Assembly (NCBI GenBank): GCA_017459635.1
Contig: JAFUCO010000065.1
Span: forward strand, 1-61,334
DNA from: Blautia sp.
GTDB lineage: Bacteria; Bacillota; Clostridia; Lachnospirales; Lachnospiraceae
Reading direction: 5' to 3'
Length of the DNA: 61,334 nucleotides
Shown: positions 1 through 61,334 of the stretch, piece by piece
Layout of the letters: each line of letters starts with the position of its first letter
Position numbering within the stretch: the first letter of the stretch is position 1
The notes under the pieces: generated by a model
Told to the model about the DNA's origin: nothing
The model's input: the letters and a program-made list of their open reading frames with translations, nothing else
The model's database searches: none
Made by a program: the position numbers and the translations under genes

Positions 1-1833
1 AATCATCTTTTCTTTATCTGCTGGGCATTTCGGTTGACGGCTGCTTTCTGACCTCGGACGATTATAGCAGTCACGCATATCTATTCCGTGCTTTGCTTTA
101 ATCTGGGCTACATACAGTGAAGAAACTTTGGTGTTATACTTCTTCATAATCCATTCCTTTATTTCTTCATATGTGGCGCTCCCGGAGATACGCTTCAAAT
201 AGTCAGCATTCTCGGGTTCATAGGGCACAGAAACAAAGTCGACCTTTTCCCGGTACAAAAGACATACAGTCTCGACATGGACGGTCTGGCAGAACTGGTC
301 TAAGCAGCAGGCTTTTTTTATCTGGTACCCTGCTTCTATGAATGCGGGGAGGTCTCTTGCGAGGCTTGTGGGTTTGCAGCTTATGTAGATTATTCTTGGG
401 ACGTTTAAATTCAGGATTTTCGGGAGTGCTTTGGGGTGTATTCCGTCTCTGGGGGGATCGAGTATTATCAGGTCAGGCTTTGTCTCGAGCTCGTCTATGG
501 TTTTCAGCACGTCGCCGCAGATGAAGCGGCAGTTTTCTATTCCGTTCAGCACTGCGTTTTCGCGGGCGCTTTTTACTGCCTCTTCGACTATCTCAACGCC
601 AATCACTTCTTTGGCTGCGGCGGCTGCCATCTGTGAGATGGTGCCGGTGCCGCAGTACAGATCGTATACTACCTGGTCCTTTACATCTCCGGTATATTCA
701 CGGACTTTTGAATACAGGAGGCCGGCAGCCCGGGTGTTGGGCTGGAAGAATGAGAAGGAGCTGATCCTGAAGCGAAGTCCCAGCAGTTCTTCGTAAAAAT
801 GATCCCGCCCATAAAGTACTATTGTACGGTCACTCTGTACTACATCTGACAATGAGTCGTTTATTACATGGAGAATTCCGACTATCTGTCCGTCTAATGG
901 AATGGACATCAGCTTATCAGCCAGTGGGCGGAGATCAAGGTGCATCTGACTGGTGGTAACTATGTGGACCAGTATTTCTCCTGTGTTCGCTCCTTCACGG
1001 AGGAGCAGGTGACGCAGGTATCCGGTGTGATTCATTTTGTGATAGTATGGAATCTCACGGTCTATAAAGTATTGATGCACGGTGTTAAGGATCCTTACGA
1101 AGTCGGGCGGCACGATTGCGCAGTTATAAGCTGTAAGCACGTCATGGCTGCTGCCTTTTTTATGCAGTCCCAGGGTGAGGGGGCCGCCTTTGTAGGCATC
1201 TCCGAAGGAAAATTCCATCTTATTGCGGTAGGCAAATTCTACAGGACTTCCTATAATGCCTTCCCATACAGGATCTGCCGTATCCGGATTCAGATCCTGT
1301 GGTGATAAGTCCTGCGAAGCACTGTATGCAGGCTTTCCGGCAACCTCACCAGCAGACTTTCCGGCAGCTTCTCCCGCAGACTTTCCAGCAGCCTCTCCCG
1401 CAGACTTTCCGGCAACCATTCCGGCAGCGGCTCCTGCAGCCGCTCCCGCAGACTTTTCAGCAGTCTCTCCCGTACATTCTGTGTATGTCCCGGAGTTTTT
1501 TTCCTGCATGGCGATAAAAGGCTGAAGGAGTCGCTTTACCTGTTCCTCCTTCAGCTTCAGCTGATTCTCATATGACATTGTCTGATATGTGCAGCCACCG
1601 CAGTCGGGAAATATGCCGCATTTTCTTTCTCTGTCCTCAAGCGGGGATCTTTCAAGTACTTCAAGGAGCCTTCCTTCGCATCTTCCGCTCCTTTTTTTGC
1701 TTATAACAAAACGTATTTTCTGGCCGGGTATCCCGTTTTTTACTATTACGGGAGTGTCTCCGACCAGCACTGTTCCACGGTTTGGATAGTCTGTTCTTTC
1801 TATCCTACCTTCATATATCTCGCCTTTTTTCAT
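1..1833 (-). CDS. rlmD: 23S rRNA (uracil-C5)-methyltransferase RlmD-like, 3' end cut by window
   Basis: SAM-dependent 5-methyluridine methyltransferase of the RumA/TrmA family acting on 23S rRNA. Read from ATG at 1833, 611 codons are visible without a stop. Order of parts: TRAM-like N-terminus (residues 4-60); iron-sulfur cysteines C72, C78 and C81 (CGIFPDCGGC) with a later Cys in AYNCAIV; an Ala/Gly/Lys-rich tandem-repeat insertion (about 127-168); central domain (EFAYRNKMEFSF); Rossmann motifs including DLYCGTGT and LILDPPRDG; and catalytic Cys486 in YISCKPTSLARDL. After the catalytic domain comes the extension often seen in Clostridia (LKRISGSATYEEIKEW ... SLYVAQIKAKHGI ... QPKCPADKEKMI), so perhaps ten codons are missing. 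The ribosome binding site is weak and the start is chosen by homology of the N-terminus. The family is firm; the exact target uridine is inferred. Confidence 0.9.
   Translation of the reverse strand, partial: MKKGEIYEGRIERTDYPNRGTVLVGDTPVIVKNGIPGQKIRFVISKKRSGRCEGRLLEVLERSPLEDRERKCGIFPDCGGCTYQTMSYENQLKLKEEQVKRLLQPFIAMQEKNSGTYTECTGETAEKSAGAAAGAAAGMVAGKSAGEAAGKSAGEAAGKSAGEVAGKPAYSASQDLSPQDLNPDTADPVWEGIIGSPVEFAYRNKMEFSFGDAYKGGPLTLGLHKKGSSHDVLTAYNCAIVPPDFVRILNTVHQYFIDREIPYYHKMNHTGYLRHLLLREGANTGEILVHIVTTSQMHLDLRPLADKLMSIPLDGQIVGILHVINDSLSDVVQSDRTIVLYGRDHFYEELLGLRFRISSFSFFQPNTRAAGLLYSKVREYTGDVKDQVVYDLYCGTGTISQMAAAAAKEVIGVEIVEEAVKSARENAVLNGIENCRFICGDVLKTIDELETKPDLIILDPPRDGIHPKALPKILNLNVPRIIYISCKPTSLARDLPAFIEAGYQIKKACCLDQFCQTVHVETVCLLYREKVDFVSVPYEPENADYLKRISGSATYEEIKEWIMKKYNTKVSSLYVAQIKAKHGIDMRDCYNRPRSESSRQPKCPADKEKMI
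1330..1455. repeat. 24-bp in-frame tandem repeat inside rlmD
   Basis: About five imperfect copies of a 24-bp unit encode the eight-residue unit GKSAGEAA (with AAGAAAGM and GEVAGKPA variants) between the iron-sulfur region and the central domain of the methyltransferase. The period is a multiple of three, so copy-number changes keep the frame. Confidence 0.85.
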
Positions 1834-1929
1834 GATTCACATATCTCGTTTATTTGCTTGCTCCACATATCCTGCTGTTTTCTTAATTGTACAGCCTGCT
1901 TTATGTCAGATTCATAATTGCGCATCTTT

Positions 1930-2667
1930 TTATGATCTGTCTGATGCTTTGTTTGAAGCTTCGTCTGATGCTTTGTTTGATGCTTCGTCTGATACTTCGT
2001 TTGAAGATTTATCTGATGCTTCGTTTGAATCTTTGTCTGATGCTTCGTTTGAAGATTCATCTGATGCTTCATCTGAGGCTTCGTTTGAAGATTCGTCTGA
2101 AGTTTCGTTTGAAACTTCGTTTGAAGCTTCGTCTGATGCTTCGTCTGATGCTTTGTCTGATGCTTTCTTTGATGCCTTTCTGATCGCCTGCCACAGGTTT
2201 CCGTCTGACTCGATGACGTAATTCTGCTCGCTGAGCCGGATGGTGTTTAATGAGACAAAATCGTAACGGCAGATGTCCCCGGATTGAAGTTCCAGTTCAA
2301 TGTAGAAAGGTGTTTCCTCAGAATGGTCATAGGCGTTTCCCATGATGATGGTATTGCTTAGCGCATAGTATACATCGTGGATAAACTCTTCTTCTGTCGA
2401 GGTGTATTCAGGAGCTTTTTCGTCAACCTTCAGGTTTTCTCCGAATGCCCAGCTCACCCTTACAGGATATTGTCCCCTGTTCCTCTGCTTTACGAGAAGA
2501 GCTGTCTCGTCTCTCTGGTCAAAGTTGAAAAGAAAACCTGCTATCTCATTGTCTACTCCCAGGCTTGAGCGGTTTTCTTCGTGGGGAGCCCGTCCGCACC
2601 CGGGCAGTGCAAGGGACAGGACTATTGCGAGAACTGCTGAGATCATCCGGCAGAATCCTTTTTTCAT
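1930..2667 (-). CDS. lipoprotein with Ser/Asp/Glu/Ala repeat tail
   Basis: I do not recognise a family. The 245-residue product begins with a lipoprotein signal (MKKGFCR, hydrophobic stretch, lipobox LPGC at about residues 21-24), so it should be anchored to the outer face of the membrane. A folded part of about 140 residues follows (VRVSWAFGENLKV, EEFIHDVYYALSNT, ELQSGDICRYDF). The last 82 residues are a repeat of KASDEASN/EASDESSN-type four-residue units, strongly acidic and hydrophilic. It lies just upstream of rlmD on the same strand, with a 96-bp gap. The tail could be a spacer or a surface-exposed brush; no function is claimed. Confidence 0.75.
   Translation of the reverse strand: MKKGFCRMISAVLAIVLSLALPGCGRAPHEENRSSLGVDNEIAGFLFNFDQRDETALLVKQRNRGQYPVRVSWAFGENLKVDEKAPEYTSTEEEFIHDVYYALSNTIIMGNAYDHSEETPFYIELELQSGDICRYDFVSLNTIRLSEQNYVIESDGNLWQAIRKASKKASDKASDEASDEASNEVSNETSDESSNEASDEASDESSNEASDKDSNEASDKSSNEVSDEASNKASDEASNKASDRS
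1933..2178. repeat. degenerate 12-bp repeat tract coding the lipoprotein tail
   Basis: Roughly 20 imperfect copies of a 12-bp unit (GATGCTTCGTCT and variants such as GAAGATTCATCT on the plus strand). The tract is open in several frames on both strands, which explains several spurious overlapping ORFs here. Confidence 0.85.
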
Positions 2668-2693
2668 TTGCTTTGTCTCCTTCCGAAAAAACA

Positions 2694-2714
2694 GCTCCGG
2701 TGCTTGTCCGGAGC
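2694..2714 (-). terminator. Rho-independent terminator candidate
   Basis: On the minus strand the arms GCTCCGG and CCGGAGC enclose a seven-base loop and are followed by TGTTTTTT. It sits after the small membrane protein gene at 2828-3067 and before the lipoprotein gene. Confidence 0.7.
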
Positions 2715-2827
2715 CAGGCCTTTTTAAGAAGTATAGTGCAGCCGGGTCTGCTTTCTTTGACCGGAATCCGTACTTGCAGAACTCACCGGTGTTTTGAAAC
2801 CAGACTCATGGAGAAAAGCCCAAAGAC

Positions 2828-3067
2828 TTACTCCTTTGTTTCATCCTCGAAGAAGTCATCGAATTCGTCGTCTATATCGTCTTCAAAATCCTCCAGATAA
2901 TCCGGGGTAAAGAAGCGGTAGACTGCAAATGCGATTGCCACTACGGCGGCAACTGCTGCAACAATGCCGAGTATTATGAGGATCGTTTTTCTCTTTTCCC
3001 TGCGCATTTTCTCTCTTAGATCGATGGCGGTGAGAATGCTGAGAAGCCTGTCCCTGAATAATTTCAT
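2828..3067 (-). CDS. small single-span membrane protein, acidic C-terminus
   Basis: 79 residues starting MKLFRDRLLSI. The start at 3067 is preferred over an upstream ATG at 3124 because AAGGAAGG lies just before it. A basic stretch (REKMRREKRK) is followed by one transmembrane helix (TILIILGIVAAVAAVVAIAF) and a tail made almost only of Asp, Glu and Phe (DFEDDIDDEFDDFFEDE). The family is not recognised. The gene is downstream of pcrA on the same strand with a 100-bp gap and is followed by a terminator. Confidence 0.7.
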   Translation of the reverse strand: MKLFRDRLLSILTAIDLREKMRREKRKTILIILGIVAAVAAVVAIAFAVYRFFTPDYLEDFEDDIDDEFDDFFEDETKE

Positions 3068-3167
3068 TAATTTGCACCTTCCTTTCATGATCGGATTTTC
3101 ATTAGTATAACATGTTATGTTCATTTATGCCACAAAAATATTATATCGTACGTTTATTGCAAAGAGG

Positions 3168-5411
3168 TCAGATCTTTTTAAGCTTTGCGAAACCTGCGAA
3201 CATCTTTTTGACGCCGAAGCGGTCAAAGTTTACGGTGACTTCGTAGTCCCTGCCGCCTTCACGTATTTCTGTCACTATGCCTACACCGAATTTCACATGG
3301 CGCACCGTGTCACCTACGCTGTATTCCAGTGCGGATGCATTTTTGACCGGGACTGCGGGGCGGGGCTGCTCCTGCTGCATGAAGGGCTTTGAAAGGAATG
3401 CCGCCTTCATCTTCGAGTATGTGTTGTCACCCTGCAGCAGTTTGTCCCTGTCGGGCTTTTTCTCCTGAACCGTGTAGCCAAGGTCAACCAGCTCTCTCGG
3501 GATCTCGCGCACGAACATGGATACATTATGGAATTTTACTTCGCCCCTTAGCATCCTCTGCCTTGCGCATGTGAGAGTCACGTTTTTCATTCCTCTTGTG
3601 AGACCGACGTACATGAGCCGCCGCTCCTCCTGGAGCGAATTGTCTTCATCGCTCCTGAATAAAGGATTTCCTCCCGGGAAGATCCCGTCCTCCATGCCGG
3701 TGATGAACACATGCGGGAACTCCAGGCCTTTGGCGCTGTGGAGGGTCATGAGAAGAATGTAATCCGACTCGGCATCCACAGTGTCAATGTCCGCCACAAG
3801 GGCAACCTCTTCAAGGAAGCCGGAAAGTGTAGCTTTTTGACCCTGTTCCTTCATCTGATCCTGGTAAACCTGGACTTTTGTTATGAGCTCGTCGATGTTT
3901 TCAAGCCTGGCTTTGGATTCCTCGGTGTTCTCTTTTTCAAGCTCGAGCGCGTAGCCGGTGGAATCGATGACATCCTGAAGCAGCTCTCTTACTGTAAGTA
4001 TCTCAGCCTTTGTGCGGAGTGCCATTATAAATGTCACAAATGAATCAATCTTTGACAGGCTTCGTTTTACTGCGGGGATCTCCTCTGCGACCCTTAAGGC
4101 ATCGAAGAAGCTCATATCCATTTCACCCGCATATTCCTGGATCCTGGCCTGAGTGGTGTCTCCTATGCCCCGCCTCGGTACGTTGAGTATCCTTCGCACC
4201 GATACGTCATCTCTTGCATTGTCTATTGTCCGGAGATATGCCAGAAGATCCTTGATCTCCTTGCGTGAATAGAAGTTTATCCCCCCGACAAGCTTGTAGG
4301 GTATGCCTGCCATCAGGAGTTTTTCTTCAAAAATACGCGACTGGGCATTTGTACGGTAGAGTATCGCGAAATCACGGTAGTCTCTTCCGGCAGCCCGGTG
4401 AAGGTGATCTATCTCTCCCACCACATACTCGGCCTCTTCAAAGCCTGTTGCGAACTGGCGGAAGTGGATCTTCTCGCCTTCCTCATTTTCTGTCCAGAGG
4501 CGTTTTTCCTTGCGCTCGGTGTTGTTTGCTATTACATTGTTGGCGGCTTCAAGGATGTTCTTTGTTGAGCGGTAGTTCTGCTCAAGCCTTATCACTCTTG
4601 CGTCCGGAAAGACGTTTTCAAATTCAAGAATGTTGCGCACGTCCGCGCCGCGGAAGGAGTATATGGACTGGTCGTCATCACCCACCACGCACAGGTTCCG
4701 GTACTTGCCGGAAAGCAGGCTGACCAGCCGGAACTGGGCAAAATTGGTATCCTGGTATTCGTCGACCATTATATATCTGAAGCGTTCCTGATAGTAATCC
4801 AGCACCTGGGGATGCTTCTCGAACAGCTCAACAGTTTTCATGATCAGGTCGTCAAAATCAAGCGCATTGTTCTTCCGCAGCTGTGACTGGTATTCACGGT
4901 ATACCGCGGCGATCTTGCGTTCATTATGGTCAAATGCAGATGTTTCAACATCGTCGGGTGTCAGCAGCTGATCCTTGAAATGGGAGATATCCGACATCAG
5001 CGCTTTTTCTTTAAAAAGCTTTGTGTCTATATACAGCCTGCGGCAGACTTCCTTGATTACCGTCTTCTGGTCATCAGTGTCATAGATGGCAAAGTGATTG
5101 TCATACCCAATGTAGTCAATATGCCTGCGAAGTATCCTTACACATGCGGAGTGGAATGTTGAGACCCACACCGCTTCACTGCCCATGCCCACTATCCTGT
5201 CGACCCTCTGGCGCATCTCGTCGGCGGCTTTGTTGGTGAATGTGATTGCCAGGATGTTGTACGGATTGATGCCCGATTCGATCATCCAGGCGATGCGGTG
5301 TGTGAGCACCCTGGTCTTTCCTGACCCTGCGCCTGCAAGGATCAGAAGCGGCCCTTCTGTATGTAAAACTGCCTCCTGCTGGGGCGTGTTAAGTGTTTCG
5401 TATGAACTCAT
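3168..5411 (-). CDS. pcrA: ATP-dependent DNA helicase PcrA (UvrD family)
   Basis: Superfamily 1A 3'-5' helicase for DNA repair, rolling-circle replication and removal of proteins from DNA. At 747 residues it has the normal PcrA length. Visible motifs: Q-motif region LNTPQQEAV, Walker A AGAGSGKT (residues 27-34), Walker B VDEYQDT, motif III GDDDQSIYSFRGA, motif IV YRSTKNIL, motif V TLHSAKGLEF and motif VI YVGLTRG. The last 50 residues form the Tudor-like domain (VGDTVRHVKFGVGIV) that contacts RNA polymerase in PcrA. It is transcribed away from the DUF1836 gene, with a 100-bp divergent promoter region between them. Confidence 0.97.
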   Translation of the reverse strand: MSSYETLNTPQQEAVLHTEGPLLILAGAGSGKTRVLTHRIAWMIESGINPYNILAITFTNKAADEMRQRVDRIVGMGSEAVWVSTFHSACVRILRRHIDYIGYDNHFAIYDTDDQKTVIKEVCRRLYIDTKLFKEKALMSDISHFKDQLLTPDDVETSAFDHNERKIAAVYREYQSQLRKNNALDFDDLIMKTVELFEKHPQVLDYYQERFRYIMVDEYQDTNFAQFRLVSLLSGKYRNLCVVGDDDQSIYSFRGADVRNILEFENVFPDARVIRLEQNYRSTKNILEAANNVIANNTERKEKRLWTENEEGEKIHFRQFATGFEEAEYVVGEIDHLHRAAGRDYRDFAILYRTNAQSRIFEEKLLMAGIPYKLVGGINFYSRKEIKDLLAYLRTIDNARDDVSVRRILNVPRRGIGDTTQARIQEYAGEMDMSFFDALRVAEEIPAVKRSLSKIDSFVTFIMALRTKAEILTVRELLQDVIDSTGYALELEKENTEESKARLENIDELITKVQVYQDQMKEQGQKATLSGFLEEVALVADIDTVDAESDYILLMTLHSAKGLEFPHVFITGMEDGIFPGGNPLFRSDEDNSLQEERRLMYVGLTRGMKNVTLTCARQRMLRGEVKFHNVSMFVREIPRELVDLGYTVQEKKPDRDKLLQGDNTYSKMKAAFLSKPFMQQEQPRPAVPVKNASALEYSVGDTVRHVKFGVGIVTEIREGGRDYEVTVNFDRFGVKKMFAGFAKLKKI

Positions 5412-5440
5412 GCGTTATGCGGCTCCTCCTGAAAAAAACA

Positions 5441-5469
5441 TTTACAAGTATTGTAACACACTTTATAAT
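5441..5469 (+). promoter_or_regulatory. sigma-A promoter for the DUF1836 gene
   Basis: TTTACA at 5441-5446, a 17-bp spacer, and TATAAT at 5464-5469, 43 bp before the ATG at 5512. Confidence 0.75.
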
Positions 5470-5511
5470 ATATTGGAATGATAATACTCATAATGAAAGA
5501 AAGGTAGTTTC

Positions 5512-6111
5512 ATGACAAAGGAAAAAAAAGAGATGTTCCGGCAGATCATGAATGTCCTTAAAGGCATCGAATATATCGAACCCTCAGACCTGCCGAACAT
5601 CAATTTGTATATGGATCAGGTCACAACATTTATGGAAGACCAGCTGTCTGCGACCAGACGCCATGAGGATGACAAGATTCTTACAAAGACCATGATAAAC
5701 AATTATGCCAAGAATAAGCTTCTGCCTCCTCCTGACAAAAAGCGGTACTCCAAAGAGCACCTGCTTATGCTGATCTTTATCTATTATTTTAAAAATTTTC
5801 TGTCAATGAGTGATATTCAGACACTCACAGAGCCTATAACCGAAAAATACTTTCAGTCCGGCAGCGGGCACGACATGACCTACATCTATGAGGAAGTGTT
5901 CAGGACTATCAAGAGCCAGTCCTCCTTCCTGATGAAGGATCTGCTTAAAAGGTACAATATGGCTGATGAGACCTTTAAGGATGCGCCGGAGGAGGACCAG
6001 ACTTTTCTGCGTGCTTTTTCGTTTATCTGCCTGCTTAGCTTTGACATATACATGAAAAAGATCATGGTTGAAAGGCTTATAGATGCTATTGACGAATCCA
6101 AAGACAAGTGA
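5512..6111 (+). CDS. DUF1836 domain protein, probable HTH regulator
   Basis: 199 residues. The segment from about residue 20 to 125 (DLPNINLYMDQVTTFME, TKTMINNYAKNKLLPPP, RYSKEHLLMLIFIYYFKN) matches the DUF1836 family, whose members have a MerR-like helix-turn-helix arrangement and are found mostly in Clostridia. DNA binding is therefore likely but inferred; no target can be seen. AAAGG lies before the ATG. The gene has its own promoter (5441-5469) and ends opposite yerC, with two hairpins between. Confidence 0.85.
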   Translation: MTKEKKEMFRQIMNVLKGIEYIEPSDLPNINLYMDQVTTFMEDQLSATRRHEDDKILTKTMINNYAKNKLLPPPDKKRYSKEHLLMLIFIYYFKNFLSMSDIQTLTEPITEKYFQSGSGHDMTYIYEEVFRTIKSQSSFLMKDLLKRYNMADETFKDAPEEDQTFLRAFSFICLLSFDIYMKKIMVERLIDAIDESKDK

Positions 6112-6158
6112 CATTCTGTACAGCCCGGGCATCCTGCTTCAGCCGGTGTACAAAAACA

Positions 6159-6227
6159 GGCATCAGGCGATTCCGGATGTGAAACGCCGCCTGATGCCCG
6201 ATTGTTCAGAATGAAATTCCGAACAAT
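6159..6227. terminator. two stem-loops between convergent genes
   Basis: First hairpin: GGCATCAGGCG at 6159-6169 pairs with CGCCTGATGCC at 6188-6198. Second hairpin: ATTGTTCAGAAT pairs with ATTCCGAACAAT, 6201-6227, with one mismatch; its right edge overlaps the yerC stop codon. No long U-run follows in either direction, so these are probable rather than certain terminators. Confidence 0.6.
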
Positions 6228-6523
6228 TACTCCTGTTTTTTGTTCATGCGGGCAAATACCATCTCGTATCCATCGTTCCCATAGTTGAGTGAACGATTGA
6301 CACGGCTTATGGTTGCGGTGGAAGCTCCGGTCTTCTCGGATATATCAAGGTAGGTTCGTTTCTCAGTCAGCATCCTTGCCACTTCAAACCTCTGGGACAG
6401 GGACAGCAGTTCATTGATGGTGCAAACATCCTCAAAAAAAGTATAGCACTCTTCTTTATTCTCCAGGCAGAGAATAGCTTCGAAGAGATGGTCCACTGCT
6501 TCTGTTCTAATTGTTTTGCTCAT
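6227..6523 (-). CDS. yerC: YerC/YecD family TrpR-like DNA-binding protein
   Basis: 98 residues from ATG at 6523, preceded by AAAGGAGAG at good spacing; an upstream ATG at 6559 has no such site. The TrpR-superfamily helix-turn-helix is clear: INELLSLSQRFEVARML followed by YLDISEKTGASTATISRV. YerC proteins are commonly found beside pcrA in Firmicutes and are thought to be transcriptional regulators; the ligand and targets are not known from sequence. Confidence 0.88.
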   Translation of the reverse strand: MSKTIRTEAVDHLFEAILCLENKEECYTFFEDVCTINELLSLSQRFEVARMLTEKRTYLDISEKTGASTATISRVNRSLNYGNDGYEMVFARMNKKQE

Positions 6524-6818
6524 CGCATGCTCTCCTTTGGGTTTTTCATTAGGATTCATTTTATCTGCAGATGAATCCTTCGTATATTAACATTTTAACA
6601 CGCTAAATCGTGAAAAGCAAGAGTCTTTACTTTTTTCGGGTTTTTCGTTATACTTTATATTACTCTATCCACGGCAGTATGCAAATAAACCTGTTATTCA
6701 ATGCCTTCATAAGCAGCGTTAGTTTTTAGCTGCATAGTTTTTTGGAGAGAACTTATTTGCTTATAGTGTCTGTTTGCTAACATTGCCTGCTTCTATAAAT
6801 CAGAAATGAGGAAATATC

Positions 6819-7670
6819 ATGAGTGGTTTTTTTAATATGGACAATCCTTTCTTCAGGGCGATGAGCCGTGTAGCTGATCTTATGATCCTGAATGTGATCT
6901 TTGTGATCTGCTGCATACCGATAGTCACTATCGGGCCTGCCCTGACGGGGCTTTTTTATACAACTCTTAAAATGGTCAGGAATGAGGAATCCTACATTGT
7001 CAGGGGATTCTTCCACTCCTTTAAGCAGAATCTTCGCCAGGGAATTATCATAAACCTTATCATGCTGGTGAGCGGGGTTCTTCTGTGGCTTGATCTGCAG
7101 ATCGTCCAGACGCGTATCGGAGGTACGATGGGCAGTGTTATGGTAGTGGTGTTTGCGGTACTGGCTATCATCTACCTGATGACCTTCATCTATGTTTACC
7201 CGGTGCTTTCGCGCTTCTACAATACCATCAAGAATACGTTCATCAACGCTTTGCTGATGTCGATCCGGCATCTTCCCTATACTGTGCTGATGATAGCGAT
7301 AACTATAATGCCGGTTGGCATCCTTTTCCTGCCTGCGGGCATGACGGCGGCGCAGTCGGTGCTTCTGCTGCTGCTTATCCTGATGGGGTTTGCTACTATT
7401 GCATACTGCAATTCCTTCTTTCTGGTGAAGATCCTTGATAATTATATGCCGAAGGAAGAGGAGGAAAATAAAGGCGCTGCGGATGAGGACAGCGCTGCAG
7501 ATCTGTCTGTTGAAGGCTCAGCAGGTAATCTGACTTTTGCTGACGGGAAACTGATATCCACTGAAGAAAGTGAACTCTTTACAGATGCAGTGGATGTCAG
7601 TGCTGCATCTGATACCGCAGAAAATAATGCCGGTACGTCAATTAATGAGGAAGAAACCAGTGACAGATAA
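6819..7670 (+). CDS. YesL-like DUF624 membrane protein with acidic tail
   Basis: 283 residues. The first 210 contain the DUF624/YesL signature (MDNPFFRAMSRVADLMILN, CCIPIVTIGPALTGLFYT) and about five transmembrane helices. The last 70 residues are a hydrophilic acidic tail rich in Ala, Glu, Asp and Ser that is longer than usual for the family. YesL-type genes often sit near sugar transporters, but here the neighbour is the DUF4364 gene, 12 bp downstream, so the two are probably co-transcribed. ATGAGGAAAT precedes the start. The function is unknown. Confidence 0.85.
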   Translation: MSGFFNMDNPFFRAMSRVADLMILNVIFVICCIPIVTIGPALTGLFYTTLKMVRNEESYIVRGFFHSFKQNLRQGIIINLIMLVSGVLLWLDLQIVQTRIGGTMGSVMVVVFAVLAIIYLMTFIYVYPVLSRFYNTIKNTFINALLMSIRHLPYTVLMIAITIMPVGILFLPAGMTAAQSVLLLLLILMGFATIAYCNSFFLVKILDNYMPKEEEENKGAADEDSAADLSVEGSAGNLTFADGKLISTEESELFTDAVDVSAASDTAENNAGTSINEEETSDR

Positions 7671-7682
7671 CGGGGTGATTTA

Positions 7683-8195
7683 TTGGACAGCAAGCTTGAA
7701 AGGGACAAAGTGCTTATACTCTATATTCTTCAACACACTGGGAAGGAGCTCAGCAATTCGGAGCTTTCGGAGCTGATGCTGGAGATGGATGACATGGATT
7801 ATTTCCGGCTTCAGGAAGCGTTAAGTGACCTGGTGGCCGGCGGGCTTATCAGCACACGAAGCATGCCGGGGACAACTTTTTACCGTATTGAGCCCGAGGG
7901 CGCATCGACCCTTCTTGAGCTGAAGGATGAGCTGCACAGGGAAAGGCTCAAAAAACTTAAGCTCCTGCTTGGCGAAATGCCGGATGCAGAAGAAGACAGC
8001 CTGAGACCGCTTGCAGAATATTATAAGACTAAAAGCGGGGGATTTGCGGTAAGATGCCGAATAGTGAAGAGCGGTATTTCACAGATGGAGTTTACAATAC
8101 CTGCACCTTCGGAGGAAGCCGCAAAAACAATATGTCTGAACTGGCCGCAGAAATGCGATGCTTTATATCAGAAAATCATGGAGGAGCTCATGTGA
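7683..8195 (+). CDS. DUF4364 family protein
   Basis: 170 residues starting at TTG (7683), with GGGGTGA five bases upstream. The N-terminal 70 residues look like a winged helix (LILYILQHTGKELSNSELSE, FRLQEALSDLVAGGLI, TFYRIEPEGASTL), as in the DUF4364 family of Clostridia, so a regulatory DNA-binding role is plausible but inferred. The stop codon lies inside the terminator stem. Confidence 0.85.
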   Translation: MDSKLERDKVLILYILQHTGKELSNSELSELMLEMDDMDYFRLQEALSDLVAGGLISTRSMPGTTFYRIEPEGASTLLELKDELHRERLKKLKLLLGEMPDAEEDSLRPLAEYYKTKSGGFAVRCRIVKSGISQMEFTIPAPSEEAAKTICLNWPQKCDALYQKIMEELM

Positions 8196-8209
8196 GCTCC
8201 TCCGTTTTT
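8180..8209 (+). terminator. Rho-independent terminator overlapping the DUF4364 stop
   Basis: Perfect 11-bp stem GGAGGAGCTCA / TGAGCTCCTCC with a two-base centre, followed by GTTTTTT. The TGA stop is part of the right arm. Confidence 0.92.
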
Positions 8210-8228
8210 TCTTATGTCTGAACAAAGA

Positions 8229-8275
8229 ATTCCCCGCAGCAAGCTGCGGGGGAATGAACTCTGAGAGGTTCAAAA
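8229..8275. repeat. dispersed GCAGC-hairpin repeat, copy 1
   Basis: ATTCCCCGCAGC AA GCTGCGGGGGAAT hairpin followed by GAACTCTGAGAGGTTCAA. A related sequence occurs at 44226-44273. It directly abuts the left edge of the first GGGGACGGTTC palindrome. Confidence 0.6.
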
Positions 8276-8327
8276 TAAGACGGGGGACGGTTCTCTGTCT
8301 TAAGACAGAGAACCGTCCCCTGTCTTA
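8276..8327. repeat. dispersed palindromic element (REP-like), copy 1
   Basis: Near-perfect palindrome with arms TAAGACgGGGGACGGTTC.. and ..GAACCGTCCCCTGTCTTA, joined at TCTTAAGA. It overlaps the 3' end of rarA and provides its last eight codons and its TAA. Sister copies are at 19307, 26419 and 28936. Confidence 0.92.
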
Positions 8328-9634
8328 TGTATCCTTTCAAGATACTCAGAAATAGTCTTTTCGTACCCCAATTCTCCTGGTATGTAGAATTTTTCGTCTT
8401 TTATTTCATCGGGAAGGTACTGTTGTTCTACGTAATGGCCGGGGTAGTCGTGTGCGTATTTATAGCCTATGCCGTGACCGAGCTTATCGTGGCCTCCATA
8501 GTGGGCGTCCTGAAGGTGGACCGGCACTGATGTCTGTGTACGCCGGACACTTTCCATCGCGGCAGATATGGCATTGACGGCTGAATTGCTTTTCGGAGCG
8601 CATGCCATATAGGAAGCCGCCTGGGCGAGGATTATCTGGGATTCGGGCATTCCTACCCTTTCGACCTCCTGGGCGGCGGCCGCGGCGACACATATCGCCA
8701 TTGGGTCGGCGTTCCCGATATCCTCGGATGCAAGGATCATTATCCTGCGCGCTATGAACTTGACATCCTCGCCTGCGTAGAGCATCTTCGCCAGATAATA
8801 TACCGCAGCATCAGGGTCGGATCCGCGCATGCTTTTTATAAATGCCGAGATTATGTCGTAGTGGTTATCACCCTTTTTGTCATAGTTTATCCTGCGCTTC
8901 TGGATGCATTCCGACGCAACGCTCTGAGTTATGTGGATAAGCCCGTCGTCGCTTCTGTCCGTTGTGAGGACGCCGAGTTCTATGGCGTTTATGGCTGCCC
9001 TTGCATCGCCTCCCGCCATGTCAGACAAAAATGACAGGGCGTCATCATCTATAACTGCCCGGTATGAACCCATGCCTTTTTCGGTGTCGTTCAGGGCTCT
9101 GTCTATAAGTATGCGTATATCCTCCGGTGAGAGCGGTTTCAGTTCAAAAATAACGGACCTTGACAGGAGAGCGCTGTTTACTTCAAAATATGGATTCTCA
9201 GTTGTTGCGCCTATCAGGATTATCGTGCCGTCCTCGACAAACGGAAGCAGGTAATCCTGCTGTCCTTTGTTGAAGCGGTGGATCTCGTCTATAAACAGAA
9301 TAGTCCGGCGACCGTACATGCCCAGCGTGTTTTTGGCCGCCTGCACTACCTCCTCCATGTCTTTTTTGCCGGCCGCAGTGGCATTGATCTGGGTAAACTC
9401 TGCGCTTGTCGTGTTGGCTATGACCTTTGCGAGCGTAGTTTTTCCGGTGCCGGGCGGGCCGTAAAAAATGACCGAGGTGAGCTTATCGGCTTTGATGGCG
9501 CGATAAAGCAGCCTGTCTTTCCCCACTATATGCTGCTGCCCCACTACCTCATCGAGGGAAGTGGGGCGCAGTCTCTGTGCCAGAGGAGATTCTTTTTCAA
9601 GGGTCTTATGTTTAGCGTATTCAAACAGATCCAT
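8300..9634 (-). CDS. rarA: replication-associated recombination protein RarA (MgsA) AAA+ ATPase
   Basis: 444 residues. RarA acts at stalled replication forks and is related to clamp loaders. Seen: RLRPTSLDEVVGQQHI near the N-terminus, Walker A GPPGTGKTTLAK, Walker B LFIDEIHRF, sensor motif GATTENPYF, arginine-finger region SALLSRS, and the C-terminal tetramerisation domain (RRIMILASEDIGNADP, YAHDYPGHYVEQQYLP). The true protein probably once ended near YLERIH: the final residues KTGDGSLS and the stop are encoded by the palindromic repeat at 8276-8327. The start overlaps the preceding kinase-like gene by 14 bp. Confidence 0.95.
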   Translation of the reverse strand: MDLFEYAKHKTLEKESPLAQRLRPTSLDEVVGQQHIVGKDRLLYRAIKADKLTSVIFYGPPGTGKTTLAKVIANTTSAEFTQINATAAGKKDMEEVVQAAKNTLGMYGRRTILFIDEIHRFNKGQQDYLLPFVEDGTIILIGATTENPYFEVNSALLSRSVIFELKPLSPEDIRILIDRALNDTEKGMGSYRAVIDDDALSFLSDMAGGDARAAINAIELGVLTTDRSDDGLIHITQSVASECIQKRRINYDKKGDNHYDIISAFIKSMRGSDPDAAVYYLAKMLYAGEDVKFIARRIMILASEDIGNADPMAICVAAAAAQEVERVGMPESQIILAQAASYMACAPKSNSAVNAISAAMESVRRTQTSVPVHLQDAHYGGHDKLGHGIGYKYAHDYPGHYVEQQYLPDEIKDEKFYIPGELGYEKTISEYLERIHKTGDGSLS

Positions 9635-10280
9635 CAGGAACTCCTGTGCCTTTTTTTCTTAGTTTAAGATACCTGCGTTCGATCTCGTCCTGCACTGCCT
9701 GTTTACCAAGTTTGCTGGTGTCAAGGTAAAGATCGTAATATGCCGGGTCATCCCATTCCTTGCCGATAAATCTCTGACAGAGGTCGTATTTCCGGCGGTC
9801 GTCATTCTTCATGAACTTTTCAAGTTCTTTTGGTGTGCCGCTCATTTTTTCGGCAGCATCCTTCATGCGAAAGTCCCAGGACGCATGAATGTATACCCTG
9901 AGTACATTCGGATAGTCTGCCGAATTGAGTATCAGATTGGCACAGCGGCCTATTATGACGCAGTCTTCTGTCTCGGCAAGCTCGCGTATCGCCTTCGCCT
10001 GATAATTGAACAGATTCTCATCAGATGTGAAGAGCCTGCTCTCGGGCGGAAGCACTTCTTTGGAATAGGTTCCGCTTTTTGCCCCGAAAAGCGGGCGGGG
10101 AGCAGATGTATATTCATCTACTCTTCCGAACAGCTGTGGATTTATACCGCTGTCATCCGATGCCAGTTTAATGATATTTTTGTCGTAGTAGGCGATTCCA
10201 AGCTTTCTGGCAAGGTTTTCACCGATAGTACGGCCACCACTGCCGTACTGCCGGGCTATTGTGATCACATAATGATTCAT
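9621..10280 (-). CDS. cytidylate kinase-like family protein
   Basis: 219 residues of the cytidylate kinase-like 2 family. The N-terminus has the nucleotide-binding loop ITIARQYGSGGRTIG and the following LARKLGIAYYDKNII; a second motif CVIIGRCANLIL lies near residue 110, and the basic lid region RRKYDLCQRF follows. True CMP kinases are conserved enough to tell apart, and this is the divergent paralogue common in Clostridia, whose substrate is unknown. It lies 11 bp downstream of livF and overlaps rarA. Confidence 0.85.
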   Translation of the reverse strand: MNHYVITIARQYGSGGRTIGENLARKLGIAYYDKNIIKLASDDSGINPQLFGRVDEYTSAPRPLFGAKSGTYSKEVLPPESRLFTSDENLFNYQAKAIRELAETEDCVIIGRCANLILNSADYPNVLRVYIHASWDFRMKDAAEKMSGTPKELEKFMKNDDRRKYDLCQRFIGKEWDDPAYYDLYLDTSKLGKQAVQDEIERRYLKLRKKGTGVPDGSV

Positions 10281-10291
10281 ATAAAACCCTC

Positions 10292-11002
10292 CTACTCTCC
10301 AAGATATGCCTTCTGGACAGCCTCGTCGTGAAGCAGGTCCTCGGCAGCTCCTTCCATTGTTATCTCACCGGTTTCCATGACATAGGCCCGGTCAGCTATG
10401 GAGAGAGCCTTATTGGCATTCTGTTCCACCAGCAGCACCGTGGTACCGCTCTCACTAACCACCTTGATTATGTCGAATATCTCGTTTACAAAGATCGGAG
10501 AAAGTCCCATTGAAGGCTCGTCCATAACTATCAGCCTTGGTTTGCTCATAAGCGCCCTGCCCATGGCAAGCATCTGCTGCTCGCCTCCGGACAGTGTCCC
10601 GGCCCTCTGGTCTTTTCTTTCCATCAGTCTCGGAAATCTCTGGTAAACCATGTTCAGGCTTTCCTCTATCTCTGTTTTATCGTTTCGTGTAAATGCTCCA
10701 AGCTTAAGGTTATCATAAACGCTGAGCTGTGAGAAAACACGCCTTCCTTCCGGAACATGCGCAATTCCCATCTTAACAATTTTGTGGGCCGGAATCTTTG
10801 TGATGTCCTTCCCTTCGAAGATGACTGACCCCTGTTTGGCAGGAAGAAGGCCGGTGATCGTCTGAAGAGTTGTGGTCTTGCCGGCCCCGTTTGCCCCTAT
10901 AAGGGCAATGACTTCTCCCCTGTCGACCTTGAAGCTTATGCCCCTGAGGGCATGTATCACGCCATAGTAGACGTGCAGATCGTTAACTTCCAACATTGCC
11001 AT
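10292..11002 (-). CDS. livF: branched-chain amino acid ABC transporter ATPase LivF
   Basis: 236 residues, the second cytoplasmic ATPase of the HAAT-type importer for leucine, isoleucine and valine. Walker A GANGAGKTTT (residues 37-46), signature LSGGEQQML, Walker B LIVMDEPSMGL and the LivF-like ending (RAYVMETGEITMEG). It is the last gene of the five-gene importer set, 14 bp after livG. Confidence 0.95.
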   Translation of the reverse strand: MAMLEVNDLHVYYGVIHALRGISFKVDRGEVIALIGANGAGKTTTLQTITGLLPAKQGSVIFEGKDITKIPAHKIVKMGIAHVPEGRRVFSQLSVYDNLKLGAFTRNDKTEIEESLNMVYQRFPRLMERKDQRAGTLSGGEQQMLAMGRALMSKPRLIVMDEPSMGLSPIFVNEIFDIIKVVSESGTTVLLVEQNANKALSIADRAYVMETGEITMEGAAEDLLHDEAVQKAYLGE

Positions 11003-11016
11003 GATGCTCTGCCCTC

Positions 11017-11775
11017 CTATTCTCCCAGATATGCAGCGATCACGGCAGGGTCATTGAGCACATCGGAAGTAGTGCCCATTGACAGCATCCTGCCGAAGTT
11101 CAGAACCGTCAGCTTTTCGCATATACCGCTGACCAGCTTCATATCATGTTCAATAAGCAGGATCGTCATATCAAACCTGTCACGCACAAACCTGATGGTT
11201 TCCATAAGTTCTGCGGTTTCATTCGGGTTCATACCTGCAGCGGGTTCGTCCAGCAGGAGAAGCTTGGGCTCGGTTGCGAGAGCTCTGGCAATTTCAAGCT
11301 TACGCTGTTTTCCATATGGAAGATTTCCGGCCAGCAGGTCTGCTTCACTGTCAAGCTCGAAAACCTTGAGGATCTCCATACTGCGCTCATCTATCGAGTT
11401 CTCGACCCGGCGGTATTTTGGAAGCCGCAGAATTCCCGTAAGAGTACTGTATTTGTAGTGATTGTGAAAGCCGGTTTTTACGTTGTCAAGTACAGGCATA
11501 TCCTTAAAAAGACGGATATTCTGGAAAGTACGTGCTACCCCGGCTTTGTTGATGTCCATGGTAGACTTTCCGGTGATATCGACCCCGTCAAGCCGGATTA
11601 TGCCTTCTGAAGGTTTGTATACTCCTGTCAGCAGGTTGAACACTGTAGTCTTGCCTGCACCGTTGGGTCCTATCAGTCCGTAAAGCTCCCCTTTTTCGAT
11701 GGTCAGGTTGAAATCGTCGACCGCATGGAGGCCTCCGAAGGAGATGGAAAGGTTATTGACTTCAAGCATTGCCAT
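11017..11775 (-). CDS. livG: branched-chain amino acid ABC transporter ATPase LivG
   Basis: 252 residues. Walker A GPNGAGKTTVFN, Walker B LLLLDEPAAGMNP and the LivG-type insertion FQNIRLFKDMPVLDNV; the signature region is the divergent form PYGKQRKLEIARAL typical of this subfamily. GGAGGAAGAG precedes ATG, and the start overlaps livM by 14 bp, which suggests translational coupling. Confidence 0.95.
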   Translation of the reverse strand: MAMLEVNNLSISFGGLHAVDDFNLTIEKGELYGLIGPNGAGKTTVFNLLTGVYKPSEGIIRLDGVDITGKSTMDINKAGVARTFQNIRLFKDMPVLDNVKTGFHNHYKYSTLTGILRLPKYRRVENSIDERSMEILKVFELDSEADLLAGNLPYGKQRKLEIARALATEPKLLLLDEPAAGMNPNETAELMETIRFVRDRFDMTILLIEHDMKLVSGICEKLTVLNFGRMLSMGTTSDVLNDPAVIAAYLGE

Positions 11776-12874
11776 TCTGCTCTTCCTCCTTTCCGTTTCC
11801 GGATCCTCGGTTTTTGAAGATCCGGCTGCGAAGCCTGGACCTCATGTCAAGAGCTGCGGGAGCCCAGTTGAACAGCATGATCACAATAAGTACGATAGCA
11901 TATATCAGCATCCTGTAATTGTTGAGGAAGCGGAGCATCTCCGGAAGAGCCGTAAGAATGACTGCCGCGATGATAGAGCCCGTCAGGTTTCCTATCCCGC
12001 CAAGCACGACAAATACAAGGATAAGGATAGAGGTATTGTAATCAAATTTCTTGGTATTAAGCGTAGCCAGGTTATGTGCATAGAGTACTCCCGCACAGCC
12101 CGCGAGCGATGCCGATATCGAAAAAGCCAGCAGCTTGTATTTGGTTACCGGAATTCCAATCGATTCAGCTGCGATACGGTTGTCCCTGGTGGACATGATA
12201 GCACGGCCTGCCCGCGAATTGATAAGATTCTGCACCACCATGAGGGTAATGAGGATCAGGATGATCCCAACCGTAAAGGTAGAGTTCTTTGGCGTACCGG
12301 AAATACCAAGCGCCCCCTTGATGATCTGCCGCCCTGTAGGTTCCATACCAAGATCCATGGCACTTTTTGTACTGAAATGAAGACCGTTGCTGTCAATTCC
12401 TGCATAGAGCACGTTAAGCAGATTTTTGATTATCTCTCCGAATGCCAGAGTAACTATTGCCAGGTAATCACCCTTCAGGCGAAGTACCGGTATGCCAATA
12501 AGGATCCCGAACAGTCCGGCGACGGCAGCCCCGACAAAAATGGCCAGGATAAAGCGAAGAATATCCGGAAGCGCGGTTCCGACCGCGTTTGAGAAGAAAG
12601 CGCTGCTGTAGGCACCTACACACATGAAGCCGGCATGCCCAAGACTCAGTTCACCGGAAATGCCAACGACAAGGTTGAGTGAAAGCGCTGCTATTACATA
12701 AACGCACAGCGGTACCAGGAGGCCTTTTAGCAGGCTTGAGATATTCCCGGTCATAACCATCGTCTGTAATATGGCATACGCACCGAGCACTATAACGTAG
12801 TTCAGAAGATTGCCGCGCAGTGTTTTACGCCGCATTCGTTTTACAAGTTCTGTATTGTTTCCCATATCTCTCAT
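11762..12874 (-). CDS. livM: branched-chain amino acid ABC transporter permease LivM
   Basis: 370 residues with eight to ten hydrophobic segments. The family motif of LivM permeases is seen in LNLVVGISGELSLGHAGFM and in LRLKGDYLAIVTLAFGEI. The first 30 residues are basic and cytoplasmic. It pairs with LivH, which ends 9 bp upstream. Confidence 0.95.
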   Translation of the reverse strand: MRDMGNNTELVKRMRRKTLRGNLLNYVIVLGAYAILQTMVMTGNISSLLKGLLVPLCVYVIAALSLNLVVGISGELSLGHAGFMCVGAYSSAFFSNAVGTALPDILRFILAIFVGAAVAGLFGILIGIPVLRLKGDYLAIVTLAFGEIIKNLLNVLYAGIDSNGLHFSTKSAMDLGMEPTGRQIIKGALGISGTPKNSTFTVGIILILITLMVVQNLINSRAGRAIMSTRDNRIAAESIGIPVTKYKLLAFSISASLAGCAGVLYAHNLATLNTKKFDYNTSILILVFVVLGGIGNLTGSIIAAVILTALPEMLRFLNNYRMLIYAIVLIVIMLFNWAPAALDMRSRLRSRIFKNRGSGNGKEEEQNGNA

Positions 12875-12883
12875 TCTGCCTCC

Positions 12884-13768
12884 TTACACTTTTTCCTGGA
12901 TGTTCCTTCCGAACAGTCCGGTAGGCTTTACAAGCAGAACGACTATCAGGACGCCGAAAACGATAGCGTCGGCAACCTGAGATGATATATACGCTTTGCT
13001 CAGGATCTCTATCACTCCAAGCAGTATTCCGCCGATCATGGCGCCGGGTATCGAACCGATGCCGCCGAACACTGCCGCAACAAATGCTTTAATTCCGGGC
13101 ATTGCTCCGGTGTATGGAGTAACTATAGGATAAGCGGAGCACAGGAGTACACCTGCGATGGCTGCCAGCGCGGAGCCAATGGCAAATGTGAGTGAGATCG
13201 TTCCGTTTACATTTACCCCCATAAGCTGGGCGGCATCCTTGTCTTCAGAAACAGCCTGCATGGCATGGCCCTGTCTTGTCTTATTAACAAACAGCGTAAG
13301 GCAGACCATTATGATTATACAGGCAAGGATAGTCACGATCGTTGTTCCGCTTATTATAAGGGCGCCGTCACCGAATGAAAGTGATGGCAGTTTGATAACG
13401 TCTACAAATGTTTTACCGTCGGCCCCGAAGAGCAGCAGAGCGATATTCTGCAGCAGATAGCTCACACCGATGGCTGTGATAAGGACAGCCAGAGGGGATG
13501 ATGCTTTACGGAGCGGCCGGTAGGCTACTTTTTCGATAGTGATGCCAAGTACCGTGCAGACAGCCATTGCGATAAGTACGGCAAGAATGCCCGGCACCCC
13601 GGCTTTGGTCAGCAGCATCAGCACTACGTACGCCCCTACCATGATGACGTCTCCATGAGCGAAGTTCAGCATCTTGGCGATGCCGTACACCATGGTATAG
13701 CCGAGCGCTATTATCGCGTAGACCGATCCGAGGCTGATCCCGTCTTTCAAATAGGTCAGAAAACTCAT
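12884..13768 (-). CDS. livH: branched-chain amino acid ABC transporter permease LivH
   Basis: 294 residues, polytopic. Typical LivH start (LKDGISLGSVYAIIALGYTM) and the conserved VYGIAKMLNFAHGDVIMVG, plus AVSEDKDAAQLMGVNV in the coupling region and AAVFGGIGSIPGAMIGG. A stem-loop at 13796-13831 separates it from livJ upstream, as expected where a binding protein is made in excess of its membrane partners. Confidence 0.95.
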   Translation of the reverse strand: MSFLTYLKDGISLGSVYAIIALGYTMVYGIAKMLNFAHGDVIMVGAYVVLMLLTKAGVPGILAVLIAMAVCTVLGITIEKVAYRPLRKASSPLAVLITAIGVSYLLQNIALLLFGADGKTFVDVIKLPSLSFGDGALIISGTTIVTILACIIIMVCLTLFVNKTRQGHAMQAVSEDKDAAQLMGVNVNGTISLTFAIGSALAAIAGVLLCSAYPIVTPYTGAMPGIKAFVAAVFGGIGSIPGAMIGGILLGVIEILSKAYISSQVADAIVFGVLIVVLLVKPTGLFGRNIQEKV

Positions 13769-13795
13769 TGACGCACCTCTTTCTTATTTTAAAAG

Positions 13796-13831
13796 GGGAC
13801 AGCCCCAGTAGATTTAGCTGGAGGCCGTCCC
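13796..13831 (-). terminator. intercistronic attenuating hairpin after livJ
   Basis: On the minus strand GGGACGGCCTC pairs, with two G-U pairs, with GGGGCTGTCCC and is followed by CCTTTTAAAA. The position between binding-protein and permease genes suggests partial termination. Confidence 0.6.
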
Positions 13832-13843
13832 TCTCTTATTGGA

Positions 13844-14992
13844 TCAGTCCTGTGATACATATTCACCGTTTTCAATAACAACGGCTTTCGGCTCTTTCTC
13901 AGGCTCACCTGTTGCCGGATCCCATGTGATGGTTCCTGTAAGGCCTTCTACTGTGATATTGCCCATTGAAACCTTCATAAGATCGCAAAGCTCGGATGCG
14001 CTCATATCAGGATTTGCATCTGCATCCTCAAGGGCAGCTTTCATAGCATAGATTCCATCGTATGCGTCAGCACCGAACTGAATCGGAACAAGGCCGTCAA
14101 AAGCTTCCTCATAGGCTGCTACGAAGTTCTGGGTCATTTCATCTTCTGCGTTCGGGGTGAACGGGGTCAGAAGCATCAGGCCCTCTGCCAGAGATGTGTC
14201 GAAATTCTCAACGGTAAGGATTCCGTCCATACCGTCGCATCCGAAGAATGTCGGGGCAAAGCCCATATCTGAAGCCTGTTTAAGAACAAGAGCAGCCTCC
14301 TGATAGTAGAACGGAAGGAATACCAGCTCTGCCTCAGCATCCTTGGCTTTGTTGAGCTGTGCAGAGAAATCTGTTCTGTTGTCAGAGAATGCTTCGTTAG
14401 AAACTACCTCGAGTCCCTGGGAATCTGCTTCAGCTACGAAGCTCTCCATGATTCCTGTTGAATATGGATCAGAGCTGTCATAGATGATACCGATCTTTGT
14501 TGCGAGTCCGTGTTCACCGATAAACTGGGCGGATTTTGCTCCCTGTGCAGGATCTGCGAAGCATACACGGAAAGCGTTCTCACCGGTGATGCAGTCTACT
14601 GCTGAGCCTGAAGGAGTAAGCAGGAACATATTATCGTTAAGAGCTTCGCCTTCTACTGCGATGCAGGGAGCACTTGTGACTGTGCCGAGCAGCATCTGCA
14701 TTCCCTTGTCCTTAAGGTCATTGTAGGCGTTGACGGATTTTTCAGCGTCATGCTCATCGTCAGCGGTTATAAGCTCTACCTGATAGCCGTTGATGCCGCC
14801 GGATGCGTTGATCTCGTCAACTGCAAGCTGGGCTCCGTTCATAACAGAGATTCCATAAGCTGCCGCTGCGCCGGTAACCGGGCCGATGGCTCCGATGGTG
14901 AAGGTGCCTTCTTCTGCAAATGCAGCTGTGCCTGTTGTCATTACCATTGCTGCCGCTGCGCAGATACCGATAACCTTTGTCATTTTTTTCAT
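13844..14992 (-). CDS. livJ: branched-chain amino acid ABC transporter substrate-binding protein
   Basis: 382 residues with an N-terminal export signal ending near TAAFAEE, then the type I periplasmic-binding fold of leucine-binding proteins (IGAIGPVTGAAAAYGISVMNG, QLAVDEINASGGINGY, VQLITADDEHD-like segment). No lipobox Cys is visible at the cleavage site, so it may be released or held otherwise. GGGAGG stands before ATG. Only 29 bp separate it from rplT, with no terminator visible. Confidence 0.93.
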   Translation of the reverse strand: MKKMTKVIGICAAAAMVMTTGTAAFAEEGTFTIGAIGPVTGAAAAYGISVMNGAQLAVDEINASGGINGYQVELITADDEHDAEKSVNAYNDLKDKGMQMLLGTVTSAPCIAVEGEALNDNMFLLTPSGSAVDCITGENAFRVCFADPAQGAKSAQFIGEHGLATKIGIIYDSSDPYSTGIMESFVAEADSQGLEVVSNEAFSDNRTDFSAQLNKAKDAEAELVFLPFYYQEAALVLKQASDMGFAPTFFGCDGMDGILTVENFDTSLAEGLMLLTPFTPNAEDEMTQNFVAAYEEAFDGLVPIQFGADAYDGIYAMKAALEDADANPDMSASELCDLMKVSMGNITVEGLTGTITWDPATGEPEKEPKAVVIENGEYVSQD

Positions 14993-15021
14993 AGCTTAAA
15001 TCCTCCCTTTAGAGCTCTTTA

Positions 15022-15378
15022 TTACGCAATTGCCTTCTTTGCGATCTCTGCAAGAGCTGTGAAACCTTCGGCATCATTTACTGCCATCTCGGCAAGCATC
15101 TTTCTGTTGATGTCGATATTTGAAACTTTAAGGCCATGCATCATCTGGCTGTAGGAGATTCCGTTCATCCTTGCAGCCGCATTGATCCTTGCGATCCAGA
15201 GCTGTCTGAACTGACGTTTTTTCTGCTTGCGTCCTGCGTAGGAGCTTGCAAGTGCTCTCATCACAGACTGCTTAGCTATTCTGTACTGTTTGGAACGTGC
15301 TCCTCTGTAGCCTTTTGCCAGTTTAAGGACACGGTTGTGTTTTTTCTTTGCGTTCAAGCCGCCTTTAATTCTTGCCAT
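15022..15378 (-). CDS. rplT: 50S ribosomal protein L20
   Basis: 118 residues, the normal length. The N-terminus [18 protein letters not shown] and the [20 protein letters not shown] segment are diagnostic. L20 also represses its own operon by binding the leader RNA in Bacillus and E. coli, which fits the structured leader upstream of infC. Confidence 0.98.
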
Positions 15379-15482
15379 TGTTCTATATCCTCCTGTTAAT
15401 AACTGTCATTTGCAGAGTCAAATGTTTTTATACTCACCACCTGTAAAAGGCGGGGAGCCTTATCTGCCTCCAAGATCAATCT

Positions 15483-15680
15483 TTAGATGTACGGCATTGC
15501 CTTCTTCATGTTCTTTACGTTTGTAGGATCAACAACCGTTGCTTTTCTCAGATTTCTCTTTCTCTTCTGGGACTTCTTGGTGAGGATATGGCTCTTGTAA
15601 GCTTTATTGCGGATTAATTTGCCTGTACCTGTCACTTTAAAACGTTTTGCTGCTGATCTGCAAGTTTTGATTTTTGGCAT
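15483..15680 (-). CDS. rpmI: 50S ribosomal protein L35
   Basis: 65 residues; [20 protein letters not shown] is the standard L35 start and the protein is highly basic. It is the middle gene of infC-rpmI-rplT. Confidence 0.98.
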
Positions 15681-15711
15681 TTTGATTTCCTCCTGTTTTT
15701 GTATCTTGCTT

Positions 15712-16218
15712 TCAACGTTTTTCCGTTAAAAACATTGTCATGCTCCGGCCTTCAAGCTTTGGAGCTTTGTCCATTGTTGAAACGTCCGAGAGCATTTCGG
15801 CAAACTGTTCGAGTACCTTGCGGCCGCCGGCCATATGAGCCATTTCTCTTCCGCGGAAACGCAGACTTACTTTGACCCTGTCGCCTTTGGTCAGGAATTT
15901 GCGGGCAGTGTTTGCCTTTGTATTCAGATCATTGGAGTCGATATTGGGTGAAAGACGAACTTCTTTTATTTCGATCGTCTTTTGCTTCTTGCGGGCTTCC
16001 TTCTCCTTGCGTGCCACTTCGTAACGATATTTACCGTAGTCAATGATCTTGCACACCGGTGGTTTTGCCTGAGGAGCAATCTTGACCAGATCAAGACCTG
16101 CCTCCTGTGCTTTTGCCAGAGCCTCACGCGACGGAACGATTCCTAACTGTGCTCCGTCCGGGCCGATCAGACGTACTTCTCTGTCCCTGATCTGTTCGTT
16201 AATCATGTAGTTGCTAAT
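15712..16218 (-). CDS. infC: translation initiation factor IF-3, probable AUU start
   Basis: IF-3 binds the 30S subunit, keeps the subunits apart and proofreads initiator tRNA. Both domains are visible ([46 protein letters not shown]). The first ATG (16206) is 19 bases from the only good ribosome binding site, AGGAGGTG at 16226-16233. An in-frame ATT at 16218, seven bases from that site, starts a four-residue-longer protein (168 residues). IF-3 genes of E. coli and Geobacillus start at AUU, which lets IF-3 repress its own translation, so the AUU start is preferred here. Confidence 0.93.
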
Positions 16219-16465
16219 TGTCTTGCACCTCCTGCCCTCTTTTTCGAGTACTTTAAATGTACCTTCTCCTGCTGATCCGGTTGATCATGGGGCGGTAAAC
16301 TGCCCCAAAGCTAAATACGCCGCACGTAAACAAAAAATGCGGAGCAGATGCTCCGCATAATAAACACACAAATCAGGCCATATGTGGCCTTCATATCATG
16401 TATTAACCCGAGTCACTTAATATAGTGCTGAGGTGAGAGCGGATACTCTGCTTTGTTTTACGTAC
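16219..16465 (-). promoter_or_regulatory. infC-rpmI-rplT leader (L20/IF-3 leader type)
   Basis: About 250 bases of untranslated RNA between the promoter and infC. It holds the box ATCCGCTCTCACCTCAGCAC, a hairpin GGCCACATATGGCC, an intrinsic terminator (16337-16358) and GGGGCAGTTTACCGCCCC. This resembles ribosomal protein L20 leaders of Firmicutes, which work by attenuation. The assignment is by resemblance and position. Confidence 0.7.
16337..16358 (-). terminator. attenuator terminator in infC leader
   Basis: ATGCGGAGCA / TGCTCCGCAT perfect stem, followed on the minus strand by TTTTTTG. It lies about 120 bases before the infC start, so it must be conditional. Confidence 0.9.
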
Positions 16466-16471
16466 CTGATT

Positions 16472-16500
16472 AACATACCACAGGTATGGTTTTTTGTCAA
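16472..16500 (-). promoter_or_regulatory. promoter of infC operon
   Basis: TTGACA (16495-16500), 17-bp spacer, TATGTT (16472-16477), starting five bases past the ftsZ stop codon. Confidence 0.75.
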
Positions 16501-16505
16501 CAGGG

Positions 16506-17717
16506 TTATCTGTTGTTTTTAAGGAAATCGGGGATTTGGATGTCCTTTTTTTGTACTGTGCTTGAGGGGCGTTTGGTGTTGAAGGGGGTTGTGTTCATTG
16601 TCGGCAGGGTGTAGGACGGTATTGAGGCAGATGATGCGGGGGACTGTGCCTGGCCTGTTGGGGCGGCGGGTCTTGTGTAGCTGCTGCCTGTTGTGAAGGA
16701 GGAGCTTCTCCTGCTTCCTCTTGTGTACATGGAGCTGCCTTTGTCGCGTCCTGCGCCGGCGGCTGCTGCATCCTGAAGGCCGGTCGCTATGACTGTTATC
16801 CTGCAGTAGTCAGCCACTGTATCATCGTACATTGCGCCGAATATGATGTTTGTATCCTCTCCGGTAAGCTCCTGTACGTAGCTTGCCGCATCGTTTGCAT
16901 CCATAAGGGAGATGTCACCCGAAATGTTGATGATAACATGGGTAGCACCCTGGATAGTAGTTTCAAGCAGCGGGGATGCGACTGCGATCTGCACAGCCTC
17001 CATGGCTTTGTCGTCGCCTCTTGCTTCGCCGATACCGATGTGGGCAATGCCCTTGTCGGTCATTACTGTCTGTACATCCGCAAAGTCGAGGTTGATAAGA
17101 GCCGGAAGGTTGATAAGGTCTGTTATGCCCTGTACTGCCTGCTGAAGAACTTCGTCAGCCTTTCTGAGTGCTTCGGGCATGGTAGTCCTGCGGTCAACTA
17201 TATCAAGCAGTTTGTCATTGGGGATTACTATCAGTGTATCTACTGCTTTTTTAAGGTTCTCTATTCCGCTAAGGGCGTTGGTCATACGCGTCCTTGCCTC
17301 AAACCTGAAAGGCTTGGTAACAACACCTACTGTAAGGATACCCATCTCCTTGGCAGCGGCTGCTATGACGGGAGCTGCACCTGTACCTGTGCCGCCGCCC
17401 ATTCCGCAGGTCACGAATACCATGTCGGAGCCTTCCATGAGCTGCTTAAGCTCTTCAATGCTCTCTTCTGCTGCCTTCTGGCCTACCTCGGGCTGGGCTC
17501 CGGCTCCAAGACCTTTGGTGATCTTCTCACCGATCTGCAGAATTGTCGGAGCTTTGCAGAGCGTGAGAGCCTGCTTATCTGTATTTACGCCGACAAATTC
17601 AACTCCGCCGATCGCTTCCTCAACCATCCTGTTAACTGCGTTATTACCGGCACCACCTACTCCGATAACGATTATCTTTGCAGATGATTCAGCCTCGTTT
17701 GTCATAATCTCTAACAC
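16506..17717 (-). CDS. ftsZ: cell division GTPase FtsZ
   Basis: 403 residues. Tubulin-like GTPase that forms the Z ring. Visible: [15 protein letters not shown], the tubulin signature [12 protein letters not shown]7 region INLDFADV, and the conserved C-terminal peptide [10 protein letters not shown] that binds FtsA or SepF. A variable Ser/Gly/Thr linker of about 70 residues precedes it. The start is GTG at 17717, placed seven bases from GGAGG; the later ATG at 17705 is too far from that site. It is the last gene of the dcw cluster, with an extra promoter of its own. Confidence 0.97.
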
Positions 17718-17795
17718 CGGATTTCCTCCTTTTATCTTTATAAACAGTGTCTTTCAGACTGTCCTTCAATGTCAAAAATACTCGCATACAGATAT

Positions 17796-17824
17796 ACTAT
17801 ATATTTTTTTTCGGGATTTATCAA
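17796..17824 (-). promoter_or_regulatory. promoter between ftsQ and ftsZ
   Basis: TTGATA (17819-17824), 17-bp spacer, TATAGT (17796-17801), 79 bp before the ftsZ GTG, allowing ftsZ expression independent of the long dcw transcript. Confidence 0.65.
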
Positions 17825-17871
17825 CAGGGAATTTAATTTTTTACGATTTTTTTACAAAACGAAGCAGTTTC

Positions 17872-19263
17872 CTACCAGTATATCCCTTCATAAAGGGCAT
17901 CATAATAGGCCTCATCATAGATTCCGCCGTCCTCGGATGAACCCTCATCATAAGATTCGTAATCATAAGAATCGTAATCGTAAGAATCATCATAGGAAAT
18001 ATCATCATAGGAAGCGTCATCGTATCCATGGCCGCTTTCTGATGAGCTTTCGCTGTCAGGATCATTGCCATCGCTGTTTTCGGATCCTTCTGATGCGGAT
18101 CCGTCTGTGGTTTCGCTGATGCTGTTTTCCTCTGACCCTGTTTCCGAATCCGAGCTGAAATAACTGTCTATGGAGTTTCCTGAGCTTTCTCCGTCAGAAG
18201 ATGTGTCCGGCCCCACGTAATTGCCGTGGCGGTCGAATTCTCCTGTCCAGGTGAATCTTCCGTCCTCAGTGTAGCCTCCTCTGTAGCTTCCAAGCGCGGC
18301 AAAGGAATCCTCATCCGGCATGGCGCCTGCGTAATTGCCCTGTTCGTCATACTCGCCGCTGCCCGTGTAGTCGCCTTCACCGTCATATCCGCCTGCCCAG
18401 TTCTCGATGGCATTTTCAAGATCTGAAAGTGGTTTTGCTCCTACATACTTGCCTTTTTCGTTGTATTCTCCATCGCCGGTGTAATTACCGGAGGCGTCAT
18501 ACCCGCCTTCCCACTCTTCTTCGACCTGTGCATCCGGGGAGCTTTCCCCCGTCTCCTCGAAGGTTATGGTCTTGTTGTTTTCGCTGACGCTTTCAAGATG
18601 AAGAATGCCTTTCTTTCCTTCAAGCTTTGGAAGGATCGCAAGGGTCCGGGTCACCTTATCATCAAGATTTTCATTTTTACCAAAGTATGCCGTAATATCG
18701 TCAAATACCAGGCTTACCTGGTTTTTATCATCAAACTGCACAAAATCAGGCAGTCTGTCTCCCTTCTGGAAAATAGTCGCCAGTGTGCCTGCCGTATTAA
18801 GCACATCGGTACCTTTTACCGGAAGCTTCTCGTCATATGTTACCTGATGGACGGTTATCCCGTCGAAAAACGGGATACTCTCATCACAGTCAAGTGAGGA
18901 GCCTACGAATGTGCCTTTCCTGTCAAAATACACATAGCTGTCTAGATAACGTATGGATCCGACAGGTTTTTTCTCATAGAAATTGATGGCGATGGAGTCT
19001 TTGGACAGCCTTGTGACATTCCAGCTGTCTACAAGGTATGTTCCGTCGGACTCTTTTTTTGAACAGAAGAAAGGCGCAAGGACTGAATTGCCCGCAAACG
19101 GGCCTTTAAGCACCATCGCCTTGACTTCTTCTTCGCTGTATTTAGCATTTCCGCGGACTTCCACGTTCTTTACTTCATAAGTTGTAAAGAACATCATCGA
19201 AAATCCGATGCCTGCCGCAGCCAGTATACCTGCCACGAAGAACAGTATCCTTCCCTTTGTCAC
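17872..19263 (-). CDS. ftsQ: cell division protein FtsQ/DivIB with long repeat tail
   Basis: 463 residues; the usual length is 250-300. A signal-anchor helix (residues 5-27), POTRA-like domain beginning VKNVEVRGNAKYSEEEV, and the beta domain to about 235 form a normal DivIB, which bridges FtsL/DivIC and the septal synthase outside the cell. The tail is unusual: three 26-28-residue repeats (about 250-277, 288-315, 327-352) of the form GGYDxxGxYTGxGEYxExGxYVGA, reminiscent of MORN units; a Ser/Asp/Glu stretch (355-412); and 51 last residues with 13 tyrosines among Asp and Ser. All of this would be extracellular. It follows murD after 131 bp that contain a palindromic repeat. Confidence 0.9.
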   Translation of the reverse strand: MTKGRILFFVAGILAAAGIGFSMMFFTTYEVKNVEVRGNAKYSEEEVKAMVLKGPFAGNSVLAPFFCSKKESDGTYLVDSWNVTRLSKDSIAINFYEKKPVGSIRYLDSYVYFDRKGTFVGSSLDCDESIPFFDGITVHQVTYDEKLPVKGTDVLNTAGTLATIFQKGDRLPDFVQFDDKNQVSLVFDDITAYFGKNENLDDKVTRTLAILPKLEGKKGILHLESVSENNKTITFEETGESSPDAQVEEEWEGGYDASGNYTGDGEYNEKGKYVGAKPLSDLENAIENWAGGYDGEGDYTGSGEYDEQGNYAGAMPDEDSFAALGSYRGGYTEDGRFTWTGEFDRHGNYVGPDTSSDGESSGNSIDSYFSSDSETGSEENSISETTDGSASEGSENSDGNDPDSESSSESGHGYDDASYDDISYDDSYDYDSYDYESYDEGSSEDGGIYDEAYYDALYEGIYW

Positions 19264-19306
19264 AGCTTATAACCTCACACTTTACGGAACAGTGGCACTG
19301 CGAAAA

Positions 19307-19368
19307 GTAAGACAGGGGACGGTTCTCTGTCTTATGAAAATAAGACAGAGAACCGTCCCCTGTCTTAC
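19307..19368. repeat. dispersed palindromic element (REP-like), copy 2
   Basis: Arms GTAAGACAGGGGACGGTTCT.. and ..AGAACCGTCCCCTGTCTTAC are perfect; the loop is ATGAAAAT. It lies between murD and ftsQ, where ftsW and murG stand in many relatives. Confidence 0.95.
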
Positions 19369-19394
19369 TTTCCAGCAAGTGCCCCGGACTGTTA

Positions 19395-20798
19395 TTAACA
19401 GTTATGGACAAATTCCTTGAACATGTTCCCTCTCTGTTCATAGTTTTCGAACTGGCCCCAGCTTGCACATGCGGGGGACAGCAGGCAGGCATCTCCAGGC
19501 TTTGAAAGACGCCGGCACACCTGAACAGCTTCTTCAAGATTATTTGCCAGTATTATATCGGTGAATCCAAGGCGGAAGGCGGCATCACGTATCTTCTCCC
19601 TGGTCTGTCCTATCAGGATCAGTGATTTTACCTTGCCGTCAAACGAACGGATCCATTCGTCATAATCAGCGCCTTTGTCAAAGCCTCCGGCTATCAGGTA
19701 AGTGGGCCTTGTCATCGCCTGAATTCCCTTAATTGCCGCATCAGGATTGGTGCCTTTTGAATCGTTGTACCAGCACACTCCGTCTTTTTCCATGACGAAC
19801 TCTATACGATGCTCAACAGCGTTGAATTCACAGGCGCTCTTCTTCACAGATTCCGCGGGTACGCCATAGGCACATGCCATCAGGGCAGCCGCCATGACAT
19901 TCTCATAATTGTGTTTGCCAAGAAGCTTAAGGTCCCCCGTCCTGAGCAGCACAGATTCGCTTAGCGTGCTGTCATGGCCGTCATTTTCCGCTTGTAAATC
20001 TGCAGGCATTCTCAGTATTATCTCATCACCATTCAGGTACGCGCCGGCTGTTCTCTCAGGCAGCTTCCTCTCACTGCTGAAGAAGAGTACCTTCGGAACT
20101 GTCCTCTGTCCGAAGCTTCTAAGTTCTTCATCTTCGTAATTGAGCACACAAAAGTCCTCAGGTGTCTGGTTTGATGTGATGAGCTCCTTTACACGGATAT
20201 ATTCTTCCATTGTATGGTGCCTGTTCAGGTGGTCTTCGGTAATATTAAGGATAGCGCTGACACGCGGGGCAAATTTGTCTATAGTCTCCAGCTGAAAGCT
20301 GCTGATCTCGGCGACGGTCACGGTCTCATCCGTCATCTCAGGAGCCTTCGAGGTATAGGAAGTACCAATGTTTCCTACCACGAATACCTGGCTTTTGTAA
20401 TCGCTCATTATTTTCCCCAGCAGGGCTGTAGTCGTAGTCTTTCCGTTTGTCCCCGTTATGGCCAGGACATCGCCTTTTCCGGCACGGTATGCCAGCTCCA
20501 CTTCTCCCCATACGGGAATGTCATGGGCATGGAAGCTCTCAACTACAGGTATGTCCGTGGGGACACCGGGGCTCAGGATAACCAGGTCGAGTGTCTGCAG
20601 GACCTCCTCAGGAATGCTTCCAGTATAGATAGCAATCGGTTCGCTTTCCCCTATTCTGCTCCTGATTATGTCCGGATCGGCCTTTTCATTGCCGTCGAAC
20701 ATTATACATTCTGCTTCCAGGGCTGACAGGAGGCGGTACGCCCCTGTTCCGCTGATCCCGGATCCGAATATCAATACTTTTTTTCCTTTGAAATCCAT
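19395..20798 (-). CDS. murD: UDP-N-acetylmuramoylalanine--D-glutamate ligase MurD
   Basis: 467 residues, normal length. Cytoplasmic ligase adding D-Glu to UDP-MurNAc-L-Ala. N-terminal Rossmann region VLIFGSGISGTGAYRLL, ATP loop ITGTNGKTTTTALL, the middle domain EDHLNRHHTMEEYI, HRIEFV and NDSKGTNPDA, then the C-terminal domain with LLSPACASWGQFENYEQRG. It sits 36 bp downstream of mraY. Confidence 0.96.
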   Translation of the reverse strand: MDFKGKKVLIFGSGISGTGAYRLLSALEAECIMFDGNEKADPDIIRSRIGESEPIAIYTGSIPEEVLQTLDLVILSPGVPTDIPVVESFHAHDIPVWGEVELAYRAGKGDVLAITGTNGKTTTTALLGKIMSDYKSQVFVVGNIGTSYTSKAPEMTDETVTVAEISSFQLETIDKFAPRVSAILNITEDHLNRHHTMEEYIRVKELITSNQTPEDFCVLNYEDEELRSFGQRTVPKVLFFSSERKLPERTAGAYLNGDEIILRMPADLQAENDGHDSTLSESVLLRTGDLKLLGKHNYENVMAAALMACAYGVPAESVKKSACEFNAVEHRIEFVMEKDGVCWYNDSKGTNPDAAIKGIQAMTRPTYLIAGGFDKGADYDEWIRSFDGKVKSLILIGQTREKIRDAAFRLGFTDIILANNLEEAVQVCRRLSKPGDACLLSPACASWGQFENYEQRGNMFKEFVHNC

Positions 20799-20834
20799 GA
20801 TTATACCTCCCTGTCCCGGTTTTGCATTCTTCCT

Positions 20835-21791
20835 TTACATCGCGATGAAAGCGATGAGGCACATGACGGCAGTCACTATTGCAAAAACTGCGACGATTCT
20901 TGTCTCTGACCATCCGCACAGTTCGAAATGATGATGGATCGGCGCCATCTTGAATATCCTTTTTCCGTGCGTGGCTTTAAAGTAACTGACCTGTATCATG
21001 ACCGAAAGCACTTCGATCAGATAGATTATCCCGACAAGCAGGATAAAAAGCGGCATCTTATGCATGTATGCCATTCCTGCCACAAAGCCTCCAAGTGCAA
21101 GAGAGCCCGTGTCGCCCATAAATATCCTTGCCGGATATGAATTGTACAGCAGGAATCCCATCAGTCCTCCGCATAAGGCGCCGGAGATCGGCTCAAGTCC
21201 GGACCCGGTCACTATTGCGACGATCGTAAAGAATATTGCCACAACCAGAGTAACTGTTGAAGCCAGTCCGTCAAGTCCGTCGGTAAAGTTCGTACCGTTT
21301 ACGGTTCCTATTACAACAAAGAACAGAAGCGGTATAGACAGTATGCCTGCACTAATCGTCCTTCCTCCCGAAAACGGAAGGATCATGTCGAGGTCCATGT
21401 GGTAAAACCTGATCATGCAGAACGAAAAAGCAGCTGTTACAGCTATCTGCAGCAGGAGCTTCTGCCAGGCGATGAGCCCGTCGGACCTGTGGAGGATAAC
21501 CTTGAGGTAATCGTCTATGAAGCCTATCACGCCGAACCCGAGCGTAAGTATGAGGACCGGCAGTATCCTTGGATATCTTCTTACATAGATAAGTGAAACG
21601 ATCAGTATTGCTGTCAGGAAGATGACTCCTCCCATGGTTGGTGTCCCGGCCTTTTTGAGGTGGGACTCGACCCCTTCTTTACGCTCGGTCTGGCGCATCT
21701 TCAGATTCCTGAAGTAACTGATGACCGGCGGGCCGATGAGCGCGCTGATCGCAAAAGATATCAGTATGGGATAAACAAAATGAGTGTCCAT
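20835..21791 (-). CDS. mraY: phospho-N-acetylmuramoyl-pentapeptide transferase MraY
   Basis: 318 residues with about ten membrane helices. Makes lipid I from UDP-MurNAc-pentapeptide and undecaprenyl phosphate. Motifs: KKAGTPTMGG, the aspartate-rich FIDDYLK, NGTNFTDGLDGLA, FMGDTGSLALGG and the HHHFE of APIHHHFEL. The start at 21791 is chosen because TGGAGG is six bases upstream; an ATG seven codons earlier lacks a site. Confidence 0.96.
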   Translation of the reverse strand: MDTHFVYPILISFAISALIGPPVISYFRNLKMRQTERKEGVESHLKKAGTPTMGGVIFLTAILIVSLIYVRRYPRILPVLILTLGFGVIGFIDDYLKVILHRSDGLIAWQKLLLQIAVTAAFSFCMIRFYHMDLDMILPFSGGRTISAGILSIPLLFFVVIGTVNGTNFTDGLDGLASTVTLVVAIFFTIVAIVTGSGLEPISGALCGGLMGFLLYNSYPARIFMGDTGSLALGGFVAGMAYMHKMPLFILLVGIIYLIEVLSVMIQVSYFKATHGKRIFKMAPIHHHFELCGWSETRIVAVFAIVTAVMCLIAFIAM

Positions 21792-21839
21792 AAACAGCCT
21801 CCAGTGTTTCAATTCCGAAGCCGCCGGGAAGAGGCAGGA

Positions 21840-24092
21840 TCATTCCATACCTGCTTCTTCGTTGGTGACTCCTTCACTCTCCATATTATTTACTACATAG
21901 TCGGAATAATCGTTCTCAAGCGGCACCGGCGCGCTTGTATTCGAAATTCCGTCTCCTGACTGGCCTGTCCTGTGTTCCAGGGCGGTCGACATTATATTGT
22001 TTCCGTAATCATCTATACGATAGTTTCCTTCGCTGTCAAGAAGATAGCCTTCTGAATCGATGCGGTTGCCGTCCCAGTCGATACGGTTGCCGTACTCATC
22101 TATGCGGTTGCCGTTATCATCGATTATCGCATTGTCACTTCCTGATGCCAGACCGCCAAAGCCTTCCCAGAGCACGGTCTCCTGCTCCCACTCTTCGGTT
22201 CGTTCATCCTCAGGGATGTTCATATACGGAAGGAGCTCGTACATTATGCCCTGCGCTATATACTGGGCATATACGCTGTTTGCCTGTTCCTCGGCTCTCG
22301 GCTCGTCTACTACCACATATATTACAACCTGTGGGTCATCGACCGGCGCGAAGCCGATGAATGAGACCAGGTAATTCCCATGTCCCCTGGGGATCTTTTC
22401 TGCAGTTCCGGTCTTTCCGCCGGAGCTGTAGCCCTGTACTTTTGAGGAGATGCTGGTGCCCTTCTTAACTGAAAGCTCCATGTAGCTTCGTATATCCGCT
22501 GATACTCCGGCGGATATCGTCTGTTTCTGGAGTATCTGCGGGTAGGTTTTGACCGTGCCTCCCAATGCGTCCTTTATCTTTGACACCACACGCGGCTGAT
22601 AATAGCTGCCGCCATTGATCACCGAACACAGCGCGCTGATCTCCTGGATCATGGTACAGGTATATCCCTGCCCGAAGGAAGAACATGCAAGCTCGGTCTC
22701 GCCCATTGTGCTGGTTGAGTGAAGCGCTCCGTATTCCTCTCCCGGAAGGTCTATTCCGGTCCTGGCTCCGAAGTTGAACAGGCTCTGGCTGTCTATAAAC
22801 TGTTCCGTGCCCATTATAGAAGCTATCTGCATCATGCCGTCGTTGCAGGAGTTTGCAATTACTTCTGCAAGGGTCTGGGTACCATGTCCTGACGGATAGG
22901 CGGTACACTTGATAGTAGTAACGCTTCCGACCGCGCCAAAGTTTTCGAAGCCGTCGCACTCGAAGGTATCGGATTCGCTGATCCTGCCTTTTTCGAGTGC
23001 AGACGCTATAACGATCGGCTTGACAACGGAGCCGGGCTCATAGCATTCGGAAACACAGTAGTTGCTCCACAGCTTGCCAAGGGCTTCCACTGTTTCTTTA
23101 TCACTCATTGCAGCGATTTCCTGGTCGGAATACATATTGGTAAGATCCCGGGGTTCGTTCAGGTCATAGCGGTCACCACCGTCCATGGCCAGGATTTCAC
23201 CTGTATTGGGATCTTCCACGATCACGCCCACATGTGTTGCCCCCATCTCTTCATTGAAGGCATCAACATATTTTTCGACTATCTTCTGAATTCCTACGTC
23301 AAGGGTCGTTACGATGCTTTTTCCTGCTGTCGGTTCGATTATCGTCTGTTCTACGTCCGATTCACTGCTGAAGTAACCGTACTTTCGGCCGTCTACCCCC
23401 GATAGTGTCAGATTGTAATATCCCTCAATGCCAACATCGGCATCATCACGGGAGTTAGCAAAGCCTATCACATCGCAGGCGAGTGAACCATAGGGATATA
23501 TCCGCAGATAATCTTCTTCGAACCAGACGCCCTTCACATTCCTGCGCCTCTTTATATCCTGTATTTCTTTATCTGTCAGTTCCTTTTTGGTTTCAGGTAT
23601 AGTGCAGTAATCGTCAAATGCTTTTTTGGCATCTATCGGCAGTTCTTTTTTTACTATCTGATACTGGCTGTCTCTCGTACTTTCACTTGTAAGGCGTTCC
23701 CGTATGTCTGCTTCATCCACTCCAAGAAACTCTACCATTGCCTCTACTGTTGGATCGATATAATCTATATTGCTGTTTACTGCCTTACAGTCCAGAATAA
23801 CGGTGTATACCTTATTGCTTGAAGCAAGCAGGTTGCCGTTGCGGTCATAGATATCTCCGCGTCTGGCCGGAAGCACACGGCTCTCATACTGCTGCTGTGC
23901 CTGGTTCATGACCTGCTTTTTGTATTTTGTACCGCTGGTAGCATTGATGACTGTGATACGTACGGACAATAATACCACCGAGGTCAGCACTATTCCAAAC
24001 AGGACCGCCAGCTTTTTCTGCATTTTTATATGAAAAGTTTTATCGTATTTCTGTCTGTCGTTCTTCGGCCCCGGTTTTTTCCTGCTGCCCAA
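21840..24092 (-). CDS. ftsI: division transpeptidase FtsI (class B PBP) with repeat tail
   Basis: 750 residues. A cytoplasmic basic start, one membrane anchor (about 27-48), the dimerisation/pedestal domain (PARRGDIYDRNGNLLASS), and the transpeptidase domain with SxxK in EPGSVVKP, SxN in ANSCNDG and KTGT in SGGKTGTAEK. There is no PASTA domain. Instead residues about 657-699 carry tandem units of the form DxxGNRID (DDNGNRID, EYGNRID, WDGNRID, SEGYLLD, SEGNYRID), followed by an acidic end. The tail is extracellular and of unknown function. Position between ftsL and mraY supports the division rather than sporulation role. Confidence 0.93.
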   Translation of the reverse strand: MGSRKKPGPKNDRQKYDKTFHIKMQKKLAVLFGIVLTSVVLLSVRITVINATSGTKYKKQVMNQAQQQYESRVLPARRGDIYDRNGNLLASSNKVYTVILDCKAVNSNIDYIDPTVEAMVEFLGVDEADIRERLTSESTRDSQYQIVKKELPIDAKKAFDDYCTIPETKKELTDKEIQDIKRRRNVKGVWFEEDYLRIYPYGSLACDVIGFANSRDDADVGIEGYYNLTLSGVDGRKYGYFSSESDVEQTIIEPTAGKSIVTTLDVGIQKIVEKYVDAFNEEMGATHVGVIVEDPNTGEILAMDGGDRYDLNEPRDLTNMYSDQEIAAMSDKETVEALGKLWSNYCVSECYEPGSVVKPIVIASALEKGRISESDTFECDGFENFGAVGSVTTIKCTAYPSGHGTQTLAEVIANSCNDGMMQIASIMGTEQFIDSQSLFNFGARTGIDLPGEEYGALHSTSTMGETELACSSFGQGYTCTMIQEISALCSVINGGSYYQPRVVSKIKDALGGTVKTYPQILQKQTISAGVSADIRSYMELSVKKGTSISSKVQGYSSGGKTGTAEKIPRGHGNYLVSFIGFAPVDDPQVVIYVVVDEPRAEEQANSVYAQYIAQGIMYELLPYMNIPEDERTEEWEQETVLWEGFGGLASGSDNAIIDDNGNRIDEYGNRIDWDGNRIDSEGYLLDSEGNYRIDDYGNNIMSTALEHRTGQSGDGISNTSAPVPLENDYSDYVVNNMESEGVTNEEAGME

Positions 24093-24114
24093 AATATCAC
24101 CTGCTTTTCCGCGC

Positions 24115-24708
24115 TTATGGTACGTCCTGGAACTGTCTTACATAGCTGCGTCCTTCGATCTCATAGGTCTGTACCTGGTTTTCCTCCGGAAGCTTCATTC
24201 CCAGACTGCCTATAGCTCTCTGCCTGATCGCATCAATATCAATGTCAGAGGTGATCTGGCTTAAGTACGCGTCATTCTCTGCCTTCAGCTCGTTCACCCG
24301 GCTTTCAAGGCCTGATACTTCTTTTCTGTATTTTGTGAGATCGTACTGAAGCCTCAGGTAGTGAATGCTGGATGCCACTATGAGGCTGCATGCGATGATC
24401 AGCAGAACAACATATCCGGCGCTTATATTCGCTGCTTTTCTGCGGTTCTTTATCGCAGAGCTGCTAAGTTCTTTCTGTCTGGCTTTCTGTTCCTTCTTAG
24501 GGAACAAAGGCTCATCAAGGTCATCCAGGCCAAGTTCCTCGTAAGACACATATTCAGGTTCGTATTCGGTCTCGTATTCGGATTCATAATCAGGTTCATA
24601 ATCAGGTTCATCGTCTATCCATCTGGCGGCGCTGCCATCAACATAGGCTCCGGCTTTTTTATAAGCATTTCTTCTGTCTGAAGATTTCTTTCCGTAGTTT
24701 CCTGCCAA
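24115..24708 (-). CDS. ftsL: FtsL-like septum protein with acidic Tyr repeats
   Basis: 197 residues, bitopic. The cytoplasmic part (1-94) is long for FtsL and contains a 25-residue acidic tyrosine-rich repeat (33-57: EPDYEPDYESEYETEYEPEY); the membrane helix is 95-117, and an extracellular leucine-zipper/coiled coil (118-150) follows, ending with the FtsL-like RQRAIGSLGMKLPEENQV. FtsL forms a complex with DivIB and DivIC that activates septal synthesis. The call rests on topology, the last motif and position between rsmH and ftsI. Confidence 0.88.
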   Translation of the reverse strand: MAGNYGKKSSDRRNAYKKAGAYVDGSAARWIDDEPDYEPDYESEYETEYEPEYVSYEELGLDDLDEPLFPKKEQKARQKELSSSAIKNRRKAANISAGYVVLLIIACSLIVASSIHYLRLQYDLTKYRKEVSGLESRVNELKAENDAYLSQITSDIDIDAIRQRAIGSLGMKLPEENQVQTYEIEGRSYVRQFQDVP

Positions 24709-24749
24709 AAAGCATGCCCCCTTTGCTCCGGTTCAGATGCTTACCGTTT

Positions 24750-25691
24750 TTAGTCCGTCCTTTTTCTCTCGAAGATCCTTAATTTGGCGCTTTTGGACCT
24801 GAGATTTTCGCTGATCTCCTCCTCTGACGGAAGGATCGGGTGCCTTGTAACAACCTGTCCTTTGGATTTTCGTCCGCATACGCATACGGGGAAATCCGGC
24901 GGACAGATGCATGGATTTTCGTTGCTGCGGAAGATGTTTTTGACTATTCTGTCTTCCAGCGAATGGAAGGTGATAACGCAAATTCTGCCGCCGTCATTAA
25001 GCATGTCGATCATCCCGTCGAGCGAAGAGCTCAGCACTTCAAGCTCCTGGTTAAGCTCTATCCGGATCGCCTGAAAAGTACGCTTTGAGGGATGTCCGCC
25101 CTGTGCCCTTATCTTTGCGGGGATTGATCTTTTTATGACTTCGTTTAGTTCACCTGTTGTACGCAGGGGCTTTTCTTCTCTTGCCCTGACTATATTTGAA
25201 GCAATCTTTCTCGCGAAACGCTCTTCTCCGTAATCGCGGATGATGCGGTACAGCTGTTCTTCTTCATAGGTATTGACGATCTCCGAGGCGGTCAGGCTCT
25301 GCCTGTTGTCCATACGCATGTCCAGCGGACCGTCGGTGCGGTATGAAAAGCCTCTCTCCTCGTTATCAAGCTGCCAGGAGGATACTCCAAGGTCAAGCAG
25401 GATGCCGTCCACCCTGTAGATCCCGAGTTTTGCCAATTCTTCCGCCATATGACAATAATTGCTGCGGATGATTGTGGCCTGTTGAAATCCAGCCAGCCTT
25501 TCACTCGCAGCAATTATTGCGTCCTGGTCTTGATCTATGCCAATCAATCTCCCCATGGCAGATAGTTTCCTGCACACCATCATGGCGTGCCCCGCGCCTC
25601 CGAGCGTACCGTCAACATAGGTACCGTCCGGTTTTACCTGTAAGCCGTCAATGGTTTCATGAAGAAGTACGGATTTATGGTTGAATTCCAT
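24750..25691 (-). CDS. rsmH: 16S rRNA (cytosine(1402)-N4)-methyltransferase RsmH
   Basis: 313 residues from ATG at 25691, which has AAGGAG upstream; a longer frame to 25790 overlaps mraZ and lacks family sequence. [17 protein letters not shown], the SAM loop [28 protein letters not shown] and the C-terminal [16 protein letters not shown] are diagnostic. Methylates N4 of C1402 in 16S rRNA. Confidence 0.97.
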
Positions 25692-25767
25692 AAGTACTCC
25701 TTGTTCTGTCTGATGCGGGCAGGGCATTTCGGGCCCTTCTTCCCTCTTTTGCCTGCCTTTTGCATTT

Positions 25768-26199
25768 TCATATCGTGATGCCCATCTCATCCATGCTTTC
25801 AGCTATGGTGTCCATGTCATCATAGTTGCAAATCTGGCTCCACTTATCTTTGTCCCAGACATCTATCCGGTTCAGACTCCCTGCGAAAACCACGTCTTTT
25901 ACGAGTCCTGCAAACTCACGCAGCGTCTGCGGTACAAGGATCCTTCCCTGTTTGTCAAGCTCACAGGAAGTTGCGCCTGACACAAAGAATCGTGAAAAGG
26001 TTCTGGCGTTTTTATTCGTAAGCGGCAAACTGCGGAGTTTTTCTTCAAAGGCTTCCCATTCGTCCATTGGGTATATGGAAAGACAGCCGTCCAGCCCTCT
26101 TGTCAGGATAATCTCTTCCCCTAAGAGTTCCCTGAACTTTGACGGGATTATCAGACGCCCCTTCGCGTCTATTGTATGGTTGTGCTCACCCCTGAACAT
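25768..26199 (-). CDS. mraZ: transcriptional regulator MraZ
   Basis: 143 residues from ATG at 26199 ([19 protein letters not shown]), the canonical length; a GTG three codons upstream is possible. Two AbrB-like SpoVT/MraZ domains are seen, each with the DxxGR turn ([13 protein letters not shown] and [13 protein letters not shown]). MraZ forms a ring and binds tandem GTGG-type repeats before its own gene; five such repeats lie upstream at 26274-26320, so autoregulation of the dcw cluster is expected. Confidence 0.97.
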
Positions 26200-26273
26200 G
26201 CTGCTCACCTGCCTTTTGAAGGATGCAAATCTCCCCTTTGCATTCTAAGGCGGTATCTCTTTGGACGAGTCTG

Positions 26274-26320
26274 CCACTTCTCACCCATCGATCACCACTA
26301 TTCCCCACTTTTTACCACTT
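26274..26320 (-). promoter_or_regulatory. MraZ operator: five tandem boxes at about 10-bp spacing
   Basis: Read on the minus strand: AAGTGG, AAGTGG, TAGTGG, CGATGG, AAGTGG, with starts spaced 10, 10, 10 and 11 bp. MraZ sites in E. coli and Mycoplasma are such direct repeats. They lie immediately downstream of the predicted transcription start, so binding would block the promoter. Confidence 0.85.
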
Positions 26321-26328
26321 ATGTGCTT

Positions 26329-26357
26329 ATTCTACTCCATAATGACCCAAAACACAA
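26329..26357 (-). promoter_or_regulatory. promoter of mraZ/dcw cluster
   Basis: TTGTGT (26352-26357), 17-bp spacer, TAGAAT (26329-26334). Confidence 0.6.
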
Positions 26358-26418
26358 GAGAAAAATACAAAAAATGTTTTTGCCGCGTTAAGCGGCAATA
26401 TTTTTTTGTTTAAAAAAG

Positions 26419-26470
26419 TAAGACAGGGGACGGTTCTGTGTCTTAAGACACAGAACCGTCCCCTGTCTTA
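26419..26470. repeat. dispersed palindromic element (REP-like), copy 3
   Basis: Perfect palindrome TAAGACAGGGGACGGTTCTG.. joined at GTCTTAAGAC. It overlaps the 3' end of lgt and supplies its last eight codons and stop, exactly as copy 1 does for rarA. The inner part reads CTGTGTCTT instead of CTCTGTCTT, and the change is matched on both arms. Confidence 0.95.
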
Positions 26471-27570
26471 TTTGGAGGCTCTTCTGCCAGATTTTCGGCT
26501 TTTTGAAACTCTTTTTGGTGGAGGATGTTCATTTTTTCTTCGAGTTCCTGGCGGTAGGCTTCTTCTCTTTCGGCGCGGATTCTTTCTTTTATTGCTGCTT
26601 TTTCGGATTCGAGTTCTTCTTCTGAGTAGTCCTGTCGGCTGTTTTCTCTGCGCTGTTCTATTCTTTCCTGCATGCCTGAATCCTGATAGAATCTTTCTTC
26701 GCCTTCTCGGCGTATCTCCTCGCGTTTTCTGGCAAGGGATGATCTAACCAGACCCTGAAGGCCGAAAAATACTATAAAGGCCAGCGACAGCACCAGGGAG
26801 AGTCCGATCTTTGTACCAGGGATCAGAAGTCTGTCTGTTCTCAGCCATTCACAGGCAAATCTTATCACTCCGTAGGCGGTCATGTAGCGGAAATACAGCT
26901 GTCCGTCATATTTCCTGTGGCGGCTTCCTGTGAGAAGCCAGAAAAACAGGATGAGGCACAAAACGCTCTCAATGAAAAATACCGGTGTCACCTGGATGAA
27001 TGAAATGCCCCCTGCATCGACAAGGTTCTCACGCATCAGGCTGGTCACCTCTTCTGAACGGACATCGGCTATCGGTATCTGCATTGCCCAGAACCAGTCT
27101 GTGTATTCGCCGAAGGAGGAACGGTTAAAATAGTCCCCCCAGCGTCCTATCGCCTGGGCAACAGCAGCTCCTGTCACCAGCACATCAGCAGTTTCAAGAA
27201 AGGATCCTCTGGTGAGGAGGCAGTAAAGATGCACGAGTATGACTGCTCCGATGATCGTTCCAAAGACAGACATGCCTCCTTCACGGAGAGAGAGCATTTT
27301 TACAAGATCACCGTCGTATGAGCTGTAATTACAGAATATATAGAGTGCACGGCCTCCTGCTGTCCCTCCGATAAACGCTGCTATAACAGCACCAAGTATT
27401 CTGTTGACATTTTTTCCCTGACGGCCGGCATGTATCCATATCGTCAGGAGTCCAACGAGCAACCCCAGCGCTATCATGGCCCCGTACATCGTAAACTCCA
27501 TATTCAGGATACGGAATGCGCGCGGAACACCTTCTATATAAAAATGCAGGTTGGGAAATCTGATAATCAT
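26443..27570 (-). CDS. lgt: prolipoprotein diacylglyceryl transferase Lgt, extended C-terminus
   Basis: 375 residues, about 90 more than usual. Seven membrane helices; start IRFPNLHFYIEGVP, family motifs GGRALYI, VAQAIGRWGDYFNRSSFG (the Lgt signature HGGL-type region is GGMSVFG here) and ACEWLRTD. Transfers diacylglycerol to the lipobox cysteine of prelipoproteins. From about residue 285 a highly charged cytoplasmic segment predicts a long coiled helix (RKREEIRREGEERF, EKAAIKERIRAEREEAYR). The very last residues KTGDGSVS come from the palindromic repeat. Confidence 0.95.
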   Translation of the reverse strand: MIIRFPNLHFYIEGVPRAFRILNMEFTMYGAMIALGLLVGLLTIWIHAGRQGKNVNRILGAVIAAFIGGTAGGRALYIFCNYSSYDGDLVKMLSLREGGMSVFGTIIGAVILVHLYCLLTRGSFLETADVLVTGAAVAQAIGRWGDYFNRSSFGEYTDWFWAMQIPIADVRSEEVTSLMRENLVDAGGISFIQVTPVFFIESVLCLILFFWLLTGSRHRKYDGQLYFRYMTAYGVIRFACEWLRTDRLLIPGTKIGLSLVLSLAFIVFFGLQGLVRSSLARKREEIRREGEERFYQDSGMQERIEQRRENSRQDYSEEELESEKAAIKERIRAEREEAYRQELEEKMNILHQKEFQKAENLAEEPPNKTGDGSVS

Positions 27571-27638
27571 TGTTATGTCCTTATACGATGAGGCGAGCCA
27601 GGATCACATCGCGATCCTGATCCTCTTTGTCTTATTCC

Positions 27639-28736
27639 TTACACATTGAATCGGAACAGGATTACGTCGCCATCCTGTACCACATAGTCTTTTCCTTCCA
27701 TTCTGACGAGGCCTTTTTCTCTTGCACCTGCGTAGGAGCCGCAGTCCAGAAGATCCCTGTAGTTTACGACCTCGGCTTTTATGAAGCCGCGCTCGAAGTC
27801 GGTATGGATCTTTCCGGCTGCCTGCGGAGCTTTTGTGCCGATGCGGATAGTCCAGGCTCTTGTTTCATCCTCGCCGGAGGTCAGAAAACTCATGAGTCCG
27901 AGCAGCCTGTAGCTTGCAGTTACAAGCTTGTTCAGGCCGGGTTCAGCAAGGCCCAGGTCTTCGAGGAACATCTTTTTTTCTTCCTCATCCAGTTCGGCTA
28001 TCTCCTGTTCGATCTGGGCACAGATGACGAACATCTCGCTTCCCTGCTCGTCCGCAAACTTCTTCACCTGCGCGACATAAGGATTGGACGCGCCGTCATC
28101 GGCAAGGTCATCCTCCGAGACATTTGCGGCATAGATCACCGGTTTACCGGTAAGAAGGTTGTAGGTCTGCAGGAATTCAGCCTCGTCGTCATTCGCTGGT
28201 TCGAATGTGATGGCCATTTTTCCATCTTCGAGGTGGGCTTTGATCTTCTGCAGAAGCTCCTGCTCCTTTGCAGCGTTCTTGTCCATCCTCGCCGTCTTTC
28301 CGACTTTGGCTATACGGCGTTCCAGTATCTCAAGGTCCGAGAAGATCAGCTCCAGATTTATGGTCTCGATATCTCTCAGGGGATCGATGGAGCCGTCAAC
28401 GTGGATAACGTTTGAGTCTTCAAAGCAGCGCACGACGTGTACGATGGCATCCACCTCACGGATATTGGCCAGAAACTGGTTGCCGAGTCCTTCACCTTTT
28501 GAAGCTCCCTTTACAAGGCCGGCAATATCAACAAATTCGATCACAGCGGGTGTTACCTTTTTGGAATGGTAAAAATCACCCAGCAGCTTAAGCCTCTCAT
28601 CCGGCACGGTAACGATACCGACATTGGGATCGATGGTGCAGAAAGGATAATTTGCGGATTCTGCCCCGGCGCTTGTCAGTGAGTTGAAAAGTGTACTCTT
28701 CCCTACATTTGGAAGTCCTACTATACCTAATTTCAT
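27639..28736 (-). CDS. ychF: redox-regulated ATPase YchF
   Basis: 365 residues from [18 protein letters not shown] (ATG 28736), preceded by AAGGAG; a longer frame to 28817 adds non-homologous sequence. Obg-related P-loop protein with [22 protein letters not shown] and the C-terminal TGS domain ([19 protein letters not shown]). It lacks the NKxD guanine motif, as expected for an ATP-preferring YchF. Confidence 0.96.
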
Positions 28737-28935
28737 TTCTGTCTGTATCTCCTTAAGTACCCAAATTTCAACCGGGCCTGTAATTCCCGGAAGTTCAAAT
28801 AAAGCCCATTGCAACAAGTATTATAGCAAACAGGTCATGATTTCACAATATGATAAAAAAGAAAATCCAGGGCGGTGAACAAGAGGGAGCTGCTATTCAC
28901 GGCCGTCAGGCTGGCGGCTGGCTGTGAACAGTAAC

Positions 28936-28988
28936 CACAGGGACGGTTCTCTGTGCTGGATTCTTCAGCACAGAGAACCGTCCCTGTG
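28936..28988. repeat. dispersed palindromic element (REP-like), copy 4, variant
   Basis: CACAGGGACGGTTCTCTGTG.. mirrored by ..CACAGAGAACCGTCCCTGTG with centre CTGGATTCTTCAG. Outer bases changed from GACAGGGG to CACAGGG on both arms, so compensatory change keeps the stem. The adjacent GTTCAC contains the stop codon of the membrane protein gene at 28990. Confidence 0.9.
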
Positions 28989-28989
28989 T

Positions 28990-29760
28990 TCACCTGTCCG
29001 GTTTTTTCAGTATTCGTTTTTCGTGTTCTTTTGTTTCGATCAGGATTATTTTCCATAGCCGGCTCAGCTGTTTTTTATGGGAGCACAGCTTTTCATTACA
29101 GTTTTTGCAGGCGAGGTACTGGTTCGTGTTTTCGGAAAACCTTTCAGGATATCTCCAGACTGTTATCTCCCACCTTATAAGCAGTATTACTGACATGAAC
29201 AGTAATGACCAGGTATACTTGCCCGGGATGAAAAACAGGGGTGTAAACATCATTGCGTAATCCCAGTTATAGATGCGGCAGGCGCTGCAGCATTTGTTCT
29301 TCAGGAACCAGGACTGGAACGGGCAGAAGAACAGGATACATATGATATCACATACGGAGTATGCCAGGCTGACCAGGAGCAGTATGCCCTGATCTATGAT
29401 ATTCATCTGGTACAGTGCACCTATCCCTGCGTTCAGCAGGATCCATATAAGGACAACCATTATCGTCGCATTGTTGTCATGAACCCTGATGTCTTTTTTC
29501 CCGCTGGGTATATAATTGCGGGCGAACTGTTTCTGGGAACCGTTGCACTCTATCTTTGAAGGTATCATTCTCATGATCATCTCAAAGATAAACACTACCC
29601 AGACTATTGCCAGGATGATCTCCGTGTTTCCTATGTCCGACTGCTGAAGAGACAGAGTTTTCCCGTTGATCCTGTCACTTATGTACAGGATCAGAGTACC
29701 GATAAACAGAAAGCCTCTGTATATCAGTCTTATGTAATGAAATACCAGTACTTTTGTCAT
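28990..29760 (-). CDS. unknown polytopic membrane protein with Cys clusters
   Basis: 256 residues with about six hydrophobic helices. Not recognised by name. Two cysteine groups look like metal sites on the cytoplasmic side: KNKCCSACRIYNWD near residue 160 and CKNCNEKLC near 222, plus CPFQSW between helices. GAGG precedes the ATG. The stop codon falls in the edge of the palindromic repeat. No partner gene is evident (ychF upstream in position, GDPD on the other side, both minus strand). Confidence 0.7.
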   Translation of the reverse strand: MTKVLVFHYIRLIYRGFLFIGTLILYISDRINGKTLSLQQSDIGNTEIILAIVWVVFIFEMIMRMIPSKIECNGSQKQFARNYIPSGKKDIRVHDNNATIMVVLIWILLNAGIGALYQMNIIDQGILLLVSLAYSVCDIICILFFCPFQSWFLKNKCCSACRIYNWDYAMMFTPLFFIPGKYTWSLLFMSVILLIRWEITVWRYPERFSENTNQYLACKNCNEKLCSHKKQLSRLWKIILIETKEHEKRILKKPDR

Positions 29761-29896
29761 CTGAACAACCTCAAAACACTATAATGACTATTTCCGTTCT
29801 CTCTATGACAGGCGCACATGTGGACACAGCTGAATATAGCAAAAAATCCTTCCACGTGTTCCTCATCTGCAGCGCAAATGAACAACGGGCCGATGT

Positions 29897-30979
29897 TTAA
29901 TTCATTAAGCTCAGCGCAGTTTCCGGCATGTCGGTCACTATTACATCAGGTGACAGTGCAATTACCTTTTTAAGATCGGTCTCAGTATCGGGCGTCCAGG
30001 TCATTACGCTGATGTTCTCTGCATGCATTGACTCTATTAATTCTTCTGTAAGAGTGTTGTAATGGCAGTTGACATAGTCTACGGGAAAGTCCAGGCTTTT
30101 TACATATCCGATTACATCTGCCTCTTTCTCTGCCAGTATCTCAAATTCAGGGTAGGTTGTTCCCGGCGGTACAACGGCGGCCACACTGTGTATCAGCTCC
30201 AGCAGTGCATCGTCAGGGTCATCTCCTCTGACACCGAAATTTTTCATGATCTTGAAGAACATTTCAGGCAGATTCTTTAGATCTTCTGCCTCGTAATCCT
30301 CAAGAGGCTTGTCTTTTGGAAGGCACATCGACAGATTCAGCATACGGATGACCGTGAGGTCAGGTATGGTAATGATTCCGATTCTGATATCCGGAGCATA
30401 TTCCTTCACTTCACTCAGGATATCGCTGTCAAAAGATGTCACCAGGATGTGGTCGGAAAAGCCGGACTGTATTATTGTATCTGCTGCCAGCTTTACATAT
30501 GCAGACAGATCTGCAGATATACTGTCCTCTTCTGCCCTTTCCGGTTTAAGCTCAAGATTCAGGATCCCGATGTCCATCTCTTTCGCTTCTTCGATGCATT
30601 CCTCCAGTGTGAGTATCTTTTCACCCGCATACTCAGGACCGAACCAGGAGCCAAAGTCAAGAGCTTTCAGTTCGTCCAGCGTCATTTCAGATATCAGTCC
30701 CGTGCCGTTGCTTGTGTTGTCAACAGAATCGTCGTGGTGGATCACCAGATGACCGTCTTTTGTCATGCGGACATCTGTCTCGAAGCCATCGGCGCCTGAT
30801 TCTATAACTTTTCTGAATGCAGAGAGCGTGTTTTCGGGGGCCGGCGACTCAGTTGTGCCGCCGTGCGCCTGGATAAGAATGTCATGCCCGGATTCACTTC
30901 CGGCCGCAGCCTGCTGTGAGAACAGCAGGGCAATCGAAAGCGAAAAAGCATAAGCCTGTTTTAACGGTATATGTTTCAT
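29897..30979 (-). CDS. secreted glycerophosphodiester phosphodiesterase-like protein
   Basis: 360 residues from ATG at 30979, which begins a signal peptide (MKHIPLKQAYAFSLSIALLF ... AAAG). The GDPD TIM-barrel fold is clear: QAHGGTTESPAPENTLSAF, GADGFETDVRMTKDGHLVIHHD and NLELKPE. In most GDPDs the first motif is AHRG; here Arg is Gly, while the metal-binding Glu/Asp (FETDV) and the second His (HHD) are kept. It may act on lipid head groups or teichoic acid, but activity is uncertain. The frame continues upstream to 31126 through an apparent repeat; the ribosome binding site is weak. Confidence 0.85.
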   Translation of the reverse strand: MKHIPLKQAYAFSLSIALLFSQQAAAGSESGHDILIQAHGGTTESPAPENTLSAFRKVIESGADGFETDVRMTKDGHLVIHHDDSVDNTSNGTGLISEMTLDELKALDFGSWFGPEYAGEKILTLEECIEEAKEMDIGILNLELKPERAEEDSISADLSAYVKLAADTIIQSGFSDHILVTSFDSDILSEVKEYAPDIRIGIITIPDLTVIRMLNLSMCLPKDKPLEDYEAEDLKNLPEMFFKIMKNFGVRGDDPDDALLELIHSVAAVVPPGTTYPEFEILAEKEADVIGYVKSLDFPVDYVNCHYNTLTEELIESMHAENISVMTWTPDTETDLKKVIALSPDVIVTDMPETALSLMN

Positions 30980-31029
30980 GATCAAGTAAGTGTTCCTGTT
31001 CTTATAATTGTTATTCTGTAACTGTTCAA

Positions 31030-31118
31030 AACAGCCCGAAGCACTTGCTGCTAAGCTGCTGTGTGCCGGTAGCACACGTTTAGCAACGACCGAAGCGGAG
31101 CGTAGACCCGTACGAAAA
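31030..31118. other. structured intergenic sequence, possible dispersed repeat
   Basis: Nested inverted repeats between thiN and the GDPD gene: GTGTGC CGGTA GCACAC inside TGCTGCTAA ... TTTAGCA. Next to it is GACCGAAGCGGAGCGTAGAC. No other copy is seen in this window; its look (GC-rich, hairpin, intergenic) suggests a repeat or structured RNA. Confidence 0.35.
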
Positions 31119-31128
31119 TATATCAACA

Positions 31129-31172
31129 GGCAAAAAAACCATCGCTGAAGTCGATTTACATGGATTTTTGCC
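31129..31172 (-). terminator. terminator after thiN
   Basis: GGCAAAAATCCAT pairs with ATGGTTTTTTTGCC across a 17-base loop on the minus strand; the U-run is inside the right arm. Eight bases after the thiN stop. Confidence 0.8.
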
Positions 31173-31180
31173 CGTAATGG

Positions 31181-31864
31181 TCAGTCCCGGGTTATCATCA
31201 CCGCAAGGATGCCTGACCGGAAGCTGAGCCTTGCTTCTTCTTCGATTATCTCGTTGCTCACTGTAAGGCTGGCATCGTATATGCTAAGATCCCGCCCTTG
31301 AAGCGGATACCTGAACCCTGTGAGGGTAAGCTCCGAAACAGTGCCGCCAAGGGGGAAGAACGAGATGTAACTCCCCTCATAGTCGGATTTCCGGAATGTC
31401 TCCTCATTTTCCGCAAGAAAGATAGTATTGTGAGGGTCTTCTATTACTGCTTTTACTCCCTCTTTTGCTGCCGCGGCAAGAAGTCCAAGGTTGGCCATCA
31501 CATGGTCAAGCCTGGTCCCGGTACAGCCGAGCAGAAGGCAGCTTCTGACTCCACGTTGCCTGCATTCAAGAAGCGCCGCGTGAGTATCCGAGACATCCTT
31601 TTCAGGCTTCAGGCGGATAAAACCGGTTTCAGGCTTCATGGTTCTTAAGGCTTCTTTGAACAGTTCTTCCGGCATGCTGTCAAAGTCACCTATCGCAATG
31701 GCAGGCTTTAAGCCCTTCCGCATAAAAAAACAAAGCCCGCGATCCGCAGCGATCGGGATAGCGGGCTTTCCTTCATCATTATATCGGTTTCTCAGCAGCT
31801 TTTCCATCACAAACTCATCGTCGATATTCCCACCGCTTACGATGACCGCATCGAAGAGTTGCAT
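31181..31864 (-). CDS. thiN: thiamine diphosphokinase
   Basis: 227 residues. Transfers pyrophosphate from ATP to thiamine. Catalytic-domain motifs IPIAADRGLCFFMRKGLKP and AIGDFDSMP, then EKDVSDTHAALLECR and GCTGTRLDHVMANLGLL; the C-terminal part is the thiamine-binding beta domain. AAAGGAG lies before ATG. It is the last gene of the priA-to-thiN cluster, followed by a terminator. Confidence 0.95.
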   Translation of the reverse strand: MQLFDAVIVSGGNIDDEFVMEKLLRNRYNDEGKPAIPIAADRGLCFFMRKGLKPAIAIGDFDSMPEELFKEALRTMKPETGFIRLKPEKDVSDTHAALLECRQRGVRSCLLLGCTGTRLDHVMANLGLLAAAAKEGVKAVIEDPHNTIFLAENEETFRKSDYEGSYISFFPLGGTVSELTLTGFRYPLQGRDLSIYDASLTVSNEIIEEEARLSFRSGILAVMITRD

Positions 31865-31906
31865 AATTATCTCCTTTTACAGTTATCAGAGCCCCGTTCT
31901 AAGCCT

Positions 31907-32575
31907 TTATAAAGCACTCTCCGCATCTGCCATCAGTTTTCTCAGATGGCAGGCGTTTTCTTTCAGATCGCCTTTAAATACGGATGAGCCGGCAACCAGA
32001 TAATCTGCTCCGGCTTTGATAACGGTCTCTACAGTATCATCATTTATGCCTCCGTCCACCTGTACGTGAATGTCGGCTCCTTCTTCTTTTTCAATTTCAC
32101 GGACGCGCCTTATCTTCTCTGTGCAGGCGTCAATATAAGCCTGGCCGCCGAACCCCGGCTCCACAGTCATGACCAGCACCATGCTTACGTCACGGATGTA
32201 CGGACGCACTTCATCTGCGGGAGTGGCCGGCTTTATTGATATGCCCGCCTCACACCCGGTTTCATGAATTGCCTGTAATGTCTCAGCAACGCTGCTGCAG
32301 GCTTCAAGATGTATGGTAATCGAATCGGCTCCGCAGGAAGCGAACTCCTTAATATACCTTATTGGCTCCCTTACCATCAGATGCACGTCGAAAAACAGGC
32401 CTGATTCTTTGCGTATCGACCTGATGACCGGCATGCCAAAGGATATGGACGGAACAAAATCGCCATCCATCACGTCAATGTGAAGGATTTTTATCCCCTC
32501 ATTTTCAAGAAGGTGTATCTGTTCCCCAAGACGATTAAAATCGGCTGACAGAATTGACGGACATAATTCACTCAT
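31907..32575 (-). CDS. rpe: ribulose-phosphate 3-epimerase
   Basis: 222 residues, TIM barrel of the pentose phosphate pathway interconverting ribulose-5-P and xylulose-5-P. Motifs: LSADFNRLGEQI, HIDVMDGDFVPSISFG, FDVHLMV, VEPGFGGQAYI and DGGINDDTVETVIKAGAD. 42 bp before thiN. Confidence 0.97.
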   Translation of the reverse strand: MSELCPSILSADFNRLGEQIHLLENEGIKILHIDVMDGDFVPSISFGMPVIRSIRKESGLFFDVHLMVREPIRYIKEFASCGADSITIHLEACSSVAETLQAIHETGCEAGISIKPATPADEVRPYIRDVSMVLVMTVEPGFGGQAYIDACTEKIRRVREIEKEEGADIHVQVDGGINDDTVETVIKAGADYLVAGSSVFKGDLKENACHLRKLMADAESAL

Positions 32576-32673
32576 ATCATTTCCTCCGTGAATTTCTGAA
32601 AACTCCCATCTGTATATAAAATCACATCAGAAACAGCCGGATCAGAGTGGCCGCAGAGGCTGCTGATGCAGTT

Positions 32674-33558
32674 TTAAAACCTGTGCCTTTCGGCTTCTTT
32701 AAGCTCCTCGTGCAGGAGCACATAGCTTTCGTAACGCGAGGAGCTTATCTTTCCGTCTTTAACTGCTTCTGTTACGCCGCAGCCGGGCTCGGACCTGTGA
32801 CGGCAGCCCTGGAACCGGCAGTTTTTTTCATATTCCCGGAACTCCGGAAAACAGCGCCATAGTTCCTCTTCACCCATCTCAGGGAGAAAAAGCGAGGAGA
32901 ACCCCGGGGTGTCAACAAGAAACGTCTCATGGTTTACAGGTATTATCTGTGCATGTCTCGTAGTATGCCGGCCTCTTCCAAGCTTCTTGCTTATCTCGCC
33001 CGTTTCCATCCTTATATCACTCTGCAGTGAATTGGCTATAGATGATTTGCCGGCTCCGGACGGGCCCGCAACGACAGTAGTCTTCCCTGACAATGCTGAC
33101 ATAACACAGTCAATACCCTCCCCGGTCAATGTACTGCTCATTATCACCGGACATCCCGTGCCTTTATATATATCCTTCAGCTCATTCTTTCTGTTTTCAC
33201 TTATCAGATCGGACTTGTTGAAGCATATTACTGAAGGGAGCTTCTGATATTCCATCATTACCAGGAACCGGTCCAGGAGAACCAGGTTCGGCTCGGGATC
33301 CGCTGCCGCAAAGATAACAATGGCCTGATCAACGTTGGATACGGCCGGCCTTATGAGCTCACTGCTTCTTGGCAGGATCTCATCAAGGCTCCCCTCCATA
33401 TCCTTTGTGTCAGTGACCGTCATGACTACAGAGTCACCGACCAGAGGCTTGTATTTATCCTTCCTGAATATCCCCCTGGCACGGCACGCGTAGGTACATC
33501 CGTCTTCGGCATACACGTAATAAAATCCGGCAATACCTTTGATTATTTTTCCCCGCAT
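32674..33558 (-). CDS. rsgA: ribosome small subunit-dependent GTPase RsgA
   Basis: 294 residues. Circularly permuted GTPase for late 30S maturation: N-terminal OB fold, then NKSDL (G4), GPSGAGKSSIANSL (G1), GRHTTRH and DTPGF (G3), and a C-terminal zinc knuckle CRFQGCRHRSEPGC. The start codon is three bases from the prkC stop, so translation is probably coupled. Confidence 0.97.
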   Translation of the reverse strand: MRGKIIKGIAGFYYVYAEDGCTYACRARGIFRKDKYKPLVGDSVVMTVTDTKDMEGSLDEILPRSSELIRPAVSNVDQAIVIFAAADPEPNLVLLDRFLVMMEYQKLPSVICFNKSDLISENRKNELKDIYKGTGCPVIMSSTLTGEGIDCVMSALSGKTTVVAGPSGAGKSSIANSLQSDIRMETGEISKKLGRGRHTTRHAQIIPVNHETFLVDTPGFSSLFLPEMGEEELWRCFPEFREYEKNCRFQGCRHRSEPGCGVTEAVKDGKISSSRYESYVLLHEELKEAERHRF

Positions 33559-33561
33559 CTG

Positions 33562-35673
33562 TCAGTCGACCCTCGAGAAGGTGATGGTATACTGCCCTTT
33601 GGCCTGATAGCTGCCATCGATCATCTCGTATATCATGACTTTACCCTCTTCAACGCCGGGTATGCCGGTAAGGTCAAGCTGATAAGGGAATTCAAGGACT
33701 GTTCCCTCTGTGATAGTAGTAACGGTCTGCACTCCGCCTGACTCCTGTATAAGCTCGAGCTTTATCTCACCGCCCTGGAAGTCATCCGGGGTGTTGAGTA
33801 TATTGTTGCTCTTCCAGGTGCCTTCGGCTGCTGCTTCTGCTGCCGGAACTGCTTCCTCTTCTTTGCTTATGGTGATAGTCACGGACTGGTCAGGATCGAC
33901 AGCTTCGCCTGCTTCCACGCTCTGAGACATAACTTCGCCTCCCTGAACGTCACTGTTTTCAACCTCGATAATATTGATATCGGTAAACTTTCCAAGTACA
34001 GTCAGCGCATCATCCTTCATAAGGCCGACCACCTCGGGCATCTCGGCAGAAGTGCCGAAATCAAGGCCGCGGCTCACAGTGATGGCAACCGTATCACCAG
34101 GCTGTACCGAAGTCCTGGCTTCCGGAGAGGTGCTGATGATATATCCCGGTTCAACGGCCGGGTTGCCGTACTCATCTGCTTCAACATATTCTTTGGTCGT
34201 TGTAACGATTATACCCGTATCCTCAAGCTCATGCTGCAGCTGGATGGCGCTTATGTTCGTATAATCCGGAATCTCGAAGGAATTGCCTTTGCTCAGGAAA
34301 TACCTGAGCGTAGTGTTTTCCTCCACCTCCGAGCCGGCTGCAGGCTCTGTATGGCTGATCATGCCCTGCGGCTGTTCAGACGTTTCCTCGCCCACGTATT
34401 TTACGCCAATGTTAAGCGTGCTCACGGCTTCACGAGCCTCGCTCTCTGTCATTCCGACAAGATCCGGAACTATGATCTGCGAAGCCGCTGTCTGTACCGG
34501 TGCTTCCGTAACTACGGCCTCCTGCCTTACGGAAGTATCATCTTCGTTAAAAAGGCCTGCCTGCCTGATGACATATATGATCACCGCGATAAGCGCGGCT
34601 GCGCCAAGGCACAGAAGGATTATCGGGACTATACGTGTTTTGCTTCTTCTCTTTTTCTTCTTTTTCTTCGGAGGCTTCCCGGTTTCCGTGTCCTCCTCAA
34701 CATGCTCGTCCTCAACAGTCTCAGATTCTGTGTTTTCAGGATCGTCCACCTGTTTTTTGTTCGAGGACTGTTTGATCTTGTCAAGCTCCTTGTCAGTGAT
34801 CACCCGTGTGCCGGCAGAAGTATCCACTGAATTTATCTTTACAAAATCCCCCTGCGGGTCGATAAGCGAACGCTTCAGATCCGCAATTACCTCCTCCATC
34901 CTGCTGTAACGGCGGTCCACGCTCTTCTGAGTGCATTTATAGATTATCTGCTCCAGGCTTTTCGGAAGGTCAGCCGCATATTCGCTCGGAGGAACCATTT
35001 CCTCCTGCAGGTGCTTAATGGCGATGGAAACAGTAGTATCACCGTCGTAGGGAACCCTGCCTGTCACCATCTCGTATATTGTGATGCCCAGTGAATAGAT
35101 GTCGCTCTTTTCATCACTGTAGCCGCCGCGCACCTGTTCCGGTGAGCTGTAATGGACGGACCCCATTACATTGGAGCTTATAGTATTGCTTGAAGCCGCA
35201 CGGGCTATGCCGAAATCAGTTACCTTCACCTTTCCGTCAGTGGAGATGATGATATTCTGCGGTTTGACATCACGGTGGACGATCTTGTGGTTGTGGGCTG
35301 CCTCGAGGCCCATTGAGACCTGTATGGCGATGCTTGTAGCCTCTTTTACAGACAGTTTGCCCTTCTTCGCTATGTACTCCTTGAGGGTTATGCCTTCAAT
35401 AAGCTCCATCACTATGTAATAGACGCCCTCTTCGTCCCCTACGTCAAAAACATTGACGATGTTCGGATGAGTCAGTCCCGCAGCTGCCTGGGCTTCACTT
35501 TTGAATTTCCTTATAAATGTCCTGTCCTCGCGGAATTCCGGTTTCAGGACCTTGAAGGCGACAAACCTGTTAAGCTTGTGATCCTTGGCCTTGTAAACAT
35601 CAGCCATTCCGCCTGTACCGATCTTTGACAGAATTTCATATCTTTCAGCTATGATAGTTCCTGTATTCAGCAT
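33562..35673 (-). CDS. prkC: PASTA-domain Ser/Thr protein kinase PrkC
   Basis: 703 residues. Kinase domain 1-270 with glycine loop IGTGGMADVYKA, catalytic HRDVKPQNI and DFGIARA; a basic cytoplasmic linker (KKKKKKRRSK); one membrane helix (VPIILLCLGAAALIAVIIYV); three PASTA domains starting IVPDLVGMT, FEIPDYTNIS and EMPEVVGLM that sense muropeptides; and about 95 further residues with a beta-rich C-terminal domain ending TITFSRVD, which many PrkC proteins lack. It overlaps its phosphatase gene by 7 bp. Confidence 0.97.
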   Translation of the reverse strand: MLNTGTIIAERYEILSKIGTGGMADVYKAKDHKLNRFVAFKVLKPEFREDRTFIRKFKSEAQAAAGLTHPNIVNVFDVGDEEGVYYIVMELIEGITLKEYIAKKGKLSVKEATSIAIQVSMGLEAAHNHKIVHRDVKPQNIIISTDGKVKVTDFGIARAASSNTISSNVMGSVHYSSPEQVRGGYSDEKSDIYSLGITIYEMVTGRVPYDGDTTVSIAIKHLQEEMVPPSEYAADLPKSLEQIIYKCTQKSVDRRYSRMEEVIADLKRSLIDPQGDFVKINSVDTSAGTRVITDKELDKIKQSSNKKQVDDPENTESETVEDEHVEEDTETGKPPKKKKKKRRSKTRIVPIILLCLGAAALIAVIIYVIRQAGLFNEDDTSVRQEAVVTEAPVQTAASQIIVPDLVGMTESEAREAVSTLNIGVKYVGEETSEQPQGMISHTEPAAGSEVEENTTLRYFLSKGNSFEIPDYTNISAIQLQHELEDTGIIVTTTKEYVEADEYGNPAVEPGYIISTSPEARTSVQPGDTVAITVSRGLDFGTSAEMPEVVGLMKDDALTVLGKFTDINIIEVENSDVQGGEVMSQSVEAGEAVDPDQSVTITISKEEEAVPAAEAAAEGTWKSNNILNTPDDFQGGEIKLELIQESGGVQTVTTITEGTVLEFPYQLDLTGIPGVEEGKVMIYEMIDGSYQAKGQYTITFSRVD

Positions 35674-36413
35674 ACTTCCACCTCACTCGCATATGGTTCG
35701 ACCAGGATAATCGCAATATTGTCTTTCCCGCCGTTATTGTTGGCCTCGCGGACAAGCTCCCTGCCCTTTTCCTCCAATGTGATATCGTCGCGAAGGACAA
35801 TCTCCTCGATTTTTTTGTCCTCAACCATATTGCTCAGCCCGTCGGAACACATAAGCACGATGCTTCCTTCCGTAAGCTTCAGGTCAAAAAAATCTACATC
35901 TACAGTTTTCTCTGCTCCAAGTGCCCTGGTTATTATGTTCTTTTTAGGATGGGTCCTTGCTTCATCCGCGCTTATCTCGCCCATCCTTACCATCTCCTGT
36001 ACAAGGCTGTGGTCACGCGTTACCTGCCGGATCTTTCTGTCTATGACATACAGTCTGCTGTCGCCTATATTTGCAACATAAAGAAATCCGCCTATGATGG
36101 TCGCCGCGACCATGGTCGTACCCATGCCCCTGTAGCTTTCATCCTCCAGGGCTTTTCCGAATATCGCTGCGTTTGCTGCCTCGACCGCATGCCGGATCAC
36201 TTTTACAGGGTTGTACTCCCTGTCCCCGCTTATCTCCTCCACAAGGGTGTTTACTCCGCTTGCCGAAGCATAGTCTCCTGCATTGTGGCCGCCCATTCCG
36301 TCAGCAACCACGAACAGATTGGGCAGATGCCCCACAGGAAGATCCGAGGCGAAGACATAATCCTGATTCATTTCGCGTTTCTTTCCGACATCGGTTGCGG
36401 AATATACCTTCAT
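35667..36413 (-). CDS. stp: PP2C-type protein phosphatase Stp/PrpC
   Basis: 248 residues, normal PPM-family length. Metal-binding motifs: KREMNQDYV, VADGMGGHNAGDYAS, ANIGDSRLYVI, MCSDGLSNMV and GGKDNIAIILV. It removes phosphates placed by PrkC, encoded next to it. Confidence 0.97.
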   Translation of the reverse strand: MKVYSATDVGKKREMNQDYVFASDLPVGHLPNLFVVADGMGGHNAGDYASASGVNTLVEEISGDREYNPVKVIRHAVEAANAAIFGKALEDESYRGMGTTMVAATIIGGFLYVANIGDSRLYVIDRKIRQVTRDHSLVQEMVRMGEISADEARTHPKKNIITRALGAEKTVDVDFFDLKLTEGSIVLMCSDGLSNMVEDKKIEEIVLRDDITLEEKGRELVREANNNGGKDNIAIILVEPYASEVEVC

Positions 36414-36465
36414 AGTCGTTTCTCACTTTCTGCCGCCGTCATGCGGGACAGGCGGCTTTTTCCTC

Positions 36466-37497
36466 TCAGTTCCCAGATATCCTGCTGCGCCTCAGCTGCC
36501 CGCATGCTCCGTCAATATCTGTTCCCATTTCTCTTCTAATAGTAACATTTATTCCGTATTTTTCAAGTTTATTTTTGAAATCAAGCACTTTCCCGCGCGA
36601 AGTACGTCTGTAGTGCCTTTCCTTTACCGGATTTACCGGTATGAGGTTGACATGGCAGTTAAGCCCGCGTATCCTGCCCGCAAGCTCTGATGCGCACTCA
36701 TCAGAGTCATTTACACCCTCAATAAGGCTGTATTCAAAGGTGATCCTCCGGCCTGTAGCCTCAAAATAATACCGGCAGGCAGACAAAAGCTCGTCTACAG
36801 AGTACCGGTTCGCCACAGGCATGATGGTTCTGCGGATCTCATCATTCGGGGCGTGAAGCGAGATAGCAAGGGTGATCTGAAGCTTTTCCTCTGCCAGCTT
36901 CATTATCTGCGGTACCAGGCCGCAGGTAGAGACCGTTATGTTCCTGGCACTGATGCCCAGCCCGTCGGGGCAGGAAATAAGGCTCAGGAATTTAAGCAGG
37001 TTGTCATAATTGTCAAGCGGTTCTCCGGTTCCCATGACCACCACATGTGACACACGTTCCCCGGTTTCCTTCTGTATCTTATAAATCTGGGACAGCATCT
37101 CGGATGGAAGAAGGCTTCTTGAGAGGCCTCCTATCGTAGAGGCGCAGAAACGGCAGCCCATGCGGCAGCCGGCCTGCGAGGAAATGCACACGGAATTGCC
37201 GTGCTCATACCTCATCAGTACGCTCTCTATCAGGTTCCCGTCGTTCAGCCTGAACAGGTATTTGCGTGTTCCGTCCTTTTCCGACTTCTGGACAGTCACA
37301 GTTTCCGGAATATTAAGCGGATATTCCGAAAGCTTTTCCCTCAGGCTCTTAGGAAGATTCGTCATCTCGTCATAATTTTCGACAAGAGACCTGTGCAGCC
37401 ATGAAAAAATCTGTCCGGCGCGGAAAGGCTTTTCATGCAGCTCCTCCATCAGAGAGATGAGTTCCTCTTTATTCATTGATCTTATGTCTGGTTTCAT
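36466..37497 (-). CDS. rlmN: dual-specificity RNA methyltransferase RlmN
   Basis: 343 residues. Radical-SAM enzyme that methylates C2 of A2503 in 23S rRNA and A37 in some tRNAs. Radical-SAM cysteines C111, C115 and C118 (QAGCRMGCRFCAS), VVMGTGEPLDNYDNLL, and the second catalytic Cys in RREMGTDIDGACGQL. The start at 37497 overlaps the rsmB end by 29 bp and has AAAAGGAAAAA upstream; a longer frame to 37617 has no homologous sequence. Confidence 0.96.
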   Translation of the reverse strand: MKPDIRSMNKEELISLMEELHEKPFRAGQIFSWLHRSLVENYDEMTNLPKSLREKLSEYPLNIPETVTVQKSEKDGTRKYLFRLNDGNLIESVLMRYEHGNSVCISSQAGCRMGCRFCASTIGGLSRSLLPSEMLSQIYKIQKETGERVSHVVVMGTGEPLDNYDNLLKFLSLISCPDGLGISARNITVSTCGLVPQIMKLAEEKLQITLAISLHAPNDEIRRTIMPVANRYSVDELLSACRYYFEATGRRITFEYSLIEGVNDSDECASELAGRIRGLNCHVNLIPVNPVKERHYRRTSRGKVLDFKNKLEKYGINVTIRREMGTDIDGACGQLRRSRISGN

Positions 37498-38851
37498 TTT
37501 TTCCTTTTCTGAATCGGGCAATAAAGAATCCGTCGCAGTCATGGACGCCGGGAAGGAGCTGAAGATACCCTGCCTTTGTGGTCTCGCTGTGCAGCTCATC
37601 CGGCAGGTAAGGGTCAAGGCTCTCGAGGGTAAAGGAAGGGTAAGTCCGGAGGAACCACCTCATATTGTCCTCATTCTCCTCCCTTGCTATCGTACATGTG
37701 CTGTAAACAAGCACGCCTCTGGGCTTTACGTAATCCTGGGCCTTTTTGAGGATCTCCCTCTGCAGGGCGGCTATTTCTTTTTCCCGTTCCTCTGTCACCC
37801 TGTATTTTATCTCCGGCTTGTGTCCTATCACGCCATAGCCCGAGCAGGGTACATCCGCAAGTACGATATCTGCACGGCTTTCCGAATCCAGGTCGAAGAC
37901 CGTTGCGTCATGCACCTTCGTCTGTACATTGATGCAGCCCGTCCTCAGCAGATTTTCCTCAATAAGCTCAACCTTGCGGCGGCTGATATCGCGTGCATCT
38001 ACCGTTCCATAGCCTTCCATCATGTCGCCCATGTGTATGCTTTTGCCTCCCGGAGCAGCGCAGAGATCGATCACATAGTCTCCCTTTGCCGGAGATGCGC
38101 ATTCTGCCGCAAGCATTGAGCTCACGTCCTGAACCACGATCTTTCCCTCACGGAAGGCATCGAGCATCAGCAGGTGGTTGTATTTTGATATCCTCAGTGC
38201 ATATGGCAGATAAGGAGCTTTTTCCACATGCGCGCCCTGTTCCTGCAGGCTTCGTATGGTGTTGTCCATCAGTATGCCGGTTTTCCTGCACCTTACAGTC
38301 AGCGGCTTTTCCTTAAGGAAATCCGCAAGTACCTTCTCTGTGACCTCTTCTCCATAGGCATCCAGAAAGCGTCTCACCAGATATTCGGGCATGGAATAGC
38401 GGACTGACAGCGAACGGACCGGATCAGCCTCCATATCCGGAAATGTAAGGTCATTCATCTCCCGGGCAGCTGTCCTGAGGACTCCGTTTACAAACGATTT
38501 GAGACTGTAAAAGCCTCTTTTGGAGGCAAGCGTTACTGCTTCATTTACAACAGCGCTGTCCGGCACTCCGTCCATATATTTAAGCTGGTAGATCCCGCTT
38601 CTTAGTATCTCCCGGATAACAGGCTTCATCCTGGATGTGCTTACGGTGGAATATGAGTCAAGTATATAATCAATGGTGATCTGGTATTCAAGTGTTCCCT
38701 CGCATACTCTTGTTATGAATGCGCGGTCCTGTTTGGGCAGGAACTGATGTCTTGAAAGACAGTCCCGGATCGCAACATTGCTCATGGCACCGTCTTCGAC
38801 TGCCAGAAGTATGTCAAGTATCAGTTCTCTTGTGTTTATCGTCCTCACCAT
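37469..38851 (-). CDS. rsmB: 16S rRNA (cytosine(967)-C5)-methyltransferase RsmB
   Basis: 460 residues. N-terminal NusB-like RNA-binding domain (residues 1-140), then Rossmann domain with DLCAAPGGKSIHMGDMM, ADVPCSGYGVIG and the catalytic Cys in VYSTCTIAREENED. It precedes rlmN with a 29-bp overlap. Confidence 0.96.
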   Translation of the reverse strand: MVRTINTRELILDILLAVEDGAMSNVAIRDCLSRHQFLPKQDRAFITRVCEGTLEYQITIDYILDSYSTVSTSRMKPVIREILRSGIYQLKYMDGVPDSAVVNEAVTLASKRGFYSLKSFVNGVLRTAAREMNDLTFPDMEADPVRSLSVRYSMPEYLVRRFLDAYGEEVTEKVLADFLKEKPLTVRCRKTGILMDNTIRSLQEQGAHVEKAPYLPYALRISKYNHLLMLDAFREGKIVVQDVSSMLAAECASPAKGDYVIDLCAAPGGKSIHMGDMMEGYGTVDARDISRRKVELIEENLLRTGCINVQTKVHDATVFDLDSESRADIVLADVPCSGYGVIGHKPEIKYRVTEEREKEIAALQREILKKAQDYVKPRGVLVYSTCTIAREENEDNMRWFLRTYPSFTLESLDPYLPDELHSETTKAGYLQLLPGVHDCDGFFIARFRKGKNETRHKINE

Positions 38852-38958
38852 TTGTTTTCACCTCATTCAGGCTTCTTCCGCCTTTAAGTCTTTTGGCCTG
38901 GTGCTGTCGGAGAAAAAGACATGCAGGATGTACAGGTCATCTTTCGGCAGGCCTTTAG

Positions 38959-39924
38959 TCACTCACGTGTCAGGACTGTGCCTTCAATGTCCCGGCAGCC
39001 GCGCAGAAAGGCGTCTGCGTCCATCCTTTTTCGTCCTTCGAGCTGAAGCTCGCTGATGCGCAGGACCCCTGATCCGCATTTAACGAAAATGCCCTCCGGA
39101 CCCGTCTTTATTATCGTGCCGTTCTCTTTGCCGGGAATGTCGTCTGCCAGGGCTTCTGTCTTCCATATCTTAAGAGTTTTCCCGTTAAGGAAGGTGTAGG
39201 CACCGGGCCACGGATCCATCGCCCTCACGACCCTCTCAAGTTCAGATGCGCTTTTTGCGAAATCAAGAAGGCCCGACTGTTTTTTCAGCATTGCCGCGTA
39301 TGGTGTGGGGCTCTCCTCAGGCTGCTGTATATATACTGCCGTTCCGTCAAAAACAGACGGAAGTGTTTCGATCAGCAGGCCTGCTCCTTCTGTTTTGAGC
39401 TTGTCGAACAGGCTTCCGCCTGTTTCGTCAGGGGCAATCGGTACAACGCGCTGTGAAATAATATCTCCCGTGTCAAGTCCCTCGTTCATACGCATGATAG
39501 TAATTCCTGACTCGGAATCCCCTGAAAGCACAGCCTGCTGTATGGGTGATGCACCCCTGTAGGCAGGCAGAAGGCTTCCGTGAATGTTCAGGCAGCCGAA
39601 AGGCGGGATATCAAGCATACTCTTTGGTATTATCTGTCCGAAAGCAGCCACGATGATCATGTCAGGCTTCTGGGCAGATATGAATTCCACAAATTCCGGA
39701 TCCCGGACCTTTGCAGGCTGCCACACAGGTATGTCATGCGCTGCGGCTGTCTGCTTGACCGGTGTCTCTATGACAGCTTTGCCCCTGCCCTTAGGCCTGT
39801 CCGGCTGTGTTACGACTCCGGTCACCTGATAGCCCTCTTCTATCAGAGCCTCAAGCGCCGGAACCGCAAAATCCGGTGTTCCCATATATATTATACGCTT
39901 TGCGGCAAGTTCATCTGTAATCAT
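38959..39924 (-). CDS. fmt: methionyl-tRNA formyltransferase
   Basis: 321 residues. Formylates initiator Met-tRNA. IIYMGTPDFAVPALEAL start region, PDMIIVAAFGQIIP, catalytic NIHGSLLPAYRGASPIQ and DTGDIISQ; a C-terminal OB-like domain follows. ATGA overlap with def. Confidence 0.97.
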   Translation of the reverse strand: MITDELAAKRIIYMGTPDFAVPALEALIEEGYQVTGVVTQPDRPKGRGKAVIETPVKQTAAAHDIPVWQPAKVRDPEFVEFISAQKPDMIIVAAFGQIIPKSMLDIPPFGCLNIHGSLLPAYRGASPIQQAVLSGDSESGITIMRMNEGLDTGDIISQRVVPIAPDETGGSLFDKLKTEGAGLLIETLPSVFDGTAVYIQQPEESPTPYAAMLKKQSGLLDFAKSASELERVVRAMDPWPGAYTFLNGKTLKIWKTEALADDIPGKENGTIIKTGPEGIFVKCGSGVLRISELQLEGRKRMDADAFLRGCRDIEGTVLTRE

Positions 39925-40412
39925 TCTTCTTCCTCGTCATCTTCATAGCTCACTTCGTGCAGCTCTCCCTCAACAAGACGGGTGTACAGCTTTCCATCGA
40001 GGTGATCGATCTCATGGCAGAAAGCCCTCGCTTTAAGGCCTTCCGCATCCAGGATCACTTCATTCAGGTCCTTGTCAAAGGTACGGACTTTAACGGTTTC
40101 CGGGCGCGTGACCTTTCCGGCCACTCCCGGTACCGACAGACAGCCTTCATCACCTGTCTGCTCACCGGACTGTTCTATTATCTCAGGGTTTATCAGCACC
40201 ACAGGATCCGTTCCGTCCTCGCTGACATCAATGACCGCGATCCGGCGCAGGACTCCGACCTGAGGGGCGGCAAGGCCTACTCCGCCGGCATCATGCATGG
40301 TTTCCAGCATGTCGTCTATAAGCTGGCTGATGCGCGGGGTAATATCTTTTACTGGTTTGCAGATCTTTTCAAGTACAGGATCTCCTTCGGTACGGATCGT
40401 TCTAAGTGCCAT
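39921..40412 (-). CDS. def: peptide deformylase
   Basis: 163 residues from MALRTIRTEGDPVLEK (ATG 40412, AAGGAG upstream). Metal site motifs GVGLAAPQVG, EGCLSVPG and the HExxH in CHEIDHLDG. Removes the formyl group added by Fmt, encoded in the 4-bp overlapping next gene. Confidence 0.97.
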   Translation of the reverse strand: MALRTIRTEGDPVLEKICKPVKDITPRISQLIDDMLETMHDAGGVGLAAPQVGVLRRIAVIDVSEDGTDPVVLINPEIIEQSGEQTGDEGCLSVPGVAGKVTRPETVKVRTFDKDLNEVILDAEGLKARAFCHEIDHLDGKLYTRLVEGELHEVSYEDDEEEE

Positions 40413-40425
40413 AGTTTTCTCCTTT

Positions 40426-42651
40426 TCAGTTGAAATCAAATTGAAAATAAATATCCCGGAAGCCCGGGTTAATGTTTATGTATTCTTCAAGCCTTCCGCG
40501 CAGGCGGATAAGCTGTTCCCTGCTTTGTCCTTTAAGATACATGACCTGTCTGTACATGTCCTTTATCCTGCTTACCGATTCCGGCGCAGGCCCGATCACC
40601 ACCACAGCTTTACCGGAAGATAAGCTTTTTAAATATTCTGACGCGTAGTACATCCCTTTATCCAGCTTATCGGAATCACGGCACGCGCCGTGTACAAACA
40701 GCATGTGCCCTGCCGGCGGATAGGAGAGCATGCTCCGGTATGCCATTTCTTCATTATAAAACGCCTCGTAATCCTGATCCTTTGCTGCCTTCACGGCATA
40801 ATGCTCCGGAACATAGGTCTGTATCACGGCGCTGCCCGGACGGACTCCCCGGCCTGCCCGGCCCACGGCCTGGGTAAGCAGCTGGCAGGTCCGCTCGGAG
40901 CTGCGGAAATCGGAGGCATTCAGGGAAAGATCGGCCGAGAGTATTCCTACCAGTGTGACCAGCGGAAAATCGTGGCCTTTGACTATCATCTGTGTTCCTA
41001 TCAGGATATCAGCCTCATGCCCGGCAAACGCTTTCAGGATAGCATCGTAGCTGCCCTTGGTCCTGGTTGTATCCGAATCCATCCGGAGTATGCGTGCCTC
41101 GGGAAAAAGCTTCTGAATTACCTGCTCTGCCTGCTGGGTACCGACCTTAAAGCCTCCGATAAAGGGCGACCCGCATTCCGGGCACCCTGAAGGGGACTCC
41201 GTCCTGTATCCGCAGTAATGGCACACCAGTGTTCCTCCAAGATGCTGCGACAGGGACACATCGCAGTGCGGACATTTTATAACATGCCCACAGGAACGGC
41301 AGGAAACAAACCCCGCATAGCCCCGGCGGTTCAGAAAAAGCATAGTCTGCTCTCCGGCATCAAGCCTTTTTCGCATCTCATCCTGCAGAAATCGGCTGAG
41401 GATCAGCCGGTTTCCTGTTTTAAGCTCTGCTCTCAGGTCGATTATCCTGACGGAGGGCATCGGCCGCCCTTCGTGCCGCTGACTCAGCCTTACAAGGCGG
41501 TACTCACCGTTTAATGCTTTTGTATAGCTCTCGACGGAAGGAGTTGCCGAGCCCAGGACGACCCTGGCATTTTCCATCTCTGCTCTTTTGACGGCCGTGT
41601 CCACCGCATGATACCGGGGAGTGCTTTCGCTCTTGTAGGCAGGCTCATGCTCCTCGTCAATGATGATCAGCCCGAGGTTTGAGAACGGAGTAAACAGAGC
41701 CGACCGGGGGCCTATCATGATGGAAACATCTCCGTTTTTGGCCCTTACAAACTGGTCATAACGTTCTCCGGGCGAGAGCCTTGAATTCAGGATCGAGATC
41801 CGGCTTCCAAAACGGCTCCCGAAGCGGCGGACTGTCTGATAAGTCAGCGAGATCTCCGGTATAAGGACGATTACCTGCTTTCCCTCCTCCAGCACTTTTT
41901 CTATCAGGTGCATATACACTTCCGTCTTCCCACTGCCAGTCACTCCGTGTATGAGTACCGGGCGCGGTTTTTCCTGCTGCCACTCGGACAGGATCTCGTT
42001 TGCTGCGTGCTTCTGTTCTTCATTAAGCGGCAGAGGCTCCTGCCTTGTGATCTCCCCCGGAGAGACCGGAAGCCGGTACTCATCCGAGCTTTCTTCGGAT
42101 ACAATCCCCTCCTTGATAAGAAACCTGAGGACGTCTGAAGTCATTCCCAGCTCTTTTCTGGCAAAAGCACTGTCCAGCAGATGGTCCGGATCCTCAAGGA
42201 GCGCCGAGAGTACACGGGCACGCGCAGTGCTTCTGCTCTTCTCGAACCTGCGGAGAAGCGCTTGTGCCATCCCGACATCTGCCTTCAGGATTATCCGCTT
42301 TTTTTCACGGATCTTCATCTTTTCACGAACCGGAAATACTGTGCGGAGGGCCTGGATCATCGTTGACCCGTAGGTTTCGCGTATCCAGGCAGCAAGCCTG
42401 ACAAGACGCGACTCCGTAGTTTCGTCAGAGCTGTCGACAGACAGAATCTCCTTTATCAGGCTTTCATCATAATCGGTGTGCGGTGAAAGTCCTGTTACAT
42501 AGCCCCGGCGCTCTCTGTTCGACCTTCCGAACGGAACCGTTACCGTCATCCCAGGTTTTATGGTACCGGCCAGATTGTCCGGCACACGATACGCAAATGT
42601 GCGGTCAAGCTCCTCGGATGAAATGTCTATTACAATATCGGCGAAGATCAT
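40426..42651 (-). CDS. priA: primosomal replication restart helicase PriA
   Basis: 741 residues. N-terminal DNA-binding domain (DIVIDISSEELDRTFAY), Walker A GVTGSGKTEVYMHLIE, Walker B IIIDEEHEPAYKSE, the eight-Cys zinc module (CRSCGHVIKCPHCD ... CHYCGY ... CPECGS) and GRAGRG. Restarts collapsed forks. Starts in a 4-bp overlap with the murE stop. Confidence 0.97.
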   Translation of the reverse strand: MIFADIVIDISSEELDRTFAYRVPDNLAGTIKPGMTVTVPFGRSNRERRGYVTGLSPHTDYDESLIKEILSVDSSDETTESRLVRLAAWIRETYGSTMIQALRTVFPVREKMKIREKKRIILKADVGMAQALLRRFEKSRSTARARVLSALLEDPDHLLDSAFARKELGMTSDVLRFLIKEGIVSEESSDEYRLPVSPGEITRQEPLPLNEEQKHAANEILSEWQQEKPRPVLIHGVTGSGKTEVYMHLIEKVLEEGKQVIVLIPEISLTYQTVRRFGSRFGSRISILNSRLSPGERYDQFVRAKNGDVSIMIGPRSALFTPFSNLGLIIIDEEHEPAYKSESTPRYHAVDTAVKRAEMENARVVLGSATPSVESYTKALNGEYRLVRLSQRHEGRPMPSVRIIDLRAELKTGNRLILSRFLQDEMRKRLDAGEQTMLFLNRRGYAGFVSCRSCGHVIKCPHCDVSLSQHLGGTLVCHYCGYRTESPSGCPECGSPFIGGFKVGTQQAEQVIQKLFPEARILRMDSDTTRTKGSYDAILKAFAGHEADILIGTQMIVKGHDFPLVTLVGILSADLSLNASDFRSSERTCQLLTQAVGRAGRGVRPGSAVIQTYVPEHYAVKAAKDQDYEAFYNEEMAYRSMLSYPPAGHMLFVHGACRDSDKLDKGMYYASEYLKSLSSGKAVVVIGPAPESVSRIKDMYRQVMYLKGQSREQLIRLRGRLEEYININPGFRDIYFQFDFN

Positions 42652-44141
42652 ATATTATCTGTCCCCGGTTTTTCAGAGGCTGCGGCATCTTCTGCAAGGA
42701 TCTGCGCGATCAGGTCCCTCTCATCCATAGGATACTTCACACCGCGTATTTCCTGGTAATCCTCATGACCCTTGCCCGCAAGCACCACAATGTCACCCGG
42801 CTGTCCGTGATGGATGGCGTAGGCAATGGCTTCCTTGCGGTCTGTGATCTCAATATACTTGCCGTCCGTACGGCTGATGCCGGTGCGGATGTCATCTATT
42901 ATCGCCTGCGGCTCCTCGTATCTTGGGTTGTCCGAAGTGATTATCGTGAAATCCGCAAGCCTTCCGGAAACCTCGCCCATCTCAAACCTGCGGTCACGCG
43001 AACGGTTTCCACCGCATCCGAACAGGCACACAAGCCTTTGGGGGTTATATTCCCGGAGCGTTGTGAGAAGGCTCTCAAGCGCCATCGCATTGTGGGCATA
43101 GTCGATCATCAGCGTGAATTTGCCGGAAACCTTTACAAGCTCGACCCTTCCTTTTACCCTTGCTTCCCGAAGGGCGCGTATCATGTCATCCTCTGACACG
43201 TTAAAATGCCGGCAGATTGCGATAGCGGTGAGTGAATTGTAGATGCTGAACCTGCCCGGGATATCTATCTCGACGGGGAAGTCCAGAAGTCCTTTCACAT
43301 GGTAGGAGATCCCGAGGTATCCTTCGCCGTTCACAAGAACGGGAGAGGCTGCCCTTAAGTCCGCCTCGTCGGAAAAACCGTATGTTTCCAGCTTACAGGT
43401 GCAGCCTTCGACTATCCTGTCGAAATGCCTGTCGTCCCTGTTGACAATGCCGACATGGCACTGCCTCAGAAGAAGGGCCTTGCAGGCAAGATAGTGGTCA
43501 AAATCCCTGTGTTCGTTAGGCCCGATATGATCAGGCTCGATGTTGGTAAATATACCATAGTCAAAAACAAAGCCCTGTGTGCGGTGAAGCATAAGGCCCT
43601 GTGATGAAACCTCCATAACCACAGCATCGCATCCTGCGTCAGCCATCCTGCGGAAGTATTCCTGTATCACATATGATTCGGGCGTTGTGTTGGCAGCGGG
43701 TATATGTTCATCCCCGATGACCGCCTCGATGGTCCCGATAAGCCCGACCCTGTATCCGGCATTCTCAAGAATGGATTTTACCATGTAGGTAGTCGTTGTC
43801 TTGCCCTTTGTTCCGGTTATGCCGATAGTCTTGAGCCGGCGGGCGGGGTGGCCGAACCAGGCGGCCGAAAGAAACGCCAGTGCATATCTTGTATCGGCAA
43901 CCTTTATTACGGTTACATTATCAGGCACATCCACGTTGTCGCATACGACCAGTGCCGCGGCTCCGGCTTCGCACACCTTTGCGGCATAGGCATGGCCGTC
44001 GGAAACCGCTCCGCGGATACATACGAACAGGCTGCCCTGCTCCGCCTTGCGGGAGTCGTAGACAAGTGAGCTTATCTCACAGTCAACGCTGCCCTGAAGG
44101 CATTCATATTCAAGATTTTCCAGTAGCTCAGCTAATTTCAT
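42648..44141 (-). CDS. murE: UDP-MurNAc-tripeptide synthetase MurE, meso-DAP type
   Basis: 497 residues from ATG at 44141 (AAAGGAG upstream). ATP loop ITGTKGKTTTTYMV, middle domain TNIEPDHIGPNEHRDFDHY, HNAMALESLL and, in the C-terminal domain, SDNPRYEEP. The DNPR motif marks enzymes that add meso-diaminopimelate rather than lysine, so the cell wall is probably of the DAP type. murF is not next to it. Confidence 0.96.
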   Translation of the reverse strand: MKLAELLENLEYECLQGSVDCEISSLVYDSRKAEQGSLFVCIRGAVSDGHAYAAKVCEAGAAALVVCDNVDVPDNVTVIKVADTRYALAFLSAAWFGHPARRLKTIGITGTKGKTTTTYMVKSILENAGYRVGLIGTIEAVIGDEHIPAANTTPESYVIQEYFRRMADAGCDAVVMEVSSQGLMLHRTQGFVFDYGIFTNIEPDHIGPNEHRDFDHYLACKALLLRQCHVGIVNRDDRHFDRIVEGCTCKLETYGFSDEADLRAASPVLVNGEGYLGISYHVKGLLDFPVEIDIPGRFSIYNSLTAIAICRHFNVSEDDMIRALREARVKGRVELVKVSGKFTLMIDYAHNAMALESLLTTLREYNPQRLVCLFGCGGNRSRDRRFEMGEVSGRLADFTIITSDNPRYEEPQAIIDDIRTGISRTDGKYIEITDRKEAIAYAIHHGQPGDIVVLAGKGHEDYQEIRGVKYPMDERDLIAQILAEDAAASEKPGTDNI

Positions 44142-44225
44142 ATAAGCTCCTTTATAATGTTTTTGAAACTGCATCAGCAGTTGCAATTACAGTATCTGGT
44201 TATTTACAGATATTTGATGAAGCAC

Positions 44226-44273
44226 TCTCCGCAGCAGGCTGCGGGGAATATACCCTGAAAGATTCAAGGTCAT
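44226..44273. repeat. dispersed GCAGC-hairpin repeat, copy 2
   Basis: CTCCGCAGC AG GCTGCGGGG then AATATACCCTGAAAGATTCAAGG; matches copy 1 at 8229-8275 in hairpin and following CTGARAGRTTCAA. Lies upstream of murE in the 140-bp gap. Confidence 0.55.
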
Positions 44274-44281
44274 TTGATTAT

Positions 44282-44761
44282 TTACAGATATTTTATCTCA
44301 GCCTCGGGCGTTTCATTCTCCCGAAGCTCCATCACGATGTAGCTTGGGCGGCGTCCGTTCTGCCTTGGGTAAGACAGGCTTCCGGGATTGATGGCCAGCA
44401 CACCGTCTCTTTTAACAATCAGCGGTTTGTGTGTATGTCCGAACAGAGCTATCTCGCATTCCCGGTAAACCGCTTCCTCCACAAGCCCTGCTATGTCCAT
44501 CGATACGCCATAGCTGTGTCCGTGGGTCACAAAAATGCGGTGCCCCAGAAGGAAGAGCTCTGTCTCACGGTCAAGATCTGCAAAATAGTCATTATTGCCG
44601 GCTATGATACAGCAGTCCGTATCAGCAAGAGCTTCTATATAATATTCCCTGCCTTCCACGTCTCCGCAATGGATAAGCATGTCAAAAGGCCTTTCGGCCT
44701 CTATCGCCTGCTCTATCCCTTCATCCCTGCCATGTGTATCACTGACGATAAGTATTTTCAT
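44282..44761 (-). CDS. YfcE/MJ0936-family metallophosphoesterase
   Basis: 159 residues of the calcineurin-like phosphoesterase fold. Metal ligands in ILIVSDTHGRDEG, LIHCGDVEG, IIAGNNDYF, VTHGHSYG and LFGHTHKP. YfcE-type enzymes hydrolyse phosphodiesters; the natural substrate is unknown. ATGA overlap with rdgB. Confidence 0.93.
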   Translation of the reverse strand: MKILIVSDTHGRDEGIEQAIEAERPFDMLIHCGDVEGREYYIEALADTDCCIIAGNNDYFADLDRETELFLLGHRIFVTHGHSYGVSMDIAGLVEEAVYRECEIALFGHTHKPLIVKRDGVLAINPGSLSYPRQNGRRPSYIVMELRENETPEAEIKYL

Positions 44762-45360
44762 AGAATACCTTCCTCGATCATCACCTTGCGTACAGCGCGC
44801 AGCGCCTTACCGCGATGGCTGATGCGGTTTTTTTCCTCCGGGGATATCTCGGCAGAAGTCTTTCCATAGGACGGCAGGAAAAATATCGGATCATATCCGA
44901 AGCCGTTTTCCCCTCTCTCTTCGTATCCTATCTGCCCTTCCATGACACCGCGCACAACACGGGTTTCTTCCCCGGGCACTGCCGCTGCAACAGCGCAGAC
45001 AAACCTGGCTGTCCTCTTCTCATCAGGCACGCCTTCCAGCCTTTTTATCAGTTCTCCGTTCTTTATATGGTAAGAAGTGTCCTCGCCAAGGTAGCGTGAG
45101 GAATAGATCCCCGGCTCGCCGTTTAAATAGTCTATTGAAAGTCCCGAGTCATCCGCAAGCACGATGGTTCCGGTTATCCTGGAAACAGTTTCTGCCTTGA
45201 TGCGCGCATTCTCCTCAAAGGTGTTTCCATCCTCTACTATATCGGCGTGCACTCCTGCTTCCTTCATTGAGATGATCTGCAGGTCAGGTATGTCGGCCAT
45301 GATCTCACGGATCTCTCTCAGCTTGTTCTCGTTTCCGGTTGCGAATATGATCGTTCTCAT
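44758..45360 (-). CDS. rdgB: XTP/dITP diphosphatase RdgB (HAM1)
   Basis: 200 residues, normal length. Removes non-canonical purine nucleotides. IIFATGNENKLREIREI, EDGNTFEENARIKA, LADDSGLSIDYLNGEPGIYS, GFGYDPIF and SHRGKALRA are all present. Confidence 0.97.
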   Translation of the reverse strand: MRTIIFATGNENKLREIREIMADIPDLQIISMKEAGVHADIVEDGNTFEENARIKAETVSRITGTIVLADDSGLSIDYLNGEPGIYSSRYLGEDTSYHIKNGELIKRLEGVPDEKRTARFVCAVAAAVPGEETRVVRGVMEGQIGYEERGENGFGYDPIFFLPSYGKTSAEISPEEKNRISHRGKALRAVRKVMIEEGIL

Positions 45361-45458
45361 ACCACTTCTCCATTTCTTCTGTCCTGCGGGTTATGCGTGT
45401 CCGGCACCTGCCTGCAGGTTTTGCAAGTCTGTCACCTGTCTGCGCTTCCCGGGGATCG

Positions 45459-45535
45459 CCCTGCAGGCTGTTATCATTCAGAGCTGCTTCTCCGGGTTTT
45501 CCCTGCAGGCCGTTATCATTCAGATCTGCTTCTCC
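45459..45535. repeat. 35-bp direct repeat, 42-bp period, at rlmL 3' end
   Basis: CCCTGCAGGCYGTTATCATT plus CAGAKCTGCTTCTCC occurs at 45459-45493 and 45501-45535 with two mismatches. The right copy contains the rlmL stop codon; the left copy carries the equivalent TGA 14 codons further on, in the same frame. A decayed third copy may start at 45411. Confidence 0.8.
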
Positions 45536-46683
45536 AAAGGCTGCCTTTTCGGCGGCCTGGGCCCCAGGTATTGATAATAGTAGGTTTTTATCATGCCGTT
45601 ATAGATCTTACGGTTTTTATCGGCCTTTCGTCCCAGGTATCTCTCGGCATCCTCATACGAAGTTATCAGATACATGGACCAGCGGTCAAGGCTCTGATAG
45701 CGCTCTCCTATCACCCGGTACAGCTCAGGGAGTGCTTCCTTATCCTCAAGGCGCTCGCCATAGGGCGGGTTAGTGATGATAAAGCCATAGGAGCCCGGAT
45801 GGCTGAGTTCTCTTATATCCCTTCGCTGCAGATGGATATAATCCCCGACTCCTGCCATGGCGGCATTTGCCCGGGCGGCATCTACCGCTTCCGGATCAAG
45901 GTCGTAGCCCTGGATACGGGTCTTCACCGATCTTCTGACACAGTCGTCGGCCTCAGTCCTGGCATCCTGCCAGGCCCTTTCCTTTATCAGATGCTTCCAT
46001 TGTTCTGCAAGGAAGGAGCGGTTTCGCCCGGGTGCCATATTAAGAGCTATCATGGCTGCCTCGATCGGGAAGGTTCCGCTTCCGCAAAAAGGATCTACCA
46101 GGATCCGGTCACCCGAAAACGGGGTAAGCATGATCAGCGCTGCCGCCAGTGTTTCTGTTATAGGAGCTTTTACCTTCATCCGGCGGTAGCCTCTTTTGTG
46201 AAGCGACTCCCCGGATGTGTCGATCCCCACCGTGGCTGTATCCTTCATAAAGGACACACGTATCGGGAACTCCGGCCCGTCCTCAGGAAACCAATCTATA
46301 TGATATACGCTCTTCAGTCTTTCGACAATAGCTTTTTTCATTATAGACTGAATATCTTTTGGACTGAACAGGGCGCTTTTGACTGAATTGGCCTTCGTTA
46401 TCCAGAATTTTCCGTTTTTCGGGATATAGTTTTCCCAGGCAACAGCTTTTGTCTGTTCAAACAGTTCATCAAAAGTAACTGCGCGGAATTCTCCTGCTTT
46501 AAGGAGGATCCTCTCAGTAGTACGGAGGAAAGTATTGGCCCTTGCAATTCCATCCGGCCCTGCAAGGAAAGAAACTTTTCCGTCCGATACATTGCTTATC
46601 TCATATCCCAGTCCGCCTATCTCACGTTTAAGCACTGACTCCAGTCCAAAATGACATGGGGCAATGAGCTCATAATTCTGCAT
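45520..46683 (-). CDS. rlmL: THUMP-domain rRNA N2-guanine methyltransferase (RlmL/YpsC-like)
   Basis: 387 residues. N-terminal ferredoxin-like and THUMP domains (APCHFGLESVLKREIGGLGY, DIQSIMKKAIVERLK), then a Rossmann methyltransferase domain with DPFCGSGTFPIEAAMIA and the amino-methylating NPPY motif (ITNPPYGERLED). In Bacillus the orthologue is YpsC, a predicted 23S rRNA m2G methyltransferase. The end (LEKQI) lies in a duplicated 35-bp repeat. Confidence 0.93.
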   Translation of the reverse strand: MQNYELIAPCHFGLESVLKREIGGLGYEISNVSDGKVSFLAGPDGIARANTFLRTTERILLKAGEFRAVTFDELFEQTKAVAWENYIPKNGKFWITKANSVKSALFSPKDIQSIMKKAIVERLKSVYHIDWFPEDGPEFPIRVSFMKDTATVGIDTSGESLHKRGYRRMKVKAPITETLAAALIMLTPFSGDRILVDPFCGSGTFPIEAAMIALNMAPGRNRSFLAEQWKHLIKERAWQDARTEADDCVRRSVKTRIQGYDLDPEAVDAARANAAMAGVGDYIHLQRRDIRELSHPGSYGFIITNPPYGERLEDKEALPELYRVIGERYQSLDRWSMYLITSYEDAERYLGRKADKNRKIYNGMIKTYYYQYLGPRPPKRQPLEKQI

Positions 46684-46852
46684 GTTCTTATCCTCAATTT
46701 CATCGTTGTTGTTCGCGGCAGGAATTACCTGGCCGGGACCTTTTTATAATGGTGGTAGACATAAAATACCTTATCTTGTGGTCGAAGAGCGGATTTCACC
46801 CCATTATATCCGATATTTTGAAAAAAAATATCAATATCATGGCAAAATCCTG

Positions 46853-46881
46853 TTGCTTTTTTTTTCAGTATGTATTATAAT
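46853..46881 (+). promoter_or_regulatory. promoter of candidate small RNA
   Basis: TTGCTT (46853-46858), 17-bp spacer, TATAAT (46876-46881). No protein-coding start follows on this strand. Confidence 0.65.
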
Positions 46882-46887
46882 CATGAT

Positions 46888-46992
46888 TGTAGAAAGATAA
46901 ACCCTTCAAATGATCTTTCTATAAACCCCTTATTTTATTATTTATACTCCCCTCGAAACACCCGGTAGCTCCCCTACCGGGTGTTTCACTTT
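46888..46992 (+). ncRNA. candidate small RNA with C-rich unpaired tracts
   Basis: A promoter (46853-46881) and a terminator-like hairpin (46957-46985) frame about 100 bases without a credible ORF. Predicted parts: hairpin AGAAAGAT / ATCTTTCT (46891-46920) with ACCCTTC in its loop; an unpaired AU-rich stretch holding AACCCCTT and ACTCCCCTC; and a terminal hairpin AACACCCGGTAG / CTACCGGGTGTT with loop CTCCC. C-rich loops of this sort pair with Shine-Dalgarno sequences in RoxS/RsaE-type regulators. Homology to those RNAs is not shown; this is inferred from architecture. Confidence 0.5.
46957..46985 (+). terminator. terminator hairpin of the candidate small RNA
   Basis: 12-bp perfect stem with loop CTCCC followed by TTCACTTTA; moderate U content. 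Confidence 0.65.
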
Positions 46993-46994
46993 AT

Positions 46995-47025
46995 ACGGCT
47001 GCTGCCCTTCCGGGACAGCAGCCGT
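46995..47025. terminator. second hairpin, probably ending the parA operon
   Basis: ACGGCTGCTG pairs with CAGCAGCCGT with an inner CC/GG extension. It lies 80 bp past the stop of the small gene at 47106 (minus strand); the U-run is poor in both directions. Confidence 0.55.
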
Positions 47026-47105
47026 AAATTTATCTTAAAACTGCCCATTCATACTGCTGCTTAAAGAGATACAGCTCCCTGCCGCCTTTACCAGCAGCGT
47101 TTCTG

Positions 47106-47381
47106 TCAAAGCAGCCAGACCGGAAGTTCCTCAAAGCACTGGATGATCCCCGTTTTGCTGCTTTTTGCTGTTTTAGCCGGCTTTCCTGTCTTTTCCACAA
47201 GTTCTGCAGTTTCAGCTGACATTCCTGGAATCACGGAAGCCTTAACATCCTGTGTGTCTTCTGCTGCCGTATCGGGTGCTGCTGCCTTCACTTCAGCCTT
47301 CGGAGCTGCTTCTTTGGCTGCTGTTGTTTTCTTTCTCCCTGCGGCTGCTGCTCTTTTAATGCTTTCCTTACCTACCGGCAC
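47106..47381 (-). CDS. small Ala/Lys-rich protein coupled to ParA
   Basis: 91 residues starting at GTG (47381) with AAAGGAGG nine bases upstream, overlapping the parA stop by 14 bp. The first half is basic and alanine-rich (KRAAAAGRKKTTAAKEAAPK, histone H1-like), the second half more acidic, ending FEELPVWLL. No family is recognised. The coupling suggests a partner of the ParA ATPase, perhaps in place of ParB, which is not encoded here. Confidence 0.65.
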   Translation of the reverse strand: MPVGKESIKRAAAAGRKKTTAAKEAAPKAEVKAAAPDTAAEDTQDVKASVIPGMSAETAELVEKTGKPAKTAKSSKTGIIQCFEELPVWLL

Positions 47382-48174
47382 GTTCCATTACCTCCTTTGA
47401 AAGTTCTGTGTATTCCTTTGCACTGCGGCTCGATCTTTTGAATTCAACCACCGGAGCGCTTGCATCCTGCGCCCATTCTATGCTGCTGTCCACACGTATC
47501 AGCGTTTCAAACACATGTATTCCGGACATCTCCCGCAGTGTTTCCATCGTCTGCTTAAAATAACCTTTTCGGAAGTCCGCTCTGGTCACGGCTATTCCAA
47601 GCACCTCGAGTTCCTCATTGATCTCAGATGCTTCATTTATAAAATCAAACATGTTCGCGAGGCCGAACATTCCCCAGGGGCTGGCTTCCACAGGGATCAC
47701 GGCATAGTCCGACGCGCAGAGTATGTTCATGACCCAGATTCCAAGTGTAGGCGGGGCATCGATCAGAACATAGTCATAGACACCTTCCTTCCTGATCCCG
47801 GAAAGGCAGTCACGAAGCACGAGTTCCCTTTTCTGCCCTCTTTTAAGGTTCAGTTCGTTCAGGTCCCTTTCGATACTGCTCATTTTCATGGATGAGGGGA
47901 TGAGGTCCAGGTTTTCATAACGCGTCGGATACGTGAACCCGGAAAGATCCTGCCGGCCTGTCACTGCCTGATAGAGGTTCAGGCTGCTGTCAGCCATCTC
48001 GATCACCCTCTCCTCCTCGAAGAAGGAAAGGGTGAGATTAAGCTGCATGTCCCCGTCGATCAGCAGAACCTTTTTGCCCGCCTTTGCGATAGCGGCACCT
48101 AAGTTCCCGGCTGTGGTGGATTTACCACTGCCTCCTTTATTGTTTGTAAAACATATTACCGCAGGTTTTTTCAT
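47368..48174 (-). CDS. ParA/Soj-family ATPase
   Basis: 268 residues. Deviant Walker A NNKGGSGKSTTAGNLG, Walker A' DGDMQLNLTLS, Walker B VLIDAPPTLG. ParA proteins bind DNA and position chromosomes, plasmids or large protein assemblies. There is no parB or parS-like site, and no plasmid or phage genes are nearby, so this is an orphan ParA paired only with the small basic protein downstream. Confidence 0.92.
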   Translation of the reverse strand: MKKPAVICFTNNKGGSGKSTTAGNLGAAIAKAGKKVLLIDGDMQLNLTLSFFEEERVIEMADSSLNLYQAVTGRQDLSGFTYPTRYENLDLIPSSMKMSSIERDLNELNLKRGQKRELVLRDCLSGIRKEGVYDYVLIDAPPTLGIWVMNILCASDYAVIPVEASPWGMFGLANMFDFINEASEINEELEVLGIAVTRADFRKGYFKQTMETLREMSGIHVFETLIRVDSSIEWAQDASAPVVEFKRSSRSAKEYTELSKEVMERAGR

Positions 48175-48217
48175 AGTTTCTTCCCTTATTGTATTTTCTT
48201 CAGCGGAATGCAGCTGA

Positions 48218-49675
48218 TCAGAACAGCGGCTTCATCGCCGGGTAAAGGGTGCGGAATTTCTGATACCTTTCTTCGTATTTTGCTGTAAGCTCCGGATCAG
48301 GTTCCACTGTCTCGACAACTTTTATAAACTTATTGCAGATAGTCTCAACATCCGGATAAGCGCCGCAGCCTACTGCCGCAAGCATGGCGCCGCCCATGGC
48401 CGGACCCTGCTCGTTCTCAGGCACGTCTACCTTCAGGTTCATTATGTTGGCGATCATCTTCTTCCAGAGCGGACTCTTTGCGCCGCCGCCGCAGATCTTT
48501 GTCCTTTCGATCTTAACTCCGAGGCTCCTTGCAACCTCAAGTGAGTCACGGAGCCCGAAAGCCACACCCTCAAGAACAGCCTGTGTCATATCAGCTCTTG
48601 TGCTGTCCATGGACATTCCAAAGAAAACGCCTCTTGCATCAGGATTGTTGTGCGGTGAACGTTCGCCCATAAGATAAGGCAGGAAGTACACATGATTCTC
48701 ACCGAGCTTTGTAATATTCTCCTGTTCCTTCGCAAAATCTGTGGCGTTCAGAATATCCTCTACCCACCATTTGTTGCAGGAAGCCGCGCTCAGCATGCAG
48801 CCCATCAGGTGATAGTAACCGTCTGCATGGTCGAAGGAATGAAGGGCGTTGTATTCGTCAACTCCGAATTCACGGCTGGAAATAAAGATCGTTCCTGAGG
48901 TTCCAAGTGAAATGTTGCATCTGCCGTCGCCAACAGTGCCGGTTCCTACAGCTGCTGCGGCATTGTCGCCGGCGCCGGCTACTACCTTGACATCCGGTGA
49001 TACACCGAGTTCAGAGGCGATCCCGGGTTTCAGTGTTCCGACTACTTCCCAGCTCTCATAAAGCTTCGGCAGCTGTTCTTCTTTGATGCCGCATATCTCG
49101 ATCATCTTCTTAGACCAGCAGCGGTTCTTCACATCGAGGAGCAGCATGCCGGATGCGTCTGAAAGATCGGTGCAGAAGGAACCGGTAAGCATGTAGGCAA
49201 CATAGTCCTTCGGGAGCATTATCTTGTTGATCTTTGCGAAAAGCTCCGGCTCGTTCTTCTTCATCCAGAGTATCTTCGGGGCCGTGAAGCCGGCGAAGGC
49301 TATATTGGCAGTATACTCAGAGAGTTTTTCTTTTCCTATAACATTATTGAGGTAATCTGTCTCTTCTCCGGTACGTCCGTCGTTCCAGAGGATAGCCGGG
49401 CGGATAACATTGTCATCCGCGTCCAGTGTCACCAGGCCGTGCATCTGTCCGCCGCAGCCGATGCCTGCAACCTTTGATGCATCAAAGCCTTTGATGAGCT
49501 TTTTGATTCCTTCGATGCTGTTTGACAGCCAGTCCTCCGGCTTCTGCTGTGACCAGCCCGGGTGCGGAAATTCTATAGGATACTCACGTGAAACGATATT
49601 AAGAATAGTCCCGTCCTCATCCATCAGAAGCAGTTTTACAGCGGATGTACCGAGATCTACGCCAATATAATACAT
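48218..49675 (-). CDS. xylB: xylulokinase-like FGGY carbohydrate kinase
   Basis: 485 residues, normal length. FGGY-family start YYIGVDLGTSAVKLLLMDEDG, WSQQKPEDW and GGQMHGLV as in xylulokinases, and the C-terminal FGGY signature region ICGGGAKSPLWKKMIANIMN. AGGAGGAAAAAC precedes ATG. It follows the isomerase gene on the same strand, with a stem-loop in the 112-bp gap. Substrate D-xylulose is likely but a related ketose cannot be excluded. Confidence 0.9.
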   Translation of the reverse strand: MYYIGVDLGTSAVKLLLMDEDGTILNIVSREYPIEFPHPGWSQQKPEDWLSNSIEGIKKLIKGFDASKVAGIGCGGQMHGLVTLDADDNVIRPAILWNDGRTGEETDYLNNVIGKEKLSEYTANIAFAGFTAPKILWMKKNEPELFAKINKIMLPKDYVAYMLTGSFCTDLSDASGMLLLDVKNRCWSKKMIEICGIKEEQLPKLYESWEVVGTLKPGIASELGVSPDVKVVAGAGDNAAAAVGTGTVGDGRCNISLGTSGTIFISSREFGVDEYNALHSFDHADGYYHLMGCMLSAASCNKWWVEDILNATDFAKEQENITKLGENHVYFLPYLMGERSPHNNPDARGVFFGMSMDSTRADMTQAVLEGVAFGLRDSLEVARSLGVKIERTKICGGGAKSPLWKKMIANIMNLKVDVPENEQGPAMGGAMLAAVGCGAYPDVETICNKFIKVVETVEPDPELTAKYEERYQKFRTLYPAMKPLF

Positions 49676-49696
49676 GTTTTTCCTCCTTTTCCTGAA

Positions 49697-49725
49697 ATGG
49701 CTGCCATCCTTCGGATGACAGCCAT
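49697..49725 (-). promoter_or_regulatory. intercistronic stem-loop between isomerase and kinase
   Basis: ATGGCTG(T)CATCC / GGATG(G)CAGCCAT hairpin with a three-base loop, just before the xylB ribosome binding site; may adjust mRNA stability or relative expression. Confidence 0.6.
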
Positions 49726-49787
49726 CGCGTTTTTATTCCTTATTCATCTGTTACGATGCCGGTCAGTAAAGAACAGACTGCTATTCC

Positions 49788-51272
49788 TTATCTCCAGGGA
49801 TTCTCGGTAGGATAGCGTACTCCTGCCGGCTGGTTGTATCCGATCTCCTTCGTATCAACACCGATGTATTTGAAAACTTCAAACAGAGCTTTTCCGAAAT
49901 GTCCGAAAGCAACAGCGCCGTGATGCGGGAAGCCACCCTCGATCAGTACATGGCGGTAGAACCTGCCCATCTCAGGAATAGCGAAAACTCCGATGCTTCC
50001 GAAGGAACGGGTAGCGACCGGGAGTACCTCGCCGTGAGCGATATAGGCACGAAGGATGTTGTCCGATGTGCTCTGCAGACGGAAGAAGGTGATTTCGCCG
50101 GGAGCGATGTCGCCTTCAAGAGTTCCGTTGGTAACCTCGATCGGAAGGCTTCTTGCCATGATCTTCTGGTATTTCATCTCGCAGGAGACAAGCTTGCTGG
50201 AGCAGGTGTTGCCGCAGTGGAAGCCCATGAATGTGTCATCCAGCTTGTAGTCATATTTGCCTTTGATCTCGGAGTTGTACATATCCTTCGGGACTGTGTT
50301 GTTGATGTCAAGCAGTGTTACGATATCATCGCTTACTACTGTGCCGATGAACTCGCTGAGCGCGCCGTAGATATCAACCTCACAGGATACCGGGATGCCG
50401 CGTCCTGTCAGACGGCTGTTGACATAGCAGGGAACGAATCCGAACTGTGTCTGGAATGCCGGCCAGCATTTGCCTGCGATAGCCACATATTTGCGATAGC
50501 CCCTGTGAGCCTCGACCCAGTCAAGAAGGGTAAGCTCATACTGCGCAAGCTTCTCAAGAACCTCGGGTTTCTTGTTACCTTTGCCAAGCTCGTTCTCCAT
50601 ATCCTTAACGACATCCGGGATCCTCTTGTCGCCTGCATGTTTGTTGAAGGCTTCAAAAAGGTCAAGCTCGGAGTTCTCCTCGATCTCCACACCGATGTTG
50701 TAGAGCTGCTTGATGGGAGCGTTACATGCAAGGAAGTTGAGCGGACGCGGTCCGAAGCTTATGATCTTAAGGTTGTTGAGGCCTTCGATTGCCTTTGCGA
50801 TCGGGATGAAGTCATGGATAAGGTCAGCGCAGTCCTCTGCATCACCTACCGGGTTCTCCGGAATATAGGCGTTGATGTTGCGGAGCTTCAGGTTGTAGCT
50901 TGCGTTCAGCATACCGCAGTATGCGTCGCCTCTTCCGTCCAGCAGGCTGTCGCCTGACTCTTCTGCTGCAGCGCAGAACATCTTCGGTCCGTCGAAGTGT
51001 TTTGCAAGAAGTGTTTCAGAGATTTCCGGTCCGAAGTTTCCAAGATATACGCAGAGTGCGTTGCAGCCTGCTTTCTTGATATCCTCGAGAGCCTGTACCA
51101 TATGGATCTCGCTCTCGACGATACAGATCGGACATTCGTAAATATCAGCAGCGTCATATTTTGCTGCGTATGCTTCTACAAGAGCTTTTCTTCTGTTTAC
51201 GGAAAGAGATTCCGGAAAGCAGTCACGGCTTACAGCCACGATACCGATTTTAACCTTGGGCATGTTATTCAT
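49788..51272 (-). CDS. L-fucose/L-arabinose isomerase family protein
   Basis: About 494 residues. The start is the third codon of the open frame (ATG 51272), seven bases from AAGGAG; the ATG at 51278 is too close to that site. Sequence such as VKIGIVAVSRDCFPESL, CVYLGNFGPE and FMGFHCGNTCSSKL places it with fucose-isomerase-like sugar isomerases that interconvert aldoses and ketoses with Mn2+. Pairing with a xylulokinase suggests an aldose-to-ketose-to-ketose-phosphate route. The specific sugar is not known. Confidence 0.85.
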   Translation of the reverse strand: MNNMPKVKIGIVAVSRDCFPESLSVNRRKALVEAYAAKYDAADIYECPICIVESEIHMVQALEDIKKAGCNALCVYLGNFGPEISETLLAKHFDGPKMFCAAAEESGDSLLDGRGDAYCGMLNASYNLKLRNINAYIPENPVGDAEDCADLIHDFIPIAKAIEGLNNLKIISFGPRPLNFLACNAPIKQLYNIGVEIEENSELDLFEAFNKHAGDKRIPDVVKDMENELGKGNKKPEVLEKLAQYELTLLDWVEAHRGYRKYVAIAGKCWPAFQTQFGFVPCYVNSRLTGRGIPVSCEVDIYGALSEFIGTVVSDDIVTLLDINNTVPKDMYNSEIKGKYDYKLDDTFMGFHCGNTCSSKLVSCEMKYQKIMARSLPIEVTNGTLEGDIAPGEITFFRLQSTSDNILRAYIAHGEVLPVATRSFGSIGVFAIPEMGRFYRHVLIEGGFPHHGAVAFGHFGKALFEVFKYIGVDTKEIGYNQPAGVRYPTENPWR

Positions 51273-51392
51273 GTTCATTCTCCTTCTTAATTATTGTACA
51301 GCAACTAAAGTATCAGACAGATCACTGTGGAGAGGTCTATAAAATGCGGGGTGTAGACAGACCTTCTTCCTGTGATTCCGCATATCAGTATG

Positions 51393-51421
51393 ATTATATC
51401 ATTTTTCAGAAAAAATGTACA
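51393..51421 (-). promoter_or_regulatory. promoter of the isomerase-kinase operon
   Basis: TGTACA (51416-51421), 17-bp spacer, TATAAT (51393-51398), giving a leader of about 115 bases that contains a GGTCT/AGACC hairpin. Confidence 0.55.
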
Positions 51422-51490
51422 TGACTTCCTATGCAAAATTATAGCATATTTTTGTCAGGCAGGTTATTCACAGCCCATCCGCAGGCGGCC

Positions 51491-51613
51491 GTGCCTGGAT
51501 ATTCGAAAGAAAACCATTTCTCTTAATAATAGTGCCTCGATATTCGAAAGAAAACTGTTTCGCTTAATAATAGTGCCTCGATATTCGAAAGAAAACTGCT
51601 TCGCTAAATATTA
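51491..51613. repeat. three 41-bp tandem repeats in a divergent intergenic region
   Basis: Units begin at 51491, 51532 and 51573 with GTGCCTSGATATTCGAAAGA and end CTTAATAATA. Unit 1 differs at several sites, unit 3 decays at its end. Each has TTCGAA and a short CGAAA/TTTCG inverted repeat. The 494-bp gap 51279-51772 holds otherwise only promoters. Confidence 0.9.
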
Positions 51614-51772
51614 TTAAAAGCAAAACGTCCGGCAATGGTGTTGCGGAGACCGGAATACTCAAACCATCCACTGTTTCTCAATGTTTTCTTTTTAATGTTG
51701 TGTCTTGCGAAATTATACTTTATATAATAAAATGCTGTCTGACTATAATACAGATCTCTATAGGAGGAAAAA

Positions 51773-53122
51773 ATGATGAAAGTCAAAAAAATCACATCCG
51801 TATTAATGGCGTGTATGCTTGCCTTATCACCATGCACTGCAGCATTCGCAGAGGAAAATGAGGCTGCCGAAGCAGCTGAAAGTGCCGGCGTTGAAGAAAA
51901 GATCGAAGTAGTTGGATTAACGCTCACAAAACCGGAATACTTCGTTTCAGGATTAAAAGGTATCCTGAAGACTTATCCTATGGGGCAAAAGACAGAAGAT
52001 ATATATGCCTGTGATTTTTACTATATTGCAATGGACAAAGATGAGTTCAATGCAAAGCAGGAAGCCAGTGAGCTGTCCGAGGAGGATCAGGAGGCTGTTC
52101 GAAATGCCATCTTCCCGTTTATTGAAGTGCTGGCTATTGACAATAAAGCAGATCTTGCTGAACTGATCGAGAACGATTTCAGTGAAGACGCCACTGAAGA
52201 TATGTTTAACGAGATCGGAAAAACAGATAATTATACATTCTATTATCTCGAAGCTGCCACTAAAGACGAGTTCGTTTCCAGAATAGAGCCTGAGTTTGCG
52301 GAAGAATTCAATAAAGTATATGATGACCTGATCGATGCCCTTAAAAACGCTTCGTTCTTTGATCCGATGGCTTTTGGATCCGGAATGGTCGGAACGACCG
52401 TCAGCTTTGAGACAACTGACGCAGATGGAAATACCGTAAAGAGCGAGGATATTTTTGCTGAGAACGAAGTGACCATGCTCAATCTCTGGGAGACCACATG
52501 CTGCGCATGTGTAGGCGAGATGCCGCTCCTTGTGGAGATGAACCACAGCTATGCCGGCAAAGGTGTTGCTGTTGTCGGTATCTGTGCAGACGCAGATTCA
52601 AATAATGAAGATTTCCAGCAGATCCTCGAAGAAAACGGCATGGACTATCTGAACCTTCTTCCTTTCGAGGGCATGAGTGATATGTTCCCGGTAAATGGCT
52701 GGCCGACTTCCTACTTTATAGGCAAAGATGGAACTGTCCTTACTGTACCGGTTGAAGGTGCTCCGTCCGATGCGTCATATTATACAAATATTATTGACAA
52801 GCTGCTGGCCGGTGACGCTGTAACAGCAGCAGATATTGAGCCCGAATCCAATTCTCATCCTAACGATGCTGGAGTTTACCGTGTGCATGTTACCAACGGC
52901 GACGGAGACCCTGTTGAAGGAGTTTATGTTCAGTTCTGCTCCGACACATCCTGCATGATGGGTCAGACAGATGCTGACGGATATGCATCTTTTGAAACTG
53001 AGGAAGGAGTCTATACTGTTCACATTCTGAAGGCACCGGAAGGATACGAGGGAACATCTGAAGAATTCAAGACAGAAGATACCTTCAGCGATATTTGCGT
53101 GGTACTGCAGAAGGCAGCATAA
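51773..53122 (+). CDS. secreted thioredoxin-fold (TlpA/ResA-like) protein with Cna-like end
   Basis: 449 residues. Export signal (residues 1-26, ending AFAEE); a 170-residue domain of unknown type (30-200); a TlpA/ResA-like thioredoxin fold (about 208-345) with active-site WETTCCACVGEMP (C243/C246) and cis-proline loop GWPTSYFIGKDG; then an 85-residue beta domain (GVYRVHVTNGDGDPVEGVYV, TDADGYASFETEEG) like carboxypeptidase-regulatory or Cna-B repeats. Probably a thiol-disulfide protein outside the membrane. GGAGGAAAAA before ATG. Convergent with the anti-sigma gene and separated by a terminator. Confidence 0.85.
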   Translation: MMKVKKITSVLMACMLALSPCTAAFAEENEAAEAAESAGVEEKIEVVGLTLTKPEYFVSGLKGILKTYPMGQKTEDIYACDFYYIAMDKDEFNAKQEASELSEEDQEAVRNAIFPFIEVLAIDNKADLAELIENDFSEDATEDMFNEIGKTDNYTFYYLEAATKDEFVSRIEPEFAEEFNKVYDDLIDALKNASFFDPMAFGSGMVGTTVSFETTDADGNTVKSEDIFAENEVTMLNLWETTCCACVGEMPLLVEMNHSYAGKGVAVVGICADADSNNEDFQQILEENGMDYLNLLPFEGMSDMFPVNGWPTSYFIGKDGTVLTVPVEGAPSDASYYTNIIDKLLAGDAVTAADIEPESNSHPNDAGVYRVHVTNGDGDPVEGVYVQFCSDTSCMMGQTDADGYASFETEEGVYTVHILKAPEGYEGTSEEFKTEDTFSDICVVLQKAA

Positions 53123-53140
53123 AGCAGGCCAAAACAAAGT

Positions 53141-53161
53141 GGGGCGGTTCTGAACCGCCCC
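53141..53161 (+). terminator. terminator between convergent genes
   Basis: GGGGCGGTT CTG AACCGCCCC perfect hairpin 18 bases after the thioredoxin-like gene stop. Confidence 0.8.
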
Positions 53162-53165
53162 GCTG

Positions 53166-54782
53166 TCATTTTACGACAGGGGACGGTCCATTGCCGTGAA
53201 ATATGGCAGTTTCGGCAGCTGCTGCTGCCTGAAGGAAGTCTTCTGAGGGGGAAGCCTGATCCTGCGTGGCGCTTATCAGGATTGTTCCGGCTTCGGGTTC
53301 TATTGCGGTAAGTATGCCCGTATCTGAAATCATGTTGTTTTCTTTATCACTTTTCTGTCCTTCCGGAAGATTGGTGTCTGAATTGATCCCTGTGTCAGAT
53401 TCGCTGTCCGGGCTGACTGTGAGTTCAAGTGAATTACTAAGGATCTCTCCGGATGACGTATTAAATTCATAAAGCACTGCACAGCTTTGGCCGGGTTCAA
53501 GCTGCTTTTCATATACTCCATCAGAACCGGTGCCAAGATTAAGGCATGTGATCGTTTCCGTAGTATTCTGCTGTTCCGTGTTTTCAAGAGAAAATGTAAT
53601 CCCGGTTTGTCCCGCCCTTATAAGGATGAGCATCAGTGTTGATTCCGGATTCCAGGGGCACGGAGCTGTTTCAGCTCTGTATGCCGCTATCTTTCCTTCT
53701 GGAGTTTCTTCTATGCTGTAAGAAAAACTGTTGATCAGAGTATCCAGGTTTGCAGGATTATTCTCTGAGGTGTATTCCGATATGTCAGAATGCTCTTCCA
53801 CCGAACGTTCTGTTTCAGCAGCAGACTCCTCTTCTGCAGCATAATCATCTTCTACTGTATAATCCTCTGCAGCATAGTCTTCTTCAGCAGTAAACTCTTC
53901 TTCTGGAGCATATTCTGATTCGTTCATTTCCGGGAGCATTCCGGCTGTTTCTTCATTTATTGCTTCTTCGGCAGTGTCCAATACATCAGCACTTTTTTCG
54001 TATGACAATACTGTTTCATCTTCTTCTGCCTCTGCATATATCGATGCACTTACAGCTGATGTTTCACCTGCTGCCAGCGGTGCATTGGCAAATTCTTCAT
54101 CTGCGACTGACTGTGCACTCTCTGCTGCCATAAACAAACTGTTTTCGGCGGCTTCATTCTGAAGCATCTCCCCGGTAATCACGTTTTCTGATTCATTGGA
54201 TGTTTCTGGTTTATCTGAGCTTAATGCTTCTTCCATGACTGATGCTTCTTCTATGCTTGACGCTTCTTCTATGCTTGATGTTTCTTCTATGTTCGATGCT
54301 TCTTCTGTTCTTGATGCTTCTTCAGTTCTTGATACTTCATCCGGGCTTGATACTCCTTCAGGTCTTGCCGATTCTTCCGGCAGCATGGAGTCATCATATG
54401 AGGATTCTGAGCTTTCATCTTCCGTCTCCTGTATAAAGACTGTATTCTGAACCTCAGATGCCTTTTCTCTCATGTTCATCGTAGTCTGTACGGTCAGTAT
54501 TACTATAATACCGGCAGCGGCGGAGACCAATCCGGTAAGAAAGCGACGGAATATTATTTTTGTCGATGAGGGGCTGCCGGCTTCTTTATTCTTTTCTGTC
54601 TCTTGTGATGCCGTTTGTTCCGTGCCGGCATAATTATGGAAGGCTGCGATCTTTTCGTTTTCCGTTACTGCAAAGTCCTGCGGAATCGTCTTCTTTTCAG
54701 GCAGAGCTTTTTCTATGCGGTCCCAGAGATCCGGAGTTTCTTTATTCATGTATTTTCTGTATTCCTCTTCAAAGTGCTTCAT
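53166..54782 (-). CDS. anti-sigma-like membrane protein with VWA-N-like ectodomain
   Basis: 538 residues. Cytoplasmic start (MKHFEEEYRKYMNKETPDLW) as in anti-sigma proteins beside ECF sigma genes; one membrane helix (78-100); a Glu/Ser repeat linker (SRTEEASRTEEASNIEETS, 149-186). The outer region resembles the VWA protein encoded next door at three collinear places: INSFSYSIEETPEG ... APCPWNPESTLM (about 350-386), LEPGQSCAVLYEF (425-443) and SEDFLQAAAAAETAIFHGNG (513-531); the MIDAS core is absent. The last codons (GPSPVVK) and stop come from a half-copy of the palindromic repeat, so the end may be truncated. AGGAGGTG before ATG; 14-bp overlap with the sigma gene. Confidence 0.8.
   Translation of the reverse strand: MKHFEEEYRKYMNKETPDLWDRIEKALPEKKTIPQDFAVTENEKIAAFHNYAGTEQTASQETEKNKEAGSPSSTKIIFRRFLTGLVSAAAGIIVILTVQTTMNMREKASEVQNTVFIQETEDESSESSYDDSMLPEESARPEGVSSPDEVSRTEEASRTEEASNIEETSSIEEASSIEEASVMEEALSSDKPETSNESENVITGEMLQNEAAENSLFMAAESAQSVADEEFANAPLAAGETSAVSASIYAEAEEDETVLSYEKSADVLDTAEEAINEETAGMLPEMNESEYAPEEEFTAEEDYAAEDYTVEDDYAAEEESAAETERSVEEHSDISEYTSENNPANLDTLINSFSYSIEETPEGKIAAYRAETAPCPWNPESTLMLILIRAGQTGITFSLENTEQQNTTETITCLNLGTGSDGVYEKQLEPGQSCAVLYEFNTSSGEILSNSLELTVSPDSESDTGINSDTNLPEGQKSDKENNMISDTGILTAIEPEAGTILISATQDQASPSEDFLQAAAAAETAIFHGNGPSPVVK
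53175..53194. repeat. half-copy of the palindromic element
   Basis: GACAGGGGACGGT followed by diverged CCATTGC; only one arm is present, at the 3' end of the anti-sigma-like gene. Confidence 0.65.
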
Positions 54783-55314
54783 ATCCGCACCTCCTCAGCT
54801 TGCCGACAGCCTGGCGGTATCTCCAGGTCACAGTTCCCATCGGGACCTTCAGGATGTCTGCTATATTCTGAAACGTCAGTTCCCCGGCTACCTTAAGGTG
54901 GACTATTTCCCTTTCGGCAGGGCTTAATCCGGCCAGAGCCTGTTCGATTGAAATATCATCAAGTACTTTTTCATATCCCGGGTCATCCCCTGAGTGTTTT
55001 TCAAGCTCCTGTTCTATGTTTTCCGCCTCGAGGGCTATCTCCCTCTGATTGCGGCGCAGGAAATCAAGGGCCAGGTTTCGGGCAATGACGGTAAGCCATC
55101 GCCTGTATCCTCCTCCGGGAGTATACTTGTCGGCAATATCCCACAGTTTTAGAAAGAACTCGACGCTCAGATCCTCCGCATCGGAATAATTACCTGTGAT
55201 GCTGTACATCAGGTGGAAAATGTATTCCTGGCAGGATTCATATATTTCTTTCAGTGCCTCTTTGTCACCGCCCCGTATGCGGTTCATGCACTCATCGAAT
55301 CTGCTGTTATCCAT
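54769..55314 (-). CDS. ECF-type RNA polymerase sigma factor
   Basis: 181 residues. Region 2 (YIFHLMYSITGNYSDAEDLSVEFFLKLW and RRWLTVIARNLALDFLRRN) and region 4 (ALAGLSPAEREIVHLKVAGE, TFQNIADILKVPMGTVTWRYR) are typical of extracytoplasmic-function sigma-70 factors. The gene overlaps its presumed anti-sigma gene by 14 bp, so free sigma should depend on the membrane protein's state. GGAG precedes ATG. Confidence 0.95.
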   Translation of the reverse strand: MDNSRFDECMNRIRGGDKEALKEIYESCQEYIFHLMYSITGNYSDAEDLSVEFFLKLWDIADKYTPGGGYRRWLTVIARNLALDFLRRNQREIALEAENIEQELEKHSGDDPGYEKVLDDISIEQALAGLSPAEREIVHLKVAGELTFQNIADILKVPMGTVTWRYRQAVGKLRRCGYEAL

Positions 55315-55339
55315 ATTGATCTCCGATTATGTAGAAACA

Positions 55340-55373
55340 ACGGCAGGCTGCCGTCAGAGACGGTGCCTGCCGT
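55340..55373 (-). terminator. terminator between the VWA and sigma genes
   Basis: ACGGCAGGC / GCCTGCCGT stem with an inner ACCGTC/GACGGC extension; TTGTTTCTA follows on the minus strand. It would separate transcription of the VWA gene from the sigma/anti-sigma pair. Confidence 0.7.
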
Positions 55374-55405
55374 GCCGGTCACATTACAAATCTTCAGGCC
55401 GCTTA

Positions 55406-57154
55406 TCAGTAATCCTGTCCTGAAAGTCTGCGTACCAGATAACGGAATTCCTGACGGTATTCATCGCCCGGTTCAATGTCTTTCAGCACTTCAGTAAGAT
55501 GCTCAAGAGAAGAAATTCCCTTCTCGTCGCTGTTTTTCAGGATCATGGCAAATTCTGCCGCTGCTGCTGCGAACCTGAAATCATCGTCAGGGGCATCAGT
55601 ATATTCCTCTTCAGTGACCGGATAGTCATTTTCAAGAGCAGTATCGGTGCCCGGTTCCTTATAGCGGATATAAACTGTCGCAAATTCCGAGCTGTAATCT
55701 GCTGTTCCGGATTCTTCAGCCGCGGGCTGCTTTCCGCCTCCCTGATATTTCAAGGTGACCGCCTGGCTGCTTCCTGCCGGGATCAGTTCGTAAAGCGCTA
55801 CAACGCTGTGTCCTGCGCCTATCTCGCCGGCATCTTTTGTATCATCCCGGAAATCTGTTGCGGACATAAGGCGGTTTTCATAACCTATCAGACGATATGC
55901 ATTGACTTTTTCCGGATTGAACTCCACCTGAAGCTTGACATCATCTGCTACTGTAAGCAGAGTTGAGCCCATCTCCTCTACAAGCACCTTTTTCGCCTCC
56001 AGGAGAGAATCGATATAGGCATAATTCCCGTTTCCGCAGTCTGCAAGGCGCTCCATATTGTCGTCACGGTAATTATACATTCCAAATCCGAGTACGGAAA
56101 GATAGATTCCACTGTCCTTCTTCTCGGTGATCAGTCTTTCCAGTTCCTCCGGTTCTGACACGCCTATATTCAGATCGCCGTCGGTCGCCAGGATAACCCT
56201 GTTGTTTCCTTCCGGTATGAAGTTTCTCCCGCCAATTTCATATGCGCGCTGTATACCGCCCTCACCATAAGTCCCGCCTCCGGCTTCAAGGCCCTGAATC
56301 GCATCCCTTATGGCATCCTTGTCATCACATTTCGCACCGTCAAGCACGGTATTCACACCGTCCGCATATGTCACGATGGAGACGGTATCATTTTCATCCA
56401 GCTGATCCAGCAGCTGCAGGAAGGACTTCTTTAAAAGCGGCAGCTTGTTGTCATCGCTCATCGAGCCTGACACATCGATCAGGAATACCAGATTCTGCTC
56501 CGGAATTTCCGAAAGATCGATGTCCTGGGTCTTCATGCCAATGAACATCAGCTGATGCTCAGAATTCCAGGGGCACGGGCCTACTTTTGTCGTGACGCCA
56601 AACTTATCGCCGTTTTCAGGATCTTTAAGATCATATGAAAAATAATTTACAAACTCTTCCGGCCTTACGGCATCGGCATAAATGTCATAGGCTGACCATC
56701 CGTTTTCTATCATTCTGCGGACATTTGTATACGATGCAGTATCCACATCTGCAGAGAAGGTTGAAAGCGGTTCTGAAGCAGTAAGCTTAAAGGTGTTTTC
56801 CTCTGTAGTCTCATACTTTTCATTTGGATATACATCGTATGGATAATAGCTGTCGTAGAAATCGTAGCCACCAGCGTACGCCGGAGAGGACATACCCGCT
56901 TTTGGCGCCGCAGCGCTGGCATATGATGCCTCCTCTGCCATCTCGTACTCATATAAGCCGCCGTCATCTATATCAGCATATTCTTCGATTTCCTCGTAAA
57001 AGTCATCTCCTCCGGTATAGCCCGTTTCAGGTGCTTCAATGCGCTCTTCATAGAGGCCGTTCGCCGGATTCTGCTGCACTGCAGTCATGATCCCGGCTCC
57101 TGTCAGTACAAAACATAGAATTGCCGATATGATCTTGAAAATAAACTCCATCAT
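55406..57154 (-). CDS. membrane-anchored VWA-domain protein (YfbK family)
   Basis: 582 residues from ATG at 57154 (AGGTGGAAGAG upstream). N-terminal signal anchor (FIFKIISAILCFVLTGAGI), a Tyr/Glu/Asp-rich spacer (residues 35-118), a VWA-N domain (VRPEEFVNYFSYDLKDPE, VGPCPWNSEHQLMFIGM), the VWA domain with a complete MIDAS start DVSGSMSDD (227-231) and ATDGDLNIG, and a YfbK-type C-terminal domain (AGHSVVALYELIP, DDDFRFAAAAAEFAMI). VWA domains bind protein ligands through a metal ion. It is next to the ECF sigma pair and shares sequence with the anti-sigma protein, so a sensory or effector link is inferred. Confidence 0.9.
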   Translation of the reverse strand: MMEFIFKIISAILCFVLTGAGIMTAVQQNPANGLYEERIEAPETGYTGGDDFYEEIEEYADIDDGGLYEYEMAEEASYASAAAPKAGMSSPAYAGGYDFYDSYYPYDVYPNEKYETTEENTFKLTASEPLSTFSADVDTASYTNVRRMIENGWSAYDIYADAVRPEEFVNYFSYDLKDPENGDKFGVTTKVGPCPWNSEHQLMFIGMKTQDIDLSEIPEQNLVFLIDVSGSMSDDNKLPLLKKSFLQLLDQLDENDTVSIVTYADGVNTVLDGAKCDDKDAIRDAIQGLEAGGGTYGEGGIQRAYEIGGRNFIPEGNNRVILATDGDLNIGVSEPEELERLITEKKDSGIYLSVLGFGMYNYRDDNMERLADCGNGNYAYIDSLLEAKKVLVEEMGSTLLTVADDVKLQVEFNPEKVNAYRLIGYENRLMSATDFRDDTKDAGEIGAGHSVVALYELIPAGSSQAVTLKYQGGGKQPAAEESGTADYSSEFATVYIRYKEPGTDTALENDYPVTEEEYTDAPDDDFRFAAAAAEFAMILKNSDEKGISSLEHLTEVLKDIEPGDEYRQEFRYLVRRLSGQDY

Positions 57155-57356
57155 CTCTTCCACCTGTCCTTTCTTTAAAAAAGATACTTCTGATCGTACG
57201 GTCCTGAAAACCGGGTGTGTTTTCCTCATCAGTGTGTTCTGTATATGATACGGCCAGTGAAAACATTTTTTATGGGGATTTTTAAAAAAATTTATATAAA
57301 GATGCTTAAGTATTTTATCCTTTTAAAAAAAGACAATGAACGGTTCATTTCCTGTA

Positions 57357-58382
57357 TCATGATATGCTTAATGTCTGAGCGTATTTGAACCGGATAATAT
57401 CATTAGGTGCAGTTTTGGTGTATGCGTCTTCCTGATGCATTGTTTCTACTATCATATTTTTAGAAGCCTTACCAAATTGCCGGATTACTGCGTCAAGTAT
57501 TTCTTTGTCCTCTGTTGTTAAGTGATGATAATCTTTGTTCTCTGTGGGAAGGAATTTATATCCTGTCCCATCACCCATTTCGATCTCCTCACAATGGATA
57601 GTGCTTAAATCAACAATCGATTCGTATGCCACAGGAACGGCACCCATAGGTAAAGCACGGTAAACAAGGCCTGAAATGGAATGTCCTCGGCGTTTATACG
57701 ATAATGCATCTGCATACCACAGCAATTTCATCAGCTTAACACGAAACAAACCTGTCACCATCGAAGAATTGGCATAGTAGTGAATCATATCTACAACTGC
57801 ATCTAAAGACAGCACTTTGCCTCCGTTCATCTCAGAATTGCGAATGAAACGGGCATATTTTGACATAATTGCGCTTTTCAGATAAATGTCGTGGTCCTGC
57901 TCGAAAAGTGTGGTTCCAGCCTCCATGTATTTATTATAGGCTGCAGCCGAAAGAGATTTTTTTCCGGCACGAAGTAATTGCAAAAACCATTCAGGATCAG
58001 AATCCAGCTTGCGGAGGATTGTATCATGAGCGATATCCTGCACTTGATGGCTCTCGTAACGTGTAATTGTTTTTGCCCCCCAGCCAAGCAAGAGGCATAG
58101 ATCACTCTGACTAATACCGTATCTGGCACGAATGTCCGTTATTTGACCGGAGGTAAGCAGCCCCATCTTCTTACGATATGCATTTTTCATAGAAATATCA
58201 TTAGAAGAAATCTGTTGTTCATTTGCATATGCTTCATTTGCCCGGTCACAAAAGCAATATTCAGCACTATAATCCACAGGTACACTTTTGAAAACGGTGT
58301 GCTCTACTGTGCTGATAGTCTGTACCTTATGCTCTTCCATACAACAAGGGCAAAGAATGTTGGCTTCTCTTAAGACCTTCAA
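57357..58382 (-). CDS. antitoxin with MqsA-like zinc finger, HTH and Panacea (DUF4065) domain
   Basis: 341 residues. Residues 1-60 hold a zinc-finger-like set C11, C14, C43, C45 (CPCC ... CFC); 75-140 an XRE/MqsA-type helix-turn-helix (GISQSDLCLLLGWGAKTITRYE); 190-335 a SocA/DUF4065 region, now called Panacea (LFRVKLMKLLWYADALSYKRRG, GLVYRALPMGAVPVAYESI), a domain known to neutralise many unrelated toxins. The start overlaps the upstream toxin-like gene by ATGA. It should bind and repress at the palindromes 58851-58882 and 58912-58929. Confidence 0.85.
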   Translation of the reverse strand: MKVLREANILCPCCMEEHKVQTISTVEHTVFKSVPVDYSAEYCFCDRANEAYANEQQISSNDISMKNAYRKKMGLLTSGQITDIRARYGISQSDLCLLLGWGAKTITRYESHQVQDIAHDTILRKLDSDPEWFLQLLRAGKKSLSAAAYNKYMEAGTTLFEQDHDIYLKSAIMSKYARFIRNSEMNGGKVLSLDAVVDMIHYYANSSMVTGLFRVKLMKLLWYADALSYKRRGHSISGLVYRALPMGAVPVAYESIVDLSTIHCEEIEMGDGTGYKFLPTENKDYHHLTTEDKEILDAVIRQFGKASKNMIVETMHQEDAYTKTAPNDIIRFKYAQTLSIS

Positions 58383-58834
58383 AGTACATCACCTCCTGAC
58401 AGTTTTCTATAAGGAAACATATCCGGCGTAAAAGGAATTTCAGCATAGTGAAAGGACATCACAAAAGTTGTATGGTTTCCATATGCTGATAGCAGTTCCA
58501 CACGAATCTTGATATAGACATCTCCCTTGCCATCGTATACTTTTCCAAACTCACGCATTTCGCTTCTATTTGGAAATCGCAAATCTTTGACAGTCCGCAT
58601 ATATTCTTCCACAGACAATGTCTTCAGCTCCTGTTTCAATGCATCTACCGGATTCTCATCCGGAAATAAGTCTGCAACTGTAAATTGATTTGTATATCTT
58701 GGATTACGATGACAATCTACCTGTCGCTCAATCTGAAAATCTACCTTTGCATTGTGCTCTAATGCATATCGAAGATCCCGCAAATAAGATCTTACTTCGA
58801 ATTCACTCTCGGTCCTCGTTTTTTTATCATTCAA
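58379..58834 (-). CDS. probable MqsR-like toxin, TTG start
   Basis: 151 residues from TTG at 58834, which has GGAGGG eight bases upstream. The frame is open to an ATG at 58876, but that ATG overlaps the -10 box and lies before the expected transcript start, so it cannot be used from this promoter. The second half (LSVEEYMRTVKDLRF, KVYDGKGDVYIKIRVELL, FVMSFHYAEIPF) resembles MqsR of the RelE-like mRNA interferases; the first 60 residues are extra. Gene order is toxin then antitoxin, as in mqsRA. The resemblance is by eye and moderate. Confidence 0.7.
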   Translation of the reverse strand: MNDKKTRTESEFEVRSYLRDLRYALEHNAKVDFQIERQVDCHRNPRYTNQFTVADLFPDENPVDALKQELKTLSVEEYMRTVKDLRFPNRSEMREFGKVYDGKGDVYIKIRVELLSAYGNHTTFVMSFHYAEIPFTPDMFPYRKLSGGDVL

Positions 58835-58850
58835 ATTAAAAACCCTCCGG

Positions 58851-58882
58851 CATATAATGGTATCACCTGATACCATTATATG
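58851..58882 (-). promoter_or_regulatory. 32-bp perfect operator palindrome covering the -10 box
   Basis: CATATAATGGTATCA CC TGATACCATTATATG: two perfect 15-bp arms. The TATAAT of the toxin-antitoxin promoter is inside it. Confidence 0.9.
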
Positions 58883-58903
58883 CCAGGATCAAACAGTTGT
58901 CAA
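58875..58903 (-). promoter_or_regulatory. consensus promoter of the toxin-antitoxin operon
   Basis: TTGACA (58898-58903), 17-bp spacer, TATAAT (58875-58880): a full consensus match, flanked and overlapped by the two operators. Confidence 0.9.
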
Positions 58904-58911
58904 GTATATTC

Positions 58912-58929
58912 AGGTGTCAATTGATACCT
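58912..58929 (-). promoter_or_regulatory. second operator upstream of -35
   Basis: AGGTGTCA AT TGATACCT, same half-site (TGATACC) as the first operator with one mismatch; centres about 54 bp apart. Confidence 0.8.
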
Positions 58930-58950
58930 TTTTGCAATCAACTCATGTTT

Positions 58951-59220
58951 TCACTTTATTCGCCTCAGCAGATTAAATCTGCTCCATTGCGGATTGTTCT
59001 GTTCTTTCCAAATGTATAGCTGATCCAGAACTGCCACGAGAGATCTCCCACAGACACTTGAAGTCTTTTCTTCCTTCGACGGTATCTATGAATACTCTCT
59101 TCTCACTATCAGACCGTCGGCTTCCAGTTTTTTCAAAGTGAAACTAAGGGTCTTATCGGAAATTTATATATATCTTAAGTTCATTGAAACAGCCCGTTTA
59201 AACTTCATCAGGTAGTAGAG
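58951..59220 (-). pseudogene. HxlR-family regulator, pseudogene
   Basis: Reading one minus-strand frame from about 59220 to the TGA at 58951 gives an HxlR winged-helix regulator interrupted by in-frame TAA (59162-59164 area) and TAG (59086-59088 area): LYYLMKFKRAVSMNLRYI*, ISDKTLSFTLKKLEADGLIV, RREYS*, then CGRSLVAVLDQLYIW and NNPQWSRFN. The residues between are recognisable for the family (ISDK..L...L..LE.DGL..R), so the gene is a decayed relic without a usable start. Confidence 0.75.
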
Positions 59221-59293
59221 TACTTGTGATAAACAAATTACCTCTCTGCCTTGAATTGAATCCAGCGAATATCAAGAGTACAAATAAGGCTGA

Positions 59294-59460
59294 GGAGCAA
59301 TCGGTAAGTTCGTCAAGGATACTGCTGCAGATAAGAGTATCATGGTTGATAAAAAGCTTAATATACCATGAATTGGCACATTCGCTTTTGATCCTTATAC
59401 ACATGGCTGCAATAAAGCCACTGAACGTGTCGAAAAGTTTTTAAATGACGGACTGACGCC
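59294..59460 (+). pseudogene. possible coding relic, divergent from the HxlR relic
   Basis: A plus-strand frame reads GKFVKDTAADKSIMVDKKL, an in-frame TGA at 59369, then IGTFAFDPYTHGCNKATERV and EKFLNDGLTPKKDAMFHC. The composition looks protein-like but I cannot name the family. HxlR regulators often face the gene they control, which makes a relic partner plausible. The rest of the 59221-59628 gap holds nothing else I can support apart from the hairpin at 59534. Confidence 0.3.
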
Positions 59461-59533
59461 AAAAAAAGATGCAATGTTTCATTGTAATCGGAAAACTTCG
59501 GTAGTGTTAACGCCTGTATTACATGAACATATA

Positions 59534-59563
59534 ACGGCAGCCTGTATTTCTACAGCCTGCCGT
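59534..59563 (-). terminator. terminator-like hairpin after the 59629 gene
   Basis: ACGGCAG c CTGTA / TACAG c CTGCCGT with a four-base loop and one central mismatch, 65 bp past the stop of the minus-strand gene. Confidence 0.55.
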
Positions 59564-59628
59564 CATTCCTTATATATCAAATACCCATTTTGATTTTATC
59601 ATTCTAATTACAAAAAAGGTACGACCAC

Positions 59629-60987
59629 CTATTCCGTTACAACTTTAAAAGTAATATCATCAATAAAGGTTGTAAACGGAGGTATCGGTATTGGACTTTC
59701 TTTATAACTGGATACTTCCATACCAAACTGGTATGCCTGTTTAGCAAAACCGTTTTTGGGCACTATTCTTATACGTACACGAGAATCCTTGTCATATGAA
59801 TACTCATCTGCTAAGTCGCTCGAAAACGTTGCCGTAAAGGAAGTATAATCCTTAGGATTTTTTCTTTTAACTTCTTTTACTTTCCAGTCATCGAAAACTG
59901 TATCTTCTCCAACTATGCTTACTGTAATCTTAGCATCATCAGAAACCAGATAAGCAGGAATGGTAAGTTCGTGGCCATCAAACAATGTATTAAATGAAGT
60001 GTATTTAAGCTCATTACCCACAGTGTAGTCATCCTCTTCTGTACTGATCCAATACATAGAATCAACCACATCAATCAAAAATATCGGCTCTTCATTCTCA
60101 TGTATAATACCATTGATCCTCTTTCTTTCAGATTTTGGCAGTTCAAGTTCTTTTATTAATCCAAACAGGAAATCACAATTTAGAATAAACGGTTCATAAA
60201 CCGGTGGAAGAATCGTTTTTCGCTCTTCTTTCAGCATCTTGTTTATATTATTTATTTCTTTTTGTTTGCTTTTTGTCGTACCTTTTGGTATTTCCAAGGA
60301 CTGTACTGGACCTAGAAATTCTTCATTTTTCTTTTTCTGTATATCAACCAAATAATTAATATTATTCTTTATTATATCATATGCCCTCCGAAGGTAATCT
60401 TTGTCAGAGGTCTTACTATACAGATCCACACACATTTGAGCAGCAAAATAGCGCAATGCCCAATGACTATCTTTTGTATTTTCTATTATTTTTTCAATCC
60501 AGTTTTCTGTCTCAGAAACAAACTCAGAGACTTCATATTCTTGCTCTGCCGAAGCTATAGCTAATGGTAAAATCTTAGCATACTGATAATCTTTCCTGAA
60601 AATAGTATTGCCCAAAGCTTCGTACTCTTTAATAGATTCGATACATTTCTTATAATCTGAATTACTAAAATAAGCAGAAGCTAAAGTCAGCCAATAATCT
60701 CCATATCCTTTGTAAATACTTTTATTCGTCTCAAGAAACTGAATTTTCTGGTCTATATTTGTGTTATTCTTTCGGCGTACATATTCTTCTATATTCTCTT
60801 CACTAAGTGCCATTGTTCCTGGAAGATCGTATTTCCTAACAACATCAATCATATAGTCAAAAGCTATTTTTCTGCTATTATGTAGTTCTTCTTCCTCTTT
60901 TTCTTCCAAATCCCATCTTTCCTGAAGGTATTCTAAATCCAGTTCAGACATAGCAGCAGTATAATTAACAGCAGCGTCAACAGCCAT
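59629..60987 (-). CDS. unknown TPR-like protein, probably 5'-truncated
   Basis: 452 residues from the first ATG, but this ATG has no ribosome binding site. The frame stays open a further 24 codons to 61059 with hydrophobic, protein-like sequence (NAVLGLLSVTRSINPIDIAV), ending where the insertion element begins. The body has helical-repeat character (GDYWLTLASAYFSNSDYKKC, WALRYFAAQMCVDLYSK) over residues 80-230 and a beta-rich C-terminal 150 residues (DGHELTIPAYLVSDDAKITV). A-T-rich compared with the rest of the window, suggesting acquired DNA. Family not recognised. Confidence 0.6.
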   Translation of the reverse strand: MAVDAAVNYTAAMSELDLEYLQERWDLEEKEEEELHNSRKIAFDYMIDVVRKYDLPGTMALSEENIEEYVRRKNNTNIDQKIQFLETNKSIYKGYGDYWLTLASAYFSNSDYKKCIESIKEYEALGNTIFRKDYQYAKILPLAIASAEQEYEVSEFVSETENWIEKIIENTKDSHWALRYFAAQMCVDLYSKTSDKDYLRRAYDIIKNNINYLVDIQKKKNEEFLGPVQSLEIPKGTTKSKQKEINNINKMLKEERKTILPPVYEPFILNCDFLFGLIKELELPKSERKRINGIIHENEEPIFLIDVVDSMYWISTEEDDYTVGNELKYTSFNTLFDGHELTIPAYLVSDDAKITVSIVGEDTVFDDWKVKEVKRKNPKDYTSFTATFSSDLADEYSYDKDSRVRIRIVPKNGFAKQAYQFGMEVSSYKESPIPIPPFTTFIDDITFKVVTE

Positions 60988-61164
60988 ATACGCAACAGAA
61001 ACCGCAATATCTATCGGATTAATAGATCTTGTTACACTTAGCAGCCCTAGTACAGCATTTCATAAGTGGTAGTGCATATAATTATTAGCATAATGTTACC
61101 TACTTATGACTACAATTTGCAATAATATTACTACAATTAATATTTTTCTTATAGAACTTTGATG

Positions 61165-61226
61165 ATTCTATCCCTATCGTAGTGTATAATTATAATATAC
61201 AATTACTGCTGATGGAGGGATAGAAT
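61165..61226 (+). promoter_or_regulatory. inverted repeat masking the transposase ribosome binding site
   Basis: ATTCTATCCCT (61165-61175) is the exact complement of AGGGATAGAAT (61216-61226), which overlaps the GGAGGG site and abuts the ATG. TATAAT boxes lie between the arms, so transcripts from the element's own promoter would lack the left arm. Confidence 0.6.
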
Positions 61227-61334
61227 ATGTCATGCATTGTGTACATTACGAACAAAAAGACAAATACAAAATATGCATATCGTTCGGAATCTTATAGAGA
61301 TCCGGAAACTAAACAACCTAAAAGCCGACGAACC
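61227..61334 (+). CDS. IS1634-like transposase, N-terminal 36 codons
   Basis: MSCIVYITNKKTNTKYAYRS and DPETKQPKSRRT match the start of IS1634-family (DDE) transposases, which typically begin with a short YVTNKKTGxxYAYE-like segment. GGAGGG precedes the ATG. The gene runs off the window end. Confidence 0.75.
   Translation, partial: MSCIVYITNKKTNTKYAYRSESYRDPETKQPKSRRT

Follow-up and report, generated by a model that had tools for sequence, protein, structure and literature searches.

The ectodomain of a Blautia anti-sigma protein matches a YfbK-type VWA protein from which the vWA domain is missing

Results

By sequence comparison, the ectodomain of a membrane anti-sigma protein encoded in a 61,334-nucleotide contig of the gut bacterium Blautia sp. 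(the window) is a YfbK-type VWA protein without the vWA (MIDAS) domain, and the gene lies beside those for its ECF sigma factor and a complete VWA protein of that type (Table 1). The VWA, sigma and anti-sigma genes were found where originally predicted, all on the minus strand, with a 14-base overlap between the latter two. The sigma protein belongs to the sigma70-ECF family, carrying regions 2 and 4 (Pfam Sigma70_r2, E = 3e-14; r4, E = 6.5e-9; TIGR02937, E = 2.5e-27). Its VWA neighbour carries vWF_A (PF12450), VWA and YfbK_C (PF12034), all over the Pfam cut-off, and is a full member of the YfbK-like group, which to our knowledge is widespread and has no known role. This protein has an N-terminal hydrophobic segment (residues 8-26) and a poorly ordered stretch (residues 17-109), and in its model beta parts at residues 185-209 and 401-514 flank the vWA domain, as they do in ArnB according to the available part of its description (PMC12852372).

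The overlap with the sigma gene, a short N-terminal part and one transmembrane segment (seen by hydropathy only) suggest that the 538-residue protein is a membrane anti-sigma factor. Its residues 1-48 are 67% identical to those of the counterpart in a relative, L055, and this N-terminal segment is common to the proteins encoded behind the same sigma gene in relatives. Zinc-binding anti-sigma (ZAS) factors carry an HxxxCxxC motif in the N-terminal domain; the first cysteine of the present protein is residue 375, and a ZAS identity was rejected. No RsgI family was listed for it up to E = 10, a search in which HMMER filters drop weak matches.

Table 1. Positions of the genes, domains and sites discussed, numbered along the window
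Feature	Position	Strand	Remark
Promoter of the sigma type, CCATAAA-N16-CGTAT	57248..57275	-	upstream of the VWA gene, first in the operon
YfbK-like VWA protein (P0003), 582 aa	55406..57154	-	first gene of the operon
vWF_A N-domain (PF12450) of VWA protein	56546..56824	-	contains strands 185-193 and 201-209 and PCPWN
vWA (MIDAS) domain of VWA protein	56006..56494	-	DVSGS at residues 227-231
YfbK_C domain (PF12034) of VWA protein	55424..55966	-	second beta part and helical tail
Hairpin, possible partial terminator or attenuator	55336..55376	-	between VWA and sigma genes
ECF sigma factor, 181 aa	54769..55314	-	regions 2 and 4 (Pfam, TIGR02937)
Anti-sigma protein, 538 aa	53166..54782	-	overlaps sigma gene; single hydrophobic segment
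N-terminal segment with PDLWDRIE	54639..54782	-	presumed cytoplasmic sigma-binding part
Transmembrane segment, residues 81-99	54486..54542	-	hydropathy 2.06
Acidic low-complexity linker, residues 107-341	53760..54464	-	much shorter in L055
Coreless ectodomain part 1, VWA-N second half (PCPWN hairpin), residues 345-389	53616..53750	-	
Coreless ectodomain part 2, GQSCAVLYE strand, residues 431-439	53466..53492	-	
Coreless ectodomain part 3, DFLQAAAAAETA helix, residues 515-526	53205..53240	-	
Repeated palindrome, one half	53176..53189	+	lies across the final codons of the anti-sigma gene

As the original prediction had it, the ectodomain shares three segments, in collinear order, with the neighbouring VWA protein: the PCPWN hairpin, the C-terminal beta part and the first helix of the tail. 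The first matches this neighbour in BLASTP (E = 1e-7 over 41 aa) and positions 54-93 of PF12450 at E = 4.7e-4 (20.5 bits, under the Pfam cut-off of 25), while the second and third (GQSCAVLYE and DFLQAAAAAETA) are less similar, yet do better than shuffled sequences. PF12034 gave no match in the window anti-sigma at E ≤ 10. The profile search proposed for both domains did not reach the Pfam cut-offs, and the homology was established with our own profiles. Comparison of the two ectodomains by profile, named beforehand as a possible refutation, gave significant similarity: window and L055 together aligned over 198 columns (probability 98.4, E = 6e-15) with the VWA profile from which the vWA columns had been cut, and with the uncut profile the local alignment covered the N part only (51 columns, E = 5e-10). 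Neither sequence inspection nor Pfam revealed a vWA/MIDAS domain in the anti-sigma protein, in whose ectodomain the VWA-N domain is also reduced to its second half.

We also weighed the idea that this similarity is a chance or low-complexity resemblance, given that much of the anti-sigma protein is of low complexity, the Pfam matches fall under the curated cut-off and the C part by itself is not conspicuous in a set of 4217 non-VWA ORFs from the fetched loci. Over these ORFs the C-domain profile ranked another ORF, L138 (E = 0.0074), above the L055 anti-sigma (E = 0.17), and the window anti-sigma was absent from the matches at E ≤ 1. Taken as a single candidate, the C part was equalled by 3 of 2000 shuffles for the window and 0 of 2000 for L055 (3 and 1 of 2000, respectively, when the genus was left out of the profile). 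A search of the same ORFs with the coreless profile singled out only the anti-sigmas of the window (E = 5.6e-6) and L055 (E = 4.1e-8), followed by L138 at 0.014 through the C part only. Conversely, when an ectodomain profile of two rows (window and L055) was run against 64 genus genomes, its best C-domain match was the C-terminal domain of a VWA protein fused to an anti-sigma (E = 3.9e-5), those of the window's own VWA and of L055's VWA scored 0.0015 and 0.049, and all places listed besides the two queries fell in VWA frames. Chance is ruled out for the N part by the BLASTP match and for the C part by the profile-profile alignment, the shuffles and the ectodomain-profile search, and we regard it as a very improbable account of the whole.

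The predicted ectodomain structure was of low confidence (mean pLDDT 57.7), and in it some of the structural elements keep their order. The PCPWN, LNL and LYE features are retained in both the window and L055 ectodomains; the last tail helices are kept in L055 and missing in the window copy, the shorter tail of which may have been caused by the palindromic repeat. Among 64 genus and 397 family genomes, the coreless ectodomain was found in these two cases only.

Co-occurrence, a shared promoter motif and five gene fusions all uphold the proposed association of the sigma, anti-sigma and VWA genes. Nine sigma genes at least 50% identical to that of the window were present in 9 of the 64 genus genomes (hits to E = 1e-20), each with a VWA gene beside it, and the partner of a tenth hit (42%), in a genome that lacks PF12450, was a DUF4349 anti-sigma. 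The order VWA-sigma-anti-sigma occurs in the window and three others (L055, L053 and L058), and the order sigma-anti-sigma-VWA often in other Lachnospiraceae. In 5 of the 64 genus genomes the anti-sigma and the entire VWA protein form one fusion protein (BLASTP of anti-sigma residues 1-110, E = 4e-8, 1e-9, 1e-7, 4e-5 and 5e-11); the named relatives are Blautia, and four of the five fusion contigs recur in the named collection under that label and are therefore not independent. The fetched locus contained a VWA gene but not this sigma in 55 of 80 cases in the named set, 27 of 44 in the family and 5 of 13 in the genus, some of the contigs being truncated.

The nine genus members were joined in both trees, with support of 100/99 for VWA and only 90/88 for sigma. 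The fusions did not form one clade in the sigma tree (they did so in 2% of bootstraps), a scatter that is expected if the fusion is older; in conflict with this, the VWA tree grouped them as a single, weakly supported clade (63/24; 64% of bootstraps). The aligned ectodomain, at 45 aa, was too short for a tree.

Between the window and L055, the ectodomain is 32% identical, compared with 83% for VWA and 69% for sigma, and L053 and L058, two of the four genomes with the same gene order, carry an unrelated ectodomain. Together with the shortened window copy, the repeat half over its end and the rarity of the coreless form, these figures lend some weight to the ectodomain being a decaying relic, in which case VWA would be a regulon output and the anti-sigma would sense something other than VWA, or nothing in particular, through its linker or generic cleavage. 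Against decay, both copies are open reading frames, the features and partial element order described above persist, and third codon positions diverge most (0.79 vs 0.53 and 0.40), an excess favoured by the protein-based alignment used. We consider decay a substantial possibility, short of probable.

The same divergence counts against a conserved docking face and, with the unrelated ectodomain in half of the same-order genomes, led us to favour less the original suggestion that the ectodomain and the VWA protein form a pair by way of the domains they have in common, so that the ligand state of the MIDAS sets sigma release. The common domain, the hydrophobic anchor segment in both proteins, the fusions in cis and the adjoining genes behind one promoter motif would fit such pairing, and the low-confidence model speaks against it; we think it rather unlikely.

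Upstream of the VWA gene, the window carries its sole mismatch-free copy of the promoter motif (sites with up to two mismatches, 6 vs 3.7 expected). The exact motif precedes the first gene in 27 of 42 operons (N16 in 21, N15 in 6), is missing before 15, and was found before none of the 42 at spacers of 12-14 or 17-20. At 11 or more of 12 positions, it lies upstream of the VWA gene itself in 29 of 41 sigma-linked cases and 17 of 85 others, compared with 0 of 41 at control spacers of 14, 17 and 18 (spacer 14 in 2 of the 85). Across 1.33 Mb of VWA loci, 71 exact sites with N15/16 were counted (0.3 expected), 66 of them upstream of VWA or sigma genes, that is, at most 420 bases before the start; no exact sites occurred at spacers of 12-14 or 17-19. 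At the sequence level, the sigma factor has its own candidate promoter motif upstream of the operon, and because these sites cluster upstream of VWA or sigma genes, VWA is probably its conserved target. The hairpin between the VWA and sigma genes is weak in the window (-30.9 kcal/mol for a 94-nt stretch, with 11 of 200 shuffles folding equally well) and is also found in the three relatives of the same gene order, where the number of equally good shuffles was 10 of 200 (L055), 0 of 200 (L053) and 0 of 200 (L058).

Discussion

The five relatives with a whole VWA protein fused to the anti-sigma make the sigma switch and VWA look like one self-controlled unit. We tentatively prefer, at a little under an even chance, a dedicated ECF sigma circuit that controls itself and has a surface YfbK-type VWA protein as its conserved target, the anti-sigma ectodomain being a trimmed fusion remainder with VWA now supplied in trans; homology, fusions, gene linkage and the common promoter motif are its support at the level of sequence. 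In such a circuit, one promoter read by the sigma factor would drive co-transcription of VWA, sigma and anti-sigma. The anti-sigma would be a one-pass membrane protein with an outer part predicted to be a split beta-sandwich lacking the inserted vWA domain, most likely trimmed from an earlier anti-sigma::VWA fusion, and the vWA domain may now act in trans through contact with the neighbouring VWA protein. The state of VWA in the envelope, whether its ligand, assembly or amount, would be passed to the ectodomain, the anti-sigma would then be cut or shifted, and the freed sigma would raise VWA, sigma and anti-sigma until balance is restored. In a more specific version, the sigma factor would monitor its own main product by means of a coreless copy: this copy, the scaffold of the VWA product minus the ligand domain, would join the product in the envelope as a dummy subunit, and sigma would be freed when a change in ligand or assembly alters the product. 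This version seems unlikely to us.

RsgI anti-sigmas serve SigI and not an ECF sigma, and no RsgI domain was listed for the window anti-sigma, which differs from zinc anti-sigmas in having no zinc motif. In Clostridium thermocellum, several membrane anti-sigmas of the RsgI type differ in what is sensed outside, as the accessible portion of one report describes (PMC12203970). The two-region sigma, the overlapping gene for a one-pass anti-sigma and the motif of its own resemble RpoE-RseA type pairs, as far as the excerpted source goes (PMC8103513). Compared with YfbK-like VWA proteins, the ectodomain is homologous to the first and last parts, with the vWA domain and half of PF12450 missing. We know of no coreless copy of the ArnB, Catenulispora VWA (4fx5) or Sec23/24 architecture on an anti-sigma factor. 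Proteins with that core belong to archaeal phospho-signalling or are coat or plasma proteins in the part of the source available (PMC12852372), and our literature search, in sources available in part, found no anti-sigma whose ectodomain is a VWA protein of the YfbK type or a coreless form of one.

The sigma gene, the exact motif and the fusions tie one branch of YfbK-type VWA proteins to envelope signalling in Lachnospiraceae, and the promoter reporter, the fusion proteins and the natural domain deletion may offer a handle on what these proteins sense. The case also illustrates how a signalling protein can lose an inserted vWA domain and keep parts of the host sandwich.

Homology of the anti-sigma ectodomain to the VWA protein

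The original prediction held that three segments of the anti-sigma ectodomain match the neighbouring YfbK-like VWA protein, with the vWA domain missing. The PCPWN segment aligned with the VWA protein of the window (BLASTP, 1e-7) and was detected by PF12450 at E 4.7e-4, but under Pfam's curated cut-off; across the whole genome the anti-sigma was the second of two PF12450 matches (E 1.6e-4), and PF12034 was not found in a Pfam search of the anti-sigma. When L055, a relative's locus (genome G356) with the same kind of anti-sigma and a longer tail, was added, the resulting profile matched the VWA profile minus its vWA columns over 198 columns (probability 98.4, E 6e-15), a significant similarity between the two ectodomains as predicted, while the local alignment to the uncut VWA profile was restricted to the N part (51 columns, E 5e-10). 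Judged from sequence, homology of the anti-sigma ectodomain to the VWA protein is firm once L055 is included. The three-segment claim held for PCPWN and for the segments taken jointly with L055; the C-terminal segments also scored above nearly all shuffles (equalled by 3 of 2000 for the window and 0 of 2000 for L055). Taken alone, the C part was weak: a C-domain profile run over 4217 ORFs ranked L055 at E 0.17, after another ORF (0.0074), without listing the window anti-sigma.

A reverse search of 64 genus genomes with the ectodomain profile (to E 0.1) returned 18 places. Two were the queries themselves; the other 16 fell in VWA proteins, 13 of them in the N part and three in the C part. The C-part matches were in an anti-sigma::VWA fusion (G316, E 3.9e-5), the window VWA protein (0.0015) and the L055 VWA protein (0.049). 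At family level, 25 of 397 genomes matched the profile; the window's own ectodomain aside, all matches covered the N part only, in frames of VWA-like size (529-700 aa). No anti-sigma with a VWA ectodomain was found in the literature searched, which covered few subscription papers and included PMC12852372 and PMC8103513; the original prediction likewise named no described case of this make-up.

Structural basis of the missing core

AlphaFold modelled the VWA protein with a mean pLDDT of 80.7 and values of 90 or more at 360 of 582 residues. Going by secondary structure and confidence values, the vWA domain sits between one set of strands at residues 185-209 and another at 401-514, an arrangement also described for ArnB (PMC12852372). 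Because the vWA domain is predicted to be inserted between two beta parts, the core could be missing; the anti-sigma ectodomain retains segments of both parts, the insert being lost. The VWA model aligned with ArnAB chain 8s05_A over 330 residues and with 4fx5 over 333, at high rmsd (7.0 and 6.0 Å, respectively). Structure prediction, proposed as a check, gave an ectodomain model of low confidence (57.7). Six of its 11 elements coincide with their counterparts in the VWA model, two do so partly, two do not and one is unmapped. The coinciding elements (VWA numbering) are helix 162-171, strands 186-193, 200-208, 450-458 and 492-496, and helix 524-539, the first three without supporting alignment rows.

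Gene unit and distribution

Genes of the VWA unit in the window
Feature	Position	Strand
VWA protein gene	55406-57154	-
ECF sigma factor gene	54769-55314	-
One-pass membrane anti-sigma protein gene	53166-54782	-

The source assembly spans 2.67 Mb in 109 contigs (completeness 66.8%). Convergent to the anti-sigma gene lies a thioredoxin-like protein (AhpC-TSA; 51773-53122) with a weak Ig/prealbumin-like C-terminal part. At 57357-58876, a 341-aa protein carrying an antitoxin domain of the SocA/Panacea type, which also matches MqsA antitoxin under cut-off, overlaps a 165-aa protein without a Pfam match, resembling a toxin-antitoxin pair. REP-like palindromes ACAGGGGACGGTTC (seven matches versus 0.04 expected) occur as three pairs (8280-8323, 19312-19363, 26423-26466) and one single half (53176-53189), the latter located where the anti-sigma gene ends at its 3' side; a similar repeat lies between the VWA and sigma genes in L053 and L058, two relatives' loci.

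PF12450 proteins were present in 13 of the 64 genus genomes and the sigma (at least 50% identity) in nine. The survey of sigma-adjacent homologues that had been suggested found sigma-linked VWA units in 8 of 13 fetched genus loci (five sigma plus fusion, three VWA-sigma-anti-sigma; five VWA alone), beside which the window is a fourth VWA-sigma-anti-sigma case, and in 17 of 44 loci from other genera (15 sigma-anti-sigma-VWA, two sigma-VWA; 27 VWA alone). Among 80 named loci (best matches listed), 17 were sigma-anti-sigma-VWA, four fusions, two VWA-sigma-anti-sigma, two anti-sigma-VWA with a broken sigma frame, and 55 lacked this sigma in the fetched locus. Four contigs of genus relatives are shared with the named collection, where each bears the label Blautia; three come from the guts of deer or sheep. 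In phylogenies built from 45 rows each for sigma and VWA, the nine genus members grouped together (sigma 90/88, VWA 100/99); the three-gene operons L090, L114, L115 and L126 were sister to them in the VWA tree (97/93), a placement that the sigma tree does not settle. Separately, one genus genome that lacks PF12450 has a related sigma (42%) paired with a DUF4349 anti-sigma (L199, E 4.9e-65), and YfbK-type VWA proteins of other Clostridia (L271, L274-L280, L282-L286) carry N-terminal S-layer-homology-like repeats, called SLH by Pfam in L274 only.

Possible live sensor or relic

PMC8103513 names proteolysis as the commonest mechanism of release among membrane anti-sigmas and shape change as an alternative. 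In the fusions, the VWA protein would occupy the sensor position of the anti-sigma; in the window, the sensor scaffold may be retained on the anti-sigma, with the vWA part provided by the neighbouring VWA protein. Between the window and L055, ectodomain identity is 32%, compared with 83% for VWA, 69% for sigma and 67% for the N-terminal segment of the anti-sigma, and the anti-sigmas of L053 (4880-6070) and L058 (7968-8942), with the same operon order, have a different outer domain in place of the ectodomain: their C-terminal ~130 aa are unrelated to it and gave no convincing match in Pfam. Both observations speak against a working contact, and a relic is therefore almost as likely as the live sensor that we favour.

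Candidate promoter of the VWA unit

The motif CCATAAA-N16-CGTAT precedes whichever gene opens the operon: VWA in the window, L053, L055, L058, L173 and L174, and sigma in other operons. Across 42 operons the exact motif was found with N16 in 21 and N15 in 6 more, and in none with spacers of 12-14 or 17-20. Upstream of VWA genes themselves, it occurred (at least 11/12) for 29 of the 41 genes linked to sigma and for 17 of the 85 others, a count that scores the five fusions and L055 (frame called too long) as misses. In 1.33 Mb of loci, 44 of 71 distinct exact sites lay before VWA, 22 before sigma and five elsewhere, three of these (L134, L168, L163) probably at VWA or sigma starts misplaced by the ORF call; the window holds a single exact site, and 27 class-level loci hold none. 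Two exact sites, L160:102 and one in L079, lie away from VWA and sigma; in L160, a 329-aa ORF begins 42 bases past the first base of the site. Given the placement of this candidate promoter before VWA and sigma genes, the VWA gene is probably the conserved target of this sigma.
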